DNA from: Nitrosopumilales archaeon
GTDB lineage: Archaea; Thermoproteota; Nitrososphaeria; Nitrososphaerales; Nitrosopumilaceae
Length of the DNA: 64,000 bases
Direction: 5' to 3'
Assembly (NCBI GenBank): GCA_016276965.1
Contig: JADNRU010000002.1
Coordinates: 1 to 64,000 of the forward strand
The translations under genes were made by a program, and so were the position numbers. Below the pieces are notes generated by a model that had not been told where the DNA came from, searched no databases, and saw nothing but the letters and a program-made list of their open reading frames with translations. Of this stretch, positions 1 to 64,000 are shown piece by piece; within the stretch, counting starts at the first letter, position 1, and each line of letters starts with the position of its first letter.

Positions 1-1
1 C

Positions 2-604
2 TCTAGACGCGCAACAACCCCGTCCCCAAGCGATAGACAACGTATTCTTCCAGACGATCTTCTAAAAGGACCCAAGAAATTTGAAAAGCAATCAAGGATT
101 AAGGATTCGCCATTTTTTGTATCTGTTAAAGAAACAGCAATAGACAACTTACAGGCATTTCCGCGAGTATTCGAAGCTTCTGTTTTTACTTCTGAACGTG
201 GTGAGGAATCAAACGTTAACCTTCGTGTAGTTGGACTACGTGGAGTTTGTATAATTGGTCAAGACCCTACTTGTCTTGTTACTGAGTCTACTAGAGCACC
301 GGGAAAAATATTCAAAACAGTTGAGATAAATGGAGATTTGTATAAAGTGCGATATACGGGACCGCAAGCGGTATTAGAAAAATTCTCAATATCGCCAGAA
401 AATCCTAATGCTATATTGCCTAATGGAAATATTATCATAACTGTACTCAGGGACGACCAAAGATTCAATCTATATACTGAGGTTACCTATTTGACTTCAA
501 CAGGTTCCTTAACTGGTTTAACAACAGGAGTTAAAGGACCACATCAGAGTGAAGGATCGCCAACGGACATAACTAAAGGCGTTCCATTTGAAGACTTGGG
601 TTAG
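2..604 (+). CDS. Hypothetical protein, 5' end outside window
   Basis: The frame is open from the left edge to the stop at 604, giving the last 200 residues of a longer protein. The visible part is polar and beta-rich in appearance, with two cysteines close together (GVCIIGQDPTCLV) and a Gly/Ser/Thr-rich tail ending in FEDLG. There is no C-terminal membrane segment and no catalytic motif that I recognise. The first ATG inside the frame (338) would cut through a continuous open stretch, so the real start most likely lies upstream of the window. It may be exported, but that cannot be judged without the N-terminus. Confidence 0.6.
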   Translation, partial: SRRATTPSPSDRQRILPDDLLKGPKKFEKQSRIKDSPFFVSVKETAIDNLQAFPRVFEASVFTSERGEESNVNLRVVGLRGVCIIGQDPTCLVTESTRAPGKIFKTVEINGDLYKVRYTGPQAVLEKFSISPENPNAILPNGNIIITVLRDDQRFNLYTEVTYLTSTGSLTGLTTGVKGPHQSEGSPTDITKGVPFEDLG

Positions 605-686
605 AAAATTCTAAAAAAGAATTCAAACTTTGAAATATTAGCTATTTTTCAACTTTATAACAAAGCAATAAAATTCAAATTACCTT

Positions 687-1202
687 ATGAGTTTTGAGCT
701 TTCACAAATGCAAATCAATGTTTTATTGCTAAAACAAGATGATCCAAAAAAATGTACTGCTGAAAAACTTGTTAAATTTGGCCTCGCAAAAAAGGTAAAG
801 AAAACACCAAAAAATACTTTGGTCTTGGATCCATTTGCCAAAAAAATTCTTTTACCTAATGACAAAAAAATAGTACATTCTGTAACTGCAATTGATTGCT
901 CTTGGAATTTAGCTGATCAAACTTTTACCAGTAAATTTTCTGGAATACACAGGAAGTTGCCTCCTCTCTTTGCTGGTAATCCTGTAAATTATTCTAAATT
1001 AGGCAAACTAACCACAGTTGAGGCAATATCTGGGAGTCTGTTAATTTTAGGCTTTAAGGAATTAGGATTACAACTACTTGACAAATTCAAGTGGGGGCAT
1101 ACTTTTTACGAATTAAACCAAAATCTTCTAAAAGATTATTCAAAAGCGGATTCAGAAGAACAGATCCCTGATATATTAAAGGAATATGCTATTGTACATT
1201 AA
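687..1202 (+). CDS. tsr3: Tsr3-like rRNA aminocarboxypropyltransferase (DUF367)
   Basis: The 171-residue protein matches the Tsr3/DUF367 family, which transfers the 3-amino-3-carboxypropyl group of S-adenosylmethionine to a modified uridine of small-subunit rRNA. Visible family blocks are DPKKCTAEKL near residue 19, LDPFAKK near 47, AIDCSW near 69, RKLPPLFAGNPVNY near 88 and LTTVEAISGSLLILG near 107. Length is normal for the archaeal form. The ATG at 687 is the natural start, because the conserved N-terminal strand (FELSQMQINVLLL) follows directly. It stands alone, with TrkH downstream on the same strand after 92 nt. Confidence 0.85.
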   Translation: MSFELSQMQINVLLLKQDDPKKCTAEKLVKFGLAKKVKKTPKNTLVLDPFAKKILLPNDKKIVHSVTAIDCSWNLADQTFTSKFSGIHRKLPPLFAGNPVNYSKLGKLTTVEAISGSLLILGFKELGLQLLDKFKWGHTFYELNQNLLKDYSKADSEEQIPDILKEYAIVH

Positions 1203-1294
1203 TCCAAAAGATGATTTTTTAGATTCCCAAGACAATTATAGAGAACTGTAACACATTTCAAACCAACCAAATTTCAAAACATGTAGGTAATCTA

Positions 1295-3115
1295 ATGTCC
1301 GCAGAATCTCAAAAATCGGTATCTTACATACTATCAAAGCCAGTTTCTCAATTTATGGCTAAAGATGTTTTAATTCTTCATCAAGACACTTCGACTGGAT
1401 CAGCTACTAGACTTTTGCAGAGGTATGAGCGAGATGATATTGTAGTTACTGATGACCATCTCAAACCAGTAGGTATTGTGACAGATAAGGATATTTTAGC
1501 CCAAGTTAGTGATGTTACCGTTTTTGCCGAATCTACCACTTTAAAGCAAATCATGAGTTCACCTTTAATCACCATTGAAGAAAATGCGACATTACGTAAT
1601 GGTCTAGAAAAAATGACTAAAAACCATATCAGAAAACTTCCAGTAATTTCAAAAAAGCTAGTTGTAGTTGGAATGATATATCAAGCAACCATTGCAGCCG
1701 CAATTCGAAAAGCAGTAGATATTCATCCAAGATTTTTTAGCCCACCTGTAAAATCAATACTAGGGAATTTGGGATTTGTTTTGCAGTTTGCTGGAGCTCT
1801 TTTTCTCGTTCCAGCAGTTTTGGCCACCGTTTTAAATGATACCGTAACAGCTACTGGAATCTATCTTACTACAGTACTTCTACTTGTTACCGGGTTTTTC
1901 TTAAACTCTTATGGCGAAAAATCAAGCCTAAACCTACAACAAGCATCAATTTTGGTCTTTTCAAGTTTATTTATTCTAATACTGTTTGGAACAATTCCGT
2001 ACCTTTATGTCTCTCCTTATCAACCAGAAAATGCTGTAGAACTTTTTGCTAACAGCTTCTTTTCTAGCGCAGCTGGATTTACCACTGGAGGAATATCTCT
2101 TTATGAATTTCCTGAAGAGTTACCCCAAAGTTTTACGTTTTACCGCAGTTTCACACAGCTTATTGGAGGAATGAGTTTCATCTACCTTATAATTACAGCT
2201 TTTTATCCTGAAAGCAAACTCCAATCCATGAGAGGTTTCATTTCAGGAAAAACCTTACACTTAAGAGAGCTATTTGCCACCATCACAATAATTTTTGCTG
2301 TCTATATCGTCATTGTTGCTTTATTGTTATACATTTTTGGTGAGAGAAACATCATTGATAATTTTTCATTAGCTATGAGTACAATCTCAACTGGTGGATT
2401 CATTCCAAGTTCCACTATTCTTCAAGATATGTTGTGGCAAGAATATTTTGTTTTGATTGGAGCAATGATTTTAGGTGCTTTGCCATTTACTTTCCACTAT
2501 GCATTTGTAAGAAAGAGGTTTCTGTCACCTAAATTAGGTAAAGAAGTTCTTGTGTTTTTTACAATTCTTGCTGTTGCTGTATTAATATTTGGTTTCACCA
2601 GTGACTTAGATCCAATAATGTCAATTTTCTATACAATTTCAGCTGGAACTACGGCTGGATTGCAACTTGACAGTTTAGATGATTTGAGTGGACTGTCGCA
2701 AACAATTCTAGTAATTTTGATGTTCATTGGAGGATGTGGATTTTCAACTGCTGGCGGAATCAAAATTTTTAGGTTTTTGCAATTACGAAATATTGGAAAA
2801 GCTTTTCGTGCAGCTTCAAGAAAAGAATTGACTATTGAAAACAAAAAAGAAATGACTACCTCTCTCATAATCATTGCATTATTTCCAATTATTGCCACTG
2901 TTGTAGCTTTTCATCTAGTTGATATTACTGGAGCAGAGTTTAATGATGCCTTTTTAGAAGCAACTGGAATAATTACGACAGGTGGACTATGGGCAGATGT
3001 TATAACAACTGATATAAATCCCACAACAAAAATTGTTCTAAGTTTTCTCATGATATTTGGAAGACTAGAAATTATTGCAATATTGTATATTTTCATACCT
3101 AAGTTAAGCACTTGA
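1295..3115 (+). CDS. trkH: TrkH-type potassium transporter with N-terminal CBS pair
   Basis: This 606-residue membrane protein is a Trk/Ktr potassium translocating subunit. Residues about 20-140 form two CBS domains, expected to bind adenine nucleotides or similar ligands; the rest is a TrkH core of four membrane-pore-membrane repeats. The four filter-like pore motifs are visible: FTTGG (262-266), STGG (365-368), GTTAG (451-455) and TTGG (561-564). The C-terminus carries the family GRLEI signature near 589. Classical TrkH has no CBS domains and is gated by a separate TrkA/KtrA ring; no trkA lies nearby, so gating through the fused CBS pair is a reasonable inference. Confidence 0.88.
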   Translation: MSAESQKSVSYILSKPVSQFMAKDVLILHQDTSTGSATRLLQRYERDDIVVTDDHLKPVGIVTDKDILAQVSDVTVFAESTTLKQIMSSPLITIEENATLRNGLEKMTKNHIRKLPVISKKLVVVGMIYQATIAAAIRKAVDIHPRFFSPPVKSILGNLGFVLQFAGALFLVPAVLATVLNDTVTATGIYLTTVLLLVTGFFLNSYGEKSSLNLQQASILVFSSLFILILFGTIPYLYVSPYQPENAVELFANSFFSSAAGFTTGGISLYEFPEELPQSFTFYRSFTQLIGGMSFIYLIITAFYPESKLQSMRGFISGKTLHLRELFATITIIFAVYIVIVALLLYIFGERNIIDNFSLAMSTISTGGFIPSSTILQDMLWQEYFVLIGAMILGALPFTFHYAFVRKRFLSPKLGKEVLVFFTILAVAVLIFGFTSDLDPIMSIFYTISAGTTAGLQLDSLDDLSGLSQTILVILMFIGGCGFSTAGGIKIFRFLQLRNIGKAFRAASRKELTIENKKEMTTSLIIIALFPIIATVVAFHLVDITGAEFNDAFLEATGIITTGGLWADVITTDINPTTKIVLSFLMIFGRLEIIAILYIFIPKLST

Positions 3116-3162
3116 TAGACTTTTTTCTATAAAAATTCATAATGAGTTTAACTAAAAGATTT

Positions 3163-3237
3163 TCATCCTGTTAAAAAAGCGATATATGCTAATATTCCTG
3201 CAATCATCGTAATAGCTAATCCTATCGGACTTAACAT
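3163..3237 (-). CDS. Candidate 24-residue membrane miniprotein
   Basis: The reverse strand encodes MLSPIGLAITMIAGILAYIAFLTG with ATG and TGA: a single hydrophobic helix with small residues. The frame stays open for 13 residues upstream (TWIFTYKNPNFFP) and reads like a natural N-terminal extension, but it meets a TAA with no ATG, GTG or TTG. It may therefore be a genuine one-helix protein, or the decayed end of a slightly longer one. It lies between the convergent end of trkH and the RNase P RNA. Nothing else is seen in 3116-3330. Confidence 0.35.
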   Translation of the reverse strand: MLSPIGLAITMIAGILAYIAFLTG

Positions 3238-3331
3238 TGGGAAAAAGTTTGGATTCTTGTATGTAAAAATCCAGGTTTAAAATTATTGAGTTATGATAAT
3301 CAATTCCAAGTGAATACCCTATCAATGAATA

Positions 3332-3362
3332 TTTTAAAAGAAATATTCAAATTGAATAAAAC
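3332..3362 (+). promoter_or_regulatory. AT-rich promoter region of the RNase P RNA
   Basis: The stretch contains TTTTAAAAG (3333-3341) and TTGAATAAAA further down, either of which could act as the TATA box for the RNA whose terminal helix begins at about 3376. The spacing of the second element is nearer to the usual 25 nt. Which box is used cannot be settled by eye. Confidence 0.35.
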
Positions 3363-3373
3363 CCAAGAAATTT

Positions 3374-3664
3374 TAGGTGCGAGCTGGTGCACGATACACT
3401 GTTACGGCAGAGGAAACTACTCCCTCCATGCAGGATATGTGTTCCGGAGACGGATAGTCAGAGATGGCTGGCAACAGAATAGAAAATAATCCCACCTGGA
3501 GTACAATGATGGCAAAACCTGAGGTTTCCAGAGAAGGAATGAAAAATCTGACCCACATGGAGCAAGGCCAAACAGAACTATAGGTTCCTGCACTTGGTTC
3601 AGGTAGGCTGCAAAGCGAAATATCGTAAAAACAGAAGGAGAGTTACGGCCAGCACGCACTTTAA
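3374..3664 (+). ncRNA. rnpB: Probable RNase P RNA
   Basis: This 290-nt stretch is less AT-rich than its surroundings and has no convincing reading frame. Its ends pair as a P1-like helix: GGTGCGAGCTGGT (3376-3388) with GCCAGCACGCACTT (3649-3662), about 13 pairs including wobbles and one mismatch. A GAGGAAACTACTCC block (3410-3423) resembles conserved region I, and ACAGAAGGAGAGTTA (3631-3645) resembles conserved region V with its ACAGAA core. The two pair as a P4 helix (AACU/CUCC with GGAG/AGUU), leaving a single bulged A at 3419, the place where P4 usually has a bulged base. P4 is the catalytic helix for 5' tRNA maturation. The 3' end abuts the convergent gene ending at 3666. Confidence 0.7.
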
Positions 3665-3665
3665 T

Positions 3666-4925
3666 TTAAGATGGTTTCCAGCCCTTTGGCAAGGAACCTT
3701 TTGTACTTTGGGAACTTGTTTCTTCTTCTTTCTTTTCTTCTTCGTAAACACTCTTGGTTTGTTCATAGCTAACGTCTTCTATCAACTGTGCTTCACCTCT
3801 TACAGTTTGATATCCCCCAGAACCTGCACTAGTTGCCACTCCTCTTAATAATGATGGATCAATTCCTTGTTGTCCCATTCCTACTTCCTTCTTTAGCTTT
3901 CTACTACTCATAACCATAAATACCACTCCTCCAACTGCTGCCATTCCTGCCATACCATAAACTATCATTATAGGAAAATCTCCAGTTGCTGTAGTTGCAT
4001 AGCCCTCAGGAGGAGTGGGACTAACACCAAAGGCTTCTGCTCCATAGGATGTATCTATTGCTGCAAATCCAATTAGACTAATTTCTGCAGAGTCAGATGA
4101 TTGAATTGATCTAACAGTATATTCTCTATCTGCAGTAAAACTTACTTCTTCAATTCGTTCTACTTGTATTCCTTCTCTAAAGCTACTCTCTCCCATTGTA
4201 AAGGAGGATACCACAAATCCTGAAATTTCTTCAGATAAACCAAAAGTACTTGCATCTACACTAATTCCTGTAGGATCAAACAAAAAGTGCCAATTAGTTA
4301 AAGGCTGATTTTTAATTCCTTGTGCATCAATAATTGCTTTAGATAATAAAATTTCAGCTTCAGTTCCAGCAATTATTTCAGAAACTTCTGGTTCCATAGT
4401 TCTTAGAATAGAAATGGGCATGTTGATTTCTTTGCCATCAACCATAAAAGATCCTTGAACAGTTAATCCTCTCCAAGCTGCATCTATCAATGCAGGGGTA
4501 TCTGGTGTACCACCACGAATTGTAAAAAAGGAAAGCGTTGGTGTGAGAATTATTTTATAATCAATTGAGGTGTTAAGTCCTCTACCTGTTAGTTCAGCTG
4601 AATATTCTACTCCCATATCTGTAATTCGTGCACTACTTCCATCACTTGTAATTTTTTGATTTAATGCTTGAATAATATCTTTAACACCAGAGTCAGAAGA
4701 GTCAGCGGTTGCTTCAACCTTCCAACTTTTTCCTCTTAATTCGTCTGCAATCTCCCCACCTTCTGGATATTCTATGAAAATTGTTCGCTGATATTTAATT
4801 TCGATTTCAGATGAACCAATATCAGGATTTAAGCGTGCACTAAGCTGTGCTCCCCAAACAGGAGATGTAGTTCCAATAACAAGGAAAGCAGTAATTACTA
4901 AAGCTAAAATGCCTGCCCTAAGCAC
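3666..4925 (-). CDS. Secreted, C-terminally membrane-anchored protein of unknown function
   Basis: The 419-residue protein begins with a clear signal peptide (hydrophobic core LALVITAFLVIG, likely cut after VWGA near residue 26). A long Ser/Glu/Ile-rich beta-type ectodomain follows, then a membrane helix near residues 325-345 (IMIVYGMAGMAAVGGVVFMV) and a short charged cytoplasmic tail rich in Glu, Lys and Ser. The topology is that of a cell-surface protein held in the S-layer space. I do not recognise the family. It lacks a PEFG-type sorting tail. The gene is divergent from cofD and convergent with the RNase P RNA, two bases from that RNA's end. Confidence 0.75.
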   Translation of the reverse strand: MLRAGILALVITAFLVIGTTSPVWGAQLSARLNPDIGSSEIEIKYQRTIFIEYPEGGEIADELRGKSWKVEATADSSDSGVKDIIQALNQKITSDGSSARITDMGVEYSAELTGRGLNTSIDYKIILTPTLSFFTIRGGTPDTPALIDAAWRGLTVQGSFMVDGKEINMPISILRTMEPEVSEIIAGTEAEILLSKAIIDAQGIKNQPLTNWHFLFDPTGISVDASTFGLSEEISGFVVSSFTMGESSFREGIQVERIEEVSFTADREYTVRSIQSSDSAEISLIGFAAIDTSYGAEAFGVSPTPPEGYATTATGDFPIMIVYGMAGMAAVGGVVFMVMSSRKLKKEVGMGQQGIDPSLLRGVATSAGSGGYQTVRGEAQLIEDVSYEQTKSVYEEEKKEEETSSQSTKGSLPKGWKPS

Positions 4926-5053
4926 GAAAATAGAACTTATTGTTCAGTAATAAACCTATCCTAAAATGTATTTATTTTTAACGCTTTGTAAAAATTGAAA
5001 AAGTAATATTGAACAAAGACTACACTCAATGAGAGTTTTAAGAGCTGAAAAAT

Positions 5054-5974
5054 ATGATAACAATTCTATCGGGCGGAACAGGTTCCGTCAAACTTGTAAG
5101 GGGATTAGCATCTCAAATTCAAGATCTTAATGTAATTAGTAATGTAGGGGATAACTACTGGCTCTATGGAATGTATCTCTGTCCTGATATTGATACCATA
5201 ATTTACGGACTAGCTGATCTATTGGATTTCGAACGTGGATGGGGAATAAAAAAAGACTCTTTCGGATTTTTGCGCCAAATGGAAGTTTTTGGAGAAGAAA
5301 CATGGTTTAGTATAGGAGATAGGGATGCAGCTACCCATCTAATGAGAACAAACATGCTAAAAAATGGAAAGAATCTTAGCGATATCACCAAATGGATGTG
5401 TGAAAAATTTGCAGTTGAAGCCAAAGTTATTCCTGTGACAGATAATACTGTGGAAACTAGAATAAGTACCAACAAAGGAGAACTTCACCTTCAAGAATAT
5501 TGGGTAAAGTATAGAGGACTAGACGAAGTATTGGGAATACAATACATTGGTGCAGATAAAGCCAGACCGAATCCAGAAGCTATCAATGCAATGCACGATT
5601 CCAAACTTGTAATTATAGCCCCAGGAAATCCTCTTACCAGTATTGGTCCGATGCTTTCTATCAAAGGAGTTAGAAAAGAATTATCAAAAATTAAAAAGAA
5701 AGTTGTAGCTGTAAGTCCTCTAATAGGTGATAAAGCAATTAGTGGCCCTGCAGCAAAATACATGCAGGCTGCCGGGATTGAAGTTTCAGCATACGGCGTT
5801 GCCAAAATGTACTCAGATGTTTGCTCTCATATGATAATAGATACTAAAGATAAAGCACTTGCAAAAAAGATACAAAATTTAGACACGCAAGTTTACGAAA
5901 CAAAAATCAAGATGATCAATAAGGAAGGAGAAAAAACTTTGGCCTCTTTTATTCTTAATCAAGTACACGTATAA
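5054..5974 (+). CDS. cofD: 2-phospho-L-lactate transferase CofD
   Basis: CofD joins the phospholactyl group (or its phosphoenolpyruvyl equivalent) to the deazaflavin Fo, making coenzyme F420-0. The 306-residue product has the family start ILSGGTGSVKLVRGL, the block NVGDN followed by CPDIDTIIYGLADL near residues 36-60, and later APGNPLTSIGPMLSIKGV near 190. Length is typical. It is followed after one base by cofC, which makes its substrate, so the two are surely one operon; the third gene, cofE, lies at 45.3 kb. Confidence 0.92.
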   Translation: MITILSGGTGSVKLVRGLASQIQDLNVISNVGDNYWLYGMYLCPDIDTIIYGLADLLDFERGWGIKKDSFGFLRQMEVFGEETWFSIGDRDAATHLMRTNMLKNGKNLSDITKWMCEKFAVEAKVIPVTDNTVETRISTNKGELHLQEYWVKYRGLDEVLGIQYIGADKARPNPEAINAMHDSKLVIIAPGNPLTSIGPMLSIKGVRKELSKIKKKVVAVSPLIGDKAISGPAAKYMQAAGIEVSAYGVAKMYSDVCSHMIIDTKDKALAKKIQNLDTQVYETKIKMINKEGEKTLASFILNQVHV

Positions 5975-5975
5975 T

Positions 5976-6617
5976 TTGAAAGTATCAGCAATTATTCCAG
6001 TAAAAACTTTCTCAAAAGCAAAAACTCGACTAAATTTATCCTCACAAAAAAAAGAAGATCTATGTAAAATAATGTTAGAAGAAGTATTGACCACAATTTC
6101 AAATTCAAAACAAATTGAAAAAATCGTTGTTGTATCAAAAGACGAAGAAGCCCTAAAAATAAGCAAACAGTATAATGCAACTCAAATTTTTGATCATGAC
6201 GAATCGGGAGTAAACCACGCCGTATCTCTTGCAGACGATTATCTCACAAAGTTGGACTTTAATACATCAGTTGTTTTTCCTCAAGACATTCCATTTATGC
6301 ACACACAAGATATTGAAAATTTATTAAAATTTCAAAACTCATCAAAAAACGTCCTAGTTGTTCCTTCAATGAAGTTTGATGGAACCAATGCTCTAGTAAG
6401 AACTCCTTTAGACATTATGGAAACCCATTATGATGAGGATAGCTACAAAATTCATATCGATGTAGGAAAATCCTATACCACTAGAACTTCAATGATTCTA
6501 ATTAGAAGAATAATGCTAGATGTTGATAATCCAGACGATTTTGAATTTTTTTATAATATTGACAAACCATACCTTTACAATAAATTCAAAAAACTTGGCC
6601 TTTTGACTAATTACTAA
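5976..6617 (+). CDS. cofC: 2-phospholactate guanylyltransferase CofC
   Basis: CofC activates 2-phospholactate (or phosphoenolpyruvate) with GTP to give the donor used by CofD. The 213-residue protein begins IIPVKTFSKAKTRL, the nucleotide-binding loop of this MobA-like transferase family, and has VVFPQDIPFM near residue 100 in place of the usual D-x-P metal site. The start is a TTG one base after the cofD stop, which implies tight translational coupling. The downstream gap holds the TFB promoter. Confidence 0.88.
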   Translation: MKVSAIIPVKTFSKAKTRLNLSSQKKEDLCKIMLEEVLTTISNSKQIEKIVVVSKDEEALKISKQYNATQIFDHDESGVNHAVSLADDYLTKLDFNTSVVFPQDIPFMHTQDIENLLKFQNSSKNVLVVPSMKFDGTNALVRTPLDIMETHYDEDSYKIHIDVGKSYTTRTSMILIRRIMLDVDNPDDFEFFYNIDKPYLYNKFKKLGLLTNY

Positions 6618-6629
6618 AATATGCAACAA

Positions 6630-6663
6630 GTTTATAAGTAATGATTTAGCAATACATAAATAC
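6630..6663 (+). promoter_or_regulatory. Promoter of the tfb gene
   Basis: Two TATA-like boxes, GTTTATAAGT (about 6631-6640) and ACATAAATAC (about 6654-6663), lie upstream of the TTG start at 6698. The second would place transcription start near 6685 and give a leader of about a dozen bases. Confidence 0.4.
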
Positions 6664-6697
6664 GAGAATTAATCGCATTCGTGAGTTGTGTTAAGAA

Positions 6698-7612
6698 TTG
6701 GTTAAGGCTAATAATCTAAAAGATAAATGTCCAAGGTGCGGTAAAGGTATCTTAGTTACTGATACTAATACTGGTGAGAATTTTTGTGGTAAATGTGGTT
6801 TTGTTCTAACTGATCAATCCGTAGAAACTGGACCTGAATGGCGCTCATTTTCAAAAGAAGAACATGAAGGTAGGAGTCGTGCTGGGGTTCCAACATCTTT
6901 AGCAATGCATGATATGGGACTTGCAACGATAATTGGACCAACTGACAGAGATGCTACAGGAAAACCTCTTTCTGCTTCAATGAGAAGCACCATTGAACGT
7001 CTAAGAACATGGGATAGTAGAAGCCAGGTTCATGAACCAGTTGACAGAAACTTTAGGCAAGCTTTTAGTGAACTTGATAGACTCAAAGACAAATTAGCAG
7101 TAGCTGATGCTGTCGTTGAAAAAGCTGCATATATTTACAGAAAAGCTCTTGAAAAAGGTCTAGTCAGAGGACGTTCAATTTCTGCATTAATTGCTTCAGC
7201 TCTTTATGCTGCTTGCCGTGATACTGAAACACCTAGAACACTAAAAGACATTTCAAACTCAAGCAATATTAAACGAAAGGATATTGCCAGATGTTATCGA
7301 TTACTATTAAGAGAACTTGGCCTAAAAATGCCGGTTGTAGATCCAATCAAATGTGTTGCTAGAATTGCAAGTAAAGCAGGCCTTTCAGAGAAAACAAAAC
7401 GTGAAGCAACAAAAATTCTTAAAACTGCAGAAGAAATTAAAATTTCTGCTGGAAAAGATCCTATGGGACTTGCAGCTGCCGCTCTTTATGTTGCATGTGT
7501 AACAAATGGTGAAAATAAAACTCAAAGAGATGTTGCTGAAGCTGCTGGTGTTACAGAAGTAACAATAAGAAATAGATACAAAGGTTTGAAAATAGCTCTC
7601 AATTTACAATAA
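6698..7612 (+). CDS. tfb: Transcription initiation factor TFB (TFIIB)
   Basis: TFB bridges TBP at the TATA box and RNA polymerase. The 304-residue protein has an N-terminal zinc ribbon (C11, C14, C30, C33), the B-reader/linker stretch GPEWRSFSKEEHEGRSRAGVP, and two cyclin-like repeats from about 105 to 300. The helix-turn-helix that contacts the BRE is seen in the second repeat (TQRDVAEAAGVTEVTIRNRYKGL). The start is TTG, since the ribbon begins ten residues later. Thaumarchaea usually carry several TFB genes, so this may be one of a set. Confidence 0.95.
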   Translation: MVKANNLKDKCPRCGKGILVTDTNTGENFCGKCGFVLTDQSVETGPEWRSFSKEEHEGRSRAGVPTSLAMHDMGLATIIGPTDRDATGKPLSASMRSTIERLRTWDSRSQVHEPVDRNFRQAFSELDRLKDKLAVADAVVEKAAYIYRKALEKGLVRGRSISALIASALYAACRDTETPRTLKDISNSSNIKRKDIARCYRLLLRELGLKMPVVDPIKCVARIASKAGLSEKTKREATKILKTAEEIKISAGKDPMGLAAAALYVACVTNGENKTQRDVAEAAGVTEVTIRNRYKGLKIALNLQ

Positions 7613-7676
7613 TAATCAATAAAAAAAAACTATTTTTTATTCATAAACTTTTCAAGGCATTTAACAGAAAATTTAC

Positions 7677-7755
7677 ATTGTAATAATTATTAGTTTACCT
7701 CAGTAACATGAAAACTTTGAAGCGTTACAATAATTTTGATAATATTACAATATTT
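7677..7755 (+). promoter_or_regulatory. Imperfect inverted repeat and AT-rich promoter before the cyclase-like gene
   Basis: ATTGTAATAATTAT (7677-7690) recurs in inverted, one-base-shortened form as ATAATATTACAAT (7739-7751), and TTACAATAATTTT lies between them. The second arm covers the position expected for the TATA box of the gene starting at 7764, so a protein bound to the repeat could control it. Confidence 0.3.
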
Positions 7756-7763
7756 TTCTAGGT

Positions 7764-8657
7764 TTGAATTTATTCGATCACTTTATTAATTTGAATTTTT
7801 ATGGCTGTGTCGTGAGGGGAAGTAATGGGAACCTAGATGGTAGAATATTCTCATCATCCAAATTTAGAGACTTCATTGAAAAACAATTACTGGAAATTTT
7901 AGAACTAACTGATGATTATGGCGGATTAGCACGTTCATCTAAAAATTATCCAATTAACATGGATGTTTATAATGCTATACGAGAAAAAAATGATTTTAAA
8001 ACAAAATCCAAAAAAAGTATGTGGATTCTCAAATCATTAACTGGAAAAACAGTAAACATGAATGTAATTAATATTGATATTGTTAATTCTAGTGAAAGAG
8101 TCAAATCACTTTCATCACAAGACGTTGAACATTACTACAAAACCTTTATAGAAAAATCAGCTGAGATAATCCAACAATTTGGTGGATATGTACTAAAAAA
8201 TGTAGGTGATTGTGTTATAGGTTTTTTTCCAACAGGAAACTACATCAATGAAAATCATGACAGCGTGGTAACATGTGGACTAAATGCAATAGATATGGTA
8301 AAAAACATGAACAAGGATTTTCAAGAGATTGGTTTACCTTCAATAAATTGTCGTGTGAGTGCAGATTTTGGTGAAGCAAAAGTTGTTCAACTACAATCAC
8401 AATGTGATTATTCTGCCTTAGATTTATTTGGTAATGCACTCAACAAACCAACAAACATTTTGCATCATGCAAAGCCAGATCAAATGGTCGTGGGAGGTGA
8501 CCTCTTTGCAAATTTCATGTCAGATTTTAGAGAAGGAATCAAAAAGAAGCTCATAACAATATATTCGGATAATTTTGGTTTTGATTTTAAACTAATTCAT
8601 AGATTTGATATTACGGGACATCAAAATTATCCAGTTTTTCTTGTGGATCACTCATAG
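7764..8657 (+). CDS. Class III nucleotide cyclase-like protein
   Basis: Residues about 98-245 of this 297-residue protein resemble a class III adenylate/guanylate cyclase domain. The first metal Asp is D105 in NVINIDIV; the block LKNVGDCVIGFFP supplies K145 and the second metal Asp D149. The later strand reads LDLFGNALNKPTNIL, where D220 and N227 match the base- and ribose-contacting positions, but the Arg that stabilises the transition state is Asn (N231). The first 95 residues have no clear domain and there is no membrane segment. The start is TTG after an SD-like TAGG. It may be a weak cyclase, a binding domain, or active only with a partner. It overlaps the next gene tail to tail by 47 bp. 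Confidence 0.65.
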   Translation: MNLFDHFINLNFYGCVVRGSNGNLDGRIFSSSKFRDFIEKQLLEILELTDDYGGLARSSKNYPINMDVYNAIREKNDFKTKSKKSMWILKSLTGKTVNMNVINIDIVNSSERVKSLSSQDVEHYYKTFIEKSAEIIQQFGGYVLKNVGDCVIGFFPTGNYINENHDSVVTCGLNAIDMVKNMNKDFQEIGLPSINCRVSADFGEAKVVQLQSQCDYSALDLFGNALNKPTNILHHAKPDQMVVGGDLFANFMSDFREGIKKKLITIYSDNFGFDFKLIHRFDITGHQNYPVFLVDHS

Positions 8658-9648
8658 AAGAATCTATTTTCTCTTCTTTTTTCTTGTTTAGATAATTTAA
8701 CAATAATAATCCAATCGACAAGACTCCACTAATTATGAGCAAGATTTCAAATGTGTTGGTAAGTGAATGTGAAAAAGCATTCTGGATAGATATTTCATTA
8801 ATATCTGCAAGAAAATAGATGTATGAGAAAATAAAATAATTAGTTGACCAGTGGACTAAAATCGCCGACACAAGTCCATGTTTAAGATAAACCCATCCTA
8901 AAATAATTCCGCTTGCAGAAGCCTGCGCAAACTTTCCCCCAGTCCACGGTTCACCAGAAAAAATGTGGGCTGCCCCAAAAAATATTCCTACTAGAATAAT
9001 CAAAATCAAGGCTTTTTTTGTTTCAAAAATATGAAGATTTTCTGTTGGGTTCCATAATGACTTTAGAAATACTAGAAATGATGCTTTATGAGAATAAACA
9101 AGAAAAAGGGGGAGGCCAATTAAAAAAACTCTAAATCCTATTTCTTCTATAATTGGTGCTGTTGTAACATCAAAAAACTGAAGTAAAAGATTTTTTGCTT
9201 CTGGAGGCTCTGTTGGGACGCCAACACTTTCTTGTATAAAATCAATTAAGATGGAAATGACTATTAAAATTGAAAACCACTTTACAATTGAAACAAGATA
9301 GTTTGAATTCAAATCGTATTTTCCTTCTGTCATAAGAGGAGAAAGTGATTTGAGAAAATTTTTTTTTGGACCCAACATGGCAATTGTAAACAAAATAATA
9401 AAAATACACCAGACAAAAATGAAGATGTCTCCAAGTTGGAATTCAAAAGGAATTTCAAAATTTACGTCTACAGGAAAAACATCGTTTCCTGTAAGTGGAT
9501 AATCATAATTTATTTTATCTTCAATACTTGAATTAAAAACTACATATGCCCCTATTGGAAATGATAGTATCATAAGACCAAAAATTACTGAGACTAGAGC
9601 AGAAAATGGAATCCCGAGTGCAAGCAAGGACTTGTTTTGCTCAGACAC
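8611..9648 (-). CDS. CPBP-family intramembrane metalloprotease
   Basis: This 345-residue protein has about eight hydrophobic segments and the three motifs of the CPBP/Rce1 (CAAX protease and bacteriocin-processing) family: EEIGFR at 168-173, FFGAAH ending at H228, and HWSTN at 266-270. These supply the catalytic glutamates and zinc ligands in the membrane. The substrate is unknown; archaea lack the usual prenylated targets, so roles in membrane protein quality control or peptide processing are possible. The C-terminal tail is charged and overlaps the end of the cyclase-like gene on the other strand. Confidence 0.82.
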   Translation of the reverse strand: MSEQNKSLLALGIPFSALVSVIFGLMILSFPIGAYVVFNSSIEDKINYDYPLTGNDVFPVDVNFEIPFEFQLGDIFIFVWCIFIILFTIAMLGPKKNFLKSLSPLMTEGKYDLNSNYLVSIVKWFSILIVISILIDFIQESVGVPTEPPEAKNLLLQFFDVTTAPIIEEIGFRVFLIGLPLFLVYSHKASFLVFLKSLWNPTENLHIFETKKALILIILVGIFFGAAHIFSGEPWTGGKFAQASASGIILGWVYLKHGLVSAILVHWSTNYFIFSYIYFLADINEISIQNAFSHSLTNTFEILLIISGVLSIGLLLLNYLNKKKEEKIDSSMSDPQEKLDNFDVP

Positions 9649-9655
9649 GATTTTT

Positions 9656-9964
9656 CTAGTGTAATTCTATTGATGATTCTGCAAATCCTAACTTTACAAG
9701 GGTCTCTTTAATAGTGTCTCTATGATCTCCTTGCAAAAAGACGTAACCATCTTTAGCAGTACCACCACATGCATATTTTGCTTTTAATTCCTTTGCAACA
9801 CTTTCTAAATTATTTATTTTTGGATCCAATCCTTCAATCATCGTACCTTTCTTTCTGAAGCGACGAGTTTCTAATCTAATAATAATATGAGTGCTGTCTT
9901 TATCGAGATCACTACAGGCGCATAAATCTTCAGGAAGACCACAAGTGCTGCAAATTACCGCCAT
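9656..9964 (-). CDS. Translation initiation factor SUI1/eIF1 family
   Basis: The protein is an archaeal eIF1 (SUI1) homologue, which helps the small ribosomal subunit select the start codon. It begins MAVICSTCGLPEDLCACSD, with a Cys-rich N-terminus typical of the archaeal version, followed by the SUI1 fold with KKGTMIEGLD, ACGGTAKDGYVFLQGDHR and the C-terminal strand. I chose the ATG at 9964 because the family normally begins three or four residues before CSTCG; an in-frame upstream ATG at 9988 would add eight residues. It lies 7 nt upstream of the CPBP gene and is probably co-transcribed with it. Confidence 0.88.
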   Translation of the reverse strand: MAVICSTCGLPEDLCACSDLDKDSTHIIIRLETRRFRKKGTMIEGLDPKINNLESVAKELKAKYACGGTAKDGYVFLQGDHRDTIKETLVKLGFAESSIELH

Positions 9965-10083
9965 TAAACAGTACATATTGCTTTTCACACACTATTAAGC
10001 CTTCTCTGAATAAAGCGAAATTTTTCAAATTACCATAAAATCCGAAGATTAGGTTTTTTTACAGAGAACGCCAGAAAAAAATC

Positions 10084-10431
10084 ATGTCAAAAGATCTTAC
10101 AAAAAAGGCAGTTGATATGCTTCTCAAAGGGGCAACATTACTTGGAGAACCCTGTCCATATTGCAAAGGAGTTCGAGTGATGAAGGATGGTCATGCATTA
10201 TGTGTTAATTGTGGAAAAGAACCAAAAATTGAATCAGAATCTAAAATTTCTGAACTAGAAAAAAATATCAAAAAACACGGCGAATCCCCTAATTCTCCTC
10301 TAGCTGTATTAGAGAAAAAACTTGCTAAACTTTCAAAGGAACTTGAGAATGAAAAAGATCACGCAAAACAGCAAGATATCTTAAAATTGATTAATTCCAT
10401 AATTGAGATTATAGAAAAATTGCAAAAGTGA
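10084..10431 (+). CDS. Sjogren/scleroderma autoantigen 1-type zinc-ribbon protein (UPF0148)
   Basis: The 115-residue protein matches the archaeal family related to human autoantigen p27. A helical start (LTKKAVDMLLKGATLLGEPC) leads into a zinc ribbon with C24, C27, C40 and C43, then a long charged helical, probably coiled-coil tail (about 50-115). Its function is not established; in archaea it is often near translation or secretion genes, and here the Sec61-beta gene follows after 43 nt with its own promoter. Confidence 0.78.
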   Translation: MSKDLTKKAVDMLLKGATLLGEPCPYCKGVRVMKDGHALCVNCGKEPKIESESKISELEKNIKKHGESPNSPLAVLEKKLAKLSKELENEKDHAKQQDILKLINSIIEIIEKLQK

Positions 10432-10438
10432 CAAGAAA

Positions 10439-10450
10439 GTTTTTAAGTAC
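10439..10450 (+). promoter_or_regulatory. TATA box of the Sec61-beta gene
   Basis: GTTTTTAAGTAC sits about 30 nt before the ATG at 10475, so transcription should begin at or just before the start codon, giving a nearly leaderless message. Confidence 0.5.
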
Positions 10451-10474
10451 ATATACTGACTTTCAAAAACAGAC

Positions 10475-10642
10475 ATGAGTAGTAAAAACAAGGGTGCACC
10501 ATTACCAGCATCAAGCGCTGGATTATTGAGATTCTTTGAAGATGAAACCAAGGGGTTTAAAGTTGATCCAAAAATCGTTGTTACAATACCTTCTGCCCTT
10601 ATAGTTGTCTCATGGTTAATGGATGCATATCTTATACCGTGA
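10475..10642 (+). CDS. secG: Preprotein translocase subunit Sec61-beta (SecG-like)
   Basis: This 55-residue protein starts MSSKNKGAPLPASSAGLLRF, the hallmark cytoplasmic stretch of archaeal Sec61-beta, continues with FEDETKGFKVDPKIVV and ends in one membrane helix (IPSALIVVSWLMDAYLIP). It is the small tail-anchored subunit of the SecYE channel. It is short and easily missed by gene finders. The stop lies 6 nt before the start of the DUF2070 gene, so the two may share a transcript. Confidence 0.9.
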   Translation: MSSKNKGAPLPASSAGLLRFFEDETKGFKVDPKIVVTIPSALIVVSWLMDAYLIP

Positions 10643-10648
10643 TCTTAA

Positions 10649-12394
10649 ATGTCTGAACCTCATAGTGATGTTTCAAAGATACATAAAAGATATACACTTA
10701 CTCTAATTAATCCATCCTCATTTTACCATTCATTAATCATTTCCGTAATTGTTACATCATTACTTGTAACCATTACAGTTTTTGTTTACTTAGAGAGTGA
10801 AGATTTTGTTTTTAAATTAATTCCAGTGATTATTGCATTATTAATTACTCAATACATTGATTCTCGTTTTACAAAGAACAAAGAATACTCAAAAGCTTTG
10901 CACATGTCTTTATTCGGGAATAGTCTCTGGTTATTAACTGCATTTGTTGGCTTTTTGTCATACCTGGTACTAAATAGAACAGAAATACCTTTTCTATTCA
11001 TTACAGAAGGAATGTTTTTGTTTGCAAGCTTTAGAATCGGCATTTTCACTACTGTGTTAGGTGCTGATATTAAGAAAGCTTGGCTTGTTTGTTTTATTCA
11101 ACCTCTTTCAATGTTTTTGGCATTAACTCCTGTTGAGATGTGGTATCAAGTTCTTACCGATGTTCAAGCTTTGGGTATTGGAGCCACCTTTTTGGCAATT
11201 GCTACAATATGGTCTATTCTGACTGATAGAGCAGGTCGACCGGGTGTTAAAAGCACTCATGCAATGGTACAAGCATATCTGTCTTCACTATCAAAAGATG
11301 ATCCAACTGAAGTTGAATCTATCCTTTCAGAACGATCTAGGTCATCTAAAGTGTCAACTTCCCAAATCAGATTTCATTCTCAAAGTGAAAACACCGACTT
11401 TAGATTAGTAATTCCTGAAATCCATCCAGGACCATTTCATCCTGTAGGTGGAAGTAATATTCCGTATTTGATGTACAAGAATATGGGGTCTTCAGCAATG
11501 ATCATGCATGGAGTTTCAAATCATTCACTAAATCTTCCATCAAAACAAGAAGTACAGCAATATTTACAAAGTTTGTCTGAAAGTTCAGTATCACAACAAG
11601 GCTTAACATGCACAGAGCCAATTATTTTCCAGGTAAACAAAACTCGAGCAATCGGATTGCTTTTTGGAAAAACAGCTCTCTTGTTTTTGTCTCTTTCACC
11701 ACATGGAATGGAGGATCTTCCTTCTCAAGTAAAAACTGAAATTGAACAATTTTCAAAAAATCGTAACTTTGAACGTGTCTTAATTGTAGATTGCCACAAT
11801 GCAATGGGTGAAGAAATTTCCCAAGATGATTTCGAAGATCTTCTTGCTGCTTCCAAATCATGTTTGGATTCATTAATTACAAAAGATGCTTTTCCACTTG
11901 AATTTGGTTATGCAAATTCATCTGAAATGAATTTGGATGTACCTGATCTTGCAATGGGAGGAATTGGAGTACTTTGCTTGAGAATAAATAACAAAAAATA
12001 CTTTCTTGGATGGGCAGATGCTAACAACATGGAAAATGGTGTTAGAGAAAAAGTTGTAGAACATTTTTCTAATAATGGTTATGAACTATTAGAAATTTGT
12101 ACATCCGACACTCATTATTCACATACACGTGTTAGAAATAAGAAAGGCTATTATCAATTTGGTTTTATTACCAAACCCCGACAAATGGAAGATTGGTATC
12201 TTCAGATAGCAAAAAAAGCCGAAAAAAATATTGAACAAGGTTCCTTTGAAATTTTAGAACATGAAACAAATGTAAAAATTATGGGTTCAACAATTTTACA
12301 AGATTTTTCCAAGGCAGTGGATAACTCTATGAAAATTACAAAAGGATTCCTCCTGGGATGCCTTGGTTTTTTTATGTTGACTATGTTTCTATAG
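10649..12394 (+). CDS. DUF2070 family membrane protein
   Basis: The 581-residue product has six or seven hydrophobic segments in its first 190 residues, a large soluble domain, and one last membrane helix at the C-terminus (GFLLGCLGFFMLTMFL). The soluble part carries the features of the archaeal DUF2070 family, including EIHPGPFHPVGGSNIPY near 255 and the blocks HGVSNHS and DCHNAMGEE. Conserved His and Asp residues (HPGP, VDCHN, SDTHYSH) suggest a metal- or phosphate-binding active site, but the reaction is not known. It follows Sec61-beta by 6 nt and overlaps the nuclease gene tail to tail. Confidence 0.8.
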   Translation: MSEPHSDVSKIHKRYTLTLINPSSFYHSLIISVIVTSLLVTITVFVYLESEDFVFKLIPVIIALLITQYIDSRFTKNKEYSKALHMSLFGNSLWLLTAFVGFLSYLVLNRTEIPFLFITEGMFLFASFRIGIFTTVLGADIKKAWLVCFIQPLSMFLALTPVEMWYQVLTDVQALGIGATFLAIATIWSILTDRAGRPGVKSTHAMVQAYLSSLSKDDPTEVESILSERSRSSKVSTSQIRFHSQSENTDFRLVIPEIHPGPFHPVGGSNIPYLMYKNMGSSAMIMHGVSNHSLNLPSKQEVQQYLQSLSESSVSQQGLTCTEPIIFQVNKTRAIGLLFGKTALLFLSLSPHGMEDLPSQVKTEIEQFSKNRNFERVLIVDCHNAMGEEISQDDFEDLLAASKSCLDSLITKDAFPLEFGYANSSEMNLDVPDLAMGGIGVLCLRINNKKYFLGWADANNMENGVREKVVEHFSNNGYELLEICTSDTHYSHTRVRNKKGYYQFGFITKPRQMEDWYLQIAKKAEKNIEQGSFEILEHETNVKIMGSTILQDFSKAVDNSMKITKGFLLGCLGFFMLTMFL

Positions 12395-13079
12395 TTTTCA
12401 AATCATCCAAATTTCCATAAAACTCATCTACAAACGAAGAAAATTGTATGATTGGGATTATTGGTACTTTATCGATGAAGTTTAACTGTTCTTGAAACAA
12501 CGTTACTATTGCCGGAACAGCTATAGCCCCCTCAGTGTTTGCAACATAATGCTTTACTCGAGAAACCTGCTTTTTTACAATATTTCTTAAAAGTGATGAA
12601 CTTTGTCGCTTCCAATGCTTGCAATCAATTAGTATAGCAACTCCGTGATTAATTCCAATTATGTCTATCTCCCTTCTTGGTTTAGTTAAAACAAGATTTC
12701 GAATTACACTGAATCCCCTTGATTCTAAAATCTCCCCTACAAGGCCTTCAAAATCCTTCCAATTCAAATATGTGGCGACTTCCTCTATGGGCGCCCCCTC
12801 ACGTAGGGCAAAAAGAGATGCTTTTAGCTTATCTGCTTGTTTGAAATTTACTGTATTATTATGAAGGGTACCGATTTTGTTTGCAACTAAAGTGTTTAGG
12901 ATCTCTTTTGCAGATATTTGATCGGTTTCTGCAACTATAGAATAATCCAAAAAAGAAATACCGCCAGGGATAATCCCGTTTAATCCTTGTACTAGTGATT
13001 TTAGATTTAGCATAATTCGTTTGTGTTTAGGCTTTAGTTTTAAGGTTATAGTATTTTTTGAAATTACACCTATTAGCAA
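12381..13079 (-). CDS. Mrr-like restriction-endonuclease-fold protein
   Basis: The C-terminal half (residues about 107-200) shows the PD-(D/E)XK nuclease core of the Mrr_cat type: E111 in WKDFEGLVGEIL, D139 in RREIDIIG, and D152-x-K154 in ILIDCKHWKRQ. The first 100 residues resemble a helical or winged-helix region. It may cut modified or branched DNA; there is no methyltransferase beside it, so a repair or genome-defence role is open. The TTG at 13079 fits a TATA box about 30 nt upstream; an internal ATG at 13013 would drop 22 residues. Confidence 0.65.
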   Translation of the reverse strand: MLIGVISKNTITLKLKPKHKRIMLNLKSLVQGLNGIIPGGISFLDYSIVAETDQISAKEILNTLVANKIGTLHNNTVNFKQADKLKASLFALREGAPIEEVATYLNWKDFEGLVGEILESRGFSVIRNLVLTKPRREIDIIGINHGVAILIDCKHWKRQSSSLLRNIVKKQVSRVKHYVANTEGAIAVPAIVTLFQEQLNFIDKVPIIPIIQFSSFVDEFYGNLDDLKTIET

Positions 13080-13103
13080 TCAACTAGCACCATCTACAAC
13101 GAA

Positions 13104-13113
13104 CCTTAAATTA
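13104..13113. promoter_or_regulatory. Shared TATA element for divergent genes
   Basis: CTTAAATTA (13105-13113) reads as a TATA-like box in both directions. Its centre is about 26 nt from the ATG at 13135 and about 30 nt from the TTG at 13079. Both genes would have leaderless transcripts from one element, and no other good box lies in the 55-nt gap. Confidence 0.45.
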
Positions 13114-13134
13114 CAACAATTGTAAAAACACTTT

Positions 13135-15621
13135 ATGAAAAAATTGGTAGTAATTATTCTATCAATCATTAGCATACAAGTAGCATTAGCAGAAGAAGGA
13201 ACTTTTGTAGATACGGTTCAATTTATTCAGTATCTTGATGAAAATACAGCATTAGAAGAAGTGAAAAACGGAAACTTGGATTTATATTATTTTCGAATAT
13301 CTTCAGACAGGATTGATAATGTAAAAGCACGTGAGGGTTTAAAAATTTTTGAATCAACTGGCGGTTCGTACAGCATACTTGTTAATCCTTCAGAATCTGA
13401 AAAGTTTAATCCGTTTTCAATACAGGAGGTAAGATTTGCACTAAATTATTTGGTAGATAGAAAGTTGATTGTCAACGAATTGATGGGCGGCTATGGAACC
13501 CCCATGATTTCAAATTACGGTCCTTATGACCCAGACTATTTGTTTATTGTTGATGAATTGGAATCATTTCATTTCAAATATAATCCATCTTTGGCAGATG
13601 AGATGATCACAAAAGCACTAGAGGAAGCTGGAGCTGAAAAAATTGGAGACATTTGGACTTTTGATGGAGAAGAAATAGAAATTACTGCATTCATACGTAG
13701 TGATGATCCTGTAAGAAAATCAATTGGAGAAATTCTATCTTCTGAGTTAAAAAAAATTGGTTTTAAAGTTTCAAAAGACTTTGGTGATCTAAACAAGGCA
13801 TTCGTAGTAGTTTATGGTTCAAATCCTGCCAATGTACAATGGAATTTTTACACTGAGGGATGGGGAGGAAGGTCAGCTTTTGTAAAATATGATCCATTAG
13901 GACTAGGACAGATGTACTCTCCATGGTTCTCAAACATGCCTGGATTTAACGACCCGAGTTATTGGAATTATCAAAATGATTACTTGGATTCAATTACACA
14001 AAACATCTATATCGGAAATTTTACGACTGCAGAAGAACGAGTTGATCTAATTAGGGAAGCAACACGCGAGGGCGTTAAAGAATCTGTGAGGATATTTCTT
14101 GCAAGTAAAATTGACCAATATGTTGTAAATGAAAAAATAGATGGTGTTATCAATGATTTTGGAGCTGGCGTTCCAACGAGATTTACTCCAATAAACGCTA
14201 GAACCGATTCAAATTCTCTAACAATAGGTGTAAAACAAATCTACCAAGGAGCATGGAATCCTGTAATGGGAATTAGTGATTTGTACAGTCGTTACATTTG
14301 GGATACTCTATCTGACCCAGGAGTTTTCAAACACCCCTACACAGGTGATACAATTCCAATTAGAACAACTTGGGTAATAGAAACAGCCGGACCTACAGGA
14401 AAATTAGATTTGCCAACAGATGCTATTACATGGGATACTAAGCAACAAAAATGGGTAAATGTAAAAAAAGGAACTAATGCAACTAGCAAAGTAACATTTG
14501 ATTTAGAATTTAGTAATTGGCATCATGGATTACCAATGGATATGAATGATATTTTGCATTCTCTTTATTTTACCTATGAATGGGGTTCTGAACAACAAGA
14601 AAATGACAAAACATTTGATACTGAATATACTCCACGAGCTTCACAAGTAGTCAGTACTCTTTTGGGTATTAGACTAGTTGATGAAAATACTATGGAAGTT
14701 TATGTTGATTATTGGCATTTTGATGAAGCAGAAATTGCTGATTGGGCAAGTATATGGAGCTCAATGCCATGGGAAATCATGTCTGCTATGGAGCAGGCTG
14801 TAATTGATGGTAAGGTTTCATTTTCTCGTTCAGGGGCTGTAAGCAAAAGTGTAAACTGGCTTTCATTGCTAGTGCCTCATGATGCAAAAATTATTCAAGA
14901 ATATCTAGAAGATTTCAAAAACACTGGTTTTGTTCCACCGTTTTTACAGTCATTAGATACGAATCCTCGATATATTCAATCCAGATACGATGTTTCAATA
15001 AAATGGATTTCTGATAATGATCATGCAGTAATTAGCAATGGACCATTTTATCTTGAGAGATATTCTCCAGAATCTAGGACTATAACGATTAAGTCGTTTA
15101 AAGACGCAAGTTATCCATTTGAGGCAGGTCATTGGAAGGATTATGAGGATGTAAAATTTCCAAAAATTACTCAAGTGGAACTGCCGGAGGTAGTAAATAT
15201 TGGAGGAACACTTTCCATTTCAGTTCAGACAGAAGATGCAACAAAAATTCATTATTTTCTGACTAATTCAAAAGGGGAAACAGTTGATTCTGGCATAAAA
15301 GAAGTTAAAGAAAATACTGCATTACTTTCCTTTTCCGAAGAACAAACTTTGAAATTGGAAGATGGAGCTAACGATTTGAAAATTTTTGCAATTTCTGAAT
15401 CAGTTTTAAGACCTGATATTTATACAACTAGTTTTCTGGCTGTTAGTGACTCTATTCGGGAATTACCAGATGTAACTTTAACTGAATTCCAAGAAAGTGA
15501 AATTGAAAAAAATTATTTCAGCTATATTTCAATTGGAATTGGAATTGCAATAGTCGTAACAATAATGTACTTTAGGCGTTCGAGAAAAAAATTACAACGT
15601 TCACAAACTAGGATTTCTTAG
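13135..15621 (+). CDS. ABC-type peptide/solute-binding protein (family 5), membrane-anchored
   Basis: The 828-residue protein opens with a signal peptide (MKKLVVIILSIISIQVALA) and belongs to the family 5 extracellular binding proteins for peptides, nickel and similar ligands. Typical blocks are EVRFALNYLVDRKLIVNELMGG near residue 100, the KYDPLGLGQMYSPW and DYWHFDEAEIADW stretches, and GPFYLERYSPESRTITI near 637. It is far longer than bacterial members (500-600 residues), with an extra beta region near 690-780, and ends in a membrane helix (about 800-818) with a basic tail, which anchors it to the cell. No permease genes are adjacent; an Opp/Dpp-type ATPase lies at 39.3-40.3 kb. Confidence 0.85.
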   Translation: MKKLVVIILSIISIQVALAEEGTFVDTVQFIQYLDENTALEEVKNGNLDLYYFRISSDRIDNVKAREGLKIFESTGGSYSILVNPSESEKFNPFSIQEVRFALNYLVDRKLIVNELMGGYGTPMISNYGPYDPDYLFIVDELESFHFKYNPSLADEMITKALEEAGAEKIGDIWTFDGEEIEITAFIRSDDPVRKSIGEILSSELKKIGFKVSKDFGDLNKAFVVVYGSNPANVQWNFYTEGWGGRSAFVKYDPLGLGQMYSPWFSNMPGFNDPSYWNYQNDYLDSITQNIYIGNFTTAEERVDLIREATREGVKESVRIFLASKIDQYVVNEKIDGVINDFGAGVPTRFTPINARTDSNSLTIGVKQIYQGAWNPVMGISDLYSRYIWDTLSDPGVFKHPYTGDTIPIRTTWVIETAGPTGKLDLPTDAITWDTKQQKWVNVKKGTNATSKVTFDLEFSNWHHGLPMDMNDILHSLYFTYEWGSEQQENDKTFDTEYTPRASQVVSTLLGIRLVDENTMEVYVDYWHFDEAEIADWASIWSSMPWEIMSAMEQAVIDGKVSFSRSGAVSKSVNWLSLLVPHDAKIIQEYLEDFKNTGFVPPFLQSLDTNPRYIQSRYDVSIKWISDNDHAVISNGPFYLERYSPESRTITIKSFKDASYPFEAGHWKDYEDVKFPKITQVELPEVVNIGGTLSISVQTEDATKIHYFLTNSKGETVDSGIKEVKENTALLSFSEEQTLKLEDGANDLKIFAISESVLRPDIYTTSFLAVSDSIRELPDVTLTEFQESEIEKNYFSYISIGIGIAIVVTIMYFRRSRKKLQRSQTRIS

Positions 15622-16234
15622 TTCCAATTACGAATAAAGTTCCAAATTCACGTTTCCACTTTTTACGATTTGTTGGATCTTTAACTTGTTTAGTTTTTGT
15701 CTCAAAACCAGTCTCATCAAACATTTTCTTCCATTCAGATTTTGATCTTAAATCCAATGGAATCTTCATTTGTTTTGACCACCTTACTGTTGCTTTGTTG
15801 TCTCGATAAAAATCTGTACCACAAAAGAACTTTCCATGAGGTTTGAGTAATCGAAAAATTTTTTCTAATGTAATTTCCATTGGTACTGAATAGTATAAAG
15901 ATTCCATTGAAAAAATGTAATCAAATTTTCCTCTATAATTCCAAGATTTTATATCAGTATGAAAGTAAAATTCTTTTGAGGATTTTTTTTTAGTTTTTGC
16001 ATTTTTGATCATGTTTTTGCTTTTATCAATACCCATTGCTTTTTTACAATTTTTAAATTGGGCCATTTTTCTGACAACCCAACCATTTCCACAACCAACA
16101 TCCAGAAATGAAAAATTGGATTTGAACGAAATAGATTTTAAAAACTTGAGCACGGTTTTTGTGTGCTCTTTTTCCATTAATTCAGATCTGCCTGAAAGAG
16201 CCCATTCATCAAAAGTAAGTTTTACTCTATCCAT
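15608..16234 (-). CDS. SAM-dependent methyltransferase
   Basis: This 208-residue class I methyltransferase has motif I FLDVGCGNGWVVRKMA near residues 43-58, an acidic strand end (MGIDKSKNM) for the ribose of S-adenosylmethionine, and FDYIFSMESLYY as the post-II motif. The later part (LLKPHGKFFCGTDFY) is the usual sixth strand. The substrate cannot be told from sequence; the highly basic C-terminus suggests an acidic target. It overlaps the binding-protein gene tail to tail by 14 bp. Confidence 0.8.
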   Translation of the reverse strand: MDRVKLTFDEWALSGRSELMEKEHTKTVLKFLKSISFKSNFSFLDVGCGNGWVVRKMAQFKNCKKAMGIDKSKNMIKNAKTKKKSSKEFYFHTDIKSWNYRGKFDYIFSMESLYYSVPMEITLEKIFRLLKPHGKFFCGTDFYRDNKATVRWSKQMKIPLDLRSKSEWKKMFDETGFETKTKQVKDPTNRKKWKREFGTLFVIGTKKS

Positions 16235-16318
16235 TTAGTTTGAATTGATTTTTTTTTCAATTTCAATGTTAGTTTTATTTTTGACACGTAGCTTTTGTAT
16301 GAACGATTTCTACTGAAG

Positions 16319-16328
16319 GCTTAAATCC
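16319..16328 (+). promoter_or_regulatory. TATA box of the small Cys-rich gene
   Basis: GCTTAAATCC is centred about 33 nt before the TTG at 16357, compatible with a short or absent leader. Confidence 0.35.
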
Positions 16329-16356
16329 AAATCTCGTAAAGCAAAGTCGACAAAAA

Positions 16357-16578
16357 TTGCCCGACGAATCATGTAGGAAATGTGGAGGAGTTATAACAAA
16401 ATGCACTCTGTGTGCAGAATGTAGAGAAGTAATCAGCATGATTTGCACAATTTGCGGTGAAAGGACTTTGGAACAATTCCATGATTATTGCATGTATTAT
16501 GTAGAAAATATTCAGACTAAATCTGAACTAGGATTTCAAAATGGAGACTATACTCCAAAAATTTTATCAGTTATCTAG
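16357..16578 (+). CDS. Small Cys-rich zinc-binding protein
   Basis: The 73-residue protein has eight cysteines, at residues 6, 9, 16, 19, 22, 30, 33 and 45, with H42 beside the last. The CxxC knuckles (CRKC, CTLC, CTIC) point to two zinc sites. I do not recognise a named family. The TTG start is chosen because the first knuckle begins five residues later and a TATA box lies at a suitable distance. Function is unknown; nucleic-acid binding or an adaptor role is possible. Confidence 0.55.
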   Translation: MPDESCRKCGGVITKCTLCAECREVISMICTICGERTLEQFHDYCMYYVENIQTKSELGFQNGDYTPKILSVI

Positions 16579-16627
16579 CCTTTCCATTTTTGATAATAAA
16601 TAAAACTTGCAGACAAATTATGAATAA

Positions 16628-16640
16628 CGCTTAAGTAAGA
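16628..16640 (+). promoter_or_regulatory. TATA box of the 998-residue secreted protein gene
   Basis: CGCTTAAGTAAG is centred 28 nt before the GTG at 16662, which favours that GTG and a leaderless message. Confidence 0.45.
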
Positions 16641-16661
16641 TACAGATTCCTTTGGATCCTT

Positions 16662-19658
16662 GTGAAAAGGCCTGCCTGGGTATTAGCAATGTCAATTATG
16701 CTTTTAATGCCAATTTATGCTACGGCACAAAGCTCCGACCGCATTTCACTCCTTGATACTTTTGGTGAATTTGATAAAGGCGAATCAGTGTTTGTTTTTG
16801 GAAGCTTACCGAGAGTTTTACCAGATTCATTTTTGATTCTAAAAATCATAAACCCTCAAGGAGACTTGTGTCAAATCCAACAACTAACCCCTCTTTCAAA
16901 TGGATTATTTCTAACTGAACCAATTCCACTAAAAGGTAGAGTATGTGGAATTTCTGGAGATTATGAAATCAAAGTTTTTTATGGTAGTGATTCTACGACT
17001 TCGAAATTTACTTTAACTACTAAAAAATATCAAGAAAAAACTGGGGGAGATTACTTTGATTCTGCAGTAGACCTTATTTCTGAAAAAATAATTACTATAG
17101 CAGAACAAACTGGTGCAGGTACACTTCTTTACTCGGAGAGATTAGAATTACTTCGATCGCAACCATCAGAAGATACATTAGCGCAACTTGAAGAACTTTA
17201 TGCTGATTTATGGGATGACTTTTTCATTGAAGAAGAATTGTTTGAAATTGATACAAGTCTTCGACCTGCTACAAAAGCTGCATTAGATACTACAGCTGAA
17301 CTAATTGAAGAAGGCAAACTTCCATTTCAAGTTGCAAGGGATATTGACCGACAAACATTTGGCGCCATATTTTATTCACAAATTGGCGATACACAAACTG
17401 CCGTTGAAAAATTAAATGATGTTTTTGTTTCAATAACTAATGTTGATCCCGTAAAAGTTACTTCAAAACAAACACCTAGTTTTGCAGAATTAGAAGAAAC
17501 CCTCCTAAATATTATGAAAAAAACCCATTCAATCATGAGTAGAGATGTTAAGGAAGAAGTCGCATTTATTTTCGCTAGGGGAACTGGTCCAATCTATACT
17601 CAAGAAATAAACCAAATGATTGACCTTTTGTCAAAGTCAAGATATCTTGATGTTATCTTGCGAAATAGTGACCCATTATATCGGCTTGTACATACAGATT
17701 GGGAATCAACAAAATCCTCATTAATTAATCAAGAAAGCATAGAAGATTTACTTCTTAAAAAGGAAAAAGTGGATAAGCTTCATCAGGCAGCGCTTCTGTT
17801 ACGTGAACTTGATGATGTTGACCAATTTCTTTCATCTGATGCAGAAGAAAACTCAGATCTTGCAAACTTGATTTTGCCAGAATGGAATGACCTTCAATTA
17901 AATTTAGAATTGGCACATTCGGCCGATGATATTTTCAATTCGGAAACAGATATTAGAAATATGAAAAATGTTGTAGATGCATCATCAAGAATTTCAAAAA
18001 CAGTGGAGATTTCTAAACAAAGTAATGTTAATTCGGAATTAATACAAAGCTGGGAATCTCTTCTTACGCAAGTAGAGAATGCGGGTTCCGTCAGCCAGAT
18101 ATTGGAAATTGTTTTAGAATTTGATACTTCGATTACCGAGTTACGAGAAAAACGAAACCCTCTGACTATATTGAAATTTGAATATGAGGCACTTAAGGCA
18201 AGAGCTGAGCTTCAAGCAGATTATGAAAATCTATTTTATATTAACAATGCATTGAGAATAATTGATACTGCACAAAAGATGCAGGAAGGAAGTCCCTCTT
18301 TAACGAAAATAGACAGAATTGAAGTATTACTTACATGGGCAAGTGAAAAGGCACCAGAAATTAAAACAGATCTATATTCGTATTCAAAAGACGCATACAA
18401 GATTAGGGCTAGTGACATTTTGCAAAGAGCCAAGTCAATAGAAAATTTAGTAGATTTGAGTTTGCGTAAAAATAAGTTCTTGCCAAATTACATTGAATTT
18501 ACTGATTCGATGAAAGAAAAAGTCGATGAGGCAAGAGATCTTGTAATAAAAAATGATTTGGATGCAGCTGATGATATGGTACGACAATTGATGGCAGATT
18601 GGCAAGAAGTAACACTAGCTTACGCCGATGATCCGTATGGTTCAGATGTAGGTTATAGTATAGAAGAACTGCAAAGAATCGAGTATAGAAAAAAACTCGA
18701 CTCTTTATCTAACGCTGTTTCAAATTTCTATACTGCAGATTTTGAACCATACTCCGATGAATATGTGAAAATGTCTGATCAAGCTTCAGAATTTATTGAC
18801 TATGGAAACTTTGTTGATGCAGAATTAAAGTTCAATGAAATAAGAAAATACTTGAGTGATTATCTAGTTCTAAATAATAAAAGAATAATTTACGACATTT
18901 CATACGACCAAGAAGATGATATTTGGATAATGAGTGGTGCTGTAGATAAACCAGTATTTGATAGACGAGAGAGATTATACCTTACAGTTTATGACATGAA
19001 TGGAGAGGTTCACAGCAACTTAAAATTTACAGATACTCGTGATGGAGAATTTTATACACAATGGAAAGCTCCAACTAAACCAGGATTATACATAGTGATG
19101 TTACAGTATCAAGATGCCAAAGCATCACAAATTGTAAATGTAGAAGAAAAAGCCGTTACTCATAGAACAGAAACACTTGACAGTTTAGAATTGGCTAGAG
19201 AATTTGAGGAGCTTATTACATTCATTGAGGCCTTTGGAAGAGAAAATCTAGAGAAGAACAATTATTATTTTGAACCAGTGTTAAATGATATTAAAGAAGG
19301 ACTTGCAGACAGAGATTCAAAAAAAGTTTCAGATAAACTATCAGAACTAAACCTGTTAATTGAAAGATATCTTCCAGTCAGATCAAAATCAGCAGTAATA
19401 GAAGCTCATATGGATAACGATAAGCTATCTATCTCTGGTTCAGTTGTAAAACCCTATTTAGCTTTTAGAGAAGATCTATTCGTTGACATTTATAACCAAA
19501 AAGGAGAACGTATTGATGAAATATTCCTAAAAGATACTCCTGAAGGTTATGCAGGAAAGTTTTATGAAATTTTATCAAAACCATATGAACCAGGAATGTA
19601 TGTTGCACAACTATGGTATCATGATTTAATGGTATCTGATTTTTTTTATGTTAGATAA
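16662..19658 (+). CDS. Large secreted protein with duplicated C-terminal beta domain
   Basis: The 998-residue product starts with a signal peptide (core WVLAMSIMLLMPIYATAQ). A first beta domain (about 25-125) resembles the Ig-like modules near the C-terminus. A very long helical region (about 130-735) rich in Glu, Leu and Lys follows. Two similar beta domains then occur, at about 737-827 and 908-998: each has a GAVDKPVFDRRERLYLTVYD or GSVVKPYLAFREDLFVDIYN core, then a PGLYIVMLQYQD or PGMYVAQLWYHD strand. There is no membrane anchor at the C-terminus. This looks like a cell-envelope structural or adhesion protein; I do not know the family. The start is GTG. Confidence 0.75.
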   Translation: MKRPAWVLAMSIMLLMPIYATAQSSDRISLLDTFGEFDKGESVFVFGSLPRVLPDSFLILKIINPQGDLCQIQQLTPLSNGLFLTEPIPLKGRVCGISGDYEIKVFYGSDSTTSKFTLTTKKYQEKTGGDYFDSAVDLISEKIITIAEQTGAGTLLYSERLELLRSQPSEDTLAQLEELYADLWDDFFIEEELFEIDTSLRPATKAALDTTAELIEEGKLPFQVARDIDRQTFGAIFYSQIGDTQTAVEKLNDVFVSITNVDPVKVTSKQTPSFAELEETLLNIMKKTHSIMSRDVKEEVAFIFARGTGPIYTQEINQMIDLLSKSRYLDVILRNSDPLYRLVHTDWESTKSSLINQESIEDLLLKKEKVDKLHQAALLLRELDDVDQFLSSDAEENSDLANLILPEWNDLQLNLELAHSADDIFNSETDIRNMKNVVDASSRISKTVEISKQSNVNSELIQSWESLLTQVENAGSVSQILEIVLEFDTSITELREKRNPLTILKFEYEALKARAELQADYENLFYINNALRIIDTAQKMQEGSPSLTKIDRIEVLLTWASEKAPEIKTDLYSYSKDAYKIRASDILQRAKSIENLVDLSLRKNKFLPNYIEFTDSMKEKVDEARDLVIKNDLDAADDMVRQLMADWQEVTLAYADDPYGSDVGYSIEELQRIEYRKKLDSLSNAVSNFYTADFEPYSDEYVKMSDQASEFIDYGNFVDAELKFNEIRKYLSDYLVLNNKRIIYDISYDQEDDIWIMSGAVDKPVFDRRERLYLTVYDMNGEVHSNLKFTDTRDGEFYTQWKAPTKPGLYIVMLQYQDAKASQIVNVEEKAVTHRTETLDSLELAREFEELITFIEAFGRENLEKNNYYFEPVLNDIKEGLADRDSKKVSDKLSELNLLIERYLPVRSKSAVIEAHMDNDKLSISGSVVKPYLAFREDLFVDIYNQKGERIDEIFLKDTPEGYAGKFYEILSKPYEPGMYVAQLWYHDLMVSDFFYVR

Positions 19659-19678
19659 TTTCCTTCTTATAATGTCAA

Positions 19679-20911
19679 TTAAGGTTTTTCAAGATTCTTT
19701 GAAATACCTTTTACAATCATGAACAGTTGCCTAACTGCCAATTTTGGATGATGTGTTGCTAGTTTAACAATATTTGATAACCTAAAATCAGCTTTAATAA
19801 AATCAAGAAATTCTTCATCGCTTAATTGGCTAATAATTTCAATTTCTTTATCCCACTCTTCATCAGACAATCCTAGCCACCTACTTTGCACTTTTGATGC
19901 AGAATTTATTTTTGATTGGATATCTTTTTTCCAATTTTCTTCATATGGTAATAATTTTTCTTCAGAAGTATTTCCGGATTTTATTGCGTTAGCCGAAACC
20001 TGACCTGCAACTCTTCCAAATTTTATAGCGTAACGAATACCTTCTAGTATGAGAGGATTAGCCTGACCTGCTGAATCCCCAACTAAAATTAAATTGTCAT
20101 AAACAGTTTTTCTAGAAAGTCTCTCGTTTGGAATTAAGCCATAATGAAACTCGATTGGAGTAATTTTACCTAATTCCTTAATAGGTCCAATCTTTTTTTC
20201 TATTAACTCTTTTAGTCTCTCAGTAGGATCTACTGTAGATTCTGGTTTTCCAACTCCAACTCCTATACGAACAATATTTTTGCCAACCGGGAAAATCCAT
20301 GCATATCCTGCTGGAGAATATTCTTTTCCTACTAATAACCACCATGTATCTTGTTTGACATTTTCTGCATAAGCTTCGCATTCTGCACCAGCGCCAAATC
20401 TTTTCCACTGGGAAGCTAATCCTAACAATTTAGCAATTACTGATTGAAATCCACTTGCATCAATTACTATTTTACTATTAAAGATAAATTCTTCTTTTGA
20501 TGAAACAGCTTTTACTCCTACAATTTTTCCCTCCTTGTTTGTTATGATATCACATACATTAGTATTAACAAATACATCGGACCCTTCTTTAGCAGCTTGT
20601 TCGGCTAACCAACGAAATGTTTTTCTTACATCTAACACTGCAGCCTTTGGTTCTGTACCACTAATGGTAACCTGATTATTCGGTGAAGCAAAAGAGTAAT
20701 TTTTTATTTCATTGTAACAATTAGATGGAATTCCAAACATTTTTGCATCTTCAATCCAAGTTACTCCACTAGTTCTCACAGTTTGTGCAATAGATTCTTC
20801 TTTTTCTAACAGTGCTACTTTTGAGCCATTTTTTGCTGCTGAATATGCTGCTGAGCTTCCAGCAGGTCCCCCACCAACTACTACAATATCATAATCAAAT
20901 TCTTTGACCAA
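19679..20911 (-). CDS. Geranylgeranyl reductase family FAD-dependent oxidoreductase
   Basis: The 410-residue flavoprotein has an N-terminal dinucleotide-binding fold (DIVVVGGGPAGSSAAY near 8-24), the FAD-contacting block NLILVGDSAGQANPLILEGIRYAIKFG near 270-296, and a GVGVG strand in between. It fits the geranylgeranyl reductase group that saturates the isoprenoid chains of archaeal lipids, though paralogues act on other polyprenyl substrates. The start is TTG, just ahead of the first strand. The next gene upstream on this strand is a small zinc-ribbon protein. Confidence 0.82.
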   Translation of the reverse strand: MVKEFDYDIVVVGGGPAGSSAAYSAAKNGSKVALLEKEESIAQTVRTSGVTWIEDAKMFGIPSNCYNEIKNYSFASPNNQVTISGTEPKAAVLDVRKTFRWLAEQAAKEGSDVFVNTNVCDIITNKEGKIVGVKAVSSKEEFIFNSKIVIDASGFQSVIAKLLGLASQWKRFGAGAECEAYAENVKQDTWWLLVGKEYSPAGYAWIFPVGKNIVRIGVGVGKPESTVDPTERLKELIEKKIGPIKELGKITPIEFHYGLIPNERLSRKTVYDNLILVGDSAGQANPLILEGIRYAIKFGRVAGQVSANAIKSGNTSEEKLLPYEENWKKDIQSKINSASKVQSRWLGLSDEEWDKEIEIISQLSDEEFLDFIKADFRLSNIVKLATHHPKLAVRQLFMIVKGISKNLEKP

Positions 20912-20960
20912 TTCTTATTCCAACGAAATATTCTAATAATAATCATGGTTTGTAAAGAAA

Positions 20961-21167
20961 TTATCTTTTTAGTACAGGTTTTCCTTTTGAATCGTTTTCT
21001 CTTTCTGAGTCCATGGGGCCTTGGTTAAATTCTCTGTGCATGTAACTTTGGGTTGCACCTTCTTTCTTACGGCAGAATTTTTTATGCACAGATTCTTCTA
21101 TCTTTAGAGTGTCTTCATTTTCATGAAACATTCTTTTTCCACAATCCGGGCAGACTATTTCTGGCAT
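20961..21167 (-). CDS. Small zinc-binding protein
   Basis: This 68-residue protein starts MPEIVCPDCGKRM and has C6, C9, H28 and C32 as likely zinc ligands (a zinc-ribbon or C2HC type), followed by a polar, charged tail ending KPVLKR. I chose the ATG at 21167 because it sits five residues before the CxxC; an upstream in-frame ATG at 21185 is possible. The function is unknown. Confidence 0.6.
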   Translation of the reverse strand: MPEIVCPDCGKRMFHENEDTLKIEESVHKKFCRKKEGATQSYMHREFNQGPMDSERENDSKGKPVLKR

Positions 21168-21265
21168 GGAGTCAAGTGATTTCAAATGTATTTATTTTAT
21201 TCCGAAATCAAAGCCAAAATATTTCTAAACTACACTTCTAATACCTCCATTAAGGATTATTTTGT

Positions 21266-21391
21266 ATGGCTGAGCCCGATCTTATCCCCTTTACAGTATG
21301 GTCAATTACTACTATTGTTATAGTGGCGGTAACGGGTATATCTTACCGTATTTTTTCTAGGAGAAAACGTGATGAGAACTCTTCACCTTGA
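21266..21391 (+). CDS. Small single-helix membrane protein
   Basis: A 41-residue frame begins MAEPDLIPFTVWSI, has one membrane helix (ITTIVIVAVTGISY) and a basic end (RIFSRRKRDEN). Its positive-inside tail gives an outside-in topology. It overlaps the start of the DUF99 gene by about 20 bp, so translation of the two is probably coupled. Too short for standard gene calling, but the composition and the overlap favour a real gene. Confidence 0.55.
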   Translation: MAEPDLIPFTVWSITTIVIVAVTGISYRIFSRRKRDENSSP

Positions 21392-21944
21392 AAAAAAAGG
21401 CCTGCGTGGATTAGCTATTGCAGAGAGTTTTACTCAGAATTCAAAAAAATCCATTCTTGCTGGAATTGTAATGCGACGTGATTTTGTAATTGATGGATTT
21501 GTATTAGGTAAAGCAACACTTGAAGGAAATGACGCAACCGATGAAATTATGCGAATGTTCAATAAACTTGCTAGACCCGACATTAGCTATCTATTAGTTT
21601 CAGGAGTTGTCATTTCGATGTATAATATTGTAAATCTAAAAAAAATTTCAGACTCTCTTGGCATACCTGTAATCGGAGTAACCTACCAAGATTCAACTGG
21701 AATTGAAGAAGCTATAAAACATCATTTCCCAGACTCCTATAAATCAAAACTAAAAGATTACAAAGAATTGAAAGAAAGAGAAAAAATTACACTTGATACT
21801 TCATATGATGTATACGTGAGAAGGGAAGGTTGTAGCCTTTCTGATGTCAAACATCTTTTAAATGAATTAACTTTGCAGGGCTCTTTTCCAGAACCATTGA
21901 GGGTCGCTCAACTGCTTGCAAGAACCATTCTTGAGGAAACTTAA
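21372..21944 (+). CDS. DUF99 family protein (endonuclease V-like fold)
   Basis: The 190-residue protein belongs to the archaeal DUF99 family, which is related to endonuclease V. Visible blocks are LRGLAIAESF near the N-terminus, the strand SILAGIVMRRDFVIDGFVLGKATLEGNDAT, and LGIPVIGVTYQD in the second half. Members are suspected of a role in repair of deaminated bases. The ATG at 21372 is directly preceded by an in-frame GTG at 21369. It overlaps the SDR gene by 4 bp, tail to tail. Confidence 0.78.
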   Translation: MRTLHLEKKGLRGLAIAESFTQNSKKSILAGIVMRRDFVIDGFVLGKATLEGNDATDEIMRMFNKLARPDISYLLVSGVVISMYNIVNLKKISDSLGIPVIGVTYQDSTGIEEAIKHHFPDSYKSKLKDYKELKEREKITLDTSYDVYVRREGCSLSDVKHLLNELTLQGSFPEPLRVAQLLARTILEET

Positions 21945-22702
21945 CCCTCTGAGGCTGTTTTTCCACCATCAACATTTAGAATTGCTCCAGTAATCCAATT
22001 AGCCTCATCAGAAGCAAAGTAAACAGCTGCATTTGCAACATCAACTGGTTCTCCAATTCTGTTTAATGGTAATCTATCTTCCAGAACTTTTCTAGCTTTA
22101 GGGTCATCAAGGTATGGTTTTATCATGCCTGAGTTTATTATTCCAGGATTAATACAGTTACATCTAACATTACTTCTAGCATATTCTATTGCAATTGACT
22201 TTGTAAACATGCTAATTGCAGCTTTAGTAGCTGAATAAACAGCTAGGTGAACTCTTGGAATTGCACGCTCACTCGATATTGAACCTAAATTAATTATGCA
22301 ACCACTTTTTTTCTCTCTCATACTGGGTAAAACAGCTTTTGTCATTTTGAAAGTTCCTAGCATGTTTATGTTTATCAACTTTGTAATCTCAGATTCAGGC
22401 ATTTCATGAAAGTGTACTGGATCATTTATCGCTCCAGCACTATTTATCAAAACGTCAATTCTTCCATAATTGCTGATAATTTGTTCTACTGTTTTTAGCA
22501 CTTGTGATTCATTTGTAATATCACACTGGATTGAAGCTGCTGCATCTTGATTTTTTACAGTGGATTGGGCCATCTTTAACGTCTCAAGTTTTCGACCCAA
22601 AAGGACGACTTTAGCACCTTCCTCAACAAATCTCTGGACAATACTAATTCCAATGTCGCTTGATGCCCCAGTAACTACTGCAACTTTGTCCTTCAGACGC
22701 AT
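21941..22702 (-). CDS. Short-chain dehydrogenase/reductase
   Basis: This 253-residue classical SDR has the NAD(P)-binding loop VTGASSDIG near residue 10 (with Asp where Gly or Arg is usual), INSAGAIN near 87, the catalytic Ser in NLGSISSE near 140 and the YSATK pair near 155. The end [10 protein letters not shown] is typical of 3-oxoacyl-ACP reductase-like members. The substrate is not evident. It is followed upstream on the same strand by a second NAD(P) oxidoreductase, and the two may act on the same carbon skeleton. Confidence 0.85.
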
Positions 22703-22730
22703 GCTTTTATGATATTTTGATCATCTTAAA

Positions 22731-23621
22731 TTATTTATGCTGATTTTCTAATTTTGTTGTTTGATTTAGGAAGGCAAGAATTCCGGTATAATCAAGATCT
22801 CCTAATCCATTTTCAACTGCATTTTTGTAAAGTTCATTAGCTTTTATTGTCATTGGAAGTTCAAGTCCAAAATCTTTGGCTGCTTCATTTATTGTGTCCA
22901 AGTCTTTTTTTAGATTTTTTAAAGTAAAGGTTGGATCAAATTTGTTTTCAACCATTTTGTATGCTTTATTTTCACTCATTCCAGTTTTGAAATAAGTAGA
23001 ATTCAGAATTTTTAAAAATACTTCAGGATCAATTCCTGCGCCTCTTGCAAGGGTTATCCCCTCAGATATTGCCAGTGCTAACATTCCAATTTGTAGATTC
23101 ATTGCAAGTTTCACAGAATGGGCAGTACCATTTGGTCCAAGAAAAAATGTTTTGTTAGCAACTGTTTCAAATTCTTTTTTATGTTTTTCAAAAGCTTTTT
23201 TGTCACCTGCAGCCATTAACACTAGCTCTCCTTTTATTGCTACATTTGGTCCTCCCATAACTGGAGTATCTAGCATTGTAATGTTGTATTTGCTGAATTT
23301 TTTTGCAATTTCTTTTGATGCATTTGGATTTATTGTGCTCATATCTGCTACTATCAAATCTTTGTGTTTTCCTTCAACTATGCCTTTTCCTCCAAAAGAA
23401 ACATCCCTTACAGCATTTGCATCTTTTACAATTGTGAAAACTAAATCTGATGCTAATGAGACATCCATGGGAGAATTTACAACTTTGGCGCCATGATTTG
23501 CTAGATCCTTTGTTTTACTTTTGGTTCTATTGAATACTGTTAATTGATATCCTGATTCTAAAATATGCAATCCCACGGCATTGCCCAACATGCCAGTTCC
23601 AATAATCCCTATCCTAGTCAC
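22731..23621 (-). CDS. 3-hydroxyisobutyrate dehydrogenase family oxidoreductase
   Basis: The 296-residue protein is a beta-hydroxyacid dehydrogenase: NAD(P) loop GIIGTGMLGNAVG at 5-17, substrate block DTPVMGGPNVAIKGEL near 117 and the catalytic Lys in GTAHSVKLAMNLQIG near 165-180. Relatives reduce or oxidise succinic semialdehyde, tartronate semialdehyde or 3-hydroxyisobutyrate. In thaumarchaea a succinic-semialdehyde reductase step belongs to the 3-hydroxypropionate/4-hydroxybutyrate carbon cycle, but I cannot assign this gene to it from sequence alone. It lies 29 nt upstream of the SDR gene and is probably co-transcribed. Confidence 0.85.
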   Translation of the reverse strand: MTRIGIIGTGMLGNAVGLHILESGYQLTVFNRTKSKTKDLANHGAKVVNSPMDVSLASDLVFTIVKDANAVRDVSFGGKGIVEGKHKDLIVADMSTINPNASKEIAKKFSKYNITMLDTPVMGGPNVAIKGELVLMAAGDKKAFEKHKKEFETVANKTFFLGPNGTAHSVKLAMNLQIGMLALAISEGITLARGAGIDPEVFLKILNSTYFKTGMSENKAYKMVENKFDPTFTLKNLKKDLDTINEAAKDFGLELPMTIKANELYKNAVENGLGDLDYTGILAFLNQTTKLENQHK

Positions 23622-23680
23622 AACGTTTTTTGTTTGGAGTATGATTATGTATTTTACTCGTTGGGTAAATTAAGCCAAGG

Positions 23681-24067
23681 CTATTTTCTTTCCTCGGCTT
23701 TAATTTTCCACTTTTCAGTTCCCAATCGAGAAGCTTCTAACTCTAAATGCCCAATTACCTTATCACCCCTTCTTACCAAAGCATAATCTGATTTTTTCAT
23801 ATGGAGAATTTTTTCCTTGGTTTTGTATCCTCCCTCAATAACCTTGATTTTAAATCGTTTACTGGCTTTGATAATTAACTTCCGAGCAGAAGGAACATTG
23901 CCAATCCAGGAGAACATCTCAAAGGTTCCAAAATTTTTTGTTGTAAGATTGTATCCATACAACCTAGCTTCGAATTTTAATTTCTGCTTTGCAGCTTCTT
24001 CGTTTAACCATTCAACAATCTTTAATCCATATCCTTCCTCAACTCCAAAAGATTCTGATTCCCTCAT
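23681..24067 (-). CDS. Hypothetical basic protein
   Basis: A 128-residue, Lys-rich soluble protein with alternating strands and helices and no cysteines. The middle (SWIGNVPSARKLIIKASKRFKIKVIEGG) looks like an alpha/beta core and the end is basic. It has no recognised domain. It lies just upstream of the oxidoreductase pair on the same strand, with a 59-nt gap. Confidence 0.6.
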   Translation of the reverse strand: MRESESFGVEEGYGLKIVEWLNEEAAKQKLKFEARLYGYNLTTKNFGTFEMFSWIGNVPSARKLIIKASKRFKIKVIEGGYKTKEKILHMKKSDYALVRRGDKVIGHLELEASRLGTEKWKIKAEERK

Positions 24068-24125
24068 AATTCTAATTTCAAATCATACTACATGAATAAT
24101 CAAGTCATAAACCATTCTCTTTTTG

Positions 24126-24284
24126 TTAAACAAAATCTTGTATTAATTTGAATACAAAGTAAAAAGAAAGGAAAGTAATTTCCTTTTGAAATACGTCTAA
24201 AGATGTATCGGATGGTAATGGTTCTGGGATTGGAACGTCCCCCGTTTGAACAACTGTGACTGAACCTACCCATATTCCTGGTTG
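24126..24284 (-). pseudogene. Possible remnant: C-terminal piece of a beta-type protein
   Basis: Within the otherwise gene-free 24068-24417 stretch, one reverse frame is open for 52 codons and begins QPGIWVGSVTVVQTGDVPIP, then EPLPSDTSLDVF. It reads like the last strand and tail of a secreted protein. A TAA precedes it and it contains no usable start codon, so it cannot be an intact gene. The rest of the gap holds the upstream region of the gene at 24418 and nothing else that I can identify. Confidence 0.25.
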
Positions 24285-24417
24285 TTAATTTAAAGCGATC
24301 CGCAGAATTGCCAGTAAAAAAGATTAGAAAAGGCTATTAATAAAAAACCGATTTTTCGGAAAACCAGAATCAGACCTTCATATTAAACTAAAAATAGTTT
24401 CAAATTGAATCCCATAT

Positions 24418-24786
24418 ATGATAACTATAGACTGCAGAGATGTTGAATCAATAAAAAATGAATTGCTAGTATATGTATCAGATCAAGTAGCTGCCATTCC
24501 TGCATTAAAGCTACATGAATTCATGTTATCCCCAATAGAAGATGACGATGTTATTGATAAAACGGAGGTAATTAGCGTGATAAAAGAATTTTTAAATTCA
24601 ATTGGTGAGGGAAGAAATTTTGCAGTAATTTCTAAGGAAGATGTTATTTTGATAAAATCAATCTATGGCAAAACAATAAAAAGAAAATCAAAAGCTCCTC
24701 AACGTATGTTTTCTTGTCCACACTGTGGATTTTTAACACAATATGAAGTTGAACATAACAATCATGTAAAGATCCATTACTTGTAA
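24418..24786 (+). CDS. Protein with C-terminal C2H2 zinc finger
   Basis: The first 85 residues of this 122-residue protein are an acidic helical/strand region without a known match; the last 26 form a single classical-looking finger: C100-x2-C103-x12-H116-x3-H120, preceded by a basic patch (KRKSKAPQR). Single C2H2 fingers occur in archaeal DNA-binding and regulatory proteins. A second C2H2 protein follows within 70 nt on the same strand. Confidence 0.6.
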   Translation: MITIDCRDVESIKNELLVYVSDQVAAIPALKLHEFMLSPIEDDDVIDKTEVISVIKEFLNSIGEGRNFAVISKEDVILIKSIYGKTIKRKSKAPQRMFSCPHCGFLTQYEVEHNNHVKIHYL

Positions 24787-24820
24787 GGATAAACCTATTT
24801 TTTTAATGAAAATTAGATGA

Positions 24821-24835
24821 TAATTTATAAATACT
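24821..24835 (+). promoter_or_regulatory. TATA box of the second zinc-finger gene
   Basis: TAATTTATAAATACT is centred 25 nt before the ATG at 24853, a standard leaderless archaeal arrangement, and shows that this gene has its own promoter. Confidence 0.5.
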
Positions 24836-24852
24836 AAATACGAATTAATATT

Positions 24853-25038
24853 ATGGACAAGCCACAAAAAAAAGGAAACACATCAAAAATTTATTGTGAA
24901 AAATGTGATTCAATATTTGAATCTAGGAAAAAATATGATGAACATTTCTCAAAGCACTCATCAGGAGTTTATTGTGAATCATGTCCAATTGATACAGTTG
25001 TCCAAAAACTTGCAAATTTATTTAAAAGGGCAAAATAG
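24853..25038 (+). CDS. Small C2H2 zinc-finger protein
   Basis: The 61-residue protein has a finger C15-x2-C18-x12-H31-x3-H35 and a further CxxC (C41, C44), then a short amphipathic basic helix (VVQKLANLFKRAK). The N-terminus is Lys-rich. It is likely a nucleic-acid-binding or regulatory protein. Next on the strand is the DsbA-like gene, which has a separate TATA box. Confidence 0.6.
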   Translation: MDKPQKKGNTSKIYCEKCDSIFESRKKYDEHFSKHSSGVYCESCPIDTVVQKLANLFKRAK

Positions 25039-25108
25039 AATTTTATAAAATTCGAGAATACAAAATTTGGAACAAGTTTTTTAAATTATTGAAGAATGAG
25101 AAGAATTC

Positions 25109-25777
25109 ATGAAGAAAAAAGGTATTATTTTTGGTGGAATTGTGGCAGCTGTAATTATTGGAATTATAGGGGCTGCTGCCTTAATGCAAACAGGTTCAGA
25201 GTCGTTAAATCTAGACATGGGCAGAAGTCATGGTACTGTATCTACTGCCATGGGCTCACCAATACTTGGTTCAGAGTCAGCTCCAATCACAATTATAGAA
25301 TTCGGAGATTACCAATGTAATCAATGTTATAACTGGTTTCACAATACCAAACCAGCAATTTTTGAAAATTATATTGAAACAGGAAAGGCAAATTTAGTTT
25401 TCGTTGATCTTGCTGTTTTAGGACGTGATTCACTAAAAGCTGCTACTGCTTCATATTGTGCAGAAGAACAAGGACAATATTGGGAGTATCATGATCTTTT
25501 GTATAACTCCCAAGAAGCAATTAACAACGGCTGGGCAAATTCTGAACGTCTCAAAGCATTTGCATTTAGTTTAGGACTTGATATGGAATTGTTTGAGAGT
25601 TGCTTCGATTCAGGAAAATTCAATAAAAGAGTTCAATTCAATATTAATGAAGCAAAAAAACAAGGTGCAACTGGCACTCCCACATTCATTATAGTTAATG
25701 ATAAAGGCCAACAACAAAAAATAGGCGGAGCACAACCCTATGCAGTTTTTAAGAATGTATTAGACTCTATGATATAG
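25109..25777 (+). CDS. DsbA-like thiol-disulfide oxidoreductase
   Basis: The 222-residue protein has an N-terminal membrane/signal helix (GIIFGGIVAAVIIGIIGAAAL) and an external thioredoxin-fold domain of the DsbA family. The redox centre is C70-N-Q-C73 in EFGDYQCNQCYNWF and the cis-Pro loop is GATGTPTFIIV. It probably introduces or shuffles disulfides in secreted proteins. A TATA-like TTTTTTAAATT about 26 nt upstream makes ATG 25109 a leaderless start. The next gene begins one base after its stop, so the two form an operon. Confidence 0.85.
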   Translation: MKKKGIIFGGIVAAVIIGIIGAAALMQTGSESLNLDMGRSHGTVSTAMGSPILGSESAPITIIEFGDYQCNQCYNWFHNTKPAIFENYIETGKANLVFVDLAVLGRDSLKAATASYCAEEQGQYWEYHDLLYNSQEAINNGWANSERLKAFAFSLGLDMELFESCFDSGKFNKRVQFNINEAKKQGATGTPTFIIVNDKGQQQKIGGAQPYAVFKNVLDSMI

Positions 25778-25778
25778 A

Positions 25779-26261
25779 ATGCTACAACCTGTAAAACTGG
25801 TATTTTTAAATTATCAATATATTATTTTAGCTGCAGCAATTTTCGTTGGGATGCTTATCCCACTTTCTATTGTTTCAGAATTTATTTTTCTTGAACCATA
25901 TGTTGTGGCACACCTTCCTAGTGGTAGCGAGTTAAGTTTTCTTTTAATTGTTATCGTATCTGCATTGTCAGGTTTAGTTCTTGCAATGAATGTTTATCGA
26001 ATCAAATTATTCCGTCGTAGTACAAAAAGTAAGATAAGTGGTGGGGTTTTTGGTTCAATAATTGGTGCTGCAGCTGGGGCGTGTAGTTGTGGCCCAATTG
26101 GTTTTGCAGTAATATCAACATTTGGTACAGCAGGTGGAGTTGCAACTGCATTTTTGACAAATTATGAAATTCCCCTAAGACTTGCAGCTATTGCAATTTT
26201 GGTTTTTACTTTCTATACTACTTCGAAATCTCTTTCAATTGAATGCAAGATAAAAAACTAA
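25779..26261 (+). CDS. Four-helix membrane protein with CxC motif, partner of the DsbA-like protein
   Basis: The 160-residue protein has four hydrophobic segments (about 14-36, 52-70, 88-120, 132-147) and a Cys pair C102-S-C104 in AGACSCGPIGFA at the start of a helix. The pairing with a thioredoxin-fold gene, one base apart, suggests the membrane electron acceptor or donor for it, in the way DsbB or VKOR serve DsbA; it does not look like either of those families, which is why this is inference. The gene ends just before a structured RNA candidate. Confidence 0.6.
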   Translation: MLQPVKLVFLNYQYIILAAAIFVGMLIPLSIVSEFIFLEPYVVAHLPSGSELSFLLIVIVSALSGLVLAMNVYRIKLFRRSTKSKISGGVFGSIIGAAAGACSCGPIGFAVISTFGTAGGVATAFLTNYEIPLRLAAIAILVFTFYTTSKSLSIECKIKN

Positions 26262-26270
26262 TTTTCTAAT

Positions 26271-26363
26271 TTAGAGACGGCCTGAATCCCATAATAACAC
26301 CCCGAGATAGGACGTGTGTGGAAAGGAGATCCAGCCGTCACTGAAAAATAATGACATTTTTTT
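26271..26363 (+). ncRNA. Structured RNA candidate with terminator-like end
   Basis: The segment folds into a long hairpin: a lower stem GAGACGGC (26274-26281) with GCCGTCAC (26334-26341, one mismatch), a middle stem TGAATCCC (26283-26290) with GGAGATCCA (26325-26333, mismatches and a bulge), and an upper ACAC (26297-26300) with GTGT (26314-26317). A small GTCA/TGAC hairpin (26337-26340 with 26352-26355) and seven T residues (26357-26363) follow, which favours the + strand and an intrinsic terminator. The two hairpins share bases and exclude each other. AAGGAGATCCAGCCG (26323-26337) is complementary to the conserved 3' end of 16S rRNA with a gap. No known RNA family is recognised. Confidence 0.4.
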
Positions 26364-26557
26364 GGATTTGAAGAAGCGCTTGTTTATTTTGATCAAGCTT
26401 TTGAAATTTATTTACTCTTGAATTGTATTTTTTTAGGTTTGTTGACACACCTTGGTTATGATTGGATCCATTTACCAAATTGATTCGAAATTACTAAAAG
26501 GGCAAATTTTTGTAACCTTGAGGTCTATCACCGAGTTACATGAAATAAATTCAGAAA

Positions 26558-26635
26558 ATGTCAATAATGTTCATTCCAATCAGGCCAAGCAGAAAAAATT
26601 CTGATGCAGATGATTTAGAAGCCGAAGAAGAATAA
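26558..26635 (+). CDS. Possible 25-residue miniprotein
   Basis: An ATG frame reads MSIMFIPIRPSRKNSDADD then LEAEEE and ends in TAA. The basic-then-acidic layout looks deliberate and a stop precedes the start, but the length gives little statistical support. The remainder of 26364-26642 shows only AT-rich sequence. Confidence 0.25.
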   Translation: MSIMFIPIRPSRKNSDADDLEAEEE

Positions 26636-26642
26636 AACTATT

Positions 26643-27581
26643 TTAGGATACGGATCTTATCTGCTCAAAAGAATTGTCTGGGACACTTAATTTTTTAAAT
26701 ACATTGGGATGAATTATTTTTGCTAAAATTTCAATACCTGTTATGGTCCTAATACTTGGTTTGCTAAAAAAAGAATTTGCATCAACTGCATATACCTTAT
26801 TTTTTAACACTGCATCAAGTTCCGACCATATTTTATTTTTCAACAAAAAATTCTGATATTCAGAAATAGTTCTTCGAGCATCAAACCCACATGGCATAAT
26901 AATTATGATTTCCGGCTCTGATTTTATGACCTCATCCAGAGTCATTCTTCTCGAATGTTCTCCAATTTTACCAATTTGGTTTTTTCCTCCAGCAATTTCA
27001 ATCATTTCTGGAACCCAATGACCCGCAGTAAAGAATGGTTCGATCCATTCAATTGCTAAAACCTTTGGTCTCTTCTCAAAATTCTGATTTTTAATGAAAT
27101 CGATTCTTTTTTGAAGATAATACCTTAAATCTTCACCTTCTTTTTCTTTTCCAATTAATTTTGAAACATCAATAATGCTATTCAGGATGTCTTCAACATT
27201 GTGTGGATCCATTGAAAGAACTTTTGGCGGATTTTTTAAAACTCTAAGAGCTTGTTCAACATGATTTGTATAAGCTGCACAAACTTCGCATGTTTGTTGT
27301 GAAATAATAAGATCAGGGTTTGCTTTAATGAGATTATTTTCATTTAAAACGAAAATTTCTTTTCCTTGTTTAAGTAAAGTGCTAGTTGTCTCATCAATTT
27401 GCTTACTATTCATATTTTCAGAATCAAAAACAGAGTTAATTATACGAGGTTTTAATTTAGCACTTTTGGGATATATACATTCGTGGGTCACTCCATAAAT
27501 TTTGTCTTCTTCACCTAGCTCATACAACAGTTCTGTTGCACTAGGTAAAAGTGAGACGATCCTCTCAAACCCCATATCCAT
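26643..27581 (-). CDS. BtuF-like cobalamin/siderophore-binding protein without signal peptide
   Basis: The 312-residue protein has the periplasmic-binding-protein-2 fold used for vitamin B12 and iron chelates: RIVSLLPSATELLYELG at the N-terminus, PDLIISQQTCEVC near 90, VPEMIEIAGGKNQIG near 195 and EPEIIIIMPCGFD near 225. There is no signal peptide or lipobox, and no permease or ATPase gene beside it. It is therefore probably a cytoplasmic member, perhaps a cobalamin carrier or sensor; thaumarchaea make B12 themselves. Two Cys near residue 96-99 (QTCEVCAA) are notable. Confidence 0.75.
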   Translation of the reverse strand: MDMGFERIVSLLPSATELLYELGEEDKIYGVTHECIYPKSAKLKPRIINSVFDSENMNSKQIDETTSTLLKQGKEIFVLNENNLIKANPDLIISQQTCEVCAAYTNHVEQALRVLKNPPKVLSMDPHNVEDILNSIIDVSKLIGKEKEGEDLRYYLQKRIDFIKNQNFEKRPKVLAIEWIEPFFTAGHWVPEMIEIAGGKNQIGKIGEHSRRMTLDEVIKSEPEIIIIMPCGFDARRTISEYQNFLLKNKIWSELDAVLKNKVYAVDANSFFSKPSIRTITGIEILAKIIHPNVFKKLSVPDNSFEQIRSVS

Positions 27582-27676
27582 TGTGTAAGTTTTTCTGCTT
27601 TAAACTTCATGCGTTGACAATTAATCAAACCATTACATTAGACACCTTAATACCATAAAATGAAAATATAGCTGTA

Positions 27677-28834
27677 TTGCCTCAAAACTCCCAAGATATC
27701 AGAAAAGCAATAGAGGCAAAATGGAGAGAATATTTATCAAAATATGGTAACTTGTTTTCATCTGATTTTGTGAGTGGCTCTAGTCCACCTTCAGTTTTTG
27801 TTGGATCTTACAATTATCCAAAAGTTGCAGTAGGACCAATGGTTCCACCGATTCATGGCGATACTTCTCTTCTAGATGCCCCAGAACACTGGCTAGGAAA
27901 AAGCCTAGAAGAAATTGTAAATTATAGACTAAACCTAATCCGTGGAATTCAAAAGGTCTCAGTAATAGACCCTTCTGGAAGATACATTGAAAATTTGCAA
28001 GAAATTGCAATGGCAGAAAAACCCACTGATTCTGACATTCAATTTCATAAATCAACTACTCCCATCATATCTATCGATGGAGAAAGCGCTCCATTTGGGC
28101 CAATTGGAGAGATAAAATCTGCCAAATTTTCAAATTCATCCCCAAAAAAACAGATTGAAAAAGTATTCTATGACAAGGATCTTAAAGCTCAAGATGCGGT
28201 TTTATCTCTTTACAACAGTGGAATAGAGATATCAAAAATTCAAAAATGTTTTAGCATAGGAATGATGGGCAAAAAAAGAAAACTTGTCCCAACGAGATGG
28301 AGTATAACTGCAACTGATGATATTATTTCAAAAGATTTGGTGGACCAAATTTTAAATTATTCCTTGATTGACGCTTGCAAAGTTTTTTCATTTGAACATC
28401 TCGGAAATTTGTTTTCTGTTATTTTGTTCCCACACAGATGGATCTTTGAAATGATTGAAGCTTGGTATTCACACGGAATACTTGGATTTGGTTCTGATTC
28501 AGAAGACGCAAGAGGAATTAATCACCCTCCCGCAATTGCAGGTGCATACTTTGCAGCAAAATTAGCAGTAGCTGAATATCTTGTTAAAAACAAAATACAA
28601 AGTGGTGTTTTGATTTTACGAGAAATTAGACCAGAGTATGCTATTCCAGTGGGCGTGTGGCAAATCCGCGAAGGAATTCGTGCAGCTATGACGCAAAAAC
28701 CACAAGAAGTTTCTATCTTGGATGAAGCTATTGATATTGCTTGTAAAAAAATGAGTATCACCAAGTCAGAATGGATGCCAAAAGGAAGTATCTTAAAACG
28801 AATAAAACAGATGAGCCTTACAGACTTTTTTTAA
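27677..28834 (+). CDS. nreA: Nre-family archaeal DNA repair protein with PCNA-binding tail
   Basis: The 385-residue protein belongs to the archaeal Nre (DUF650/651) family, implicated in DNA repair together with PCNA. Visible family regions are PSVFVGSYNYPKVAVGPM near 40, SIGMMGKKRKLVPTRWSIT near 195 and REIRPEYAIPVGVWQIREGIR near 315. It ends in QMSLTDFF, a textbook PCNA-interacting (PIP) box. The N-terminal zinc ribbon of NreB-type members is absent, so this is NreA-like. The start is TTG. Confidence 0.88.
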   Translation: MPQNSQDIRKAIEAKWREYLSKYGNLFSSDFVSGSSPPSVFVGSYNYPKVAVGPMVPPIHGDTSLLDAPEHWLGKSLEEIVNYRLNLIRGIQKVSVIDPSGRYIENLQEIAMAEKPTDSDIQFHKSTTPIISIDGESAPFGPIGEIKSAKFSNSSPKKQIEKVFYDKDLKAQDAVLSLYNSGIEISKIQKCFSIGMMGKKRKLVPTRWSITATDDIISKDLVDQILNYSLIDACKVFSFEHLGNLFSVILFPHRWIFEMIEAWYSHGILGFGSDSEDARGINHPPAIAGAYFAAKLAVAEYLVKNKIQSGVLILREIRPEYAIPVGVWQIREGIRAAMTQKPQEVSILDEAIDIACKKMSITKSEWMPKGSILKRIKQMSLTDFF

Positions 28835-28847
28835 ATAGAATATTTAT

Positions 28848-29801
28848 TTGCCATTTTATCCAGATAAAATAATGCAAAATAGAAATTTGATTTTTGGAAT
28901 TGCATTAATTTCGAGTCCCATTTTATTTGCACTAGTTGCATTTCCTGACACTTTTAGTTTAAGCTGGAACCAAGGAAGAGGCGGTTATTTGTTTGCATTA
29001 GCTTTTGTGGTAGCTGAGCTTGTAGGTCTTAAAATACAGATTCCAACGAAACGTCTACTTGCAGTCATTCCACTTGCAGCCCTAACTATTGCATACTTGG
29101 TAGGGCTAGAATATGGATTACGTGAATACATTGAGGAATCTGCAAAAGTGTATGCTGTTGAACTGATATTTTCATGGACTTGGATGTGGGATTTTATTAT
29201 AATGGCAATATTTGTAGTGGTATCCCTTTTCATATTTTTTGGAAAAAAATGGATTCGAATTGCCCCTGCCGGACCAATATTTTTGACTGGTAGCGCGGTA
29301 ATACTTTCCCTTGATGCATTCTTTCCTTACGACACTTTAGGACCCTTACAATATGTGGTTCCACCACTTCTCGAAATTAATGCTTGGGTAATTACTTCCC
29401 TTGATTTGGGAATAGCAACTACAAGAGACAACCTGCTATTCTTAAAAGGTGACCATGGTGCAATGGCACTACAGGTTTTCTGGCCTTCAGCTGGCGTTCA
29501 TAGTGTTATCATCTATTCTCTTGTAATGATGGCATTTTTACTAAAAATGAACATTCCTCGCAATAGGAAGGCAATCTATTTCGGAATTGGCATTATTGGA
29601 ACTATTGGAGTAAACATGATCAGAATTTTTTCATTGTCAGTTTACGCATTAAAGGTAACAACTAATGCTCAACAATGGGAGGAATTTCATTCTGTAGCTG
29701 GGGAAATTATGTTTCTTCCATGGCTTTTTGTTTTCTTATTCGTGGTAATGTATATCGAAACTAAGCGTCTAAAAAAAATAGAAAAAAATAAGGTAAGTTA
29801 A
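28848..29801 (+). CDS. Thaumarchaeosortase-like membrane protein
   Basis: This 317-residue protein has eight or so membrane helices and the layout of the archaeosortase/exosortase superfamily, whose members cut the C-terminal sorting tail of surface proteins. The three catalytic regions are present as FWPSAGVHS (the nucleophile region), NMIRI (R259) and EEFHSVAGE (H281). The position normally held by Cys is Ser (S214). It fits the thaumarchaeal branch thought to act on PEFG-type tails, but no such tail occurs in the proteins of this window. Start: TTG at 28848; an ATG at 28872 is an alternative. Confidence 0.7.
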   Translation: MPFYPDKIMQNRNLIFGIALISSPILFALVAFPDTFSLSWNQGRGGYLFALAFVVAELVGLKIQIPTKRLLAVIPLAALTIAYLVGLEYGLREYIEESAKVYAVELIFSWTWMWDFIIMAIFVVVSLFIFFGKKWIRIAPAGPIFLTGSAVILSLDAFFPYDTLGPLQYVVPPLLEINAWVITSLDLGIATTRDNLLFLKGDHGAMALQVFWPSAGVHSVIIYSLVMMAFLLKMNIPRNRKAIYFGIGIIGTIGVNMIRIFSLSVYALKVTTNAQQWEEFHSVAGEIMFLPWLFVFLFVVMYIETKRLKKIEKNKVS

Positions 29802-29802
29802 A

Positions 29803-30897
29803 TTAGAAATAGCTTGTAATATCGCTTTGTCCCTCGACTTGTGATAATTCAGAAACCTTTACACCAAGCCTACGGATTGTTTTTTCCTGATTTTCAAGTG
29901 CATCACGCAACAATTGTTCTGCATTTTTTTCTAATTCGTCATAACTAATAGTAGGGTTTCTAAGCATTTTTGATTTGGATTTATTTGATAGATCTGATTG
30001 CACAAATTGAATTCCCACAGATTTGAACATTCTATTATTTTTTAAAACTACAGAATGAAGTTCTTTACAAATTTCTTTTAGGCTTTCAGCCAGGTAAAGA
30101 TAGTCTTTAGAATCTTTTTTTAGGGTAACAATTTTGCTGTATTGAACACGAGGTTCTCTTTCCTTAACAGGTTCAGAATCAATTCCTTTTACAGCATTGT
30201 ATATGTAGGTCCCAATCTTTCTGCCAAACAGTTGATTTAGTGTAAAAACATCTAGTTCTTTTAGCTGACCAATAGTTTCTAGTTTCATTTCAGAAAATTT
30301 TTCTTCTGTTTTCTTTCCTATGCCAGGAATTACTCTAATTTTTAGTGGTTCCAAAAAACTTTCAATTTTTTCTGGATTAACAATAGTTAGGCCGTCTGGT
30401 TTTTTGTAGTCGGAAGCAATTTTTGAAATCAACTTATTAGGAGAAACTCCTATTGAACAAGTCAGTTTTACTTTTTCTCGGATTAAATTTTTTATTTGCT
30501 GTGCGAGGTGGCTTGCTTTTTCAAAACTGCCCTCAGTTTTTTTTGAAACCTCCAAATATGCTTCATCTCTGCCAACATATTCAAAAATATCTGCATATTC
30601 TTTCATGATGTTCATTGCTTTTGATGAAACATCAGAATAGTATTCAAAATCTGTGGGCAAAAAAACGGTATCTTTTCTTTCTTCTAATCGTTTTTTTGCA
30701 AAACTTATAGGCATTCCAGATTTTACTCCAAATTTTCTTGCTGTATAGTTTGCTGTTGCAACCGCTCCACTATCTTCTCCTCTGTCAGAAAACACACAAA
30801 CCACTACCGGCTTTGTTTTCAATTTTGGCGAACGTACCTCTTCACATTGTGCATAAAAATAATCAAAATCAATATGGAATACTATTCTTTGTCCCAA
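29803..30897 (-). CDS. dinB: DNA polymerase IV (Y family, Dpo4/DinB)
   Basis: The 364-residue protein is a translesion polymerase. The palm begins HIDFDYFYAQCEEV (D7 and Y-x-x-D-like metal site), the fingers carry ATANYTARKFGVKSGMP, and the second catalytic pair is in YVGRDEAYLEV, where the usual SIDE is GRDE. The helix-hairpin-helix PGIGKKTEEKFSEM and a little-finger domain follow. The last residues, QSDITSYF, form a PIP box for the sliding clamp. It ends two bases from the sortase-like gene, tail to tail. Confidence 0.93.
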   Translation of the reverse strand: MGQRIVFHIDFDYFYAQCEEVRSPKLKTKPVVVCVFSDRGEDSGAVATANYTARKFGVKSGMPISFAKKRLEERKDTVFLPTDFEYYSDVSSKAMNIMKEYADIFEYVGRDEAYLEVSKKTEGSFEKASHLAQQIKNLIREKVKLTCSIGVSPNKLISKIASDYKKPDGLTIVNPEKIESFLEPLKIRVIPGIGKKTEEKFSEMKLETIGQLKELDVFTLNQLFGRKIGTYIYNAVKGIDSEPVKEREPRVQYSKIVTLKKDSKDYLYLAESLKEICKELHSVVLKNNRMFKSVGIQFVQSDLSNKSKSKMLRNPTISYDELEKNAEQLLRDALENQEKTIRRLGVKVSELSQVEGQSDITSYF

Positions 30898-30974
30898 CAG
30901 TGATTATAATTTGAGAATGTTTATTATTATATCGGGATACGATCATCTAAATATTATTTAATTTTACAAAAAAT

Positions 30975-31220
30975 GTGGCATATCCTATATCAACAGATGA
31001 AAATGGAGTAAAAATAAAACCCGAACAAATGGAAAAAGAAAAACTGTATTACTGTATTTTCAAAAATAAAATACTAGTTTTCTATAAAGATGATCAAGAT
31101 ATTTTGAATTGTTATGAAATCGAAGAAGAAGACTTAGTAGAAAAAGTGAGAACATGTAGTCATGATGATGCCGAAAAAATTTTTGAAGAATACATTAAAG
31201 AAAAAGATCTTAAACATTAA
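30975..31220 (+). CDS. Small acidic hypothetical protein
   Basis: An 81-residue acidic protein starting at GTG, with two beta strands (KLYYCIFKNKILVFYKD) and a helical end (DDAEKIFEEYIKEKDL). It resembles short thaumarchaeal conserved proteins of no known function. It lies between the divergent polymerase gene and the Alba gene. Confidence 0.5.
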   Translation: MAYPISTDENGVKIKPEQMEKEKLYYCIFKNKILVFYKDDQDILNCYEIEEEDLVEKVRTCSHDDAEKIFEEYIKEKDLKH

Positions 31221-31260
31221 ATAAAACGATATGTTCCATTCTGTGCGATAGGCAAAAGAC

Positions 31261-31773
31261 ATGAGCGAAGACAAACCAACTGACGCAGAAGAAGTACTAT
31301 CTGAATTTCAAAAAAATAGTGAAGAACAAGAAAAACCAGTTGAGATTTCATTGGAATCTGAACCAAAACCAGAAATAGAATCACCTACTCCGACTGAACC
31401 AGAACAAACTCCATCATCCAGCCCTGAACCTCAGGAATCAACACCTGCCCCTGAGCTTTCTACAAAAGAATCAAAATCTGAAAAAGAAGAAGATTCTAGC
31501 AGAGTTCGTAATGTAATTTTTGTAGGTCTCAAACCCATTATGACATATGTTACAGCTACCTTGACACAACTCTCTAGTGAGCCTACTGTAACGATAAAGG
31601 CTCGAGGAAAACGAATTACTCAAGCAGTTGATGTTTCACAAATGATTGTTAAAAGGATGAATACAGTTGGATACATAGTAAGTGATGTTAGAATTTCATC
31701 TGATTCATTGACTTCGCAAGATGGAAAAATGAGAAATGTTTCTACAATGGAAATTGACATTACAAAAACCTAA
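31261..31773 (+). CDS. albA: Alba chromatin protein with long acidic N-terminal extension
   Basis: Residues 81-170 form a complete Alba domain, which binds DNA and RNA and shapes archaeal chromatin: RNVIFVGLKPIMTYVTATLTQL, then KARGKRITQAVDVSQMIVKRM and a long beta hairpin. The canonical double Lys of Alba (the modified Lys16 site) is L90-K91 here. The first 80 residues are an unstructured Glu/Pro/Ser/Thr-rich tail, unlike standard Alba proteins of about 95 residues. Its negative charge could compete with DNA or recruit partners. Confidence 0.88.
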   Translation: MSEDKPTDAEEVLSEFQKNSEEQEKPVEISLESEPKPEIESPTPTEPEQTPSSSPEPQESTPAPELSTKESKSEKEEDSSRVRNVIFVGLKPIMTYVTATLTQLSSEPTVTIKARGKRITQAVDVSQMIVKRMNTVGYIVSDVRISSDSLTSQDGKMRNVSTMEIDITKT

Positions 31774-31999
31774 AACAATTAGAAATCTAATTATTACCAT
31801 TGTTGGAATTTCAATTATTGCATTTCTTTTAAACACGGCTTTTGGAAACACTTGTGGAATTCAACATTTTAATCTAATTAGCGATATTGAGACTTTTGAA
31901 AAAACACTTGATCCTGAATTTTGTGAAGAAGTTGTAGAGAATATTCTTACATTCAATGAACAATGTGATGCAGATATTGAGATTTTAGATTGTGGTTAA
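31736..31999 (+). CDS. Small secreted or membrane-anchored Cys protein
   Basis: This frame of up to 87 residues has an N-terminal hydrophobic segment (IRNLIITIVGISIIAFLLNTAF) and then about 45 residues with four cysteines (NTCGI, PEFCEE, EQCDAD, LDCG), likely two disulfides outside the cell. It begins inside the end of the Alba gene; an in-frame TTG at 31754 gives a shorter overlap and is an equally good start. It overlaps the LysE gene by 4 bp tail to tail. Confidence 0.5.
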   Translation: MFLQWKLTLQKPKTIRNLIITIVGISIIAFLLNTAFGNTCGIQHFNLISDIETFEKTLDPEFCEEVVENILTFNEQCDADIEILDCG

Positions 32000-32616
32000 A
32001 CAAAAGCATCTATTAAGAATATTATTCCAAAGTAAATTAAAGCTCCACTAATGGCAATTAATAAAATTTTGAAATTTTTGTTAGATAATAGTTTTGAAAT
32101 CTTTGATGAGATCATTGCCGTTGATGATAACCATGCAAAATCCATCCAAATATGTAGCAAAAACATTATTCCAACACCCCAAACTGACCATAAAATAATA
32201 GAATCTGAAATTAATTTGAACCCAATTGTAAACCACCAAATTATAAAAAATGGATTTAACGCGCTAAAAAGTACTCCTGCAAGAAACGGGCCGTGTTTTG
32301 TTTGAAAAACTAGATTAGATTTTTGCGTAAAAACAGTTCTTATTTGTAAACCAGCGAACAAAAAAAGTCCTATTGCTCCAAGGATTGAAATCATTATTCG
32401 AAACTGCGGAAAAGATTCTAAAGAAAATGCACCAACTCCTAGCAAAATTACTAGTGGTAATTCAACTACTGCATGTCCAGATGACATCTTCAGACCAGCT
32501 TTTGCACCGCTTTTTAATCCATAAAAGATGTTTGCTGCAAAAAGCGGTCCGGGTGCCATAACTCCTGATGCTGAAATAACAATTACTGCAAGAGCAAATG
32601 CCAGGAATTCTTCCAT
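31996..32616 (-). CDS. LysE/RhtB family exporter
   Basis: This 206-residue membrane protein has six hydrophobic segments and the LysE-family signature MAPGPLFAANIFYGLKSGAKAGLKMSSG-like start near residues 20-46 with the helix-breaking PGP. Family members export amino acids or related small molecules by proton antiport. The substrate is not evident. The second half carries NPFFIIWWFTIG, also typical. Confidence 0.82.
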   Translation of the reverse strand: MEEFLAFALAVIVISASGVMAPGPLFAANIFYGLKSGAKAGLKMSSGHAVVELPLVILLGVGAFSLESFPQFRIMISILGAIGLFLFAGLQIRTVFTQKSNLVFQTKHGPFLAGVLFSALNPFFIIWWFTIGFKLISDSIILWSVWGVGIMFLLHIWMDFAWLSSTAMISSKISKLLSNKNFKILLIAISGALIYFGIIFLIDAFV

Positions 32617-32669
32617 TCTTTTCTGAACCTATATTGTAATAATTTTCGATAGGAAAAAGGTTGATGTTT

Positions 32670-33383
32670 TTATCGATACATTAGGTCTTTGAGGCTTTTT
32701 GCTTCTTCTTCAGTTTCCTTTATGTCATGTTCTGCAGTTTCAGCTTCTTTTTGAAGAGTTTCTATATTACATGAGATGCCTGGAATAAGTTTTGACATTG
32801 CTAAACAAAGTTGAACACTTGACTTGAAATCAGGAGCAACCTGTTGTGAATTGAATAAAATCACAGCAACATTTTGATTATATAACATTCCTTCGTTTAA
32901 CAACGAACCAGGAATTCCTGGAATTGTACCATGTTCTAAAATTGAGATTTCTGCATCTTTAAGTTTTGATTTAGCAGCTTCAGTACTTGCAGCCGCAGTA
33001 ATTTGTTTTTGATTATCTGTTCCTTTTACTGCAACACTACTTATGATAAGAGAACATTTGTGTTCTCTTGACCATTTGAGCATATTTCTGGCAATGGTTT
33101 TGTGTAATGATTCATGTAAGGTAAGATATGAAGAAAAAACAGCAACTTTTAACTGATTATTTACAAAAATTCGCGTAGGATAGTTTGGTATCCCATTTTT
33201 TATTATACTGACTGGTGGAAAGCTATCTGAATCAATTATTCCTGCTAACTCAAATTGTGATGTATGAATCAAAGATTCAGTAGCAATTGCACTTGTAAAA
33301 CCTGTTGAAGGAAATCCATCAATCAAATAACCTCCTTCTATGTTAATTGGTTTTATTTCTTTAATTCTAATACGTGGAAACAA
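32670..33383 (-). CDS. PAC2 family protein (proteasome assembly chaperone-like)
   Basis: The 237-residue protein is a PAC2-domain member, related to eukaryotic proteasome assembly chaperone 2 and common in archaea. Blocks are GGYLIDGFPSTGFTSAIATESLI near 17, the strand CSLIISSVAVKG near 110 and IPGIPGSLLNEGMLYNQNVAVIL near 155. A charged helical C-terminus (EAETAEHDIKETEEEAKSLKD) is probably coiled coil. Function in archaea is inferred only. Confidence 0.82.
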   Translation of the reverse strand: MFPRIRIKEIKPINIEGGYLIDGFPSTGFTSAIATESLIHTSQFELAGIIDSDSFPPVSIIKNGIPNYPTRIFVNNQLKVAVFSSYLTLHESLHKTIARNMLKWSREHKCSLIISSVAVKGTDNQKQITAAASTEAAKSKLKDAEISILEHGTIPGIPGSLLNEGMLYNQNVAVILFNSQQVAPDFKSSVQLCLAMSKLIPGISCNIETLQKEAETAEHDIKETEEEAKSLKDLMYR

Positions 33384-33436
33384 ACTAAATCATATAAATT
33401 CCGTTATCGGCGAATATAACATTATGTCAAGTTTGA

Positions 33437-34375
33437 TTACTTTAGTTTTGAAAGTAATGCAGAATACAAAAAGGGCAGAATCGTTGTTGCTTCAGCATGA
33501 ACTGTAGTTTGTTTTGCATTTTGACTAACTTTTCCCCATGAAATTGCTTCACTGACAAGTGCACCGCTTGAGCTTCCATCAAATTCTTGTGCTGTAGTGA
33601 CATAAAGAGCGTAATCCAAACCTTCACGATACTGATTCCACCATAATGTGTGATGTTTTGGGATTCCTCCTCCAATCATGAACGCACCTGATTTTTTTGC
33701 TTTGAAAATCAGTCCAGAAAGAAGGTCTGCATCTGCTGTCAGGTTTAGTTTAAAGTCCCTATGTTTCTGTGTAAAAAGCCAAATTTGACTACCAACTGCA
33801 CCATCCATTATTCCAGGAACAATCACAGGAACTTCATTTTTGAATGCCCAATAAAGAAAAGAATTTTCTCCCATGTGATTTCCAATCATTTTTGTAATAT
33901 CTGCAGTTGACATTTCTCGTTTACCTTCTTTGTAAGCTTTTTCTAAAAATGTTTGAATTTTATTTTCAATTAATGGGCCATAGCTTTTCAATGGAACTAA
34001 AACATTTCCTAATCTATGAATGTCTTGATTTGCTAGCTCTTTGTCATTTAGTGCAAACGAACCTTCTTTGTAATTAGAATAATATCTTGCAATGTCATGA
34101 TCTAATGCACCACACGTAGTGATTACAACATCAAACCACTGGTTTCTAATCATATCTTTGATGATTCCACGCAATCCTGTAGAAATAATTGCACCGATAA
34201 ATGAAAGAAATCTTAAACATTTTTTATCTGAAATCATTGACGTCAGTATATTCAATCCATCAGCAAGATTTCTTGATTCAAATCCTCCAGATTGTGACAT
34301 TTCTTCAAAAATTTTTACTATACTTGTGTTGCCTTTGATTGTAAGATCCTTAACGGGTCTTCCTGGTTTAATCAC
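33437..34375 (-). CDS. dys: Deoxyhypusine synthase
   Basis: The enzyme moves the aminobutyl group of spermidine to a Lys of initiation factor aIF5A, using NAD. The 312-residue product shows the family blocks TTCGALDHDIAR, GNHMGENSFLYWAFKN, VPGIMDGAVGSQIW and MIGGGIPKHHTLWWNQYR, and the catalytic Lys is K282 in EAISWGKVS. The usual GxRPDEA stretch before it is GALVSEA here. Length is normal. The gene lies downstream of no obvious partner; PAC2 follows on the same strand. Confidence 0.92.
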   Translation of the reverse strand: MIKPGRPVKDLTIKGNTSIVKIFEEMSQSGGFESRNLADGLNILTSMISDKKCLRFLSFIGAIISTGLRGIIKDMIRNQWFDVVITTCGALDHDIARYYSNYKEGSFALNDKELANQDIHRLGNVLVPLKSYGPLIENKIQTFLEKAYKEGKREMSTADITKMIGNHMGENSFLYWAFKNEVPVIVPGIMDGAVGSQIWLFTQKHRDFKLNLTADADLLSGLIFKAKKSGAFMIGGGIPKHHTLWWNQYREGLDYALYVTTAQEFDGSSSGALVSEAISWGKVSQNAKQTTVHAEATTILPFLYSALLSKLK

Positions 34376-34483
34376 ATCATAAAAACTAAAAATCGGTTAT
34401 AAAATTCTGTCTTAAGAAAAATAAAAAACGATTCTAATCCTATTAGGAAGCTATAAACAACTCACAAAAAACATCAAATTTGA

Positions 34484-35581
34484 TTGGCCAATAAAATCAA
34501 AGTGGGATTAGTGGGAATTGGAAATTGTTTTTCTGGATTAATTCAAGGAATTGAATATTACAGACAGAATCCCGCGCAAGAAATTATTGGTATTATGCAT
34601 GATAAAATAGGGAATTTTGGCATTCACGATATTGATTTTGTTGTAGGATTTGATGTTGGCGAAAATAAAGTTGGAAAACAAATCAATGAAGCAATCTATG
34701 AATCTCCAAACATGGTAAATTGGATTCCAAAAGATCAAATGCCAAAAACTTCAGCCAAAGTATTTGAAAGTCCAGCTCTAGATGGAGTAGGAATCTGGGT
34801 TGAGAATAAAGTAAACCCAATCAAAAGCAACAAAACCGAAGAACAGTTAACAGACGAAATTAAAAATCAAATAAAAGAGTGTGGAGTAGAAGTCATTGTT
34901 TCCTATTTACCAGTAGGTTCTGAGAAAGCAACCAGATTTTGGGCACAAATTTGCCTAGATACCAATACAGCTTTTGTAAATTGTATTCCCTCTTTCATTG
35001 CATCTGATAGCAAATGGGCTTCACAATTTGCTGAAAAAAATATTCCAATTGTTGGGGATGATATTAAGGGACAAGTAGGAGCAACAATTGTGCACAGAAC
35101 CCTTGCAAGATTGTGTGATGATCGCGGAACTAAGATTGAAAGAACCTATCAAATCAATGTGGGAGGCAATACTGATTTTCTAAATATGAAAGAACAAGAC
35201 CGCTTGGTTAGTAAAAGAATTTCAAAAACTGAAAGTGTGCAAAGCCAATTATCTGAAAGACTCGATGATGATCAAATTTATGTTGGCCCATCGGACTTTA
35301 TTCCATTTTTAGGAAATACAAAACTAATGTTTATGAGAATTGAGGGAAGGCAATGGGCAAATATTCCATATAATATGGAAGTCAGACTAGAAGTTGACGA
35401 TAAGGCAAATTCTGCAGGAATTGTTATTGATGCTATTAGGTTGGCCAAGCTAGCAATTGAGAGAGGTTTAGGAGGACCGATAATTCCCGCATGTGCCTAT
35501 TTGATGAAACACCCTCCCAAACAAATGAGTGATCCTGATGCACGAAATGAACTCGAGAATTACCTTAATGGAAAAAATTAA
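34484..35581 (+). CDS. ino1: Inositol-1-phosphate synthase
   Basis: The 365-residue NAD-dependent enzyme converts glucose-6-phosphate to myo-inositol-1-phosphate, the precursor of archaeal inositol phospholipids. It has the dinucleotide loop VGIGNCFSGLIQGIEYY near residue 10 and the block DDIKGQVGATIVHRTLARL near 195, with the active-site Lys, then GGNTDFLNM. Length is right for the short archaeal/actinobacterial type. The start is TTG. Confidence 0.92.
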   Translation: MANKIKVGLVGIGNCFSGLIQGIEYYRQNPAQEIIGIMHDKIGNFGIHDIDFVVGFDVGENKVGKQINEAIYESPNMVNWIPKDQMPKTSAKVFESPALDGVGIWVENKVNPIKSNKTEEQLTDEIKNQIKECGVEVIVSYLPVGSEKATRFWAQICLDTNTAFVNCIPSFIASDSKWASQFAEKNIPIVGDDIKGQVGATIVHRTLARLCDDRGTKIERTYQINVGGNTDFLNMKEQDRLVSKRISKTESVQSQLSERLDDDQIYVGPSDFIPFLGNTKLMFMRIEGRQWANIPYNMEVRLEVDDKANSAGIVIDAIRLAKLAIERGLGGPIIPACAYLMKHPPKQMSDPDARNELENYLNGKN

Positions 35582-35727
35582 GAAACAAAAAAATCTTACC
35601 ACAATTTTCTAGTATCAAAAACCTCTTCTTTCCATACCAAACTATGAATGCTATGTCCCTTGGCCTTGTAGTTTCACTCTTGCAGTATAACAATAATTCT
35701 AGTTCATAGTCAAATAAACTTGTTCGT

Positions 35728-35747
35728 ATTCGATTATTCGATCGAAT
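35728..35747. promoter_or_regulatory. Tandem ATTCGAT with 12-bp palindrome upstream of smc
   Basis: ATTCGATT (35728-35735) is followed directly by the perfect palindrome ATTCGATCGAAT (35736-35747). It ends 15 nt before the smc start codon, where a bound protein could block initiation. No paralogous copy was noticed elsewhere in the window. Confidence 0.35.
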
Positions 35748-35762
35748 TTAAAATTTTAGATA

Positions 35763-38700
35763 TTGGTTCATATTAGTAAAGTAGATCTTTTTGGTTTCAA
35801 ATCATTCGGCTTTAAAAACACTGCAATAAATTTTGAACCTGGACTAGTCTCCATATCTGGACCAAATGGTTCTGGTAAAAGCAACATTTTAGACGGGATC
35901 ATCTTTGCACTGGGTGAGAACAGACCTAAAACCATGAGAGTAGACAAACTACGTTCACTCATTCATGATATTGAAGGAGGAAGACACGGACCAAAGATGG
36001 CTAGAGTCAGTGTTCATTTTGATAATACTGACAGAAAAATTCCACTTGATTCAGATTCTGTCACTATTACAAGGGAGATGGACGATAAGGGGGAAAATAT
36101 CTACTATTTAGATAAAAAAAAGACCCATCGTAGCCATATTTTGGATTTACTTGATATGGCAAATGCTGGGCTTCATCAATTAAATAATGTCCAGCAGGGT
36201 ACAGTCACTAGAATTTCTGAATTTACCCCCGAAGAAAAACGAGAGTCAATTGAGGAACTAATGGGTTTATCATACTTTGATGAGAAAAAAAGCGAATCAG
36301 TAAAGCAACTTGATGAGGCGGATCGTAGATTAGAAATAGCCATGGCAAAAATGGGAGAAATCAAAAAACGCATAGATGAACTTGAAGAAGAAAGAAATCT
36401 TCAACTTAGAAACGATTTACTCACTCGGGAGATAAACAAATTCAATGCTATGGAGGCAGCAAATAAGCTGAAAATCCTCAAAATCGAAAAGGTCTCCAAA
36501 GAGCGAAACCTTCATGCTATTTCTTCAGAGATTAAAAAATTCGAAGAAGAAAGGACTGTTTTCAGAAAGGAGATTCACGAACTTAACATGAAGAAAAAAA
36601 AATTCATGGATGAGGTTAATGCCTACAACCAGGCAAAAGCCACAATCGATTCAGAATTGAGTGAAGCCATTCAGAAAGCAGAAAAGGAAAAAAGTGAAAT
36701 AAGTACAGCTAAAAAAAGACTGGAACATATTGAACCTCGTCTTCCTGAAATAAAAACAGAACTTGATCAATTACACAATGATAGAAGTTTATTGGAATCT
36801 CAAATTTCAGAGATGAAAGAATCAATGCAAATTACAAATGACACTAGGAAAAATATTAACGAAGAAATGAGGACCCTTGATTCTGAATTAAGTAAAGTTT
36901 TAAAACAACAATCACAGATTTCATCAAAAAAACTGGAAACTGACAAGAAGTTAAATGTACTTTATAATAAACTCAATGAATCAAAACTTTCTTTCTCAAA
37001 ACTTGAATCAGAAAAATTAGAGGTTCATGCTAAAATAAATACAAATACAATAAAAAATAATGAATTTATTCTTCAAACAGAAAAGCTTCAAAATCTAAAA
37101 AGACGACTTGAGTCAGTAACAGTTAATCATAAAGCTACAATTGATGAATTAAAATCAAGAATACAAAAACTAAATTCAAAACGTGATAAGCTTGAAAAAG
37201 ACATTGATGACGTAAGCGTCATTTTAGAAAAAGCAACCAAAAGTACAGCTCAATATGAAACCAAGATCCGAGTTGTCAAAAATATTATGCATGAAGACTA
37301 TTCCATTGCACAGCTTAAAGATGATTCAAAATCATTAGGAATAGAAGGTTTAGTATATGAATTACTTTCTTGGGATAAAAAATATGAGCGTTCTATTTTA
37401 GCAGTTAGTTCGGATATGATCAAAGCTATAGTTGTTAAAGATTTTACTACTCTTCTTAACTTAGCTGATTTTGTACGAGCAAAAAAATTACCAAAACTGA
37501 AAATTATTCCACTGGACGCAATTCTAAAATTCAACATTTCATTACCAAAGGATCCCTCTATTATTGGACCTTTATCTGACTATGTCAAATGTGATTCTAA
37601 ATTTTCAGCATTGAAAACATTTCTTTTTGGGAACGTACTTTTGGTTAATTCTAGACGGATTGCACTTCAATTATCAAAGAATGGCTATAGGACAGTTACC
37701 TTAGATGGAGAATTTTTCGAAGCAAAAGCAAGTGCTGTCATAATCGATATTAACTCAAAGATTTCAAAACTAACCAAAATAATTTCTATGAGCACCTCAG
37801 TTGAAGGTCTTAACCGCTCCATAACTTTACTTAAAAAATACATTCAAAGTAAAAGACATTCTCTAAAAAAAGTCGAAAACAATTTGCGAAATTACAAAGA
37901 CAGGCTTTCTGTATCTGAAACTGGTCTGGGTACAACTAACAATAACTATTCCGATTTAAAAATGAAAGTGTTATCTGCTTCAAAAATGTCATATCAGTTA
38001 ACATCACGAATTTCTCAGTTACAAAGAAGAAAAGAACGTTTCCTCACCGAAATTGCAAAACAAGAGTCATACGTTCATTCACTTGACGAACGAATATCTA
38101 TAGTGCAACAAAACTATGCAGATCCTGAACAAGGAAGAATTGCAAACGAACTATCGAGGTTAAATGAAAAAAAATCAACACTTTTGATCCAACAATCTGA
38201 AGTTGTAACTGAACTCAAAGAAAAAGAATCAAAACTTGCAACATTATTAGCTTCAGAAACCACAGAAAAATCAAAATCAAAAACTCTACATGAAGAGCAT
38301 GTAATACTAAATAATGAAAAACATGAACTAGAATTAAAATTAAGAATTCTAGAAAAAGAAAATGTTATTTCAAATGAAAAACTCATTCAGTTAAGAGAAA
38401 AAGAACAAAAACTCATTTCAACTTCTGGGACTTCTGTTACTCAAGTAAAGGAATTTGATGACAAACTACAAGAATTACACGATAAAGAAAACTCACTTAA
38501 CAAAGAAATTAGTGCCCGCGAAAGACAATCTGATTCTCTTAATCGTGATATGAAAGAAATTATAGAAAAAGAATCTCAAATTCAAAAATTAATAACCAAT
38601 TTTGGATTTTCAGAATCTATTGAAACATTCGAAGTTGAACCGATCATTAAAGCACTCACTGCTGAACAGAGGATTTTATCAGAATCTGTAAATCGCAAAG

Positions 38701-39287
38701 CAGCAGAACAATATGTTGATCTCTCAACTGGTTATCGATCAATGTCTACTAGGAAAAACGAACTCGAAGAAGAACGAAATTCCATTGTAAAGTTCATTGA
38801 AGAAATAGACAAGGACAAACGCCAAACCTTTTTGGATGCTTTTGATATAGTGGATAAAGAAATTCGCGAAATTTTCACAAAGATGACAGGAGGAAATGCA
38901 TGGCTTGAATTACAAAATGAGGATGATATTTTCTCCTCTGGCTTATCATATCTAATTCAATTTCCAAACAAACCTAAACGAGAATCAACTTCTATTAGCG
39001 GTGGTGAAAAAACCCTTGCAGCAGTAGTTTTCGTTCTTGCACTTCAAAAACTCAAACCCTCTCCATTCTATCTCTTTGATGAAATAGATGCTCATTTGGA
39101 TGCACCAAACTCCGAAAAGCTCGCAAAAATTATTGAAGAACGCTCAAAAGGAAGCCAATTTCTGATGGTTTCACTGAAGGATTCCGTAGTACAGAAAGCC
39201 AAGTTAATTTATGGAGTTTATCCAAAAAACGGAGTTTCTCATGTTGTTATCTATAAAGATAAAAGAATGCCCTCATTGACAAGTTGA
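35763..39287 (+). CDS. smc: Chromosome segregation protein SMC
   Basis: The 1174-residue ATPase folds back on itself to hold DNA loops. It has Walker A GPNGSGKSN at 33-41, a long coiled coil, the hinge at about 520-660 (SLGIEGLVYELLSW through VTLDGEFFEAKAS), a second coiled coil, the ABC signature SISGGEKTLAAVVF and Walker B FYLFDEIDAHLD near the C-terminus. Start TTG, directly before the VHISKVDLFGFKSFG strand. Length is standard. Kleisin genes (scpA/B) are not adjacent. Confidence 0.95.
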   Translation: MVHISKVDLFGFKSFGFKNTAINFEPGLVSISGPNGSGKSNILDGIIFALGENRPKTMRVDKLRSLIHDIEGGRHGPKMARVSVHFDNTDRKIPLDSDSVTITREMDDKGENIYYLDKKKTHRSHILDLLDMANAGLHQLNNVQQGTVTRISEFTPEEKRESIEELMGLSYFDEKKSESVKQLDEADRRLEIAMAKMGEIKKRIDELEEERNLQLRNDLLTREINKFNAMEAANKLKILKIEKVSKERNLHAISSEIKKFEEERTVFRKEIHELNMKKKKFMDEVNAYNQAKATIDSELSEAIQKAEKEKSEISTAKKRLEHIEPRLPEIKTELDQLHNDRSLLESQISEMKESMQITNDTRKNINEEMRTLDSELSKVLKQQSQISSKKLETDKKLNVLYNKLNESKLSFSKLESEKLEVHAKINTNTIKNNEFILQTEKLQNLKRRLESVTVNHKATIDELKSRIQKLNSKRDKLEKDIDDVSVILEKATKSTAQYETKIRVVKNIMHEDYSIAQLKDDSKSLGIEGLVYELLSWDKKYERSILAVSSDMIKAIVVKDFTTLLNLADFVRAKKLPKLKIIPLDAILKFNISLPKDPSIIGPLSDYVKCDSKFSALKTFLFGNVLLVNSRRIALQLSKNGYRTVTLDGEFFEAKASAVIIDINSKISKLTKIISMSTSVEGLNRSITLLKKYIQSKRHSLKKVENNLRNYKDRLSVSETGLGTTNNNYSDLKMKVLSASKMSYQLTSRISQLQRRKERFLTEIAKQESYVHSLDERISIVQQNYADPEQGRIANELSRLNEKKSTLLIQQSEVVTELKEKESKLATLLASETTEKSKSKTLHEEHVILNNEKHELELKLRILEKENVISNEKLIQLREKEQKLISTSGTSVTQVKEFDDKLQELHDKENSLNKEISARERQSDSLNRDMKEIIEKESQIQKLITNFGFSESIETFEVEPIIKALTAEQRILSESVNRKAAEQYVDLSTGYRSMSTRKNELEEERNSIVKFIEEIDKDKRQTFLDAFDIVDKEIREIFTKMTGGNAWLELQNEDDIFSSGLSYLIQFPNKPKRESTSISGGEKTLAAVVFVLALQKLKPSPFYLFDEIDAHLDAPNSEKLAKIIEERSKGSQFLMVSLKDSVVQKAKLIYGVYPKNGVSHVVIYKDKRMPSLTS

Positions 39288-39289
39288 AA

Positions 39290-40273
39290 TTAGTTTACTG
39301 AATTATTTTTTTCTAGTTTAACAAAACAAGCTACATCTCTTTTGTTTTCAATTCCTTCTAAAGGAGGTTCTTCTTTACATTTTTCTATTGCATAAGGGCA
39401 TCTTGCACGAAACCTGCAACCTTCATACACATCTATGTTTAAAGGTTCATTGATTCGAATTTTTTTTTCTCTATGAAGATTTTCCGGGTCTGGTTCTGAG
39501 AGTGCATCAATTAATGCTTGGGTATACGGATGTTTTGGGTGTAACAACACTTCACCAATTGGACCCATTTCCATTATTTTTCCCAAATACAAAATTGCAA
39601 TTCTCTGTCCAAAATGTCTAGCAGTGGCTAGATCGTGAGTAATGTAAATGAAGGAGATGTCATGCTTTTGTTGCATTTCATGCATTAATTCTAAAATTTC
39701 AGCTCTAATTGATACATCTAACATTGAAACTGGTTCATCAGCAATGATAACTTTGGGCTTTAACACAAAAGCTCTGGCAAGAACTACTCTTTGACGCTGT
39801 CCTCCAGATAACATGTGTGGATATTTTTTTGCTATCTCTTCAGCTGGTTCCAATCTTACTTCACGCATGGCCTCAATTACTCGCATCTTTCTTTCCTCTT
39901 TTGTACCAACTTTGTGAATATCCAAAGGTTCTAGGATAATATCCGCAATTTTCATTCTTGGATTAATGGAATCATATGGATCTTGGTGGATCATTTGACA
40001 TTGCATCCTGATTTTTTCAAGACTTTTAGAATCATTTTTGATTTCTTCCCCGTTGAAAATCACTTTTCCAGAATTTGGCTCAATTGACTTTAAAATGAGC
40101 CTTGCAATGGTGGATTTTCCCGATCCAGATTCGCCAGCAATGACAAAGACTTCGCCCTGTTTTAGTGAAAATGAAACATCATCGACAGCCTTTACAATCG
40201 AAGACTTTGAGCTGAAAAGACTTTTTTTTACAAAATATTTTTTGAGGCCTTCAACTTTGAGAATTTCAGACAT
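39290..40273 (-). CDS. Peptide-type ABC transporter ATP-binding protein (OppF/DppF)
   Basis: The protein has Walker A GESGSGKST near residue 46, the signature LSGGQRQRVVLARAF, Walker B VIIADEPVSMLDVS and the C-terminal oligopeptide-type extension with Cys-rich CRFRARCPYAIEKC. I chose the ATG at 40273, just before SEILKVEGLKKYFV; an upstream TTG or ATG would add an unconserved tail that overlaps the egtD promoter. No permease or second ATPase gene is adjacent, which is unusual; the binding protein at 13.1 kb may be its partner. It ends three bases after smc, tail to tail. Confidence 0.88.
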   Translation of the reverse strand: MSEILKVEGLKKYFVKKSLFSSKSSIVKAVDDVSFSLKQGEVFVIAGESGSGKSTIARLILKSIEPNSGKVIFNGEEIKNDSKSLEKIRMQCQMIHQDPYDSINPRMKIADIILEPLDIHKVGTKEERKMRVIEAMREVRLEPAEEIAKKYPHMLSGGQRQRVVLARAFVLKPKVIIADEPVSMLDVSIRAEILELMHEMQQKHDISFIYITHDLATARHFGQRIAILYLGKIMEMGPIGEVLLHPKHPYTQALIDALSEPDPENLHREKKIRINEPLNIDVYEGCRFRARCPYAIEKCKEEPPLEGIENKRDVACFVKLEKNNSVN

Positions 40274-40320
40274 AATTTGGGATAAAGCATTTATGTATAA
40301 AAAAAGGCCCCTAGTACACT

Positions 40321-41349
40321 TTGAGCTCAAAAACGGTTCTTAGAAGCCTAGGATATGAAAGATACGTAATAGACTCTAAACTGAGTTATCTTAAACCAAT
40401 TCAAACAAAATCACACCAAAGCTTCGCCGATGAAATATCTCATGGCCTAAAACAAGAACCAAAATCCATTAATCCTAAATTCTTCTATGATGAAAAGGGT
40501 TCTGAGCTTTTTGAAAAAATTTGCAGACTTCCTGAATACTATCTAACTAGAACCGAAATTGAAATCTTAAAAAAACTAAACAAGGATTTTACTGAACATT
40601 TTTCAGATGAAATTAGACTCATAGAGCTAGGAAGTGGTTCATCCAACAAAACAAGATTGCTTTTAGATATCCTAGATTCATTTCAAGACAAAATAGAATA
40701 TTTTCCAATTGACATTTCAGAAATCATAAAAGAAAGCTCAAAAGAACTTCAAGAAGATTATGACAATTTGCATATTACTAGTATTATTGACACATACGAA
40801 AGAGGTTTGGAATTTATCAAAAACTTTGATTCAGGCCAAAACCTTATTGCTTTTTTAGGTTCCAGTTTTGGAAACTTTTCTCCAGCTGAGGGTTTAGAAT
40901 TTTTACACAAAATCAATTCCACAATGAAAGAAGGTGATCTTTTCTTGATTGGTTTGGATTTGATTAAAGAAAAAAAAATATTAGAAGACGCTTATGATGA
41001 TTCTCAAGGAGTTACAGCTCAATTCAATCTTAATGTTTTATCACGAATTAATAATGAGCTTGATGGTGACTTTGATTTATCAAACTTTGTTCATCATGCA
41101 AAGTATAACGAAGAAAAACAGCGAATTGAGATGTACCTACGTTCTGTGGAAAAACAATCAGTTTCAATTCATAAAGCCAACCTAAGTTTGAATTTTGAAA
41201 AAGACGAGTTGATTCATACAGAAAATTCCTACAAATATTCTATTCCACAAATTAAACAAATGTTACACTCTACAAATTTTAAAATACATAATATCTGGCA
41301 AGATCAAAACCAACACTATGTATTGGTTTTAGCCTCAAAATTAGAATAA
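40321..41349 (+). CDS. egtD: Histidine N-alpha-methyltransferase EgtD
   Basis: EgtD trimethylates histidine to hercynine, the first step of ergothioneine synthesis. The 342-residue protein has the family segment FFYDEKGSELFEKICRL then PEYYLTRTE at residues 54-79, the SAM loop ELGSGSSNKT near 102-111, FLGSSFGNFSP near 179 and a C-terminal substrate-binding domain. The start is TTG. Length matches the bacterial and fungal-type domain. It ends two bases from egtB, which is on the other strand. Confidence 0.9.
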   Translation: MSSKTVLRSLGYERYVIDSKLSYLKPIQTKSHQSFADEISHGLKQEPKSINPKFFYDEKGSELFEKICRLPEYYLTRTEIEILKKLNKDFTEHFSDEIRLIELGSGSSNKTRLLLDILDSFQDKIEYFPIDISEIIKESSKELQEDYDNLHITSIIDTYERGLEFIKNFDSGQNLIAFLGSSFGNFSPAEGLEFLHKINSTMKEGDLFLIGLDLIKEKKILEDAYDDSQGVTAQFNLNVLSRINNELDGDFDLSNFVHHAKYNEEKQRIEMYLRSVEKQSVSIHKANLSLNFEKDELIHTENSYKYSIPQIKQMLHSTNFKIHNIWQDQNQHYVLVLASKLE

Positions 41350-41350
41350 T

Positions 41351-42658
41351 CTATACGTTTTCAGCACATCTAAAGCCGCTAAAGAGCCATCTTTCATCTA
41401 ATCTGAAAAAGTTCCTATAGCTTCCTCGAATTGACATCTTTGGAGTTGCAAATGAACCCCCTCGTAGTACCTTCTGGTTTGTAAACCACTTGTCGTTGTA
41501 TTCACTAAATCCTGTTTTAAATCCGGGATACCCACTAAATTCAGACGATGTCCATTCCCAAACATCACCAATCATTTGGAAACATCCTGATGGACTTTTG
41601 CCTTCTGGATATGAGCCAATCTCAGAGCAGCTCCACAAATACGATTCTAACAAATTTGCATGATTTTGTGAGGGAGGTTCATTTCCCCAAGGAAAAATTG
41701 TTTTTTTCTGTTTTTCTTCATGCCAACAGACAGCTTTTTCCCATTCAGCCTCTGTCGGCAATCGTTTTCCTATCCATTTACAATAAGCATCTGCTTCGTA
41801 GAAACTAACATGACATACTGGCTCGTTAGGGTTGATTTTGCGTTTTCCAATAAAATCTCGTATCATCCACCGTCCATCTTCTTTTTCCCAATACATTGGT
41901 GCTTTCCAATTGTTTTCCTTTACTTTATCCCAACCATCTGATAACCAATACTTGAAATCTTCATAACCCCCAGACTCAATGAACTCCAAAAACTGAGAAT
42001 TAGTAACAGGATACGCATCAATTTTGTAATCATTTAGAAAAACTCTGTGTTCTGGTAACTCGATATCGTAACAAAATTCATTGCCTGAATAACCCATTTG
42101 ATACAAACCACCATTAACTTTAACCGACTTTGGTTCTACCGGTGAATGTTTTGGCGGAGAATTTTTTTTAACTGGTCTATATTGGTCTGCAAGTAAATGT
42201 TGCAAGTCATACACTAATAGCTCTTGGTGCTGACATTCATGATGTAATGCCATAATCAGCAGTTGTTGTGATTTGAAACTAAGCGAATTATTTTTAAGAA
42301 AATTTGTCACCCTTTGATTAATTGTCTGAAAATATTCAAAAATTTGATCAACTGTAGGCCTTGATAATACCCCCCGTTTTGCCTTATCGTGTGGCTCGCC
42401 AAACTGTAGATAATAGGAATTCAAGTATTTTGAAAATTCTTTAGAATAAAATTCGTAATTTTCTACAGTTTTGCTAAGGATTACCTCATAAAGCCAGCTG
42501 ACATGGCCCAAATGCCATTTTGGTGGGCTCATATAGTACGCAGTCTGAACTACAAAATCGTCTTTTTCTAGTGTTTTTACTAGTTCTAAAGTTCTAAAAC
42601 GAGTTTCATTAAAATCATCTAACATATTTTGTGACTTTTGTTCTGAGATTGCAGTCAT
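41351..42658 (-). CDS. egtB: Hercynine sulfoxide synthase EgtB
   Basis: EgtB is a non-haem iron enzyme that joins hercynine to a thiol. The 435-residue protein has a DinB-like N-terminal domain with the three iron-binding histidines recognisable as H52 (GHVSW), H140 and H144 (HHECQH), and a formylglycine-generating-enzyme-like C-terminal domain from about 180 (GLYQMGYSG to GFRCAENV). No egtA, egtC or egtE accompanies it, so the thiol donor and the C-S lyase must be supplied by other genes or be unneeded. Confidence 0.9.
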   Translation of the reverse strand: MTAISEQKSQNMLDDFNETRFRTLELVKTLEKDDFVVQTAYYMSPPKWHLGHVSWLYEVILSKTVENYEFYSKEFSKYLNSYYLQFGEPHDKAKRGVLSRPTVDQIFEYFQTINQRVTNFLKNNSLSFKSQQLLIMALHHECQHQELLVYDLQHLLADQYRPVKKNSPPKHSPVEPKSVKVNGGLYQMGYSGNEFCYDIELPEHRVFLNDYKIDAYPVTNSQFLEFIESGGYEDFKYWLSDGWDKVKENNWKAPMYWEKEDGRWMIRDFIGKRKINPNEPVCHVSFYEADAYCKWIGKRLPTEAEWEKAVCWHEEKQKKTIFPWGNEPPSQNHANLLESYLWSCSEIGSYPEGKSPSGCFQMIGDVWEWTSSEFSGYPGFKTGFSEYNDKWFTNQKVLRGGSFATPKMSIRGSYRNFFRLDERWLFSGFRCAENV

Positions 42659-42710
42659 GTCTTATTTCCGACCAAGTCTATTTAAATAATATACTTAATG
42701 TTTTTTCCAA

Positions 42711-44150
42711 TTAATAGCCTCTTGCAAAAATAGGAACTACAACACTTTTTTCTTTACAATACACGCACTTGGTATCTTCATTTTTGCTGTCAAATGGAAT
42801 CACTCTAATGTCGGCACCAGTTTCTTCTTTGATTTTTTCTTCACACACTTCTTTTCCACACCAAGGTGCATAGAATAATCCTCCTTTTTCTAACTTTGAT
42901 TTGAGCTGCTCATAATTAGTAACTTTGCTTGTGTTTTCTTCAAGCATTTTTTTTGCTGCACTAAACATTTCACCTTGAATTTTATCTAAAACCAACTGAA
43001 CATCATCTATCTGGTCAAAGGAAAGATCCGATTTTTCTTGATTGAATCTTTTTGCCATGACCACTTTTTGTTTAGCAATGTCCTTTGGACCAATTTCAAG
43101 TCTTAAAGGAATTCCTTTCATCTCCCAATCATGAAACTTAAAACCTGGAGTCAATTCATTTCTTCTATCAACATGTACACGAATTTTTTTTGTAAGTAAT
43201 CTTTTTTCAATCTCGTTTACCATTTCAGCTACTTTTTTTGCATCTTCTTCAGAATAATATATTGGAATTATCACAACTTGAATTGGTGCTACCTTTGGCG
43301 GTAGAACCAGACCCTTGTCATCTCCATGAACCATGATCATCCCCCCAATCACTCTCCAAGAAACACCCCACGAAGTTTGCCAAGCAAAATTTTCAACATT
43401 GTCCTTGTCTGAAAATTTTACATTAAATGGCTTTGCAAAGTTTTGCCCCAAAAAATGTGATGTTCCCATCTGGAGTGCTTTACCATCCGGCATTAACGAC
43501 TCCATAGTTGTGGTATAAACTGCCCCAACAAATTTTTCTTTCTCACTTTTTTTACCAGTAATTACTGGTATAGCAAGTTCCCCTTCGACGGTATCTTTGT
43601 AGATGTCTAAAATTTTCATTACTTCATTTTCAGCTTCTTCTTTTGAAGCATGTACGGTATGGCCTTCTTGCCACAAAAATTCAGAATTTCTAATGAACGG
43701 TTTTGTAGATTTGATTTCTGCTCGTAGTGCAGAATTCCAAAAATTAATTTTCAAAGGCAAATCTCTCCAACTTTTAATCCATTTTGAGTATAGTGAGTAA
43801 GCCAATGTTTCTGAAGTAGGCCTTAATGCTAACCTGTCTCCTATCTCATTATTTCCTGAAAGTGTTACCCAGAATGCCTCAGGGTTGAAACCTGCAAAGT
43901 GCTTTTTTTCTTTACTAAGAAGGGATTCAGGAATTAAAAGTGGTAAAAATCCATTTCTAATTCCTTCTTTTTTAAATTTCTGATCCATTACAGATTTTAT
44001 TGATTCCCAAATTGAATATCCATCAGGTCGTAATACAATTAATCCCTTAACTGGAGCATAGTCGGCAAGTTCTGCCTTTAGTACAACCTGTGTATACCAT
44101 TCACTAAAATCGTCTTTTTTTGAAACAGTTATGCCAATTTCTTTACTCAA
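42711..44150 (-). CDS. proS: Prolyl-tRNA synthetase
   Basis: This class II synthetase (479 residues) is of the archaeal/eukaryotic type: it lacks the bacterial editing insertion and has a C-terminal zinc-like domain with Cys residues (PWCGKEVCEEK and CVYCKE) ending in Tyr. Motif 2 is in EFLWQEGHTVHASKEEA and motif 3 in the GIPLRLEIGPKD region. The block LALRPTSETLAYSLYSKW is typical. A small Cys protein gene lies just upstream on the same strand. Confidence 0.95.
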   Translation of the reverse strand: MSKEIGITVSKKDDFSEWYTQVVLKAELADYAPVKGLIVLRPDGYSIWESIKSVMDQKFKKEGIRNGFLPLLIPESLLSKEKKHFAGFNPEAFWVTLSGNNEIGDRLALRPTSETLAYSLYSKWIKSWRDLPLKINFWNSALRAEIKSTKPFIRNSEFLWQEGHTVHASKEEAENEVMKILDIYKDTVEGELAIPVITGKKSEKEKFVGAVYTTTMESLMPDGKALQMGTSHFLGQNFAKPFNVKFSDKDNVENFAWQTSWGVSWRVIGGMIMVHGDDKGLVLPPKVAPIQVVIIPIYYSEEDAKKVAEMVNEIEKRLLTKKIRVHVDRRNELTPGFKFHDWEMKGIPLRLEIGPKDIAKQKVVMAKRFNQEKSDLSFDQIDDVQLVLDKIQGEMFSAAKKMLEENTSKVTNYEQLKSKLEKGGLFYAPWCGKEVCEEKIKEETGADIRVIPFDSKNEDTKCVYCKEKSVVVPIFARGY

Positions 44151-44193
44151 TTTACCATTTGAAGAAAATCTTTACTAATGAGCTTTTCTTGAT

Positions 44194-44478
44194 TTAGAGA
44201 GGTTTTCCTTTACAAAGTACTTTGCCCATCACTCTGCTTTGGAAATTTGGGCAAACAAAACACTGTACAAAATGAATATCTGCCTTCAAGACCGGGCAAT
44301 CAACGTATTCTTGCTTCATTTTTTTTAACATTTTTGGACTAACTCCCTTTAGTTTGATTTTTCCCTTTTCATCCATCATACCTGCTGCCTTTAGTTCTGT
44401 TTTAACATCTTCAGGAATTTTTTGGCGATTCTCAGTAGTTTTTATTTCTACTTCGTATTTGTGTTCGAGTTCTCCCAT
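44194..44478 (-). CDS. Small conserved-looking Cys protein upstream of proS
   Basis: The 94-residue protein starts GELEHKYEVEIKT and has three or four cysteines in the second half (DCPVLKADIHFVQCFVCPNFQSR, then VLCKG), which could bind a metal. The first half is charged and helical. I do not recognise a family. It sits 44 nt upstream of proS on the same strand and is likely co-transcribed. Confidence 0.6.
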   Translation of the reverse strand: MGELEHKYEVEIKTTENRQKIPEDVKTELKAAGMMDEKGKIKLKGVSPKMLKKMKQEYVDCPVLKADIHFVQCFVCPNFQSRVMGKVLCKGKPL

Positions 44479-44582
44479 GCAGAGTTAACTTACAATGGTT
44501 GATTTATTGATACCGGTAAGAGATCTCAAAAATCTTTTAAACTTTAATATAATCAATTTTGAGCTTTCAAGGCAGAAACTAA

Positions 44583-45233
44583 TTGCTCATAATTTTTGAT
44601 GTAGAAGGCGTTCTTTTTGATGCAGAATATCTGCCAATGCTTGCTGAAAAGGTAAACAAAGAAAAAGACATTTGGGAAATTACAAAGAAAGGAATTCAAG
44701 GAACAATCAATTGGGAAGAAGGACTAAAAAAAAGAATAGATCTACTTAAGGGATTAAGCCACAAAACATGCTTGGAAGTTGCTGATTCCTTACCAATAAT
44801 GACAGGAGCTAAAGAGGCCTGTAGAGCCCTAAAGGAAGCAGGGTGGAAGATATTAGCCATATCCGGCGGTTTTACAATCATGACTGATCGACTAAAAAAG
44901 GAACTCAATTTGGATTATGTCTATTCTAATGAATTAATCTTCAAGGATGACAAACTGGAAGGAGTAGAAATTTCCATTGACTCTGACAAAGCAAAATCGG
45001 CTAAAATAAAAATTGAAGAGTGGAATCAAAAACAAGAAGACATTGTAGTAGTAGTCGATGGCGCAAATGATATTAAATTATTTGATATTTGTGGACTTGG
45101 AATAGCTTATCGAGCTCAAGATTTAGTCAAAGATTTAGCAACAGAAACTCTTGAAGAAAAGAATCTGGCCAAGATTATAGGCATCATTAACAGCCATTAT
45201 AATCTAAAACTTGAATGCCCAACTATGGTATGA
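44583..45233 (+). CDS. HAD phosphatase related to phosphoserine phosphatase
   Basis: The 216-residue protein has the HAD fold of the SerB group: motif I FDVEGVLFD (nucleophile D6), motif II ISGGFT near residue 94, and motif III/IV VVDGANDIKLFDICGLGIAY near 157-176. Two changes stand out: the general-acid Asp of motif I is Glu (E8), and GDGAND is VDGAND. It may have a shifted substrate rather than phosphoserine. The start is TTG, directly before the first strand. Confidence 0.75.
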   Translation: MLIIFDVEGVLFDAEYLPMLAEKVNKEKDIWEITKKGIQGTINWEEGLKKRIDLLKGLSHKTCLEVADSLPIMTGAKEACRALKEAGWKILAISGGFTIMTDRLKKELNLDYVYSNELIFKDDKLEGVEISIDSDKAKSAKIKIEEWNQKQEDIVVVVDGANDIKLFDICGLGIAYRAQDLVKDLATETLEEKNLAKIIGIINSHYNLKLECPTMV

Positions 45234-45292
45234 CCTCACAAGATATTTTCAAATTCTTAACACCCATAAATAACTGATTTTTTAATTTAGTA

Positions 45293-46030
45293 ATGGCTCT
45301 TGAAATAATACCAATAAAGATCAATAAAGAAATTCATCAAAATGATAAGATTGCTGACCTAATTGTTTCTTCAGCAAAATCCAAGATCCAAGAAGGAGAC
45401 ATTATTGTAATTACTCAAAAAATTATCTCTAAACAAGAGGGAAGAACAATTAATCTTAAACTAGTTATTCCATCAATTCTTGCCTTGGGAATTGGTGCAG
45501 AATATGGAAAGGATCCAAAACTTGTTGAAGTAATTTTATCAGAATCCAAACGAATTGTTAGAATGGAAAATGAAGTAATAATTGTTGAAACTAATAACGG
45601 CTTTGTATGTGCTAATGCTGGAGTTGACGAAAGTAACATCGAGGAAGGTAATGCTATCCTACTTCCACTTGATCCTGATAAATCCGCCCAACAAATACAA
45701 AAACAAATTCTTGAAAAAACAGGTAAATTAATCCCAATTTTAATTTCAGACACTTTTGGTAGACCATTCAGAATGGGTCAAACAAACTGCGCAATAGGCG
45801 TTGCAGGAATAAATCCCATCCTTGACTACGCGGGAACTAAAGATAGTTTTGGGAAGACATTACGTATCACTGCTATTGCCGTAGCTGATGAGATTTGTTC
45901 TGCTGCAGAACTGGTTATGGGAAAAACTCTCAATTGTCCTGCAATTATTGTTAGAAATTACAAATTCAAAAACAAACAAGACACTATCAATACGTTAATT
46001 CGTCCGAAAAATGAGGACTTGTTTCGATAA
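45293..46030 (+). CDS. cofE: F420-0:gamma-glutamyl ligase CofE
   Basis: CofE adds glutamate residues to coenzyme F420-0, using GTP. The 245-residue protein has the family blocks GDIIVITQKIISKQEGR near 39-56, VCANAGVDESN near 105, SDTFGRPFRMGQTNCAIG near 150 and AVADEICSAAELVMGK near 200. Length is normal for the archaeal two-subunit enzyme, without the C-terminal reductase domain of actinobacterial FbiB. It lies far from cofCD in this window. Confidence 0.93.
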   Translation: MALEIIPIKINKEIHQNDKIADLIVSSAKSKIQEGDIIVITQKIISKQEGRTINLKLVIPSILALGIGAEYGKDPKLVEVILSESKRIVRMENEVIIVETNNGFVCANAGVDESNIEEGNAILLPLDPDKSAQQIQKQILEKTGKLIPILISDTFGRPFRMGQTNCAIGVAGINPILDYAGTKDSFGKTLRITAIAVADEICSAAELVMGKTLNCPAIIVRNYKFKNKQDTINTLIRPKNEDLFR

Positions 46031-46082
46031 GTGTTTTAAAAATAATTTAAGACAAAAATATAATAATTAACGAAAACACTTA
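46028..46082. repeat. 10-bp inverted repeat between cofE and the PHP gene
   Basis: TAAGTGTTTT (46028-46037) and its exact complement AAAACACTTA (46073-46082) flank a 35-nt AT-rich spacer that contains the likely TATA box of the next gene. The left arm includes the cofE stop codon. It could be an operator or a hairpin ending cofE. Confidence 0.4.
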
Positions 46083-46089
46083 ATTAAAA

Positions 46090-47007
46090 TTGGAAGTTAA
46101 AGCCGAATTACACTCTCATAACCAGTTTTCAAATTTTCATCTAGGAAATGATGAAACACCCTATGATTGCAATGTTACTATAAGAGAACAACTGGAACGA
46201 GCTAACGATTTAGGACTCCAAGCACTTTTTGTAACAAACCATAATACTTTAGACGGATACTCTAATTTACTTCAATACAAAAATGATCATTACAAATTCA
46301 AAAAAATCCAAATTTACCCAGCTGAAGAAATTTCGATTGACTCAGGTGCTCATGTTTTGGCATATGGGATACATAAAGAAATCAAAAGTGGTCTGTCCAT
46401 AGAAGAAGTAATTGACGAAATAAAAACTCAAAATGGAATTTCTTCGGCACCTCATCCATTTAGTTTGATTGATGCACTAAGAGAAAAAGCCAAACAATGT
46501 GATATGATTGAAGTTTTCAATAGTAATAATATTGATGTAATTTCTAACGTAAAAGCAACACAATTTGCAATGGAATATAACAAGATTAAAGTTGCAGGCA
46601 GTGATTCACATGTGCTTTCAACAATTGGAAGATGTGTTAATGTCATAGAATCTGAAAATAAATTAGATGATGTATTGTATGCAATGCGTCATAATAAAAT
46701 AAAAATTCATCAAACAGGTTATGCTTTACAAAATGAAATAATGGAACATATGAAATACAAAGTTAATAATTCCAAAAATTATATTTTTGAATATGTTCAA
46801 GAGCATTTTCCAAACTTTGTTTGGGCTTTCAAATTGCTGTACAAACTGTATAATCTTGATCAAAATAGTTACCTATGGTCATTATTTTACAAAATAGCTG
46901 TTTACTACATGAAACGAATTTCAAACAAGATTAATTTTCAAAACATAGATGGAGAATTTATGACAAATCGAAATCTCTTTACCATGTTTAAAATGGGCTT
47001 GTGGTAA
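46090..47007 (+). CDS. PHP-domain metal-dependent hydrolase
   Basis: The 305-residue protein has a PHP (polymerase/histidinol phosphatase) core in its first 215 residues: H8 and H10 in AELHSHNQFS, TNHNTLDGY near 55 (NHN where DH is usual), PAEEIS near 79, SAPHPFSL near 124 and AGSDSHVLSTIG near 171, which together make the trinuclear metal site. The last 90 residues are hydrophobic and aromatic without matching a known domain. The substrate is unknown. The start is TTG. Confidence 0.8.
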   Translation: MEVKAELHSHNQFSNFHLGNDETPYDCNVTIREQLERANDLGLQALFVTNHNTLDGYSNLLQYKNDHYKFKKIQIYPAEEISIDSGAHVLAYGIHKEIKSGLSIEEVIDEIKTQNGISSAPHPFSLIDALREKAKQCDMIEVFNSNNIDVISNVKATQFAMEYNKIKVAGSDSHVLSTIGRCVNVIESENKLDDVLYAMRHNKIKIHQTGYALQNEIMEHMKYKVNNSKNYIFEYVQEHFPNFVWAFKLLYKLYNLDQNSYLWSLFYKIAVYYMKRISNKINFQNIDGEFMTNRNLFTMFKMGLW

Positions 47008-47039
47008 TTCAACAGAAATAGGACAAGCTATTCAAATAG

Positions 47040-47052
47040 TTTTTTTATATAA
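47040..47052 (+). promoter_or_regulatory. TATA box of the TusA-like gene
   Basis: TTTTTTTATATAA precedes the SD-like AGGTGA (47073-47078) and the likely ATT start at 47085. The spacing predicts a transcript start near 47070, so the SD would lie at its very 5' end. Confidence 0.4.
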
Positions 47053-47084
47053 CAGAACAATGATCAAAAATTAGGTGACTTGAA

Positions 47085-47321
47085 ATTTCAGAAACAGATA
47101 CCACAAAATTAGATGCTACTGGATTGTTTTGTCCAGAACCTGTCTTTCGTACTAAAATTGCAATAGAAAAAATGCAAGTAGGTCAAGTATTAACTGTCCT
47201 TGCAGATGATCCTGCTGCAGAAGATGACATTTCAAGATGGGTTAAAAGAAATGGACATGAACTTTTAGAAATGAAAAAAAATGACAACGTCTTAGAATTT
47301 TCAATTAAAAAAGTGAAATAA
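47085..47321 (+). CDS. TusA/SirA-type sulfur carrier, probable ATT start
   Basis: TusA-family proteins carry persulfide sulfur. The core is LDATGLFCPEPVFRTKIAI, with the CPxP motif that binds sulfur, followed by a helix and two strands ending ISRWVKRNGHELLEM. The first strand lies upstream of the only canonical start (TTG 47124), so that start would destroy the fold. In-frame, the codon ATT at 47085 gives SETDTTKLDATG after an SD-like AGGTGA with six bases of spacing; a TGA lies at 47076. I therefore place the start at ATT. A sequencing error in the first codons is the alternative. Confidence 0.7.
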   Translation: MSETDTTKLDATGLFCPEPVFRTKIAIEKMQVGQVLTVLADDPAAEDDISRWVKRNGHELLEMKKNDNVLEFSIKKVK

Positions 47322-47372
47322 TACATGTCAAAGATTGTCTACATGTAAACTTTCTTTTCTCTTCTCTTTGAT

Positions 47373-48842
47373 TTAATTAGTAAAAATCTCCGGAGCTTTT
47401 TGATCTTTTAATTTATTGGTAATTGGTAAAGAGAATTCAAAGGCAGCACCTCCATGTTTATTATTATATGCAGAAATTTTTCCACCATGTGCTTCAACTA
47501 TCCCTTTACACAAGAATAAACCGAGTCCCGTTCCACTTTTATTTTCCTGATTTTGATTTTGAGTTACAAACTTTCCAAAAATTTTTGGGAGAATTTCTTT
47601 AGGAATTCCAACACCTGAATCAGAAACTTTTACTTTAATCATATTGTCTCCTCTATTGACTTGAGTTTCTATAATAATGGCCCCTTTAGGAGTAAATTTA
47701 ATTGCATTACTTAGAAGATTTCTAAATACCTGCGAAATTCTTACTTTATCTACCTCAATTTCTATGTCTTCATCAAGATTTTGTTGAATGATTATTTCTT
47801 TTGGAAGATTAATTTTAATACTTTTTAGAATTTCTAAAATTAAATCATTAATTCGAACTTTTTCCAAATGCAGCTTTAATCTATTGCTTTCAATTCTGCT
47901 TACATCAAGTATGGCATTTGCCAAATCTTGTAGCTTATTTGCAAGTTCTATTACGCCATCCCATGCCTCTTTTTGATCAATATCCCCAGACTTTGCTAAT
48001 TCTGCAAAACCAAAAATTGGCTGTAACGGACTTTTTAATTCATGGGATGCAATGCTGATAAACTCATCTTTCATTTTATCTAATTCTGTTAATTTCTCAT
48101 TTGCCTGCCTCAATTCTTCGGTTTTAACATCAACTTCTTTTTTCAAATCTTTGTTTATTTGACTGATGAAAAATCCTAGAGAGGCAGCTATTACTCCAAC
48201 AAATGTTATGATTATAATTTGTCCAATAAGAGAATCTATTTCGTTTGTAACAATGTTACTTGTTGATTCATCCGTTAGTAATGTAATAGCATTTAGCGTC
48301 TGTCCAAGTTCATTTTGAAAAAGAAATTCCTCTTCTTTAATTTGTTCTACTAACAAATCCTGCGAATTTTGGCTACCTGTTTCAAGTCCAAAGAAAATAT
48401 CACTAGTCAGAGTTTCATAGTTTTCATGAATTCTACCGATTTCGGAAATTTTACTATAGATTTCTTGAAATCCCGATTCGACTTTTTCTGAAGTTGCCAT
48501 ATCAAATCCCGCCTGTGCAATTTTTTTTCCAGCTAAAATATCTGAATCAACTCTTCCACCACTTGACCAAAACTCTTCTTTGGCTTTCTCTAATGCATCA
48601 TGGTTATCAATTTGATAAAATTTTTGGATTTTTTCAAAATTTAATGCTTGATTGGCTTGGTGGTATCTGATATCTGTTAATATTTCCTTTAGAGGAACAT
48701 ACTCTTCAGAGATTGCAACAACTTCTTGACCTACTTTTGACATCTGATATACTCCAAACAAAACGGCAATTCCTAATAGTAGAATTATAATTCCAACTAA
48801 ACCGCCTATCTTAAAACTTGTTTTTGTTTCACCAAATTGCAA
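47373..48842 (-). CDS. Membrane sensor histidine kinase
   Basis: The 489-residue protein has two membrane helices (about 13-32 and 206-227) with a helical extracellular sensor between them (four-helix-bundle type), a coiled-coil linker, a HisKA dimerisation domain with the phosphorylated H267 in SIASHELKSPLQP, and a HATPase domain with N box (FRNLLSNAIKFTPKG), G1 (VSDSGVGIPKE) and G2 (SGTGLGLFLCKG). No response regulator is adjacent, so it is an orphan kinase; the regulators at 62 kb are candidates for its output. Confidence 0.92.
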   Translation of the reverse strand: MQFGETKTSFKIGGLVGIIILLLGIAVLFGVYQMSKVGQEVVAISEEYVPLKEILTDIRYHQANQALNFEKIQKFYQIDNHDALEKAKEEFWSSGGRVDSDILAGKKIAQAGFDMATSEKVESGFQEIYSKISEIGRIHENYETLTSDIFFGLETGSQNSQDLLVEQIKEEEFLFQNELGQTLNAITLLTDESTSNIVTNEIDSLIGQIIIITFVGVIAASLGFFISQINKDLKKEVDVKTEELRQANEKLTELDKMKDEFISIASHELKSPLQPIFGFAELAKSGDIDQKEAWDGVIELANKLQDLANAILDVSRIESNRLKLHLEKVRINDLILEILKSIKINLPKEIIIQQNLDEDIEIEVDKVRISQVFRNLLSNAIKFTPKGAIIIETQVNRGDNMIKVKVSDSGVGIPKEILPKIFGKFVTQNQNQENKSGTGLGLFLCKGIVEAHGGKISAYNNKHGGAAFEFSLPITNKLKDQKAPEIFTN

Positions 48843-48994
48843 TATTCAATCTACCTGTTCCATATATGATGACGACTTTACTTTCAGAATCAATTTCTGA
48901 CATCTAAAATTTGATTACAATCTAACTTGTATCTGTAAACGTTTGTTCAAAATGAACAAGCTTGGAAAAACTCTATTGTATTATCTTGTTTAAT

Positions 48995-49987
48995 TTAGTT
49001 TTCAGAGAGGTATTTATCCACATCGATAGCTGCCATACAACCAAAACCTGCAGCAGTTACTGCTTGTCGGTATCTCCGATCGTGGACATCTCCTGCAGCA
49101 AAGACACCCTGTACATTCGTTTTTGTATTTTCTTTTAGAATTATGTATCCTTGATCATCCAAATCAATTTGATTTGCAAATAGTTTTGTGTTAGGGTCAT
49201 GACCAATTGCTACAAATATTCCACCAACCTCTAGAGTTGTTTTTTCATTCGTTTTCGTATCTGTGAGAACAACTTTCTGAACTTTTTCATTACCTAAAAT
49301 CTCCTCAACCCTCTTGTTCCAGTGAACTTTTATTTTTTGATCTGCAAAAGCACGTTCTTGCATCACTTTGCTGGCCCTAAGTTTATCTCTTCTATGTACA
49401 AGGTGAACAGTAGAAGCAAATTTTGTTAGGAAAGTAGCTTCTTCTATTGCAGAATCTCCGCCTCCTGCAACGACTAATTCTTGATTTCTAAAGAAAGGAC
49501 CATCACAAGTCGCACAATATGAAACGCCTTTTCCACCAAAAGTTTTCTCTCCCTCCAAACCAAGTTTTCGTGGGTTTGCACCTGTACAGATTATCACAGC
49601 TTTTGCTTCATATTCTTCTGAAGCAGTAAGAACCTTGAATGGTTTATGTTTAAAATCTACGTTAACTACTTCATCATCCACAATTTTGGTGCCCATACTT
49701 TCAGTTTGTTTTCTCATTGCAATCATAAGATCTGGACCCATTATCGCTTTTTCAAAACCTGGATAATTTTCAACATCAGTTGTATTTACTAACTGTCCTC
49801 CTGGAAGTATTCCAGAGAGAATTAGAGTTTCATGTCGTGCTCGAGATGAATAAATTCCTGCCGTGTATCCCGCGGGACCTGCTCCAATAATTATAACATC
49901 AAACTTTGTTTTTTTCTCATCAGGTTTTTTGGGAGGTTCTGATGGCTCTTTAGCTACGAGTTGAGTATCACTAGCAGTACTTGCCAT
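48995..49987 (-). CDS. trxB: Thioredoxin reductase
   Basis: This NADPH-flavoprotein reduces thioredoxin. It has the FAD loop DVIIIGAGPAGYTAGIYSSRAR, the redox centre C-A-T-C (YCATCDGPFFRN), the NADPH loop VVAGGGDSAIEEA and the C-terminal FAD block FAAGDVHDRRYRQAVTAAGFG. About 27 extra, Lys/Pro-rich residues precede the first strand. I take the ATG at 49987; an ATG at 49990 and a TTG at 49996 are also in frame. It is the last of four genes on this strand after thi4 and the putative metallopeptidase. Confidence 0.93.
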   Translation of the reverse strand: MASTASDTQLVAKEPSEPPKKPDEKKTKFDVIIIGAGPAGYTAGIYSSRARHETLILSGILPGGQLVNTTDVENYPGFEKAIMGPDLMIAMRKQTESMGTKIVDDEVVNVDFKHKPFKVLTASEEYEAKAVIICTGANPRKLGLEGEKTFGGKGVSYCATCDGPFFRNQELVVAGGGDSAIEEATFLTKFASTVHLVHRRDKLRASKVMQERAFADQKIKVHWNKRVEEILGNEKVQKVVLTDTKTNEKTTLEVGGIFVAIGHDPNTKLFANQIDLDDQGYIILKENTKTNVQGVFAAGDVHDRRYRQAVTAAGFGCMAAIDVDKYLSEN

Positions 49988-50005
49988 CATGAACAAACTT
50001 CTTAC

Positions 50006-50791
50006 TCAATAATTTAAATTATTCACCATATCCTTTAGAATTTTCTGATGTTTTTCACAAAGCTTTCCAACTTCAATCTGTGAATAGAAAAGGTCTTTTT
50101 GCCAGTGTGGATTGTACAGTCTACATTCACGTGAATCACAAAATGGGTCGCCTGTGAGGTAATAGAATATTGCTTGCATAAGATAACCTTCAACTATAGT
50201 GGAAAGACGTGGATCATGATATTCCAGATATGTTCCATGATACTTTTTCTTAATAGAATCCACATTAAGCCCTTGAGCCATGTTTGAAATCAAATCCATA
50301 TAGTATTCTTTGGGTTTTGCTGGAGCTTCAATGATCCCTGTTGTTGAAATAATTGTTGGATTTGAGCAGATGATGGCTCTTCCATGAAACCTATAATCAC
50401 TGTCATCATATGTGCATGTTAACTTGTTACTAAACGCAACATGAAAGTAGTCTGTTATTGATTCGTCTTGTTCAATCAAATCATTAACAATTTTTTGAAA
50501 TTCAAATCCATCATACATTACAATATTTTCCATTTTTGAGGTAGTTGCAAAAGATAACTTTTCAAAATCAATTTCGTCCCTAGTAGGAGAATGTTTTTCA
50601 AAGGGTTTTCTAACATTAAATATTCTACAAGATGCCATTCGTTCAGCATCTGTATGTGAAGCTTTTGAAAAAACATTCCTTCGTATTTCGACCTTTAGAT
50701 TGAAGGTATTTTTTAAAAATTTAGCTAGTTTTTCAAGGTTTAATTCTGGAACCGAAGGCTCATCATAGAGAAAAATTTTTGAAATTTGCAT
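50006..50791 (-). CDS. Putative metallopeptidase-like archaeal protein
   Basis: The 261-residue protein resembles an archaeal family listed as a putative metallopeptidase (DUF6775, from memory). It has clustered His and Cys residues: CRIFNVRKPFEKHSPTRDEI near 55, YFHVAFSNKLTCTYDDSDYRFHGRAIICSNP near 120-150, and a Cys-rich end (DPFCDSRECRLYNPHWQ). A classical HExxH is absent, so the enzyme activity is doubtful. It lies between thi4 and trxB, 24 nt and 18 nt from them, so it probably belongs to that operon. Confidence 0.6.
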   Translation of the reverse strand: MQISKIFLYDEPSVPELNLEKLAKFLKNTFNLKVEIRRNVFSKASHTDAERMASCRIFNVRKPFEKHSPTRDEIDFEKLSFATTSKMENIVMYDGFEFQKIVNDLIEQDESITDYFHVAFSNKLTCTYDDSDYRFHGRAIICSNPTIISTTGIIEAPAKPKEYYMDLISNMAQGLNVDSIKKKYHGTYLEYHDPRLSTIVEGYLMQAIFYYLTGDPFCDSRECRLYNPHWQKDLFYSQIEVGKLCEKHQKILKDMVNNLNY

Positions 50792-50814
50792 TAACAGATT
50801 TGGATGAAAGTTAG

Positions 50815-51633
50815 TTATCTTCCTAACTGTTTGATTTTTGCAGCTGTCACTTCTGCTGCTTTTTTACCAGAAAACAACATTGCGCCAAAAGTTGGACCCA
50901 TTCTTGCTAAACCATGAGTTTCTGTAACCGTCATTCCAGCTATTACCAAACCTGGGTACACTTCGCCTGTTTTTTCAACTACATGCTCTTCTCCCTCATT
51001 TACCCACATAGGATCCATTCCCTTCCACTCTACAAGTTTTCTATCTACTAGACGTTTTACTGCAACAGAATCATGACCTGATGCATCAATTACCATTTTT
51101 GATTCAAATGCTATAGGATCCACACATGTAATGTTTCTTGGTAAAGCAGAGACTGGCATCCAGTTAGCAACAACTCCTGATACTCTGCCATTTTTTAGGA
51201 CAAGATCATCAAACTTTGTTAGATTTAGGAATTTTACTCCAGCATCACATGTGCTGGCAATAAGCTTTGAAACAGCATGAGGGCCAGGAGTAAGATACAA
51301 ACCCTCGGAAACTTTTTTGTATGGAATTCCCAATTCATCCCAAATTTTTTGAGCAGGTGCTCTAACAGTAACTGGATTCATCATATAACCTCCTAACCAA
51401 AATCCTCCTCCAAGGTAGTTGTTTTGTTCAATAATCAATACTTTGAATCCCATATTGGATAATTCACGACCTGCAGTAAGACCCGCAGGACCTGCACCAA
51501 TAATTATAACGTCTGATTCTGCCCGATCAATCAATACGGAATGAAATTCATTAGCTATTGCTTTTGTAATTTCGACTTCTCTAACATCTGCAAAAATTTT
51601 CTTTGGTCGTTCTTCATTGACTGATTCTTGCAT
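50815..51633 (-). CDS. thi4: Thiazole synthase Thi4
   Basis: Thi4 makes the thiazole half of thiamine from NAD, glycine and sulfur. The 272-residue protein has the dinucleotide loop IIGAGPAGLTAGREL near 44, GGGFWLGG near 75, and the C-terminal GMTVTETHGLARMGPTFGAM. The residue before the DP dipeptide is C170 (ITCVDP), the position of the yeast sulfur-donor Cys; methanogen enzymes that use free sulfide have His there. It leads the group that includes the DUF6775-like gene and trxB. Confidence 0.9.
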   Translation of the reverse strand: MQESVNEERPKKIFADVREVEITKAIANEFHSVLIDRAESDVIIIGAGPAGLTAGRELSNMGFKVLIIEQNNYLGGGFWLGGYMMNPVTVRAPAQKIWDELGIPYKKVSEGLYLTPGPHAVSKLIASTCDAGVKFLNLTKFDDLVLKNGRVSGVVANWMPVSALPRNITCVDPIAFESKMVIDASGHDSVAVKRLVDRKLVEWKGMDPMWVNEGEEHVVEKTGEVYPGLVIAGMTVTETHGLARMGPTFGAMLFSGKKAAEVTAAKIKQLGR

Positions 51634-51697
51634 TACATCAACCCGTCCTAGAACACATTAATAGTTTCCCAAAAATCAGTTTTTGAATTACTTTTGA

Positions 51698-51904
51698 CTA
51701 GGAAATAATTCTTCTTTTAAATTGTTCTAAGCGAATTTTTTTCATTTGTTCGGCATGAATTTTTTTTATGCATTTTGCACAAACTCTATCTACTTCACCC
51801 ATTCCCTCGGGTGCTGGAAGGCCCATAATTTTAAATCTTGATCTTGACGTTTTCAAGCTCATTGGGCCAAAAACTTCCCTACATACGTAACATGTCTTTG
51901 ACAT
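51698..51904 (-). CDS. Small zinc-ribbon protein
   Basis: This 68-residue basic protein has two CxxC knuckles (C5/C8 and C42/C45) and a basic helical C-terminus (KKIHAEQMKKIRLEQFKRRIIS). The spacing fits a treble-clef or ribbon zinc site. It could be a ribosome- or RNA-associated protein; nothing more can be said. It lies 64 nt upstream of thi4 on the same strand. Confidence 0.6.
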   Translation of the reverse strand: MSKTCYVCREVFGPMSLKTSRSRFKIMGLPAPEGMGEVDRVCAKCIKKIHAEQMKKIRLEQFKRRIIS

Positions 51905-52100
51905 AAAATAAGTTCAACTAATTACAATAAAAAAAATGGGAAAAAATTCTTAGACAATATGATTTCAAAAAATTAGGTTATACTAATCGATTTCAAAATG
52001 AATTATTGCTAATAAGCAACCTCGAAACACATTTTCTATTGTTGTGGCAAAATATGGCTGCAAAATTGCAATGTATGGGTAAAATTCCTACTATCAAAAA

Positions 52101-52109
52101 TTTATATCT
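52101..52109 (+). promoter_or_regulatory. TATA box of the sulfite/nitrite reductase gene
   Basis: TTTATATCT is centred about 25 nt before the TTG at 52128 and 30 nt before the ATG at 52134, so the message is leaderless or nearly so. Confidence 0.5.
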
Positions 52110-52127
52110 AAATTCAAGGAAATTGCT

Positions 52128-53942
52128 TTGAAAATGACTATAGCAGACCTTAAGCAATCTAGTCCGGATTCTAAATTACCTAGAGTCAACTGGGCAAAAA
52201 TAGAAGAAGCTGAAAATTTTGCAAAAACCGTAAAGCTTTATCGTCAAGGAAAAATTGACAAAGACAATTTTAGAAGATTTAGACTTCAACACGGGGCTTA
52301 CGGTACAAGAATGACCGATGATTACGCTATGGTAAGAATAAAAATTCCTGCAGGAGAAATTTATCCGGCTCAGCTAGAAAAAATCTCTCAACTCAGTGAG
52401 ACATTTTCAATAGGAAGTGCACATGTTTCAACTCGACAAAATATCCAATTGCATTGGGTTGTTTTAGAAGATGTATCTGAAATTATGCGCGGTTTAACCG
52501 AAGTTGGGCTAACTTCAAGGGAAGCTTGTGGTAATACTGTCAGAAACGTGATGTGTAGTCCTCTTGCTGGTGTGTGTGATAATGAAAAATTTGATTCAAC
52601 GCCTTACGCAATTGCAACTGCAAAATTTCTTTTAAGAAATCCATTAAATCAAAATCTTCCTCGCAAATTCAAGTTCAACTTTACATGCTGTGAAAAACAT
52701 GGAATGGCACGAATAGCTGATGTTGGATTAATCCCTGAGACAAGGGAGCTAGAAGGGAAAACTCAACGCGGTTTTAAAATATTCTTGGGAGGAGGATTAG
52801 GAAACAAATCTTTTGTTGGTCATCAATTAGAAGATTTTACGTCAGATGAGGATTTGTTGTATACTTCAATAGCTGTGCTTAGGATTTTTGATAGAATGGG
52901 AAACAGAAAAAATATGGCAAGAAACCGCATGAGATATCTTGTTGATGAAATGGGATGGGATAAATTTCAAAACCTTGTATTAAAAGAACGAGCGATTGTT
53001 CGTGCAACACAATCAGTTATTGTTAAACTTGAGGTAGATGACACTCCAAATGAAATCAAAAGACCAATCAGTGTCTCTGGAACAGATGGTAAACAAACTC
53101 CAGACGGATATTCTCGTTGGTACAAAACAACTACATTTAAACAAAAACAAGATGGATTTCGTTCAGTCTTTGTAACATTGGAAGCCGGTGATATAACATC
53201 GAATCAACTTCGTAGTTTAGCTCAAATTTGTAGAGATTTTTCTGCTGAAGGATTTGCAAGGAATGGGTTTAATCAAGAAATTGTTCTAAGATGGGTTGCT
53301 GAAGATGATCTGCCTAGATTATACTCTAGACTTTTGGAAGGAGGATTAGCCAATTCAGGCTCGCTTACTATGGCTTCTCCAATAGGTTGTTCTGGAACAA
53401 CATCTTGTAACCTTGCACTAACCAATTCTCATCGTTTGGCAAAAGAAATCCAAAGAAAGTTTCTTGAACTAAAATATGATGAAGATGAAGAATTAAGAGA
53501 CGCTTCAATCAAAATAAGTGGTTGTCCAAACTCTTGTGGGCAGCATGAAATAGCTACGATCGGATTTTACGGAGGAGGCGGTAGATTAGGAAAGGACATG
53601 TATCCAAACTATGTGATGTCACTTGGTGGTCGATCTGACGGTGATGCAATGCTGGGAGCAAATTGTATGAGAGTTCCTGTAAAGAGAGTGATGCCAGTAA
53701 TCTTTAAAATAATTGAAATATTTAAGAAAAATAAAAAATCTGTAGATACCCTATCCTCATGGATAAACAGAATTGTTAAAGGAAACGAAGATTCTGAAAT
53801 CAAATCTGTAAATGATTTGAAGAAAATTCTGTCTCCGCTAGTTGTTCCCCCAACAAAAGCAGAAGATGAGGATTTCTACCAAGATTATGGAACTGATACA
53901 AGTTATCACACAATTACTGGCAAAGGCGAATGTGCTGCTTGA
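52128..53942 (+). CDS. Ferredoxin-type nitrite/sulfite reductase
   Basis: The 604-residue protein has the duplicated ferrodoxin-like plus sirohaem fold of the assimilatory six-electron reductases. The cluster/sirohaem ligands are C421-x5-C427-x38-C466-x3-C470, and the basic substrate-binding residues lie in STRQNIQLHW (102-110) and NGFNQEIVLRW. Nitrite and sulfite reductases cannot be told apart by eye. The adjacent rhodanese, 13 nt downstream, hints at sulfur. TTG at 52128 or ATG at 52134 may be the start. Confidence 0.88.
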   Translation: MKMTIADLKQSSPDSKLPRVNWAKIEEAENFAKTVKLYRQGKIDKDNFRRFRLQHGAYGTRMTDDYAMVRIKIPAGEIYPAQLEKISQLSETFSIGSAHVSTRQNIQLHWVVLEDVSEIMRGLTEVGLTSREACGNTVRNVMCSPLAGVCDNEKFDSTPYAIATAKFLLRNPLNQNLPRKFKFNFTCCEKHGMARIADVGLIPETRELEGKTQRGFKIFLGGGLGNKSFVGHQLEDFTSDEDLLYTSIAVLRIFDRMGNRKNMARNRMRYLVDEMGWDKFQNLVLKERAIVRATQSVIVKLEVDDTPNEIKRPISVSGTDGKQTPDGYSRWYKTTTFKQKQDGFRSVFVTLEAGDITSNQLRSLAQICRDFSAEGFARNGFNQEIVLRWVAEDDLPRLYSRLLEGGLANSGSLTMASPIGCSGTTSCNLALTNSHRLAKEIQRKFLELKYDEDEELRDASIKISGCPNSCGQHEIATIGFYGGGGRLGKDMYPNYVMSLGGRSDGDAMLGANCMRVPVKRVMPVIFKIIEIFKKNKKSVDTLSSWINRIVKGNEDSEIKSVNDLKKILSPLVVPPTKAEDEDFYQDYGTDTSYHTITGKGECAA

Positions 53943-53955
53943 GTAAGGAAAAAGT

Positions 53956-54741
53956 TTGCATATTACAATAGATGCAGATTCGCTTCGTTCGGAAATTAGG
54001 GATAAGAGCGTGAGGGTCATAGATGTACGAAAAGAAGAAGAATATAAAAAAAGCCATATTCCATCTTCAGTAAATCTTCCACTTGCAAATTTGTTATCTG
54101 ATGATAGTCCTGAAAAAGTCCTAAAACTAATACAATCTCTTGGAATAGACGATGAAACTCATGTCATAGTTTATGATGATACTTTTGGAGCATTGGCATC
54201 TAGGGTTGCTTGGACACTTCAGTATTTGGGGCACGAAGACGTTTCATTACTAGATATGACATATGGACAATGGACTTCATTAGGTCTTGAAAGTGATCAA
54301 AAAATCCCTTCATATGAAAGCAAAACACATTCGATAAATCTGCATCCAGAAATAATGGCTACAGCAGATTACTTGGAAAAAGAAAAGGAAAAAGAAAATG
54401 TAATTTTATTGGATAATAGGGAGAGATTAAATTTTTTAGAACAACATATTCCTGGTGCAATTAACATTCCTTACAGAACACTTGGTGCCCCTGATAGAAT
54501 ACTAAAACCAAAAACAGAAATAAAGAGATTATTAGAAAACAGGGGAATAAAATCAAACGGAGAAATTATTACTTATTGTGGTAGTGTTGGAACTTTATCA
54601 GGCTTGGCTTATTATGCACTAAAGTCTGTTAATCTTCCAAATGTGAAATTGTATGTTCGTTCATTTAAAGAATGGAAGGATCTAAAAAAACCCATTCAAA
54701 AACAAGAACATGCAACCTATTGGGATCTTTCAGCGGAATAA
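53956..54741 (+). CDS. Two-domain rhodanese (sulfurtransferase)
   Basis: The 261-residue protein is a tandem rhodanese of the thiosulfate/mercaptopyruvate sulfurtransferase kind. The second domain has the active Cys C208 in TYCGSVGTLSG; the first (VYDDTFGALASR) has Asp in the equivalent loop and is inactive. The loop CGSVGT differs from the CRKGVT of thiosulfate enzymes and the CGSGVT of mercaptopyruvate enzymes, being closest to the latter. TTG start 13 nt after the reductase, so the two form an operon. Confidence 0.85.
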   Translation: MHITIDADSLRSEIRDKSVRVIDVRKEEEYKKSHIPSSVNLPLANLLSDDSPEKVLKLIQSLGIDDETHVIVYDDTFGALASRVAWTLQYLGHEDVSLLDMTYGQWTSLGLESDQKIPSYESKTHSINLHPEIMATADYLEKEKEKENVILLDNRERLNFLEQHIPGAINIPYRTLGAPDRILKPKTEIKRLLENRGIKSNGEIITYCGSVGTLSGLAYYALKSVNLPNVKLYVRSFKEWKDLKKPIQKQEHATYWDLSAE

Positions 54742-54754
54742 TTTTGATTTTGTT

Positions 54755-55849
54755 TTAAATTATCTCGCTTCTTAATTTCCGAGTTACTGCAGCTTCAATA
54801 TTTTCAAAAATGTTTAACATTTTTTGTTTGTTATCTTTCAAATAATAAAGTCCTCTATCTTTTAATCTAATTTTCCATAATCTAATCTCTCTATGCTCTT
54901 CGAAAAATTGTTCTATCATTTGTTGTCCATGTTTTGTAGGATCAATAAAGGAATCAAAATTATCGATTGTTTTTTGAACATCTTCTTCATTAATAGAGGA
55001 TTTAACAGCTTGAATAGCATGGCTTATTTCTTTTAAATTTTTAACTGATGGCGGAAGTTTTTTCATTTTAATTCCATGTAATCCTTTCTTTTCAGCACCA
55101 ATCTTTTTGACCATCTCTGGAGCTAGGTCATAAGTATTTACTTTACTGAATCCTTTTCTCTCTTCATGTTTGACAATTAGTCCTTTTTCTAATAATTTTT
55201 TCAATCCATCTTCTGCATTGGCTCTATTCATGAAAGTTGTCCAAACTATAGCACCAATTGTGTGATATCCCTGTTTAATTGATTCTAAAACAACAACTTC
55301 TTCAATTCGTTTAAAACCTTCTTCAAATCTAAGGTTTAGAAAGTCTCTGTCTTTAACTGCTCTTCGAGCATTTCTCACATCAATTTCAATTGCTCGTGTT
55401 AATGCTTCAATTGATTCAGGAACTTGATTTAGAATTGAAAGAAAACACGCCTTGTTGTACCTAGCCATTCCAAAAGTTGGTTCGGATTCAATTGCTTTTT
55501 CAACACTATCAAGTGCTTTAGCATAATTTTTTTGCTCATAGTATACAAGACCTTTTAAATTCCATGTTTCAGCGTTTGTAACATCAATTTCTAAAATACG
55601 GTCATAGACTTTTTGGGCTTCTAAATAGTCATCTAAATGAAATCTAGCATATCCTAATTTTATTAGAGTCTCAACGTGATTTGGATCAATTCTTAAAACT
55701 TGCTCAAAAACTCTAGTAGCCTCTTCGAGTTTTTCATCTGCCATTAAATTAATGCCTTTTTTGAAAAGTTTGTTTCTATTGTAATCTGCATCTGTAAGAC
55801 TAGTTTCTTCTTTTCTGTCCTTTGGTTTTTTGTTGAATAGCTTTTTCAT
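54755..55849 (-). CDS. TPR-repeat protein with probable winged-helix region
   Basis: The 364-residue soluble protein has three to four tetratricopeptide repeats at about 26-160 (LEEATRVFEQVLRIDPNHVET, YLEAQKVYDRILEIDVTNAET and YAKALDSVEKAIESEPTFGMAR are successive units). Residues about 195-260 look like a winged helix (TIGAIVWTTFMNRANAEDGLKKLLEKGLIVKHEERKG), followed by a helical tail. It probably couples protein binding to DNA or another partner. It is divergent from the collagen-like gene. Confidence 0.75.
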   Translation of the reverse strand: MKKLFNKKPKDRKEETSLTDADYNRNKLFKKGINLMADEKLEEATRVFEQVLRIDPNHVETLIKLGYARFHLDDYLEAQKVYDRILEIDVTNAETWNLKGLVYYEQKNYAKALDSVEKAIESEPTFGMARYNKACFLSILNQVPESIEALTRAIEIDVRNARRAVKDRDFLNLRFEEGFKRIEEVVVLESIKQGYHTIGAIVWTTFMNRANAEDGLKKLLEKGLIVKHEERKGFSKVNTYDLAPEMVKKIGAEKKGLHGIKMKKLPPSVKNLKEISHAIQAVKSSINEEDVQKTIDNFDSFIDPTKHGQQMIEQFFEEHREIRLWKIRLKDRGLYYLKDNKQKMLNIFENIEAAVTRKLRSEII

Positions 55850-55974
55850 CTATAATTCTCTATAGGCATTTTTCTCTAGATAAATACTATTCCTGATTTT
55901 GGCCTAGTTCCAACCTGTTTTGCTCAAAATTCCCTTTGTAAATACAAAAATACTTCATAATTACATCTTCGGTA

Positions 55975-57285
55975 GTGTCTACTAATCCTAAAATTGAAAT
56001 TCATGGCACCTCTCCTTTCAAACTACCCTCTGGAGTCTTTGAGGTTCAAATTGCACTTTCAGATAAAAAACCTTCGGCGTCCAGTATTGCAGAGAAAAAT
56101 TTTCCTTCATTATGGAAAGACAATTTTCATTTGAATGTTAGTGATGGAAAGTTCACTGAAATTCTGGGAACTGATGAGAATCCTTTACCACAATCAGTAC
56201 TTGATCTTGGTAGTGTTTGGGTAATAGTTACTGATCAATTTTCTTCTATGAATACTGTTTTTGATATTCAACTTCCTAAAGCCGGGAAAAAACCAATAGC
56301 TGCACCAAAAATTCCAGAGCCTGAAGTGGCTCCAACTCTAAAAAAGCCTAAAAAAGAACCAACTCCTCCTAGTGGCTTACCTGGATTATCTGGTGAACGA
56401 GGTGGTCGTGGTCAGACTGGAGAATTAGGAGAGAAGGGATCCATTGGGGCACCAGGTCCACAAGGAGATCCCGGACCCGCTGGTCCAGAAGGTCTACAGG
56501 GAGAGAAAGGAGACAAAGGTCCACCCGGTGACAAAGGAGACAAAGGATCAGCAGGATCTAGAGGCGAAAAAGGAGACAAAGGATTAACCGGAGATAAAGG
56601 TGACAAAGGCGATAAGGGTACCCCCGGTCCATCAGGTGACAAAGGAGACAAAGGTCCAAAAGGTCCACCTGGTGACAAAGGAGACAAAGGAGCAGCAGGA
56701 GAACGTGGTGGACACGGTCCTCTCGGAGACAAAGGAACTACAGGCGAACAAGGTTCTAAAGGAGAAAAAGGAAGAGCAGGAGACGCAGGATCTCCTGGAG
56801 AAAAAGGTCCAATGGGACCACAAGGAAAAGCAGGCGACAAAGGATTAACAGGCATTCCCGGTCCACCTGGAGAAAAAGGTGAGAGTGGTCTACCGGGTTT
56901 ACAAGGAGAGAAAGGTACAACAGGCCCTCCAGGCCCAGTTGGTGATAAAGGTCCTAGCGGTCCACAAGGTCCACTAGGTCCAAGAGGTCCAGCAGGTCAG
57001 CCAGGTGAAAAAGGTCCAATAGGTCCACAAGGAATCCAGGGACCCCAAGGAGAAAGAGGAGCTGCGGGTCATCCAGGTCCCCCAGGTGAACAAGGTCAAA
57101 AAGGTGAACAAGGTCCACCAGGAGCAATTGGACCACGAGGTCCACCAGGTCCGCCAGGTGAAAAAGGAACTTCTGGAATGTCTGAAGAAAATAAAATGTT
57201 GGTTAAAGAATTGTTAGAGATACTTACTACAAAGAACATAATCACAACTGAAGAGCAAATCAAATTGATGAGCCGTTTGTATTAG
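55975..57285 (+). CDS. Collagen-like protein with 90 Gly-X-Y triplets
   Basis: The 436-residue protein has an N-terminal beta-type domain (about 1-105), a Pro/Lys linker (106-133), 90 uninterrupted Gly-X-Y triplets (residues 134-403) and a 33-residue helical tail resembling a short trimerisation or SHOCT-like element. GDK (14 times) and GEK (9 times) dominate, often as KGD/KGE pairs that stabilise collagen triple helices by charge where hydroxyproline is lacking. There is no signal peptide, membrane helix or sorting tail, so it may be cytoplasmic or exported by another route. The start is GTG. The DNA of the repeat is more GC-rich than its neighbours because of the Gly and Pro codons. Confidence 0.9.
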
Positions 57286-57326
57286 TGATTATGTTCAAAT
57301 ATGGTCTAATCTAAAAATAATTGCAA

Positions 57327-57611
57327 ATGAGCCAAAAACCAAACAAAATTGAATTCAAAATGCTGGATTTTGAAAGACTTGAAAACGAATTTGTTTCCTT
57401 TAAACTAGAAGATGGAACTGTGGTCAAAGTTAAGGTCGACCTTGATAGAGTTGGAATTGCAACTAACTTTAGCAACCCAGACGGAACACCTCACTATGCA
57501 ATCAATACTTCAGTAAAGCTAACAGTAATACCAAGTAATAGAAAGTTCTCAGTGGAAAAGACTTCGATAAAAGGAAAGCAATCTTCGCCGCCAGGTCAAA
57601 TGTTTAGCTAA
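57327..57611 (+). CDS. Small beta-type hypothetical protein
   Basis: A 94-residue protein starting MSQKPNKIEFKML with two strands around LEDGTVVKVKVDLDRVGIATNF and a basic, Pro-containing end (SSPPGQMFS). It resembles a small beta-barrel fold but I know no family. The ATG at 57327 is preferred over an in-frame TTG at 57321. It follows the collagen-like gene by 41 nt and may be co-transcribed with it. Confidence 0.6.
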   Translation: MSQKPNKIEFKMLDFERLENEFVSFKLEDGTVVKVKVDLDRVGIATNFSNPDGTPHYAINTSVKLTVIPSNRKFSVEKTSIKGKQSSPPGQMFS

Positions 57612-57618
57612 GGAATTT

Positions 57619-57795
57619 TCAATAAACACTTTCAGCAGAGGGTCTTCTTCCCTGCATCCAGGATTTATGACCACAAACTGTACATTTGTACTGTCTTCTA
57701 CGTTTGTAAGTGGGAATTTTTGGTAGAAAAACGATCTCTTGCTTAGTTTTTGTCATACAATATTTGCACCATCTGTTTTCAAAATCCTTTTTCAT
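57619..57795 (-). CDS. Small zinc-ribbon protein
   Basis: The 58-residue basic protein has two CxxC knuckles (WCKYC and KCTVC) flanking PTYKRRRQY, a typical zinc ribbon, with a basic end. Such proteins often bind RNA or the ribosome. The ATG at 57795 lies 13 nt after the GTPase stop; a GTG at 57819 would add eight residues and overlap that gene. Confidence 0.6.
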   Translation of the reverse strand: MKKDFENRWCKYCMTKTKQEIVFLPKIPTYKRRRQYKCTVCGHKSWMQGRRPSAESVY

Positions 57796-57808
57796 AGAAT
57801 CACTAGAA

Positions 57809-58912
57809 TTATGTTCCACGAGTTTTTATGATTGTAAGTACATCTTCGTCATGTAAAACATGATTTATACCGACCCTCTGTCCCCCAAATTTTACACTTT
57901 TCCCCCAAACTAGGGCATATCTGAAATGTTTTCTCATATTACGATGAAGTTTGTTACAAATATCTAGAACAGTTGAATTTTCTCTTGCAATCAAAGGTTC
58001 TTTAAAATCGGTCTCCCCCCCTTTAGGCCTCATGTAGATTCTGATGAATCTCAACTTTTCGTAAATTCTTTCTTTTAGCTGTTCAATGTTTATCCCAGCA
58101 TCAGCTGAGACTTGGATAAATTCAGATGGGATTTTTGATTTTAATTCTTTTAAAAATTCGTCATCTACTAAATCTATTTTATTTACTACAATAAGAGATT
58201 CTTCATAAGTCTTGTTTCCTGATACAAAATCAATTAATTGTTCAGAGTCAATATCTTCTCTAATGACAACTCTTGCACTGTTTATTCCGTAAACATGCAA
58301 AATATCCTTTAGTAATTTTTCTGTCATTTTCGTTAATTTGACTTGTTGTGCAACAGAAATTCCACCCGTTGCAGTTTTTTCTATTAAAATATTGGGAGGT
58401 TTTTGGTTTAACCTAATCCCAATGTTCCCTAATTCTGTTATCAGAACATCTTGATGATAGGGTTGGAAAACATCAAACATTAACAAAACTAAATCTGCAC
58501 TTCTTGCAACCGAAAGAATTCTTCTTCCAAGACCTTTTCCGCTTGACGCTCCTTTTATAATTCCAGGCAAATCTAAAATCTGTATTTTTGCTCCACGATA
58601 TTCCATCATACCTGGAACAACTGTAACAGTTGTAAATTGAAAAGCTCCAATAGAAGATTTTGCTGAAGTTAATATGTTAAGTAATGTTGACTTTCCTACA
58701 CTGGGCAATCCAATAAAAACAACTGTTGCGTCTCCAGCTCTTCTGACATCAAATCCATCATGCAGACTAATTTTTTTTGATTTTGTTTCTTGCTCTCTTT
58801 TTAGCTTGGCGATTTTGGCCCTTAGTAATCCTAGATGATGTTCAGTGGCTTTGTTTACTTTAGTTCTGGCCATTTCTTCTTGTATAGCCTTTATTTTTTC
58901 AGGAATTCCCAA
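57809..58912 (-). CDS. DRG-type GTP-binding protein
   Basis: The 367-residue translation-linked GTPase of the Obg/DRG group has a helical N-terminus, G1 GLPSVGKST near 68, G3 DLPGIIKGASSGKGLG near 115, G4 NKID near 245, and a C-terminal TGS domain (about 285-367) ending VLHDEDVLTIIKT. It associates with ribosomes in its relatives. The zinc-ribbon gene follows directly, and a DUF504 gene precedes it by 11 nt, so the three may be an operon. Confidence 0.92.
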   Translation of the reverse strand: MGIPEKIKAIQEEMARTKVNKATEHHLGLLRAKIAKLKREQETKSKKISLHDGFDVRRAGDATVVFIGLPSVGKSTLLNILTSAKSSIGAFQFTTVTVVPGMMEYRGAKIQILDLPGIIKGASSGKGLGRRILSVARSADLVLLMFDVFQPYHQDVLITELGNIGIRLNQKPPNILIEKTATGGISVAQQVKLTKMTEKLLKDILHVYGINSARVVIREDIDSEQLIDFVSGNKTYEESLIVVNKIDLVDDEFLKELKSKIPSEFIQVSADAGINIEQLKERIYEKLRFIRIYMRPKGGETDFKEPLIARENSTVLDICNKLHRNMRKHFRYALVWGKSVKFGGQRVGINHVLHDEDVLTIIKTRGT

Positions 58913-58923
58913 CTATCCTCAAC

Positions 58924-59142
58924 TCACAATTTTGACTTTTTAAATAGAATCTTATTATTTTTCTTGATCAACTCAATTCTAGTAACTGGTATTGTTTCAA
59001 AATTGTTTGATTCCTTAAGAAAATCTGGAAGGGTTAATTCTTTCAAACTATCAAAATCTCTATAAAATATCCTATAAGTAAAGGGGTCATCGGCATACTG
59101 GGCTTTGCTAAATATTTCTTCGAGTTTTCCCTTCTTAGTCAT
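58924..59142 (-). CDS. DUF504/UPF0248 family protein
   Basis: The 72-residue protein matches the small archaeal DUF504 family: KLEEIFSKAQYADDPFTYRIFYRD at the start and the conserved ETIPVTRIELIKKNNKILFKK at the end. Relatives occur as part of RNA-processing proteins or alone; the function is not established. It leads the operon with the GTPase. Confidence 0.7.
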   Translation of the reverse strand: MTKKGKLEEIFSKAQYADDPFTYRIFYRDFDSLKELTLPDFLKESNNFETIPVTRIELIKKNNKILFKKSKL

Positions 59143-59246
59143 ATTACAAACTTCTCAATATCATAAAACATTTTTTTTTCGTTTTTGTTTTGTAGCTAAT
59201 ATTTTACTTCGTAGCAATTAATATCTAGAATGTAATATGAATCCTG

Positions 59247-59942
59247 TTGAAGCCTAAAACATTTGCAATTGATATTGATGGCACAATTACTGAAAATGGG
59301 GGAGGAAGAATTAATCTTGACGCCCTTAGTGTATTGAGACATTTGACCAAAATTGGTCATAATGTAATTTTTGTTTCTGGGAGATCATCAGTAGAAGGTT
59401 ATCTATTATCGGTTTTTGGGGGAACAACTAGATTAGCAGTAGGTGAAAATGGAGGTTGTATAACTAATGGACCCAATAATCATATCTTATTGGGAAATAA
59501 GAAAGAATGTTTTAGGGCATTTGAAGTAATAAAATCAAAAATTGACAATGTAAAAGAAAAACCAGTTTTTCCTCGTTTGACCGAAGTGGTTCTCGAAAGA
59601 ACTTTCGATATTGAAGAAGCAAAAAAACTTGTTATTAACAATAATCTGAATGTTGATCTTGCTGATAGTCAATACGCGTTTCATATTAATTCAAAGGGAA
59701 TTAACAAAGCACGGGGATTTCGAGAAGTAATGAAGATGTTATCCATATCAAAAAATGATGTTATCGCTATAGGTGACAGTGAAACAGATATCCCTCTTTT
59801 CAAAATAGCAAAAACAAGTGTAGCACTTGGGAATTCTGCAGATTTTGTAAAGGCCGAAGCTAAAATTGTTGTATCTGGAAAAGCAGGTGATGGCCTAATT
59901 GAAGCTATGGACAAATTGGCACCAAAACTTTCCGAGGTTTAG
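59247..59942 (+). CDS. Phosphoglycolate phosphatase, archaeal type
   Basis: The 231-residue HAD (class IIB) protein has the nucleophile pair in AIDIDGTIT (D9, D11), FVSGRSS near 45 as motif II, the Lys in KARGF and GDSETDIPLF near 172 as motif IV. It fits the archaeal phosphoglycolate phosphatase family (TA0175-type), though sucrose-phosphate and mannosyl phosphatases share the fold. The start is TTG and argS begins 3 nt after the stop, indicating an operon. Confidence 0.82.
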   Translation: MKPKTFAIDIDGTITENGGGRINLDALSVLRHLTKIGHNVIFVSGRSSVEGYLLSVFGGTTRLAVGENGGCITNGPNNHILLGNKKECFRAFEVIKSKIDNVKEKPVFPRLTEVVLERTFDIEEAKKLVINNNLNVDLADSQYAFHINSKGINKARGFREVMKMLSISKNDVIAIGDSETDIPLFKIAKTSVALGNSADFVKAEAKIVVSGKAGDGLIEAMDKLAPKLSEV

Positions 59943-59945
59943 TAA

Positions 59946-61829
59946 ATGACTTTTAAAATTCTAATAGAAGAAATTCATTCAAATTTACAAAAAATTATTG
60001 ATGAGCAGAATTTTCCAAGTGTTTCTTTTGTTGTCGAACCTTCAAAACCAAATTTCGGAGATGTAACATGCAATATTGCTTTTTTACTTTCAAAACATCT
60101 CAAGAAAAAACCTCATGATATAGCACTGTCAATTTCGGAAAACTATCAAAAATTTCTTGGAGAAAAAGTAAAAAAAGTAGAGGCACATCCTTCTGGATAT
60201 ATCAATTTTTTTGCAAACATGACTTACCTTAACGAAATAATTTTGAAAGATTCCATGAAAAACGATTATGGGGATATTGATTTAGGAAAAAAATCTAAAA
60301 TTATTGTCGAACATACAAGTGTGAATCCAAATAAAGCACTGCATATTGGGCATGTTAGGAATGTAGTAATCGGAGATACAGTTTCAAGATTGCTGAGAAA
60401 GGCAAACTATGATGTAAGAGTTCTAAATTATGTCGATGATTCTGGTCTTCAAGTGGCCGATATTATTGTTGGATTCCAGCATTGTGGATTTTCTGACAAT
60501 CCTCATTCAAATCAGAAATTTGCGCAGTATTGTGGTGATGAAGTTTATGTAAAAACCACCGAAAAATATTCTGACGATCCCTCTCTAGAAAAAAAACGTT
60601 CGGAGATTTTACAAGATTTAGAAAATCAAAATTCAGACATAGCAAAATTTGCTGAAACAATTACAAAAAAAATTCTAGCGGATCAATTAGAAACCTGTTG
60701 GGAATTAGGATCTACATATGACTGTCTAAATTTTGAATCTCAAATAATTCGTTCAGGTTTATGGAACAAAATTTTTGAAAAAATGAAGGAACTGAAATTA
60801 GTTTTGCTTGAAAAAGAAGGGAAAAATGCAAACTGTTGGGTGATACGAGGAGAGAAAAATGAAGATGACAAAATATTGGTACGTAGCAATGGTACTGCAA
60901 CATACATTGCTAAGGATATCCCTTACGCTGCATGGAAATTAGGAATATTAGATGACCCATTTAATTACCAAAAATATACAGTCCAAAAAGATGGTAAGAC
61001 CTTATGGCAAACTACACTTAACGAAAGTTCTGAAACCAAACAGAATTTTTTTGGAGAAAAGGTAATTACTGTTATTGATTCCAGGCAATCAAGGTTACAA
61101 AAAATAATTACGTTATTGATGTCAAAATTTACCTCAAAAGAAAATTCCTATATTCATCTTGGTTACGAATCTGTTACACTTAGCGCAGACACTGCAAAGA
61201 CTCTTGGATTAGATACTAAAGGTAAACAAGCACAAATGTCTGGAAGAAAAGGTTTGTATGTTAATGCAGATCAAGTAATTAAATTACTGAAACAAAAAAC
61301 TTTAGATGAAACTAAAAAAAGAAATCCTGAACTTGATGATAAATCTCTGGAACAAATTGCACATGATGTTGCAATTGGTACCATACGATATGAAATGATT
61401 AAACAAGATTTAAATAAAATTATCACTTTTGATTACGAAAAATCTTTGAGCCTTGAAGGTGATACAGCACCTTATATCCAATATACTAATGCAAGAGCTT
61501 CTAGAATATTAGAAAAAGCTGGTTTTTCTCCAAACTTTGATGTTGCCTTTGATCTACTACAAAACGAATACGAAGTAAACTTGATAAAACTAATTGGCAA
61601 GTTCGATTTACATGTTCAAGATGCAGCTAACAATCTTTCTCCAAAGGTTATATCCAAATATTGTTATCACCTTGCTGTAGCTTTTAATGCATTTTATGAG
61701 AAAGTAAGAGTTCTTGATCCTGAAAATAAAACATTGACAAATGTTAGATTGTGTCTTGTTACTTCATTCAAATCAACTTTACAAAAAGCACTTTATCTAA
61801 TTGGAATTACTGCTCCAGACAAAATGTAA
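59946..61829 (+). CDS. argS: Arginyl-tRNA synthetase
   Basis: The class I synthetase has 627 residues: an N-terminal additional domain, the HIGH motif in NKALHIGHVRN near 130, the ArgRS-specific block YVDDSGLQVADI, a degenerate KMSKS loop QMSGRKG near 431, and a C-terminal helical anticodon-binding domain (DTAPYIQYTNARASRIL to the end). Three bases separate it from the phosphatase gene upstream. A T-rich stretch follows its stop. Confidence 0.95.
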   Translation: MTFKILIEEIHSNLQKIIDEQNFPSVSFVVEPSKPNFGDVTCNIAFLLSKHLKKKPHDIALSISENYQKFLGEKVKKVEAHPSGYINFFANMTYLNEIILKDSMKNDYGDIDLGKKSKIIVEHTSVNPNKALHIGHVRNVVIGDTVSRLLRKANYDVRVLNYVDDSGLQVADIIVGFQHCGFSDNPHSNQKFAQYCGDEVYVKTTEKYSDDPSLEKKRSEILQDLENQNSDIAKFAETITKKILADQLETCWELGSTYDCLNFESQIIRSGLWNKIFEKMKELKLVLLEKEGKNANCWVIRGEKNEDDKILVRSNGTATYIAKDIPYAAWKLGILDDPFNYQKYTVQKDGKTLWQTTLNESSETKQNFFGEKVITVIDSRQSRLQKIITLLMSKFTSKENSYIHLGYESVTLSADTAKTLGLDTKGKQAQMSGRKGLYVNADQVIKLLKQKTLDETKKRNPELDDKSLEQIAHDVAIGTIRYEMIKQDLNKIITFDYEKSLSLEGDTAPYIQYTNARASRILEKAGFSPNFDVAFDLLQNEYEVNLIKLIGKFDLHVQDAANNLSPKVISKYCYHLAVAFNAFYEKVRVLDPENKTLTNVRLCLVTSFKSTLQKALYLIGITAPDKM

Positions 61830-61924
61830 ATTTTTTTATAAATAACCTAATTTTTTTCTGTATTTACGGTCTGTTCACCGTGGACATACAAGAGGATAAT
61901 ATTCGATTTTTATTATAAATCGCA

Positions 61925-62104
61925 ATGGTCACAGGAGCAAATAGTACTATTCAAGTACCTGAATCAATTCAATCAAAAAATTGTGCCTATTGTGGTAACG
62001 ATTTACAGATGAAAGAAGGAGTCACGATTTTTGATAAACGATGGTATCATGATGGATGCTGGGGTTCTTTTGAAAAACAACAAGAGGTGGAAAGACTTGA
62101 CTAG
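61925..62104 (+). CDS. Small zinc-binding protein coupled to a response regulator
   Basis: The 59-residue protein has C20, C23, H42 and C45 as a probable treble-clef zinc site (NCAYCGNDLQ and RWYHDGCWGSF, a LIM-like half). Its stop (TAG 62102) lies five bases inside the response-regulator gene, so translation is likely coupled. It is too short for standard calling; ATG start and zinc motif support it. Confidence 0.65.
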   Translation: MVTGANSTIQVPESIQSKNCAYCGNDLQMKEGVTIFDKRWYHDGCWGSFEKQQEVERLD

Positions 62105-62492
62105 TGTTTGTGTTATTGATGATGATCGTGATACAGTCGAAGTATTTTGTGAATATCTTGCCATAAAAGATATCGAAGTTCTTGGTAGAGGCTATGATGG
62201 TAGAACCGCAGTAGAATTGTATAAAAAACTAAAACCAGATATTGTACTTTTGGATGTGATGATGCCTGAATATGACGGATTTTATGCTCTAAAAGAAATA
62301 AGAAAAATTGATCCTAACGCCAAAGTGATTATGGTAACCGCAGATTTAACTTCAGATACTGAAAAAAAATTGGTTGAGTTAAAGGCTACTGCAATGATCT
62401 ACAAACCCTATGAAATTGATAGTGTTATTGAAACAATTGAACGAGTAAGCAAAGAAAATGTAGTTGTTTCGCCACCTTCAACTAACAATTAA
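62097..62492 (+). CDS. Single-domain response regulator (CheY-like)
   Basis: The receiver domain fills the whole 131 residues: acidic pocket D8-D9-D10 in VCVIDDDRD, phosphorylated D53 in IVLLDVMMPEYDGF, Thr in MVTADL and the Lys in IYKPYE. There is no output domain. Start at TTG 62097, because the first strand begins there; a longer frame back to 62031 would run through the zinc-binding gene. It is followed by a second regulator. Confidence 0.85.
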   Translation: MTSVCVIDDDRDTVEVFCEYLAIKDIEVLGRGYDGRTAVELYKKLKPDIVLLDVMMPEYDGFYALKEIRKIDPNAKVIMVTADLTSDTEKKLVELKATAMIYKPYEIDSVIETIERVSKENVVVSPPSTNN

Positions 62493-62545
62493 GTCATTAT
62501 ACAAAATTAGTAAATACTATATGGAATAAAATTGGCTGATATTAG

Positions 62546-63070
62546 ATGAAAATACTGATCGCTGAAGACGAAGATGATTTACGAACCCAATACAAGGATT
62601 TTCTTGAACAAAAAAATCACCAGCCCATAACAACTAAAGATGGGCAAGAATGTGTTTCCGTTTTTAGTGAGGAATATCAAAAATGGTCTGCAAGTAAAGC
62701 TGAAGACACAAGTACTGTTTCTCCTTTTGATGTTGTAATTCTTGATTACCAAATGCCAAACAAGAATGGTCTTGAGGCAGCTCAAGAAATTCTTGCTTTA
62801 GCTCCCAAGCAACGGATAATCTTTGCTTCAGCATATGTTGAAAACACTCTGAAAGATTCTATACATATTCTAAAGCAAATTGTTGAATTAATGCAAAAAC
62901 CATTTGGATTACAAGCATTAGTAGATACCATTGAAGATAAGGGAATTTATGAAGAATTAGAAAAGTTAAATGTAGATATTAAAAATCTCAAAGATTTAGA
63001 GCCTACCCATGTACAAGTAAGAGATTACTTGGATGCTCTGAAAAAAATACAAAAAGGCAGGACCTTTTAA
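62546..63070 (+). CDS. Response regulator with helical C-terminal tail
   Basis: The 174-residue protein has a receiver domain with acidic residues E7-D8-E9, D67 in VVILDYQMPNKNG as the phosphorylation site, and Lys in MQKPFG. An insert of about 15 Ser/Lys/Glu residues lies between helix 2 and strand 3 (KWSASKAEDTSTVSP). The last 40 residues are helical. It follows the first regulator by 53 nt; the histidine kinase at 47.4 kb is a possible sensor. Confidence 0.85.
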   Translation: MKILIAEDEDDLRTQYKDFLEQKNHQPITTKDGQECVSVFSEEYQKWSASKAEDTSTVSPFDVVILDYQMPNKNGLEAAQEILALAPKQRIIFASAYVENTLKDSIHILKQIVELMQKPFGLQALVDTIEDKGIYEELEKLNVDIKNLKDLEPTHVQVRDYLDALKKIQKGRTF

Positions 63071-63143
63071 TTTTATCATTTTTCTTATTTGAAATTTTAT
63101 AAAAATCAGTAGGTTCTTATCTAAAAAATTATAGCCAAAAATT

Positions 63144-63959
63144 GTGAGTAAAATAAAGCAAAATTCGTACGTTTTGTTCTTCTATAACAATACTAAGAAA
63201 TGGCTAAGCAAGATTTCAAAAGATAACGTACTTCATACTCATATTGGAGTAATCCGTCACGCCGATGCCATTGGAAAAGAATTTGGTTCTAGACTTGTAA
63301 CTAATAAAGACAAATACGTCTACATGCTTGAACCTACAATCCATGATTTTATTATGAAAATCCAACATGGAACACAAATAGTATATCCAAAAGACCTAGG
63401 CTATATCGCATCTAGAACCGGTCTTAAAAATGGTCAAATAGTTGTTGAAATCGGAACTGGTAGTGGAGCACTATCAATTTTCGTTGCAAGTATAGTTAAA
63501 CCAAGAGGGCATGTTTACACTTTTGATGTTAATTCTGAATTTATGAAAATAGCTGAAAAAAATATCAAAAAAGCTGATATGCAAAAATACGTTACTATGA
63601 AAAAACTTGACCTAAAACATGCAAAAAAAGTTCCAATTTCTGATGTAGATCTTGTTGTCATTGATCTGGGTGATCCATGGACAGTAATTCCAACTGCAAG
63701 AAAAATGTTGAAAGGAAGCGGTGCAATTCTTGCAGTTTGTCCTACAATGAATCAACTTGAAAAGTTTGTATCATCATTAGTACAAAATGAGTTTACTGAC
63801 ATTGAATGTACTGAACATATACTAAGAACAATTGAAGCAAGAGAGGGAAAAACTAGACATTCATTTCAAGGAATAGGGCATACTGCATACCTTTCCTTTG
63901 CAAGAAAAGCTTTTTTTGGAAAAGATAAGCGAAAGAAAAAATCAAAAAGAAAATCTTGA
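63144..63959 (+). CDS. trmI: tRNA (adenine-58-N1)-methyltransferase TrmI
   Basis: This 271-residue Rossmann methyltransferase is the archaeal TrmI type (m1A57/58 of tRNA). It has an N-terminal beta-barrel region with the block THIGVIRHADAIGKEFG, the pre-motif YPKDLGYIASRTGLKNG, the SAM motif VEIGTGSGALSIF near 108 and VIDLGDPWTVIP near 175. The C-terminus is very basic, as expected for tRNA binding. The start is GTG. Confidence 0.9.
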   Translation: MSKIKQNSYVLFFYNNTKKWLSKISKDNVLHTHIGVIRHADAIGKEFGSRLVTNKDKYVYMLEPTIHDFIMKIQHGTQIVYPKDLGYIASRTGLKNGQIVVEIGTGSGALSIFVASIVKPRGHVYTFDVNSEFMKIAEKNIKKADMQKYVTMKKLDLKHAKKVPISDVDLVVIDLGDPWTVIPTARKMLKGSGAILAVCPTMNQLEKFVSSLVQNEFTDIECTEHILRTIEAREGKTRHSFQGIGHTAYLSFARKAFFGKDKRKKKSKRKS

Positions 63960-64000
63960 TCATATCAAGTCTGTACGTTTCACACAAACACATCCTAATA

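Follow-up and report, generated by a model that had tools for sequence, protein, structure and literature searches.

A conserved AUU codon as the probable translation start of tusA in Nitrosopumilaceae

In part of the ammonia-oxidising archaeal family Nitrosopumilaceae, translation of a tusA gene very probably starts at an AUU codon. Within the 64,000-nucleotide stretch of DNA analysed here (the window), this codon lies at position 47085, behind a Shine–Dalgarno (SD) motif. The position of the start, the SD motif with its spacing and the conservation of AUU itself are all documented by comparing the gene with its orthologues. Selection for low or fidelity-sensitive expression of TusA, which might account for the retention of AUU, is a separate matter, and we judge the case for it to be about evenly balanced.

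The tusA reading frame and its canonical codons

The frame is open from ATT 47085 to a TAA at 47319-47321 and comprises 78 codons counted from ATT (Table 1). Its translation matches PF01206 (TusA) with 91.3 bits, against a Pfam gathering cut-off of 28.6; the NCBIfam equivalog for bacterial TusA gives 62.7 bits, under its cut-off of 78. Read from ATT, the protein contains the N-terminal strand of TusA followed by the CPxP active-site cysteine (LDATGLFCPEP), and this segment can be aligned with its counterpart in the E. coli TusA/YhhP structure 1dcj (LDA-G--CPEP). Judged from these matches, the product is a TusA family protein and a putative sulfur carrier. The gene is the only close tusA copy in the window genome, in which no second one was found.

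The first-pass annotation of this DNA had noted that TGA 47076 closes the frame, that TTG 47124 is the only canonical start and that the strand LDATGLFCPEP lies upstream of this TTG. Sequence and translation agree on each point: between the TGA and the active-site Cys codon at 47130, no other ATG, GTG or TTG is in frame. As the first canonical codon, TTG 47124 could be taken for the start, as could another canonical codon further downstream, and either would yield a truncated protein. We consider this highly improbable. The TTG lies inside the fold, two codons ahead of the active-site Cys, and a start there would lose the first strand of TusA. It is not conserved even among genus mates, being TTA in L002 and CTA in L004, whereas the stretch from ATT to TTG is conserved at the protein level. 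Furthermore, ten related loci with ATT or ATC have no canonical start at all before the active-site Cys codon.

Table 1. Features of the tusA locus in the window.
Feature	Position	Strand	Remarks
TATA-box-like TTTTTATA	47042..47049	+	aligned with TTTTAATA of relatives
Predicted transcription start region	47071..47074	+	predicted from TATA spacing only
Shine–Dalgarno motif AGGTGA	47073..47078	+	complementary to the 16S tail GGATCACCTCC of relatives
In-frame TGA, upstream closure of the tusA frame	47076..47078	+	contained in the SD motif AGGTGA
Probable ATT start codon	47085..47087	+	ATG at the aligned position in Nitrosopumilus and relatives; 58/59 tabulated sequences have ATT
tusA coding sequence	47085..47321	+	78 aa plus stop; PF01206, E 3.5e-26; dN 0.056-0.081 and dS >1 against genus mates
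TTG, the one canonical codon in frame ahead of the active site, very probably not the start	47124..47126	+	a start here would lose the LDATG strand; not conserved
Active-site motif CPEP	47130..47141	+	aligned with CPEP of 1dcj

ATT at the start position across the family

We surveyed 209 distinct tusA loci of the order. A script placed 56 of them in an ATT group, from which L160 was removed as a false match with an ATG upstream, leaving 55. Three loci of g20 (L007, L008 and L070) that the script had left unclassified were read by eye as ATT, which brought the total to 58. All of these Nitrosopumilaceae loci carry ATT at the position, and in the frame, of the ATG of Nitrosopumilus and Nitrosarchaeum, so that ATG TCT GAA in the ATG orthologues corresponds to ATT TCA GAA. 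The ATG of these two genera recurs at the identical position and frame in most other genera.

ATT was found in 4/4 genomes of the window genus (g1), 3/3 of g3, 2/2 of g20, 1/1 each of g9 and g19, and in 12 of the genomes examined in g13. In g15 it is present in 33 of 35 genomes, the remaining two having one ATG and one ATC. The only ATC case (L153, genome G183) is at a locus with an upstream in-frame GTG, and one of the 58 (L044), which is without an SD motif and has a GTG in frame, is a doubtful case of ATT. Both relatives of the window genus for which upstream sequence is available have AGGTGAC ahead of ATT, as in the window.

These alignments strongly support ATT as the tusA start, which the first-pass annotation had proposed subject to a comparison of orthologues: ATT is aligned in several genera, and the ATG of Nitrosopumilus stands in the same place and frame, not in a different one. 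A one-base sequencing error had also been considered at that stage, and the window genome is a fragmented draft of 83 contigs. However, the assemblies of three further species of the genus, and several other genera, have the same ATT. A pseudogene is contradicted by the substitution rates, as dN between the window tusA and its genus mates (about 0.05-0.08) is far below dS (1.0-1.2). Error or decay of the gene is thus extremely improbable.

On an EF-2 tree, ATT occurs in both deep branches of the family, one holding g15, g9 and g19 and the other g20, g1, g3 and part of g13; Nitrosopumilus, Nitrosarchaeum and Cenarchaeum-like genera, all with ATG, make up the crown. Parsimony applied by eye leaves it about even whether ATT is ancestral in the family, with several replacements, or had at least two origins. 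The tusA of g18 keeps AGGTGA but starts with ATG, a pattern that would fit a switch away from an ancestor with SD and ATT.

An SD motif at fixed spacing ahead of ATT

AGGTGA precedes ATT 47085 by six bases and had been described in the first-pass annotation as a complement of the 16S tail. It is a true complement of the tail GGATCACCTCC found in seven relatives, including a genus mate; the 16S gene of the window genome was looked for and not found, and the tail sequence is that of the relatives. In the 64 kb, 1.16 copies of the bare pattern AGGTGA-N6-ATT are expected and one is present. This is chance level, so that a single sequence is no evidence, and it is conservation across orthologues that decides.

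Such conservation is clear in the survey. An SD core, GGTG in 49 loci and GGCG (as GGCGA) in 4, is present at fixed spacing in 53 of the 54 scripted ATT loci with upstream sequence. Among ATG loci, GGTG was found in 10/127, and 106/127 have no SD-like motif. In a comparable interval ahead of canonical starts in general, GGTG was present at 44 of 972 (486 aligned start pairs from two genomes). The window gene, like nearly all the ATT loci, has an SD motif at a workable spacing for a non-canonical start.

GGTG or GGCG stands 7 nt ahead of ATT in 32 loci, including the window, and 6 nt ahead in 24. Throughout the 7-nt class, G is invariant at -11, -10 and -8 and any GTG is out of frame, while GGTGA usually contributes a TGA stop to the tusA frame, three codons ahead of ATT (the codon at the position of 47076-47078 is TGA in 25/59 tabulated sequences). 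Because its spacing puts GTG out of frame, ATT is the only conserved start candidate in these 32 loci. In the 6-nt class the upstream GTG is in frame in all loci but one, and those loci alone therefore do not require ATT.

This GTG raises an alternative: the GUG within AGGUGA could act as a leaderless or near-leaderless start, and in the 7-nt class ribosomes would then have to reach the TusA frame by a +1 frameshift. Judged by the TATA spacing described below, this GUG lies near the mRNA 5′ end, and in the 23/24 six-spacer ATT loci in which it is in frame it may well serve as a start. Nevertheless, neither the window nor any other locus of the 7-nt class has it in frame, the intervening sequence up to ATT is variable and contains no constant shift site, and several loci are without the stop that could provoke a shift. 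Four g15 loci have GGCGA in place of GGTGA (L144 with 6 nt; L041, L152 and L226 with 7 nt). These have neither a GTG nor any canonical start in the 24-32 upstream codons of the frame examined, and still keep ATT. The Ile codon also remains ATT even where GUG is in frame. A GUG start with frameshifting is thus very unlikely for the window gene. A conserved GTG-X-stop mini-ORF before ATT was considered as well and rejected; it is present in g1 and g3 but not retained in g20 and several g15 loci.

Promoter spacing and the 5′ end of the mRNA

The TATA-like TTTTTATA ends 25 nt before the GTG of the SD motif, and the same distance was found in L003 and L004 of the same genus. In ATG-type relatives, 25 nt past the TATA-like motif leads to a homologous TTAG. 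For nearly all ATT loci that have such a motif, the distance from the end of TTTTAATA to ATT is 32-38 nt. Judging from this spacing, the mRNA 5′ end probably lies just upstream of AGGUGA, which would place the SD motif at the very 5′ end of the transcript. No RNA structure beyond that of shuffled sequences was found at the tusA start (z 0.53).

Conservation of the codon and its possible role

At the start position, the 59 tabulated sequences have ATT in 58 cases, ATC in one and ATA in none, counts that are not independent events, the loci being related by descent and many of them taken from metagenome assemblies. Elsewhere in these genes, Ile is encoded by ATT, ATC and ATA in 180, 75 and 138 cases, and one fully conserved downstream Ile column has 21, 17 and 21. 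The Ser codon directly after ATT is variable (TCA, TCG, TCT or TCC). The start codon ends in T throughout the 32 loci of the 7-nt class, while dS among relatives is above 1. On this comparison, synonymous sites have turned over while the T of the start codon stayed, although the T might be selected for a reason unrelated to initiation. With no usable ATG, GTG or TTG in frame and a codon kept beyond the expectation for Ile, the gene has the features of a conserved AUU-type start.

AUU might be the start and yet be merely tolerated, a good SD motif making its third base unimportant and leaving it no regulatory role. This is compatible with AUU initiation and competes only with a regulatory function of the codon. 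Several lineages use ATG, with or without an SD motif (g18, genome G206 and the Nitrosopumilus branch), so AUU is not indispensable. Set against this are the T in 32/32 loci of the 7-nt class despite dS >1 among relatives, and the expectation that a neutral site should often show ATG inside the ATT clades as well. We regard mere tolerance as possible, but on the unlikely side. The retention of AUU across several genera suggests that the weak start was probably selected.

For initiation at AUU we propose the following sequence of events. The mRNA would begin just upstream of AGGUGA, and pairing of AGGUGA with the 16S tail would bring AUU, some 11 nt from the 5′ end, into the P site and so compensate for the weakness of the codon. 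Initiator Met-tRNA would then decode AUU, giving (M)SETDTTKLDATGLFCPEP..., the counterpart of MSES... from ATG relatives. Such a weak start would keep TusA low or tie its synthesis to the fidelity of initiation through aIF1 or aIF2. The archaeal initiation factors are aIF1, aIF1A and aIF2, not IF3. For archaeal aIF1, both a role in start-codon fidelity and the destabilisation of complexes on a non-AUG mRNA have been reported (PMC6237735), and in Streptomyces the conserved GTC start of sigR is repressed by IF3 (PMC5472188). Considered together, these two reports make a low or fidelity-sensitive set point of TusA the most likely reason for AUU.

Further ATT starts

A scan of 1.33 Mb of G001, a genus mate, against 0.98 Mb of G180 yielded 775 non-overlapping reciprocal-best ORF pairs, some of them rRNA shadows; ATT starts with a canonical codon close behind would escape such a scan, and the scanned part of G180 does not include its tusA region. 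Once rRNA shadows, frames with a canonical start close by and the disrupted frame of carB had been set aside, one further gene emerged, for a uppS-like polyprenyl diphosphate synthase (L310:12942, + strand; L377:14839, - strand). It has no canonical start before the conserved N-terminus in either G001 or G180, and its first canonical codon in G001 is beyond the DGNRRW motif. Its upstream sequence is GGTG-GAGAGAT-ATT in G001 and GGTG-GTGAGGT-ATT in G180, a GGTG-N7-ATT layout with the same 7 nt spacing as in tusA. ATT starts look rare but not unique. It is conceivable, if rather doubtful, that tusA and uppS, perhaps with further genes, form a small AUU-started group in the family, sharing GGTG-N7-ATT and co-controlled via start-codon fidelity through the levels of aIF1, aIF2 or initiator tRNA.

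The carB frame is an observation in its own right. It is broken between GEAGE and FDYSGSQ, in G001 by 21 nt with an in-frame TAA (AGTCGTTAAAACGACCGTCAA; L325 near 18885-18905, - strand) and in G180 by 20 nt (AGTCATCAAATGACCGTCAA; L291 near 5322-5341, - strand). Each insert contains a small hairpin (GTCGTT/AACGAC and GTCAT/ATGAC, respectively) and resembles a very small conserved intron or bypass element.

Discussion

Beyond bacterial infC, few genes with a conserved AUU start are known. In the open-access papers searched, we found no report of a conserved AUU or ATT start in Archaea or for tusA. From the orthologue comparison, the AUU of tusA appears to be a new, archaeal variant of a known phenomenon, inherited across a family and not produced by sequencing error. 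A lineage-wide AUU start provides a natural test of start-codon fidelity for archaeal translation, and clades with ATG at the same tusA position are ready-made comparisons. In practical terms, gene callers limited to ATG, GTG and TTG will truncate or miss AUU-started genes in this family.

The first-pass annotation had likened the gene to bacterial infC, which encodes IF3. The likeness holds for the codon, since both genes have kept an AUU start although AUG would be expected to initiate better, but it ends there. The infC product is a fidelity factor that represses its own start (PMC5472188), whereas tusA encodes a putative sulfur carrier and no initiation factor. The aIF1 gene of G001, located with an aIF1 probe, has an in-frame ATG at the conserved N-terminus, which speaks against an AUU start for aIF1 in that genome; the part of G180 searched gave no aIF1 match. 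As tusA is no initiation factor gene and aIF1 of G001 has ATG, an infC-type autoregulatory loop is not indicated.

Like tusA, sigR has a conserved non-canonical start, is not a translation factor gene and was overlooked by gene callers (PMC5472188). It differs in that its GTC start belongs to a bacterial stress sigma factor and has been proven by experiment, whereas the archaeal AUU is supported by comparative evidence only. The orthologous tusA of Nitrosopumilus and Nitrosarchaeum has the same frame and start position and a similar placement of the TATA motif, but it starts with ATG and is mostly without an SD motif. With the TusA family (PF01206) and E. coli TusA (1dcj/3lvj), the archaeal gene has in common the CPEP active site and a length of about 80 residues; it differs from bacterial TusA in scoring below the NCBIfam equivalog cut-off and in its probable non-canonical start.
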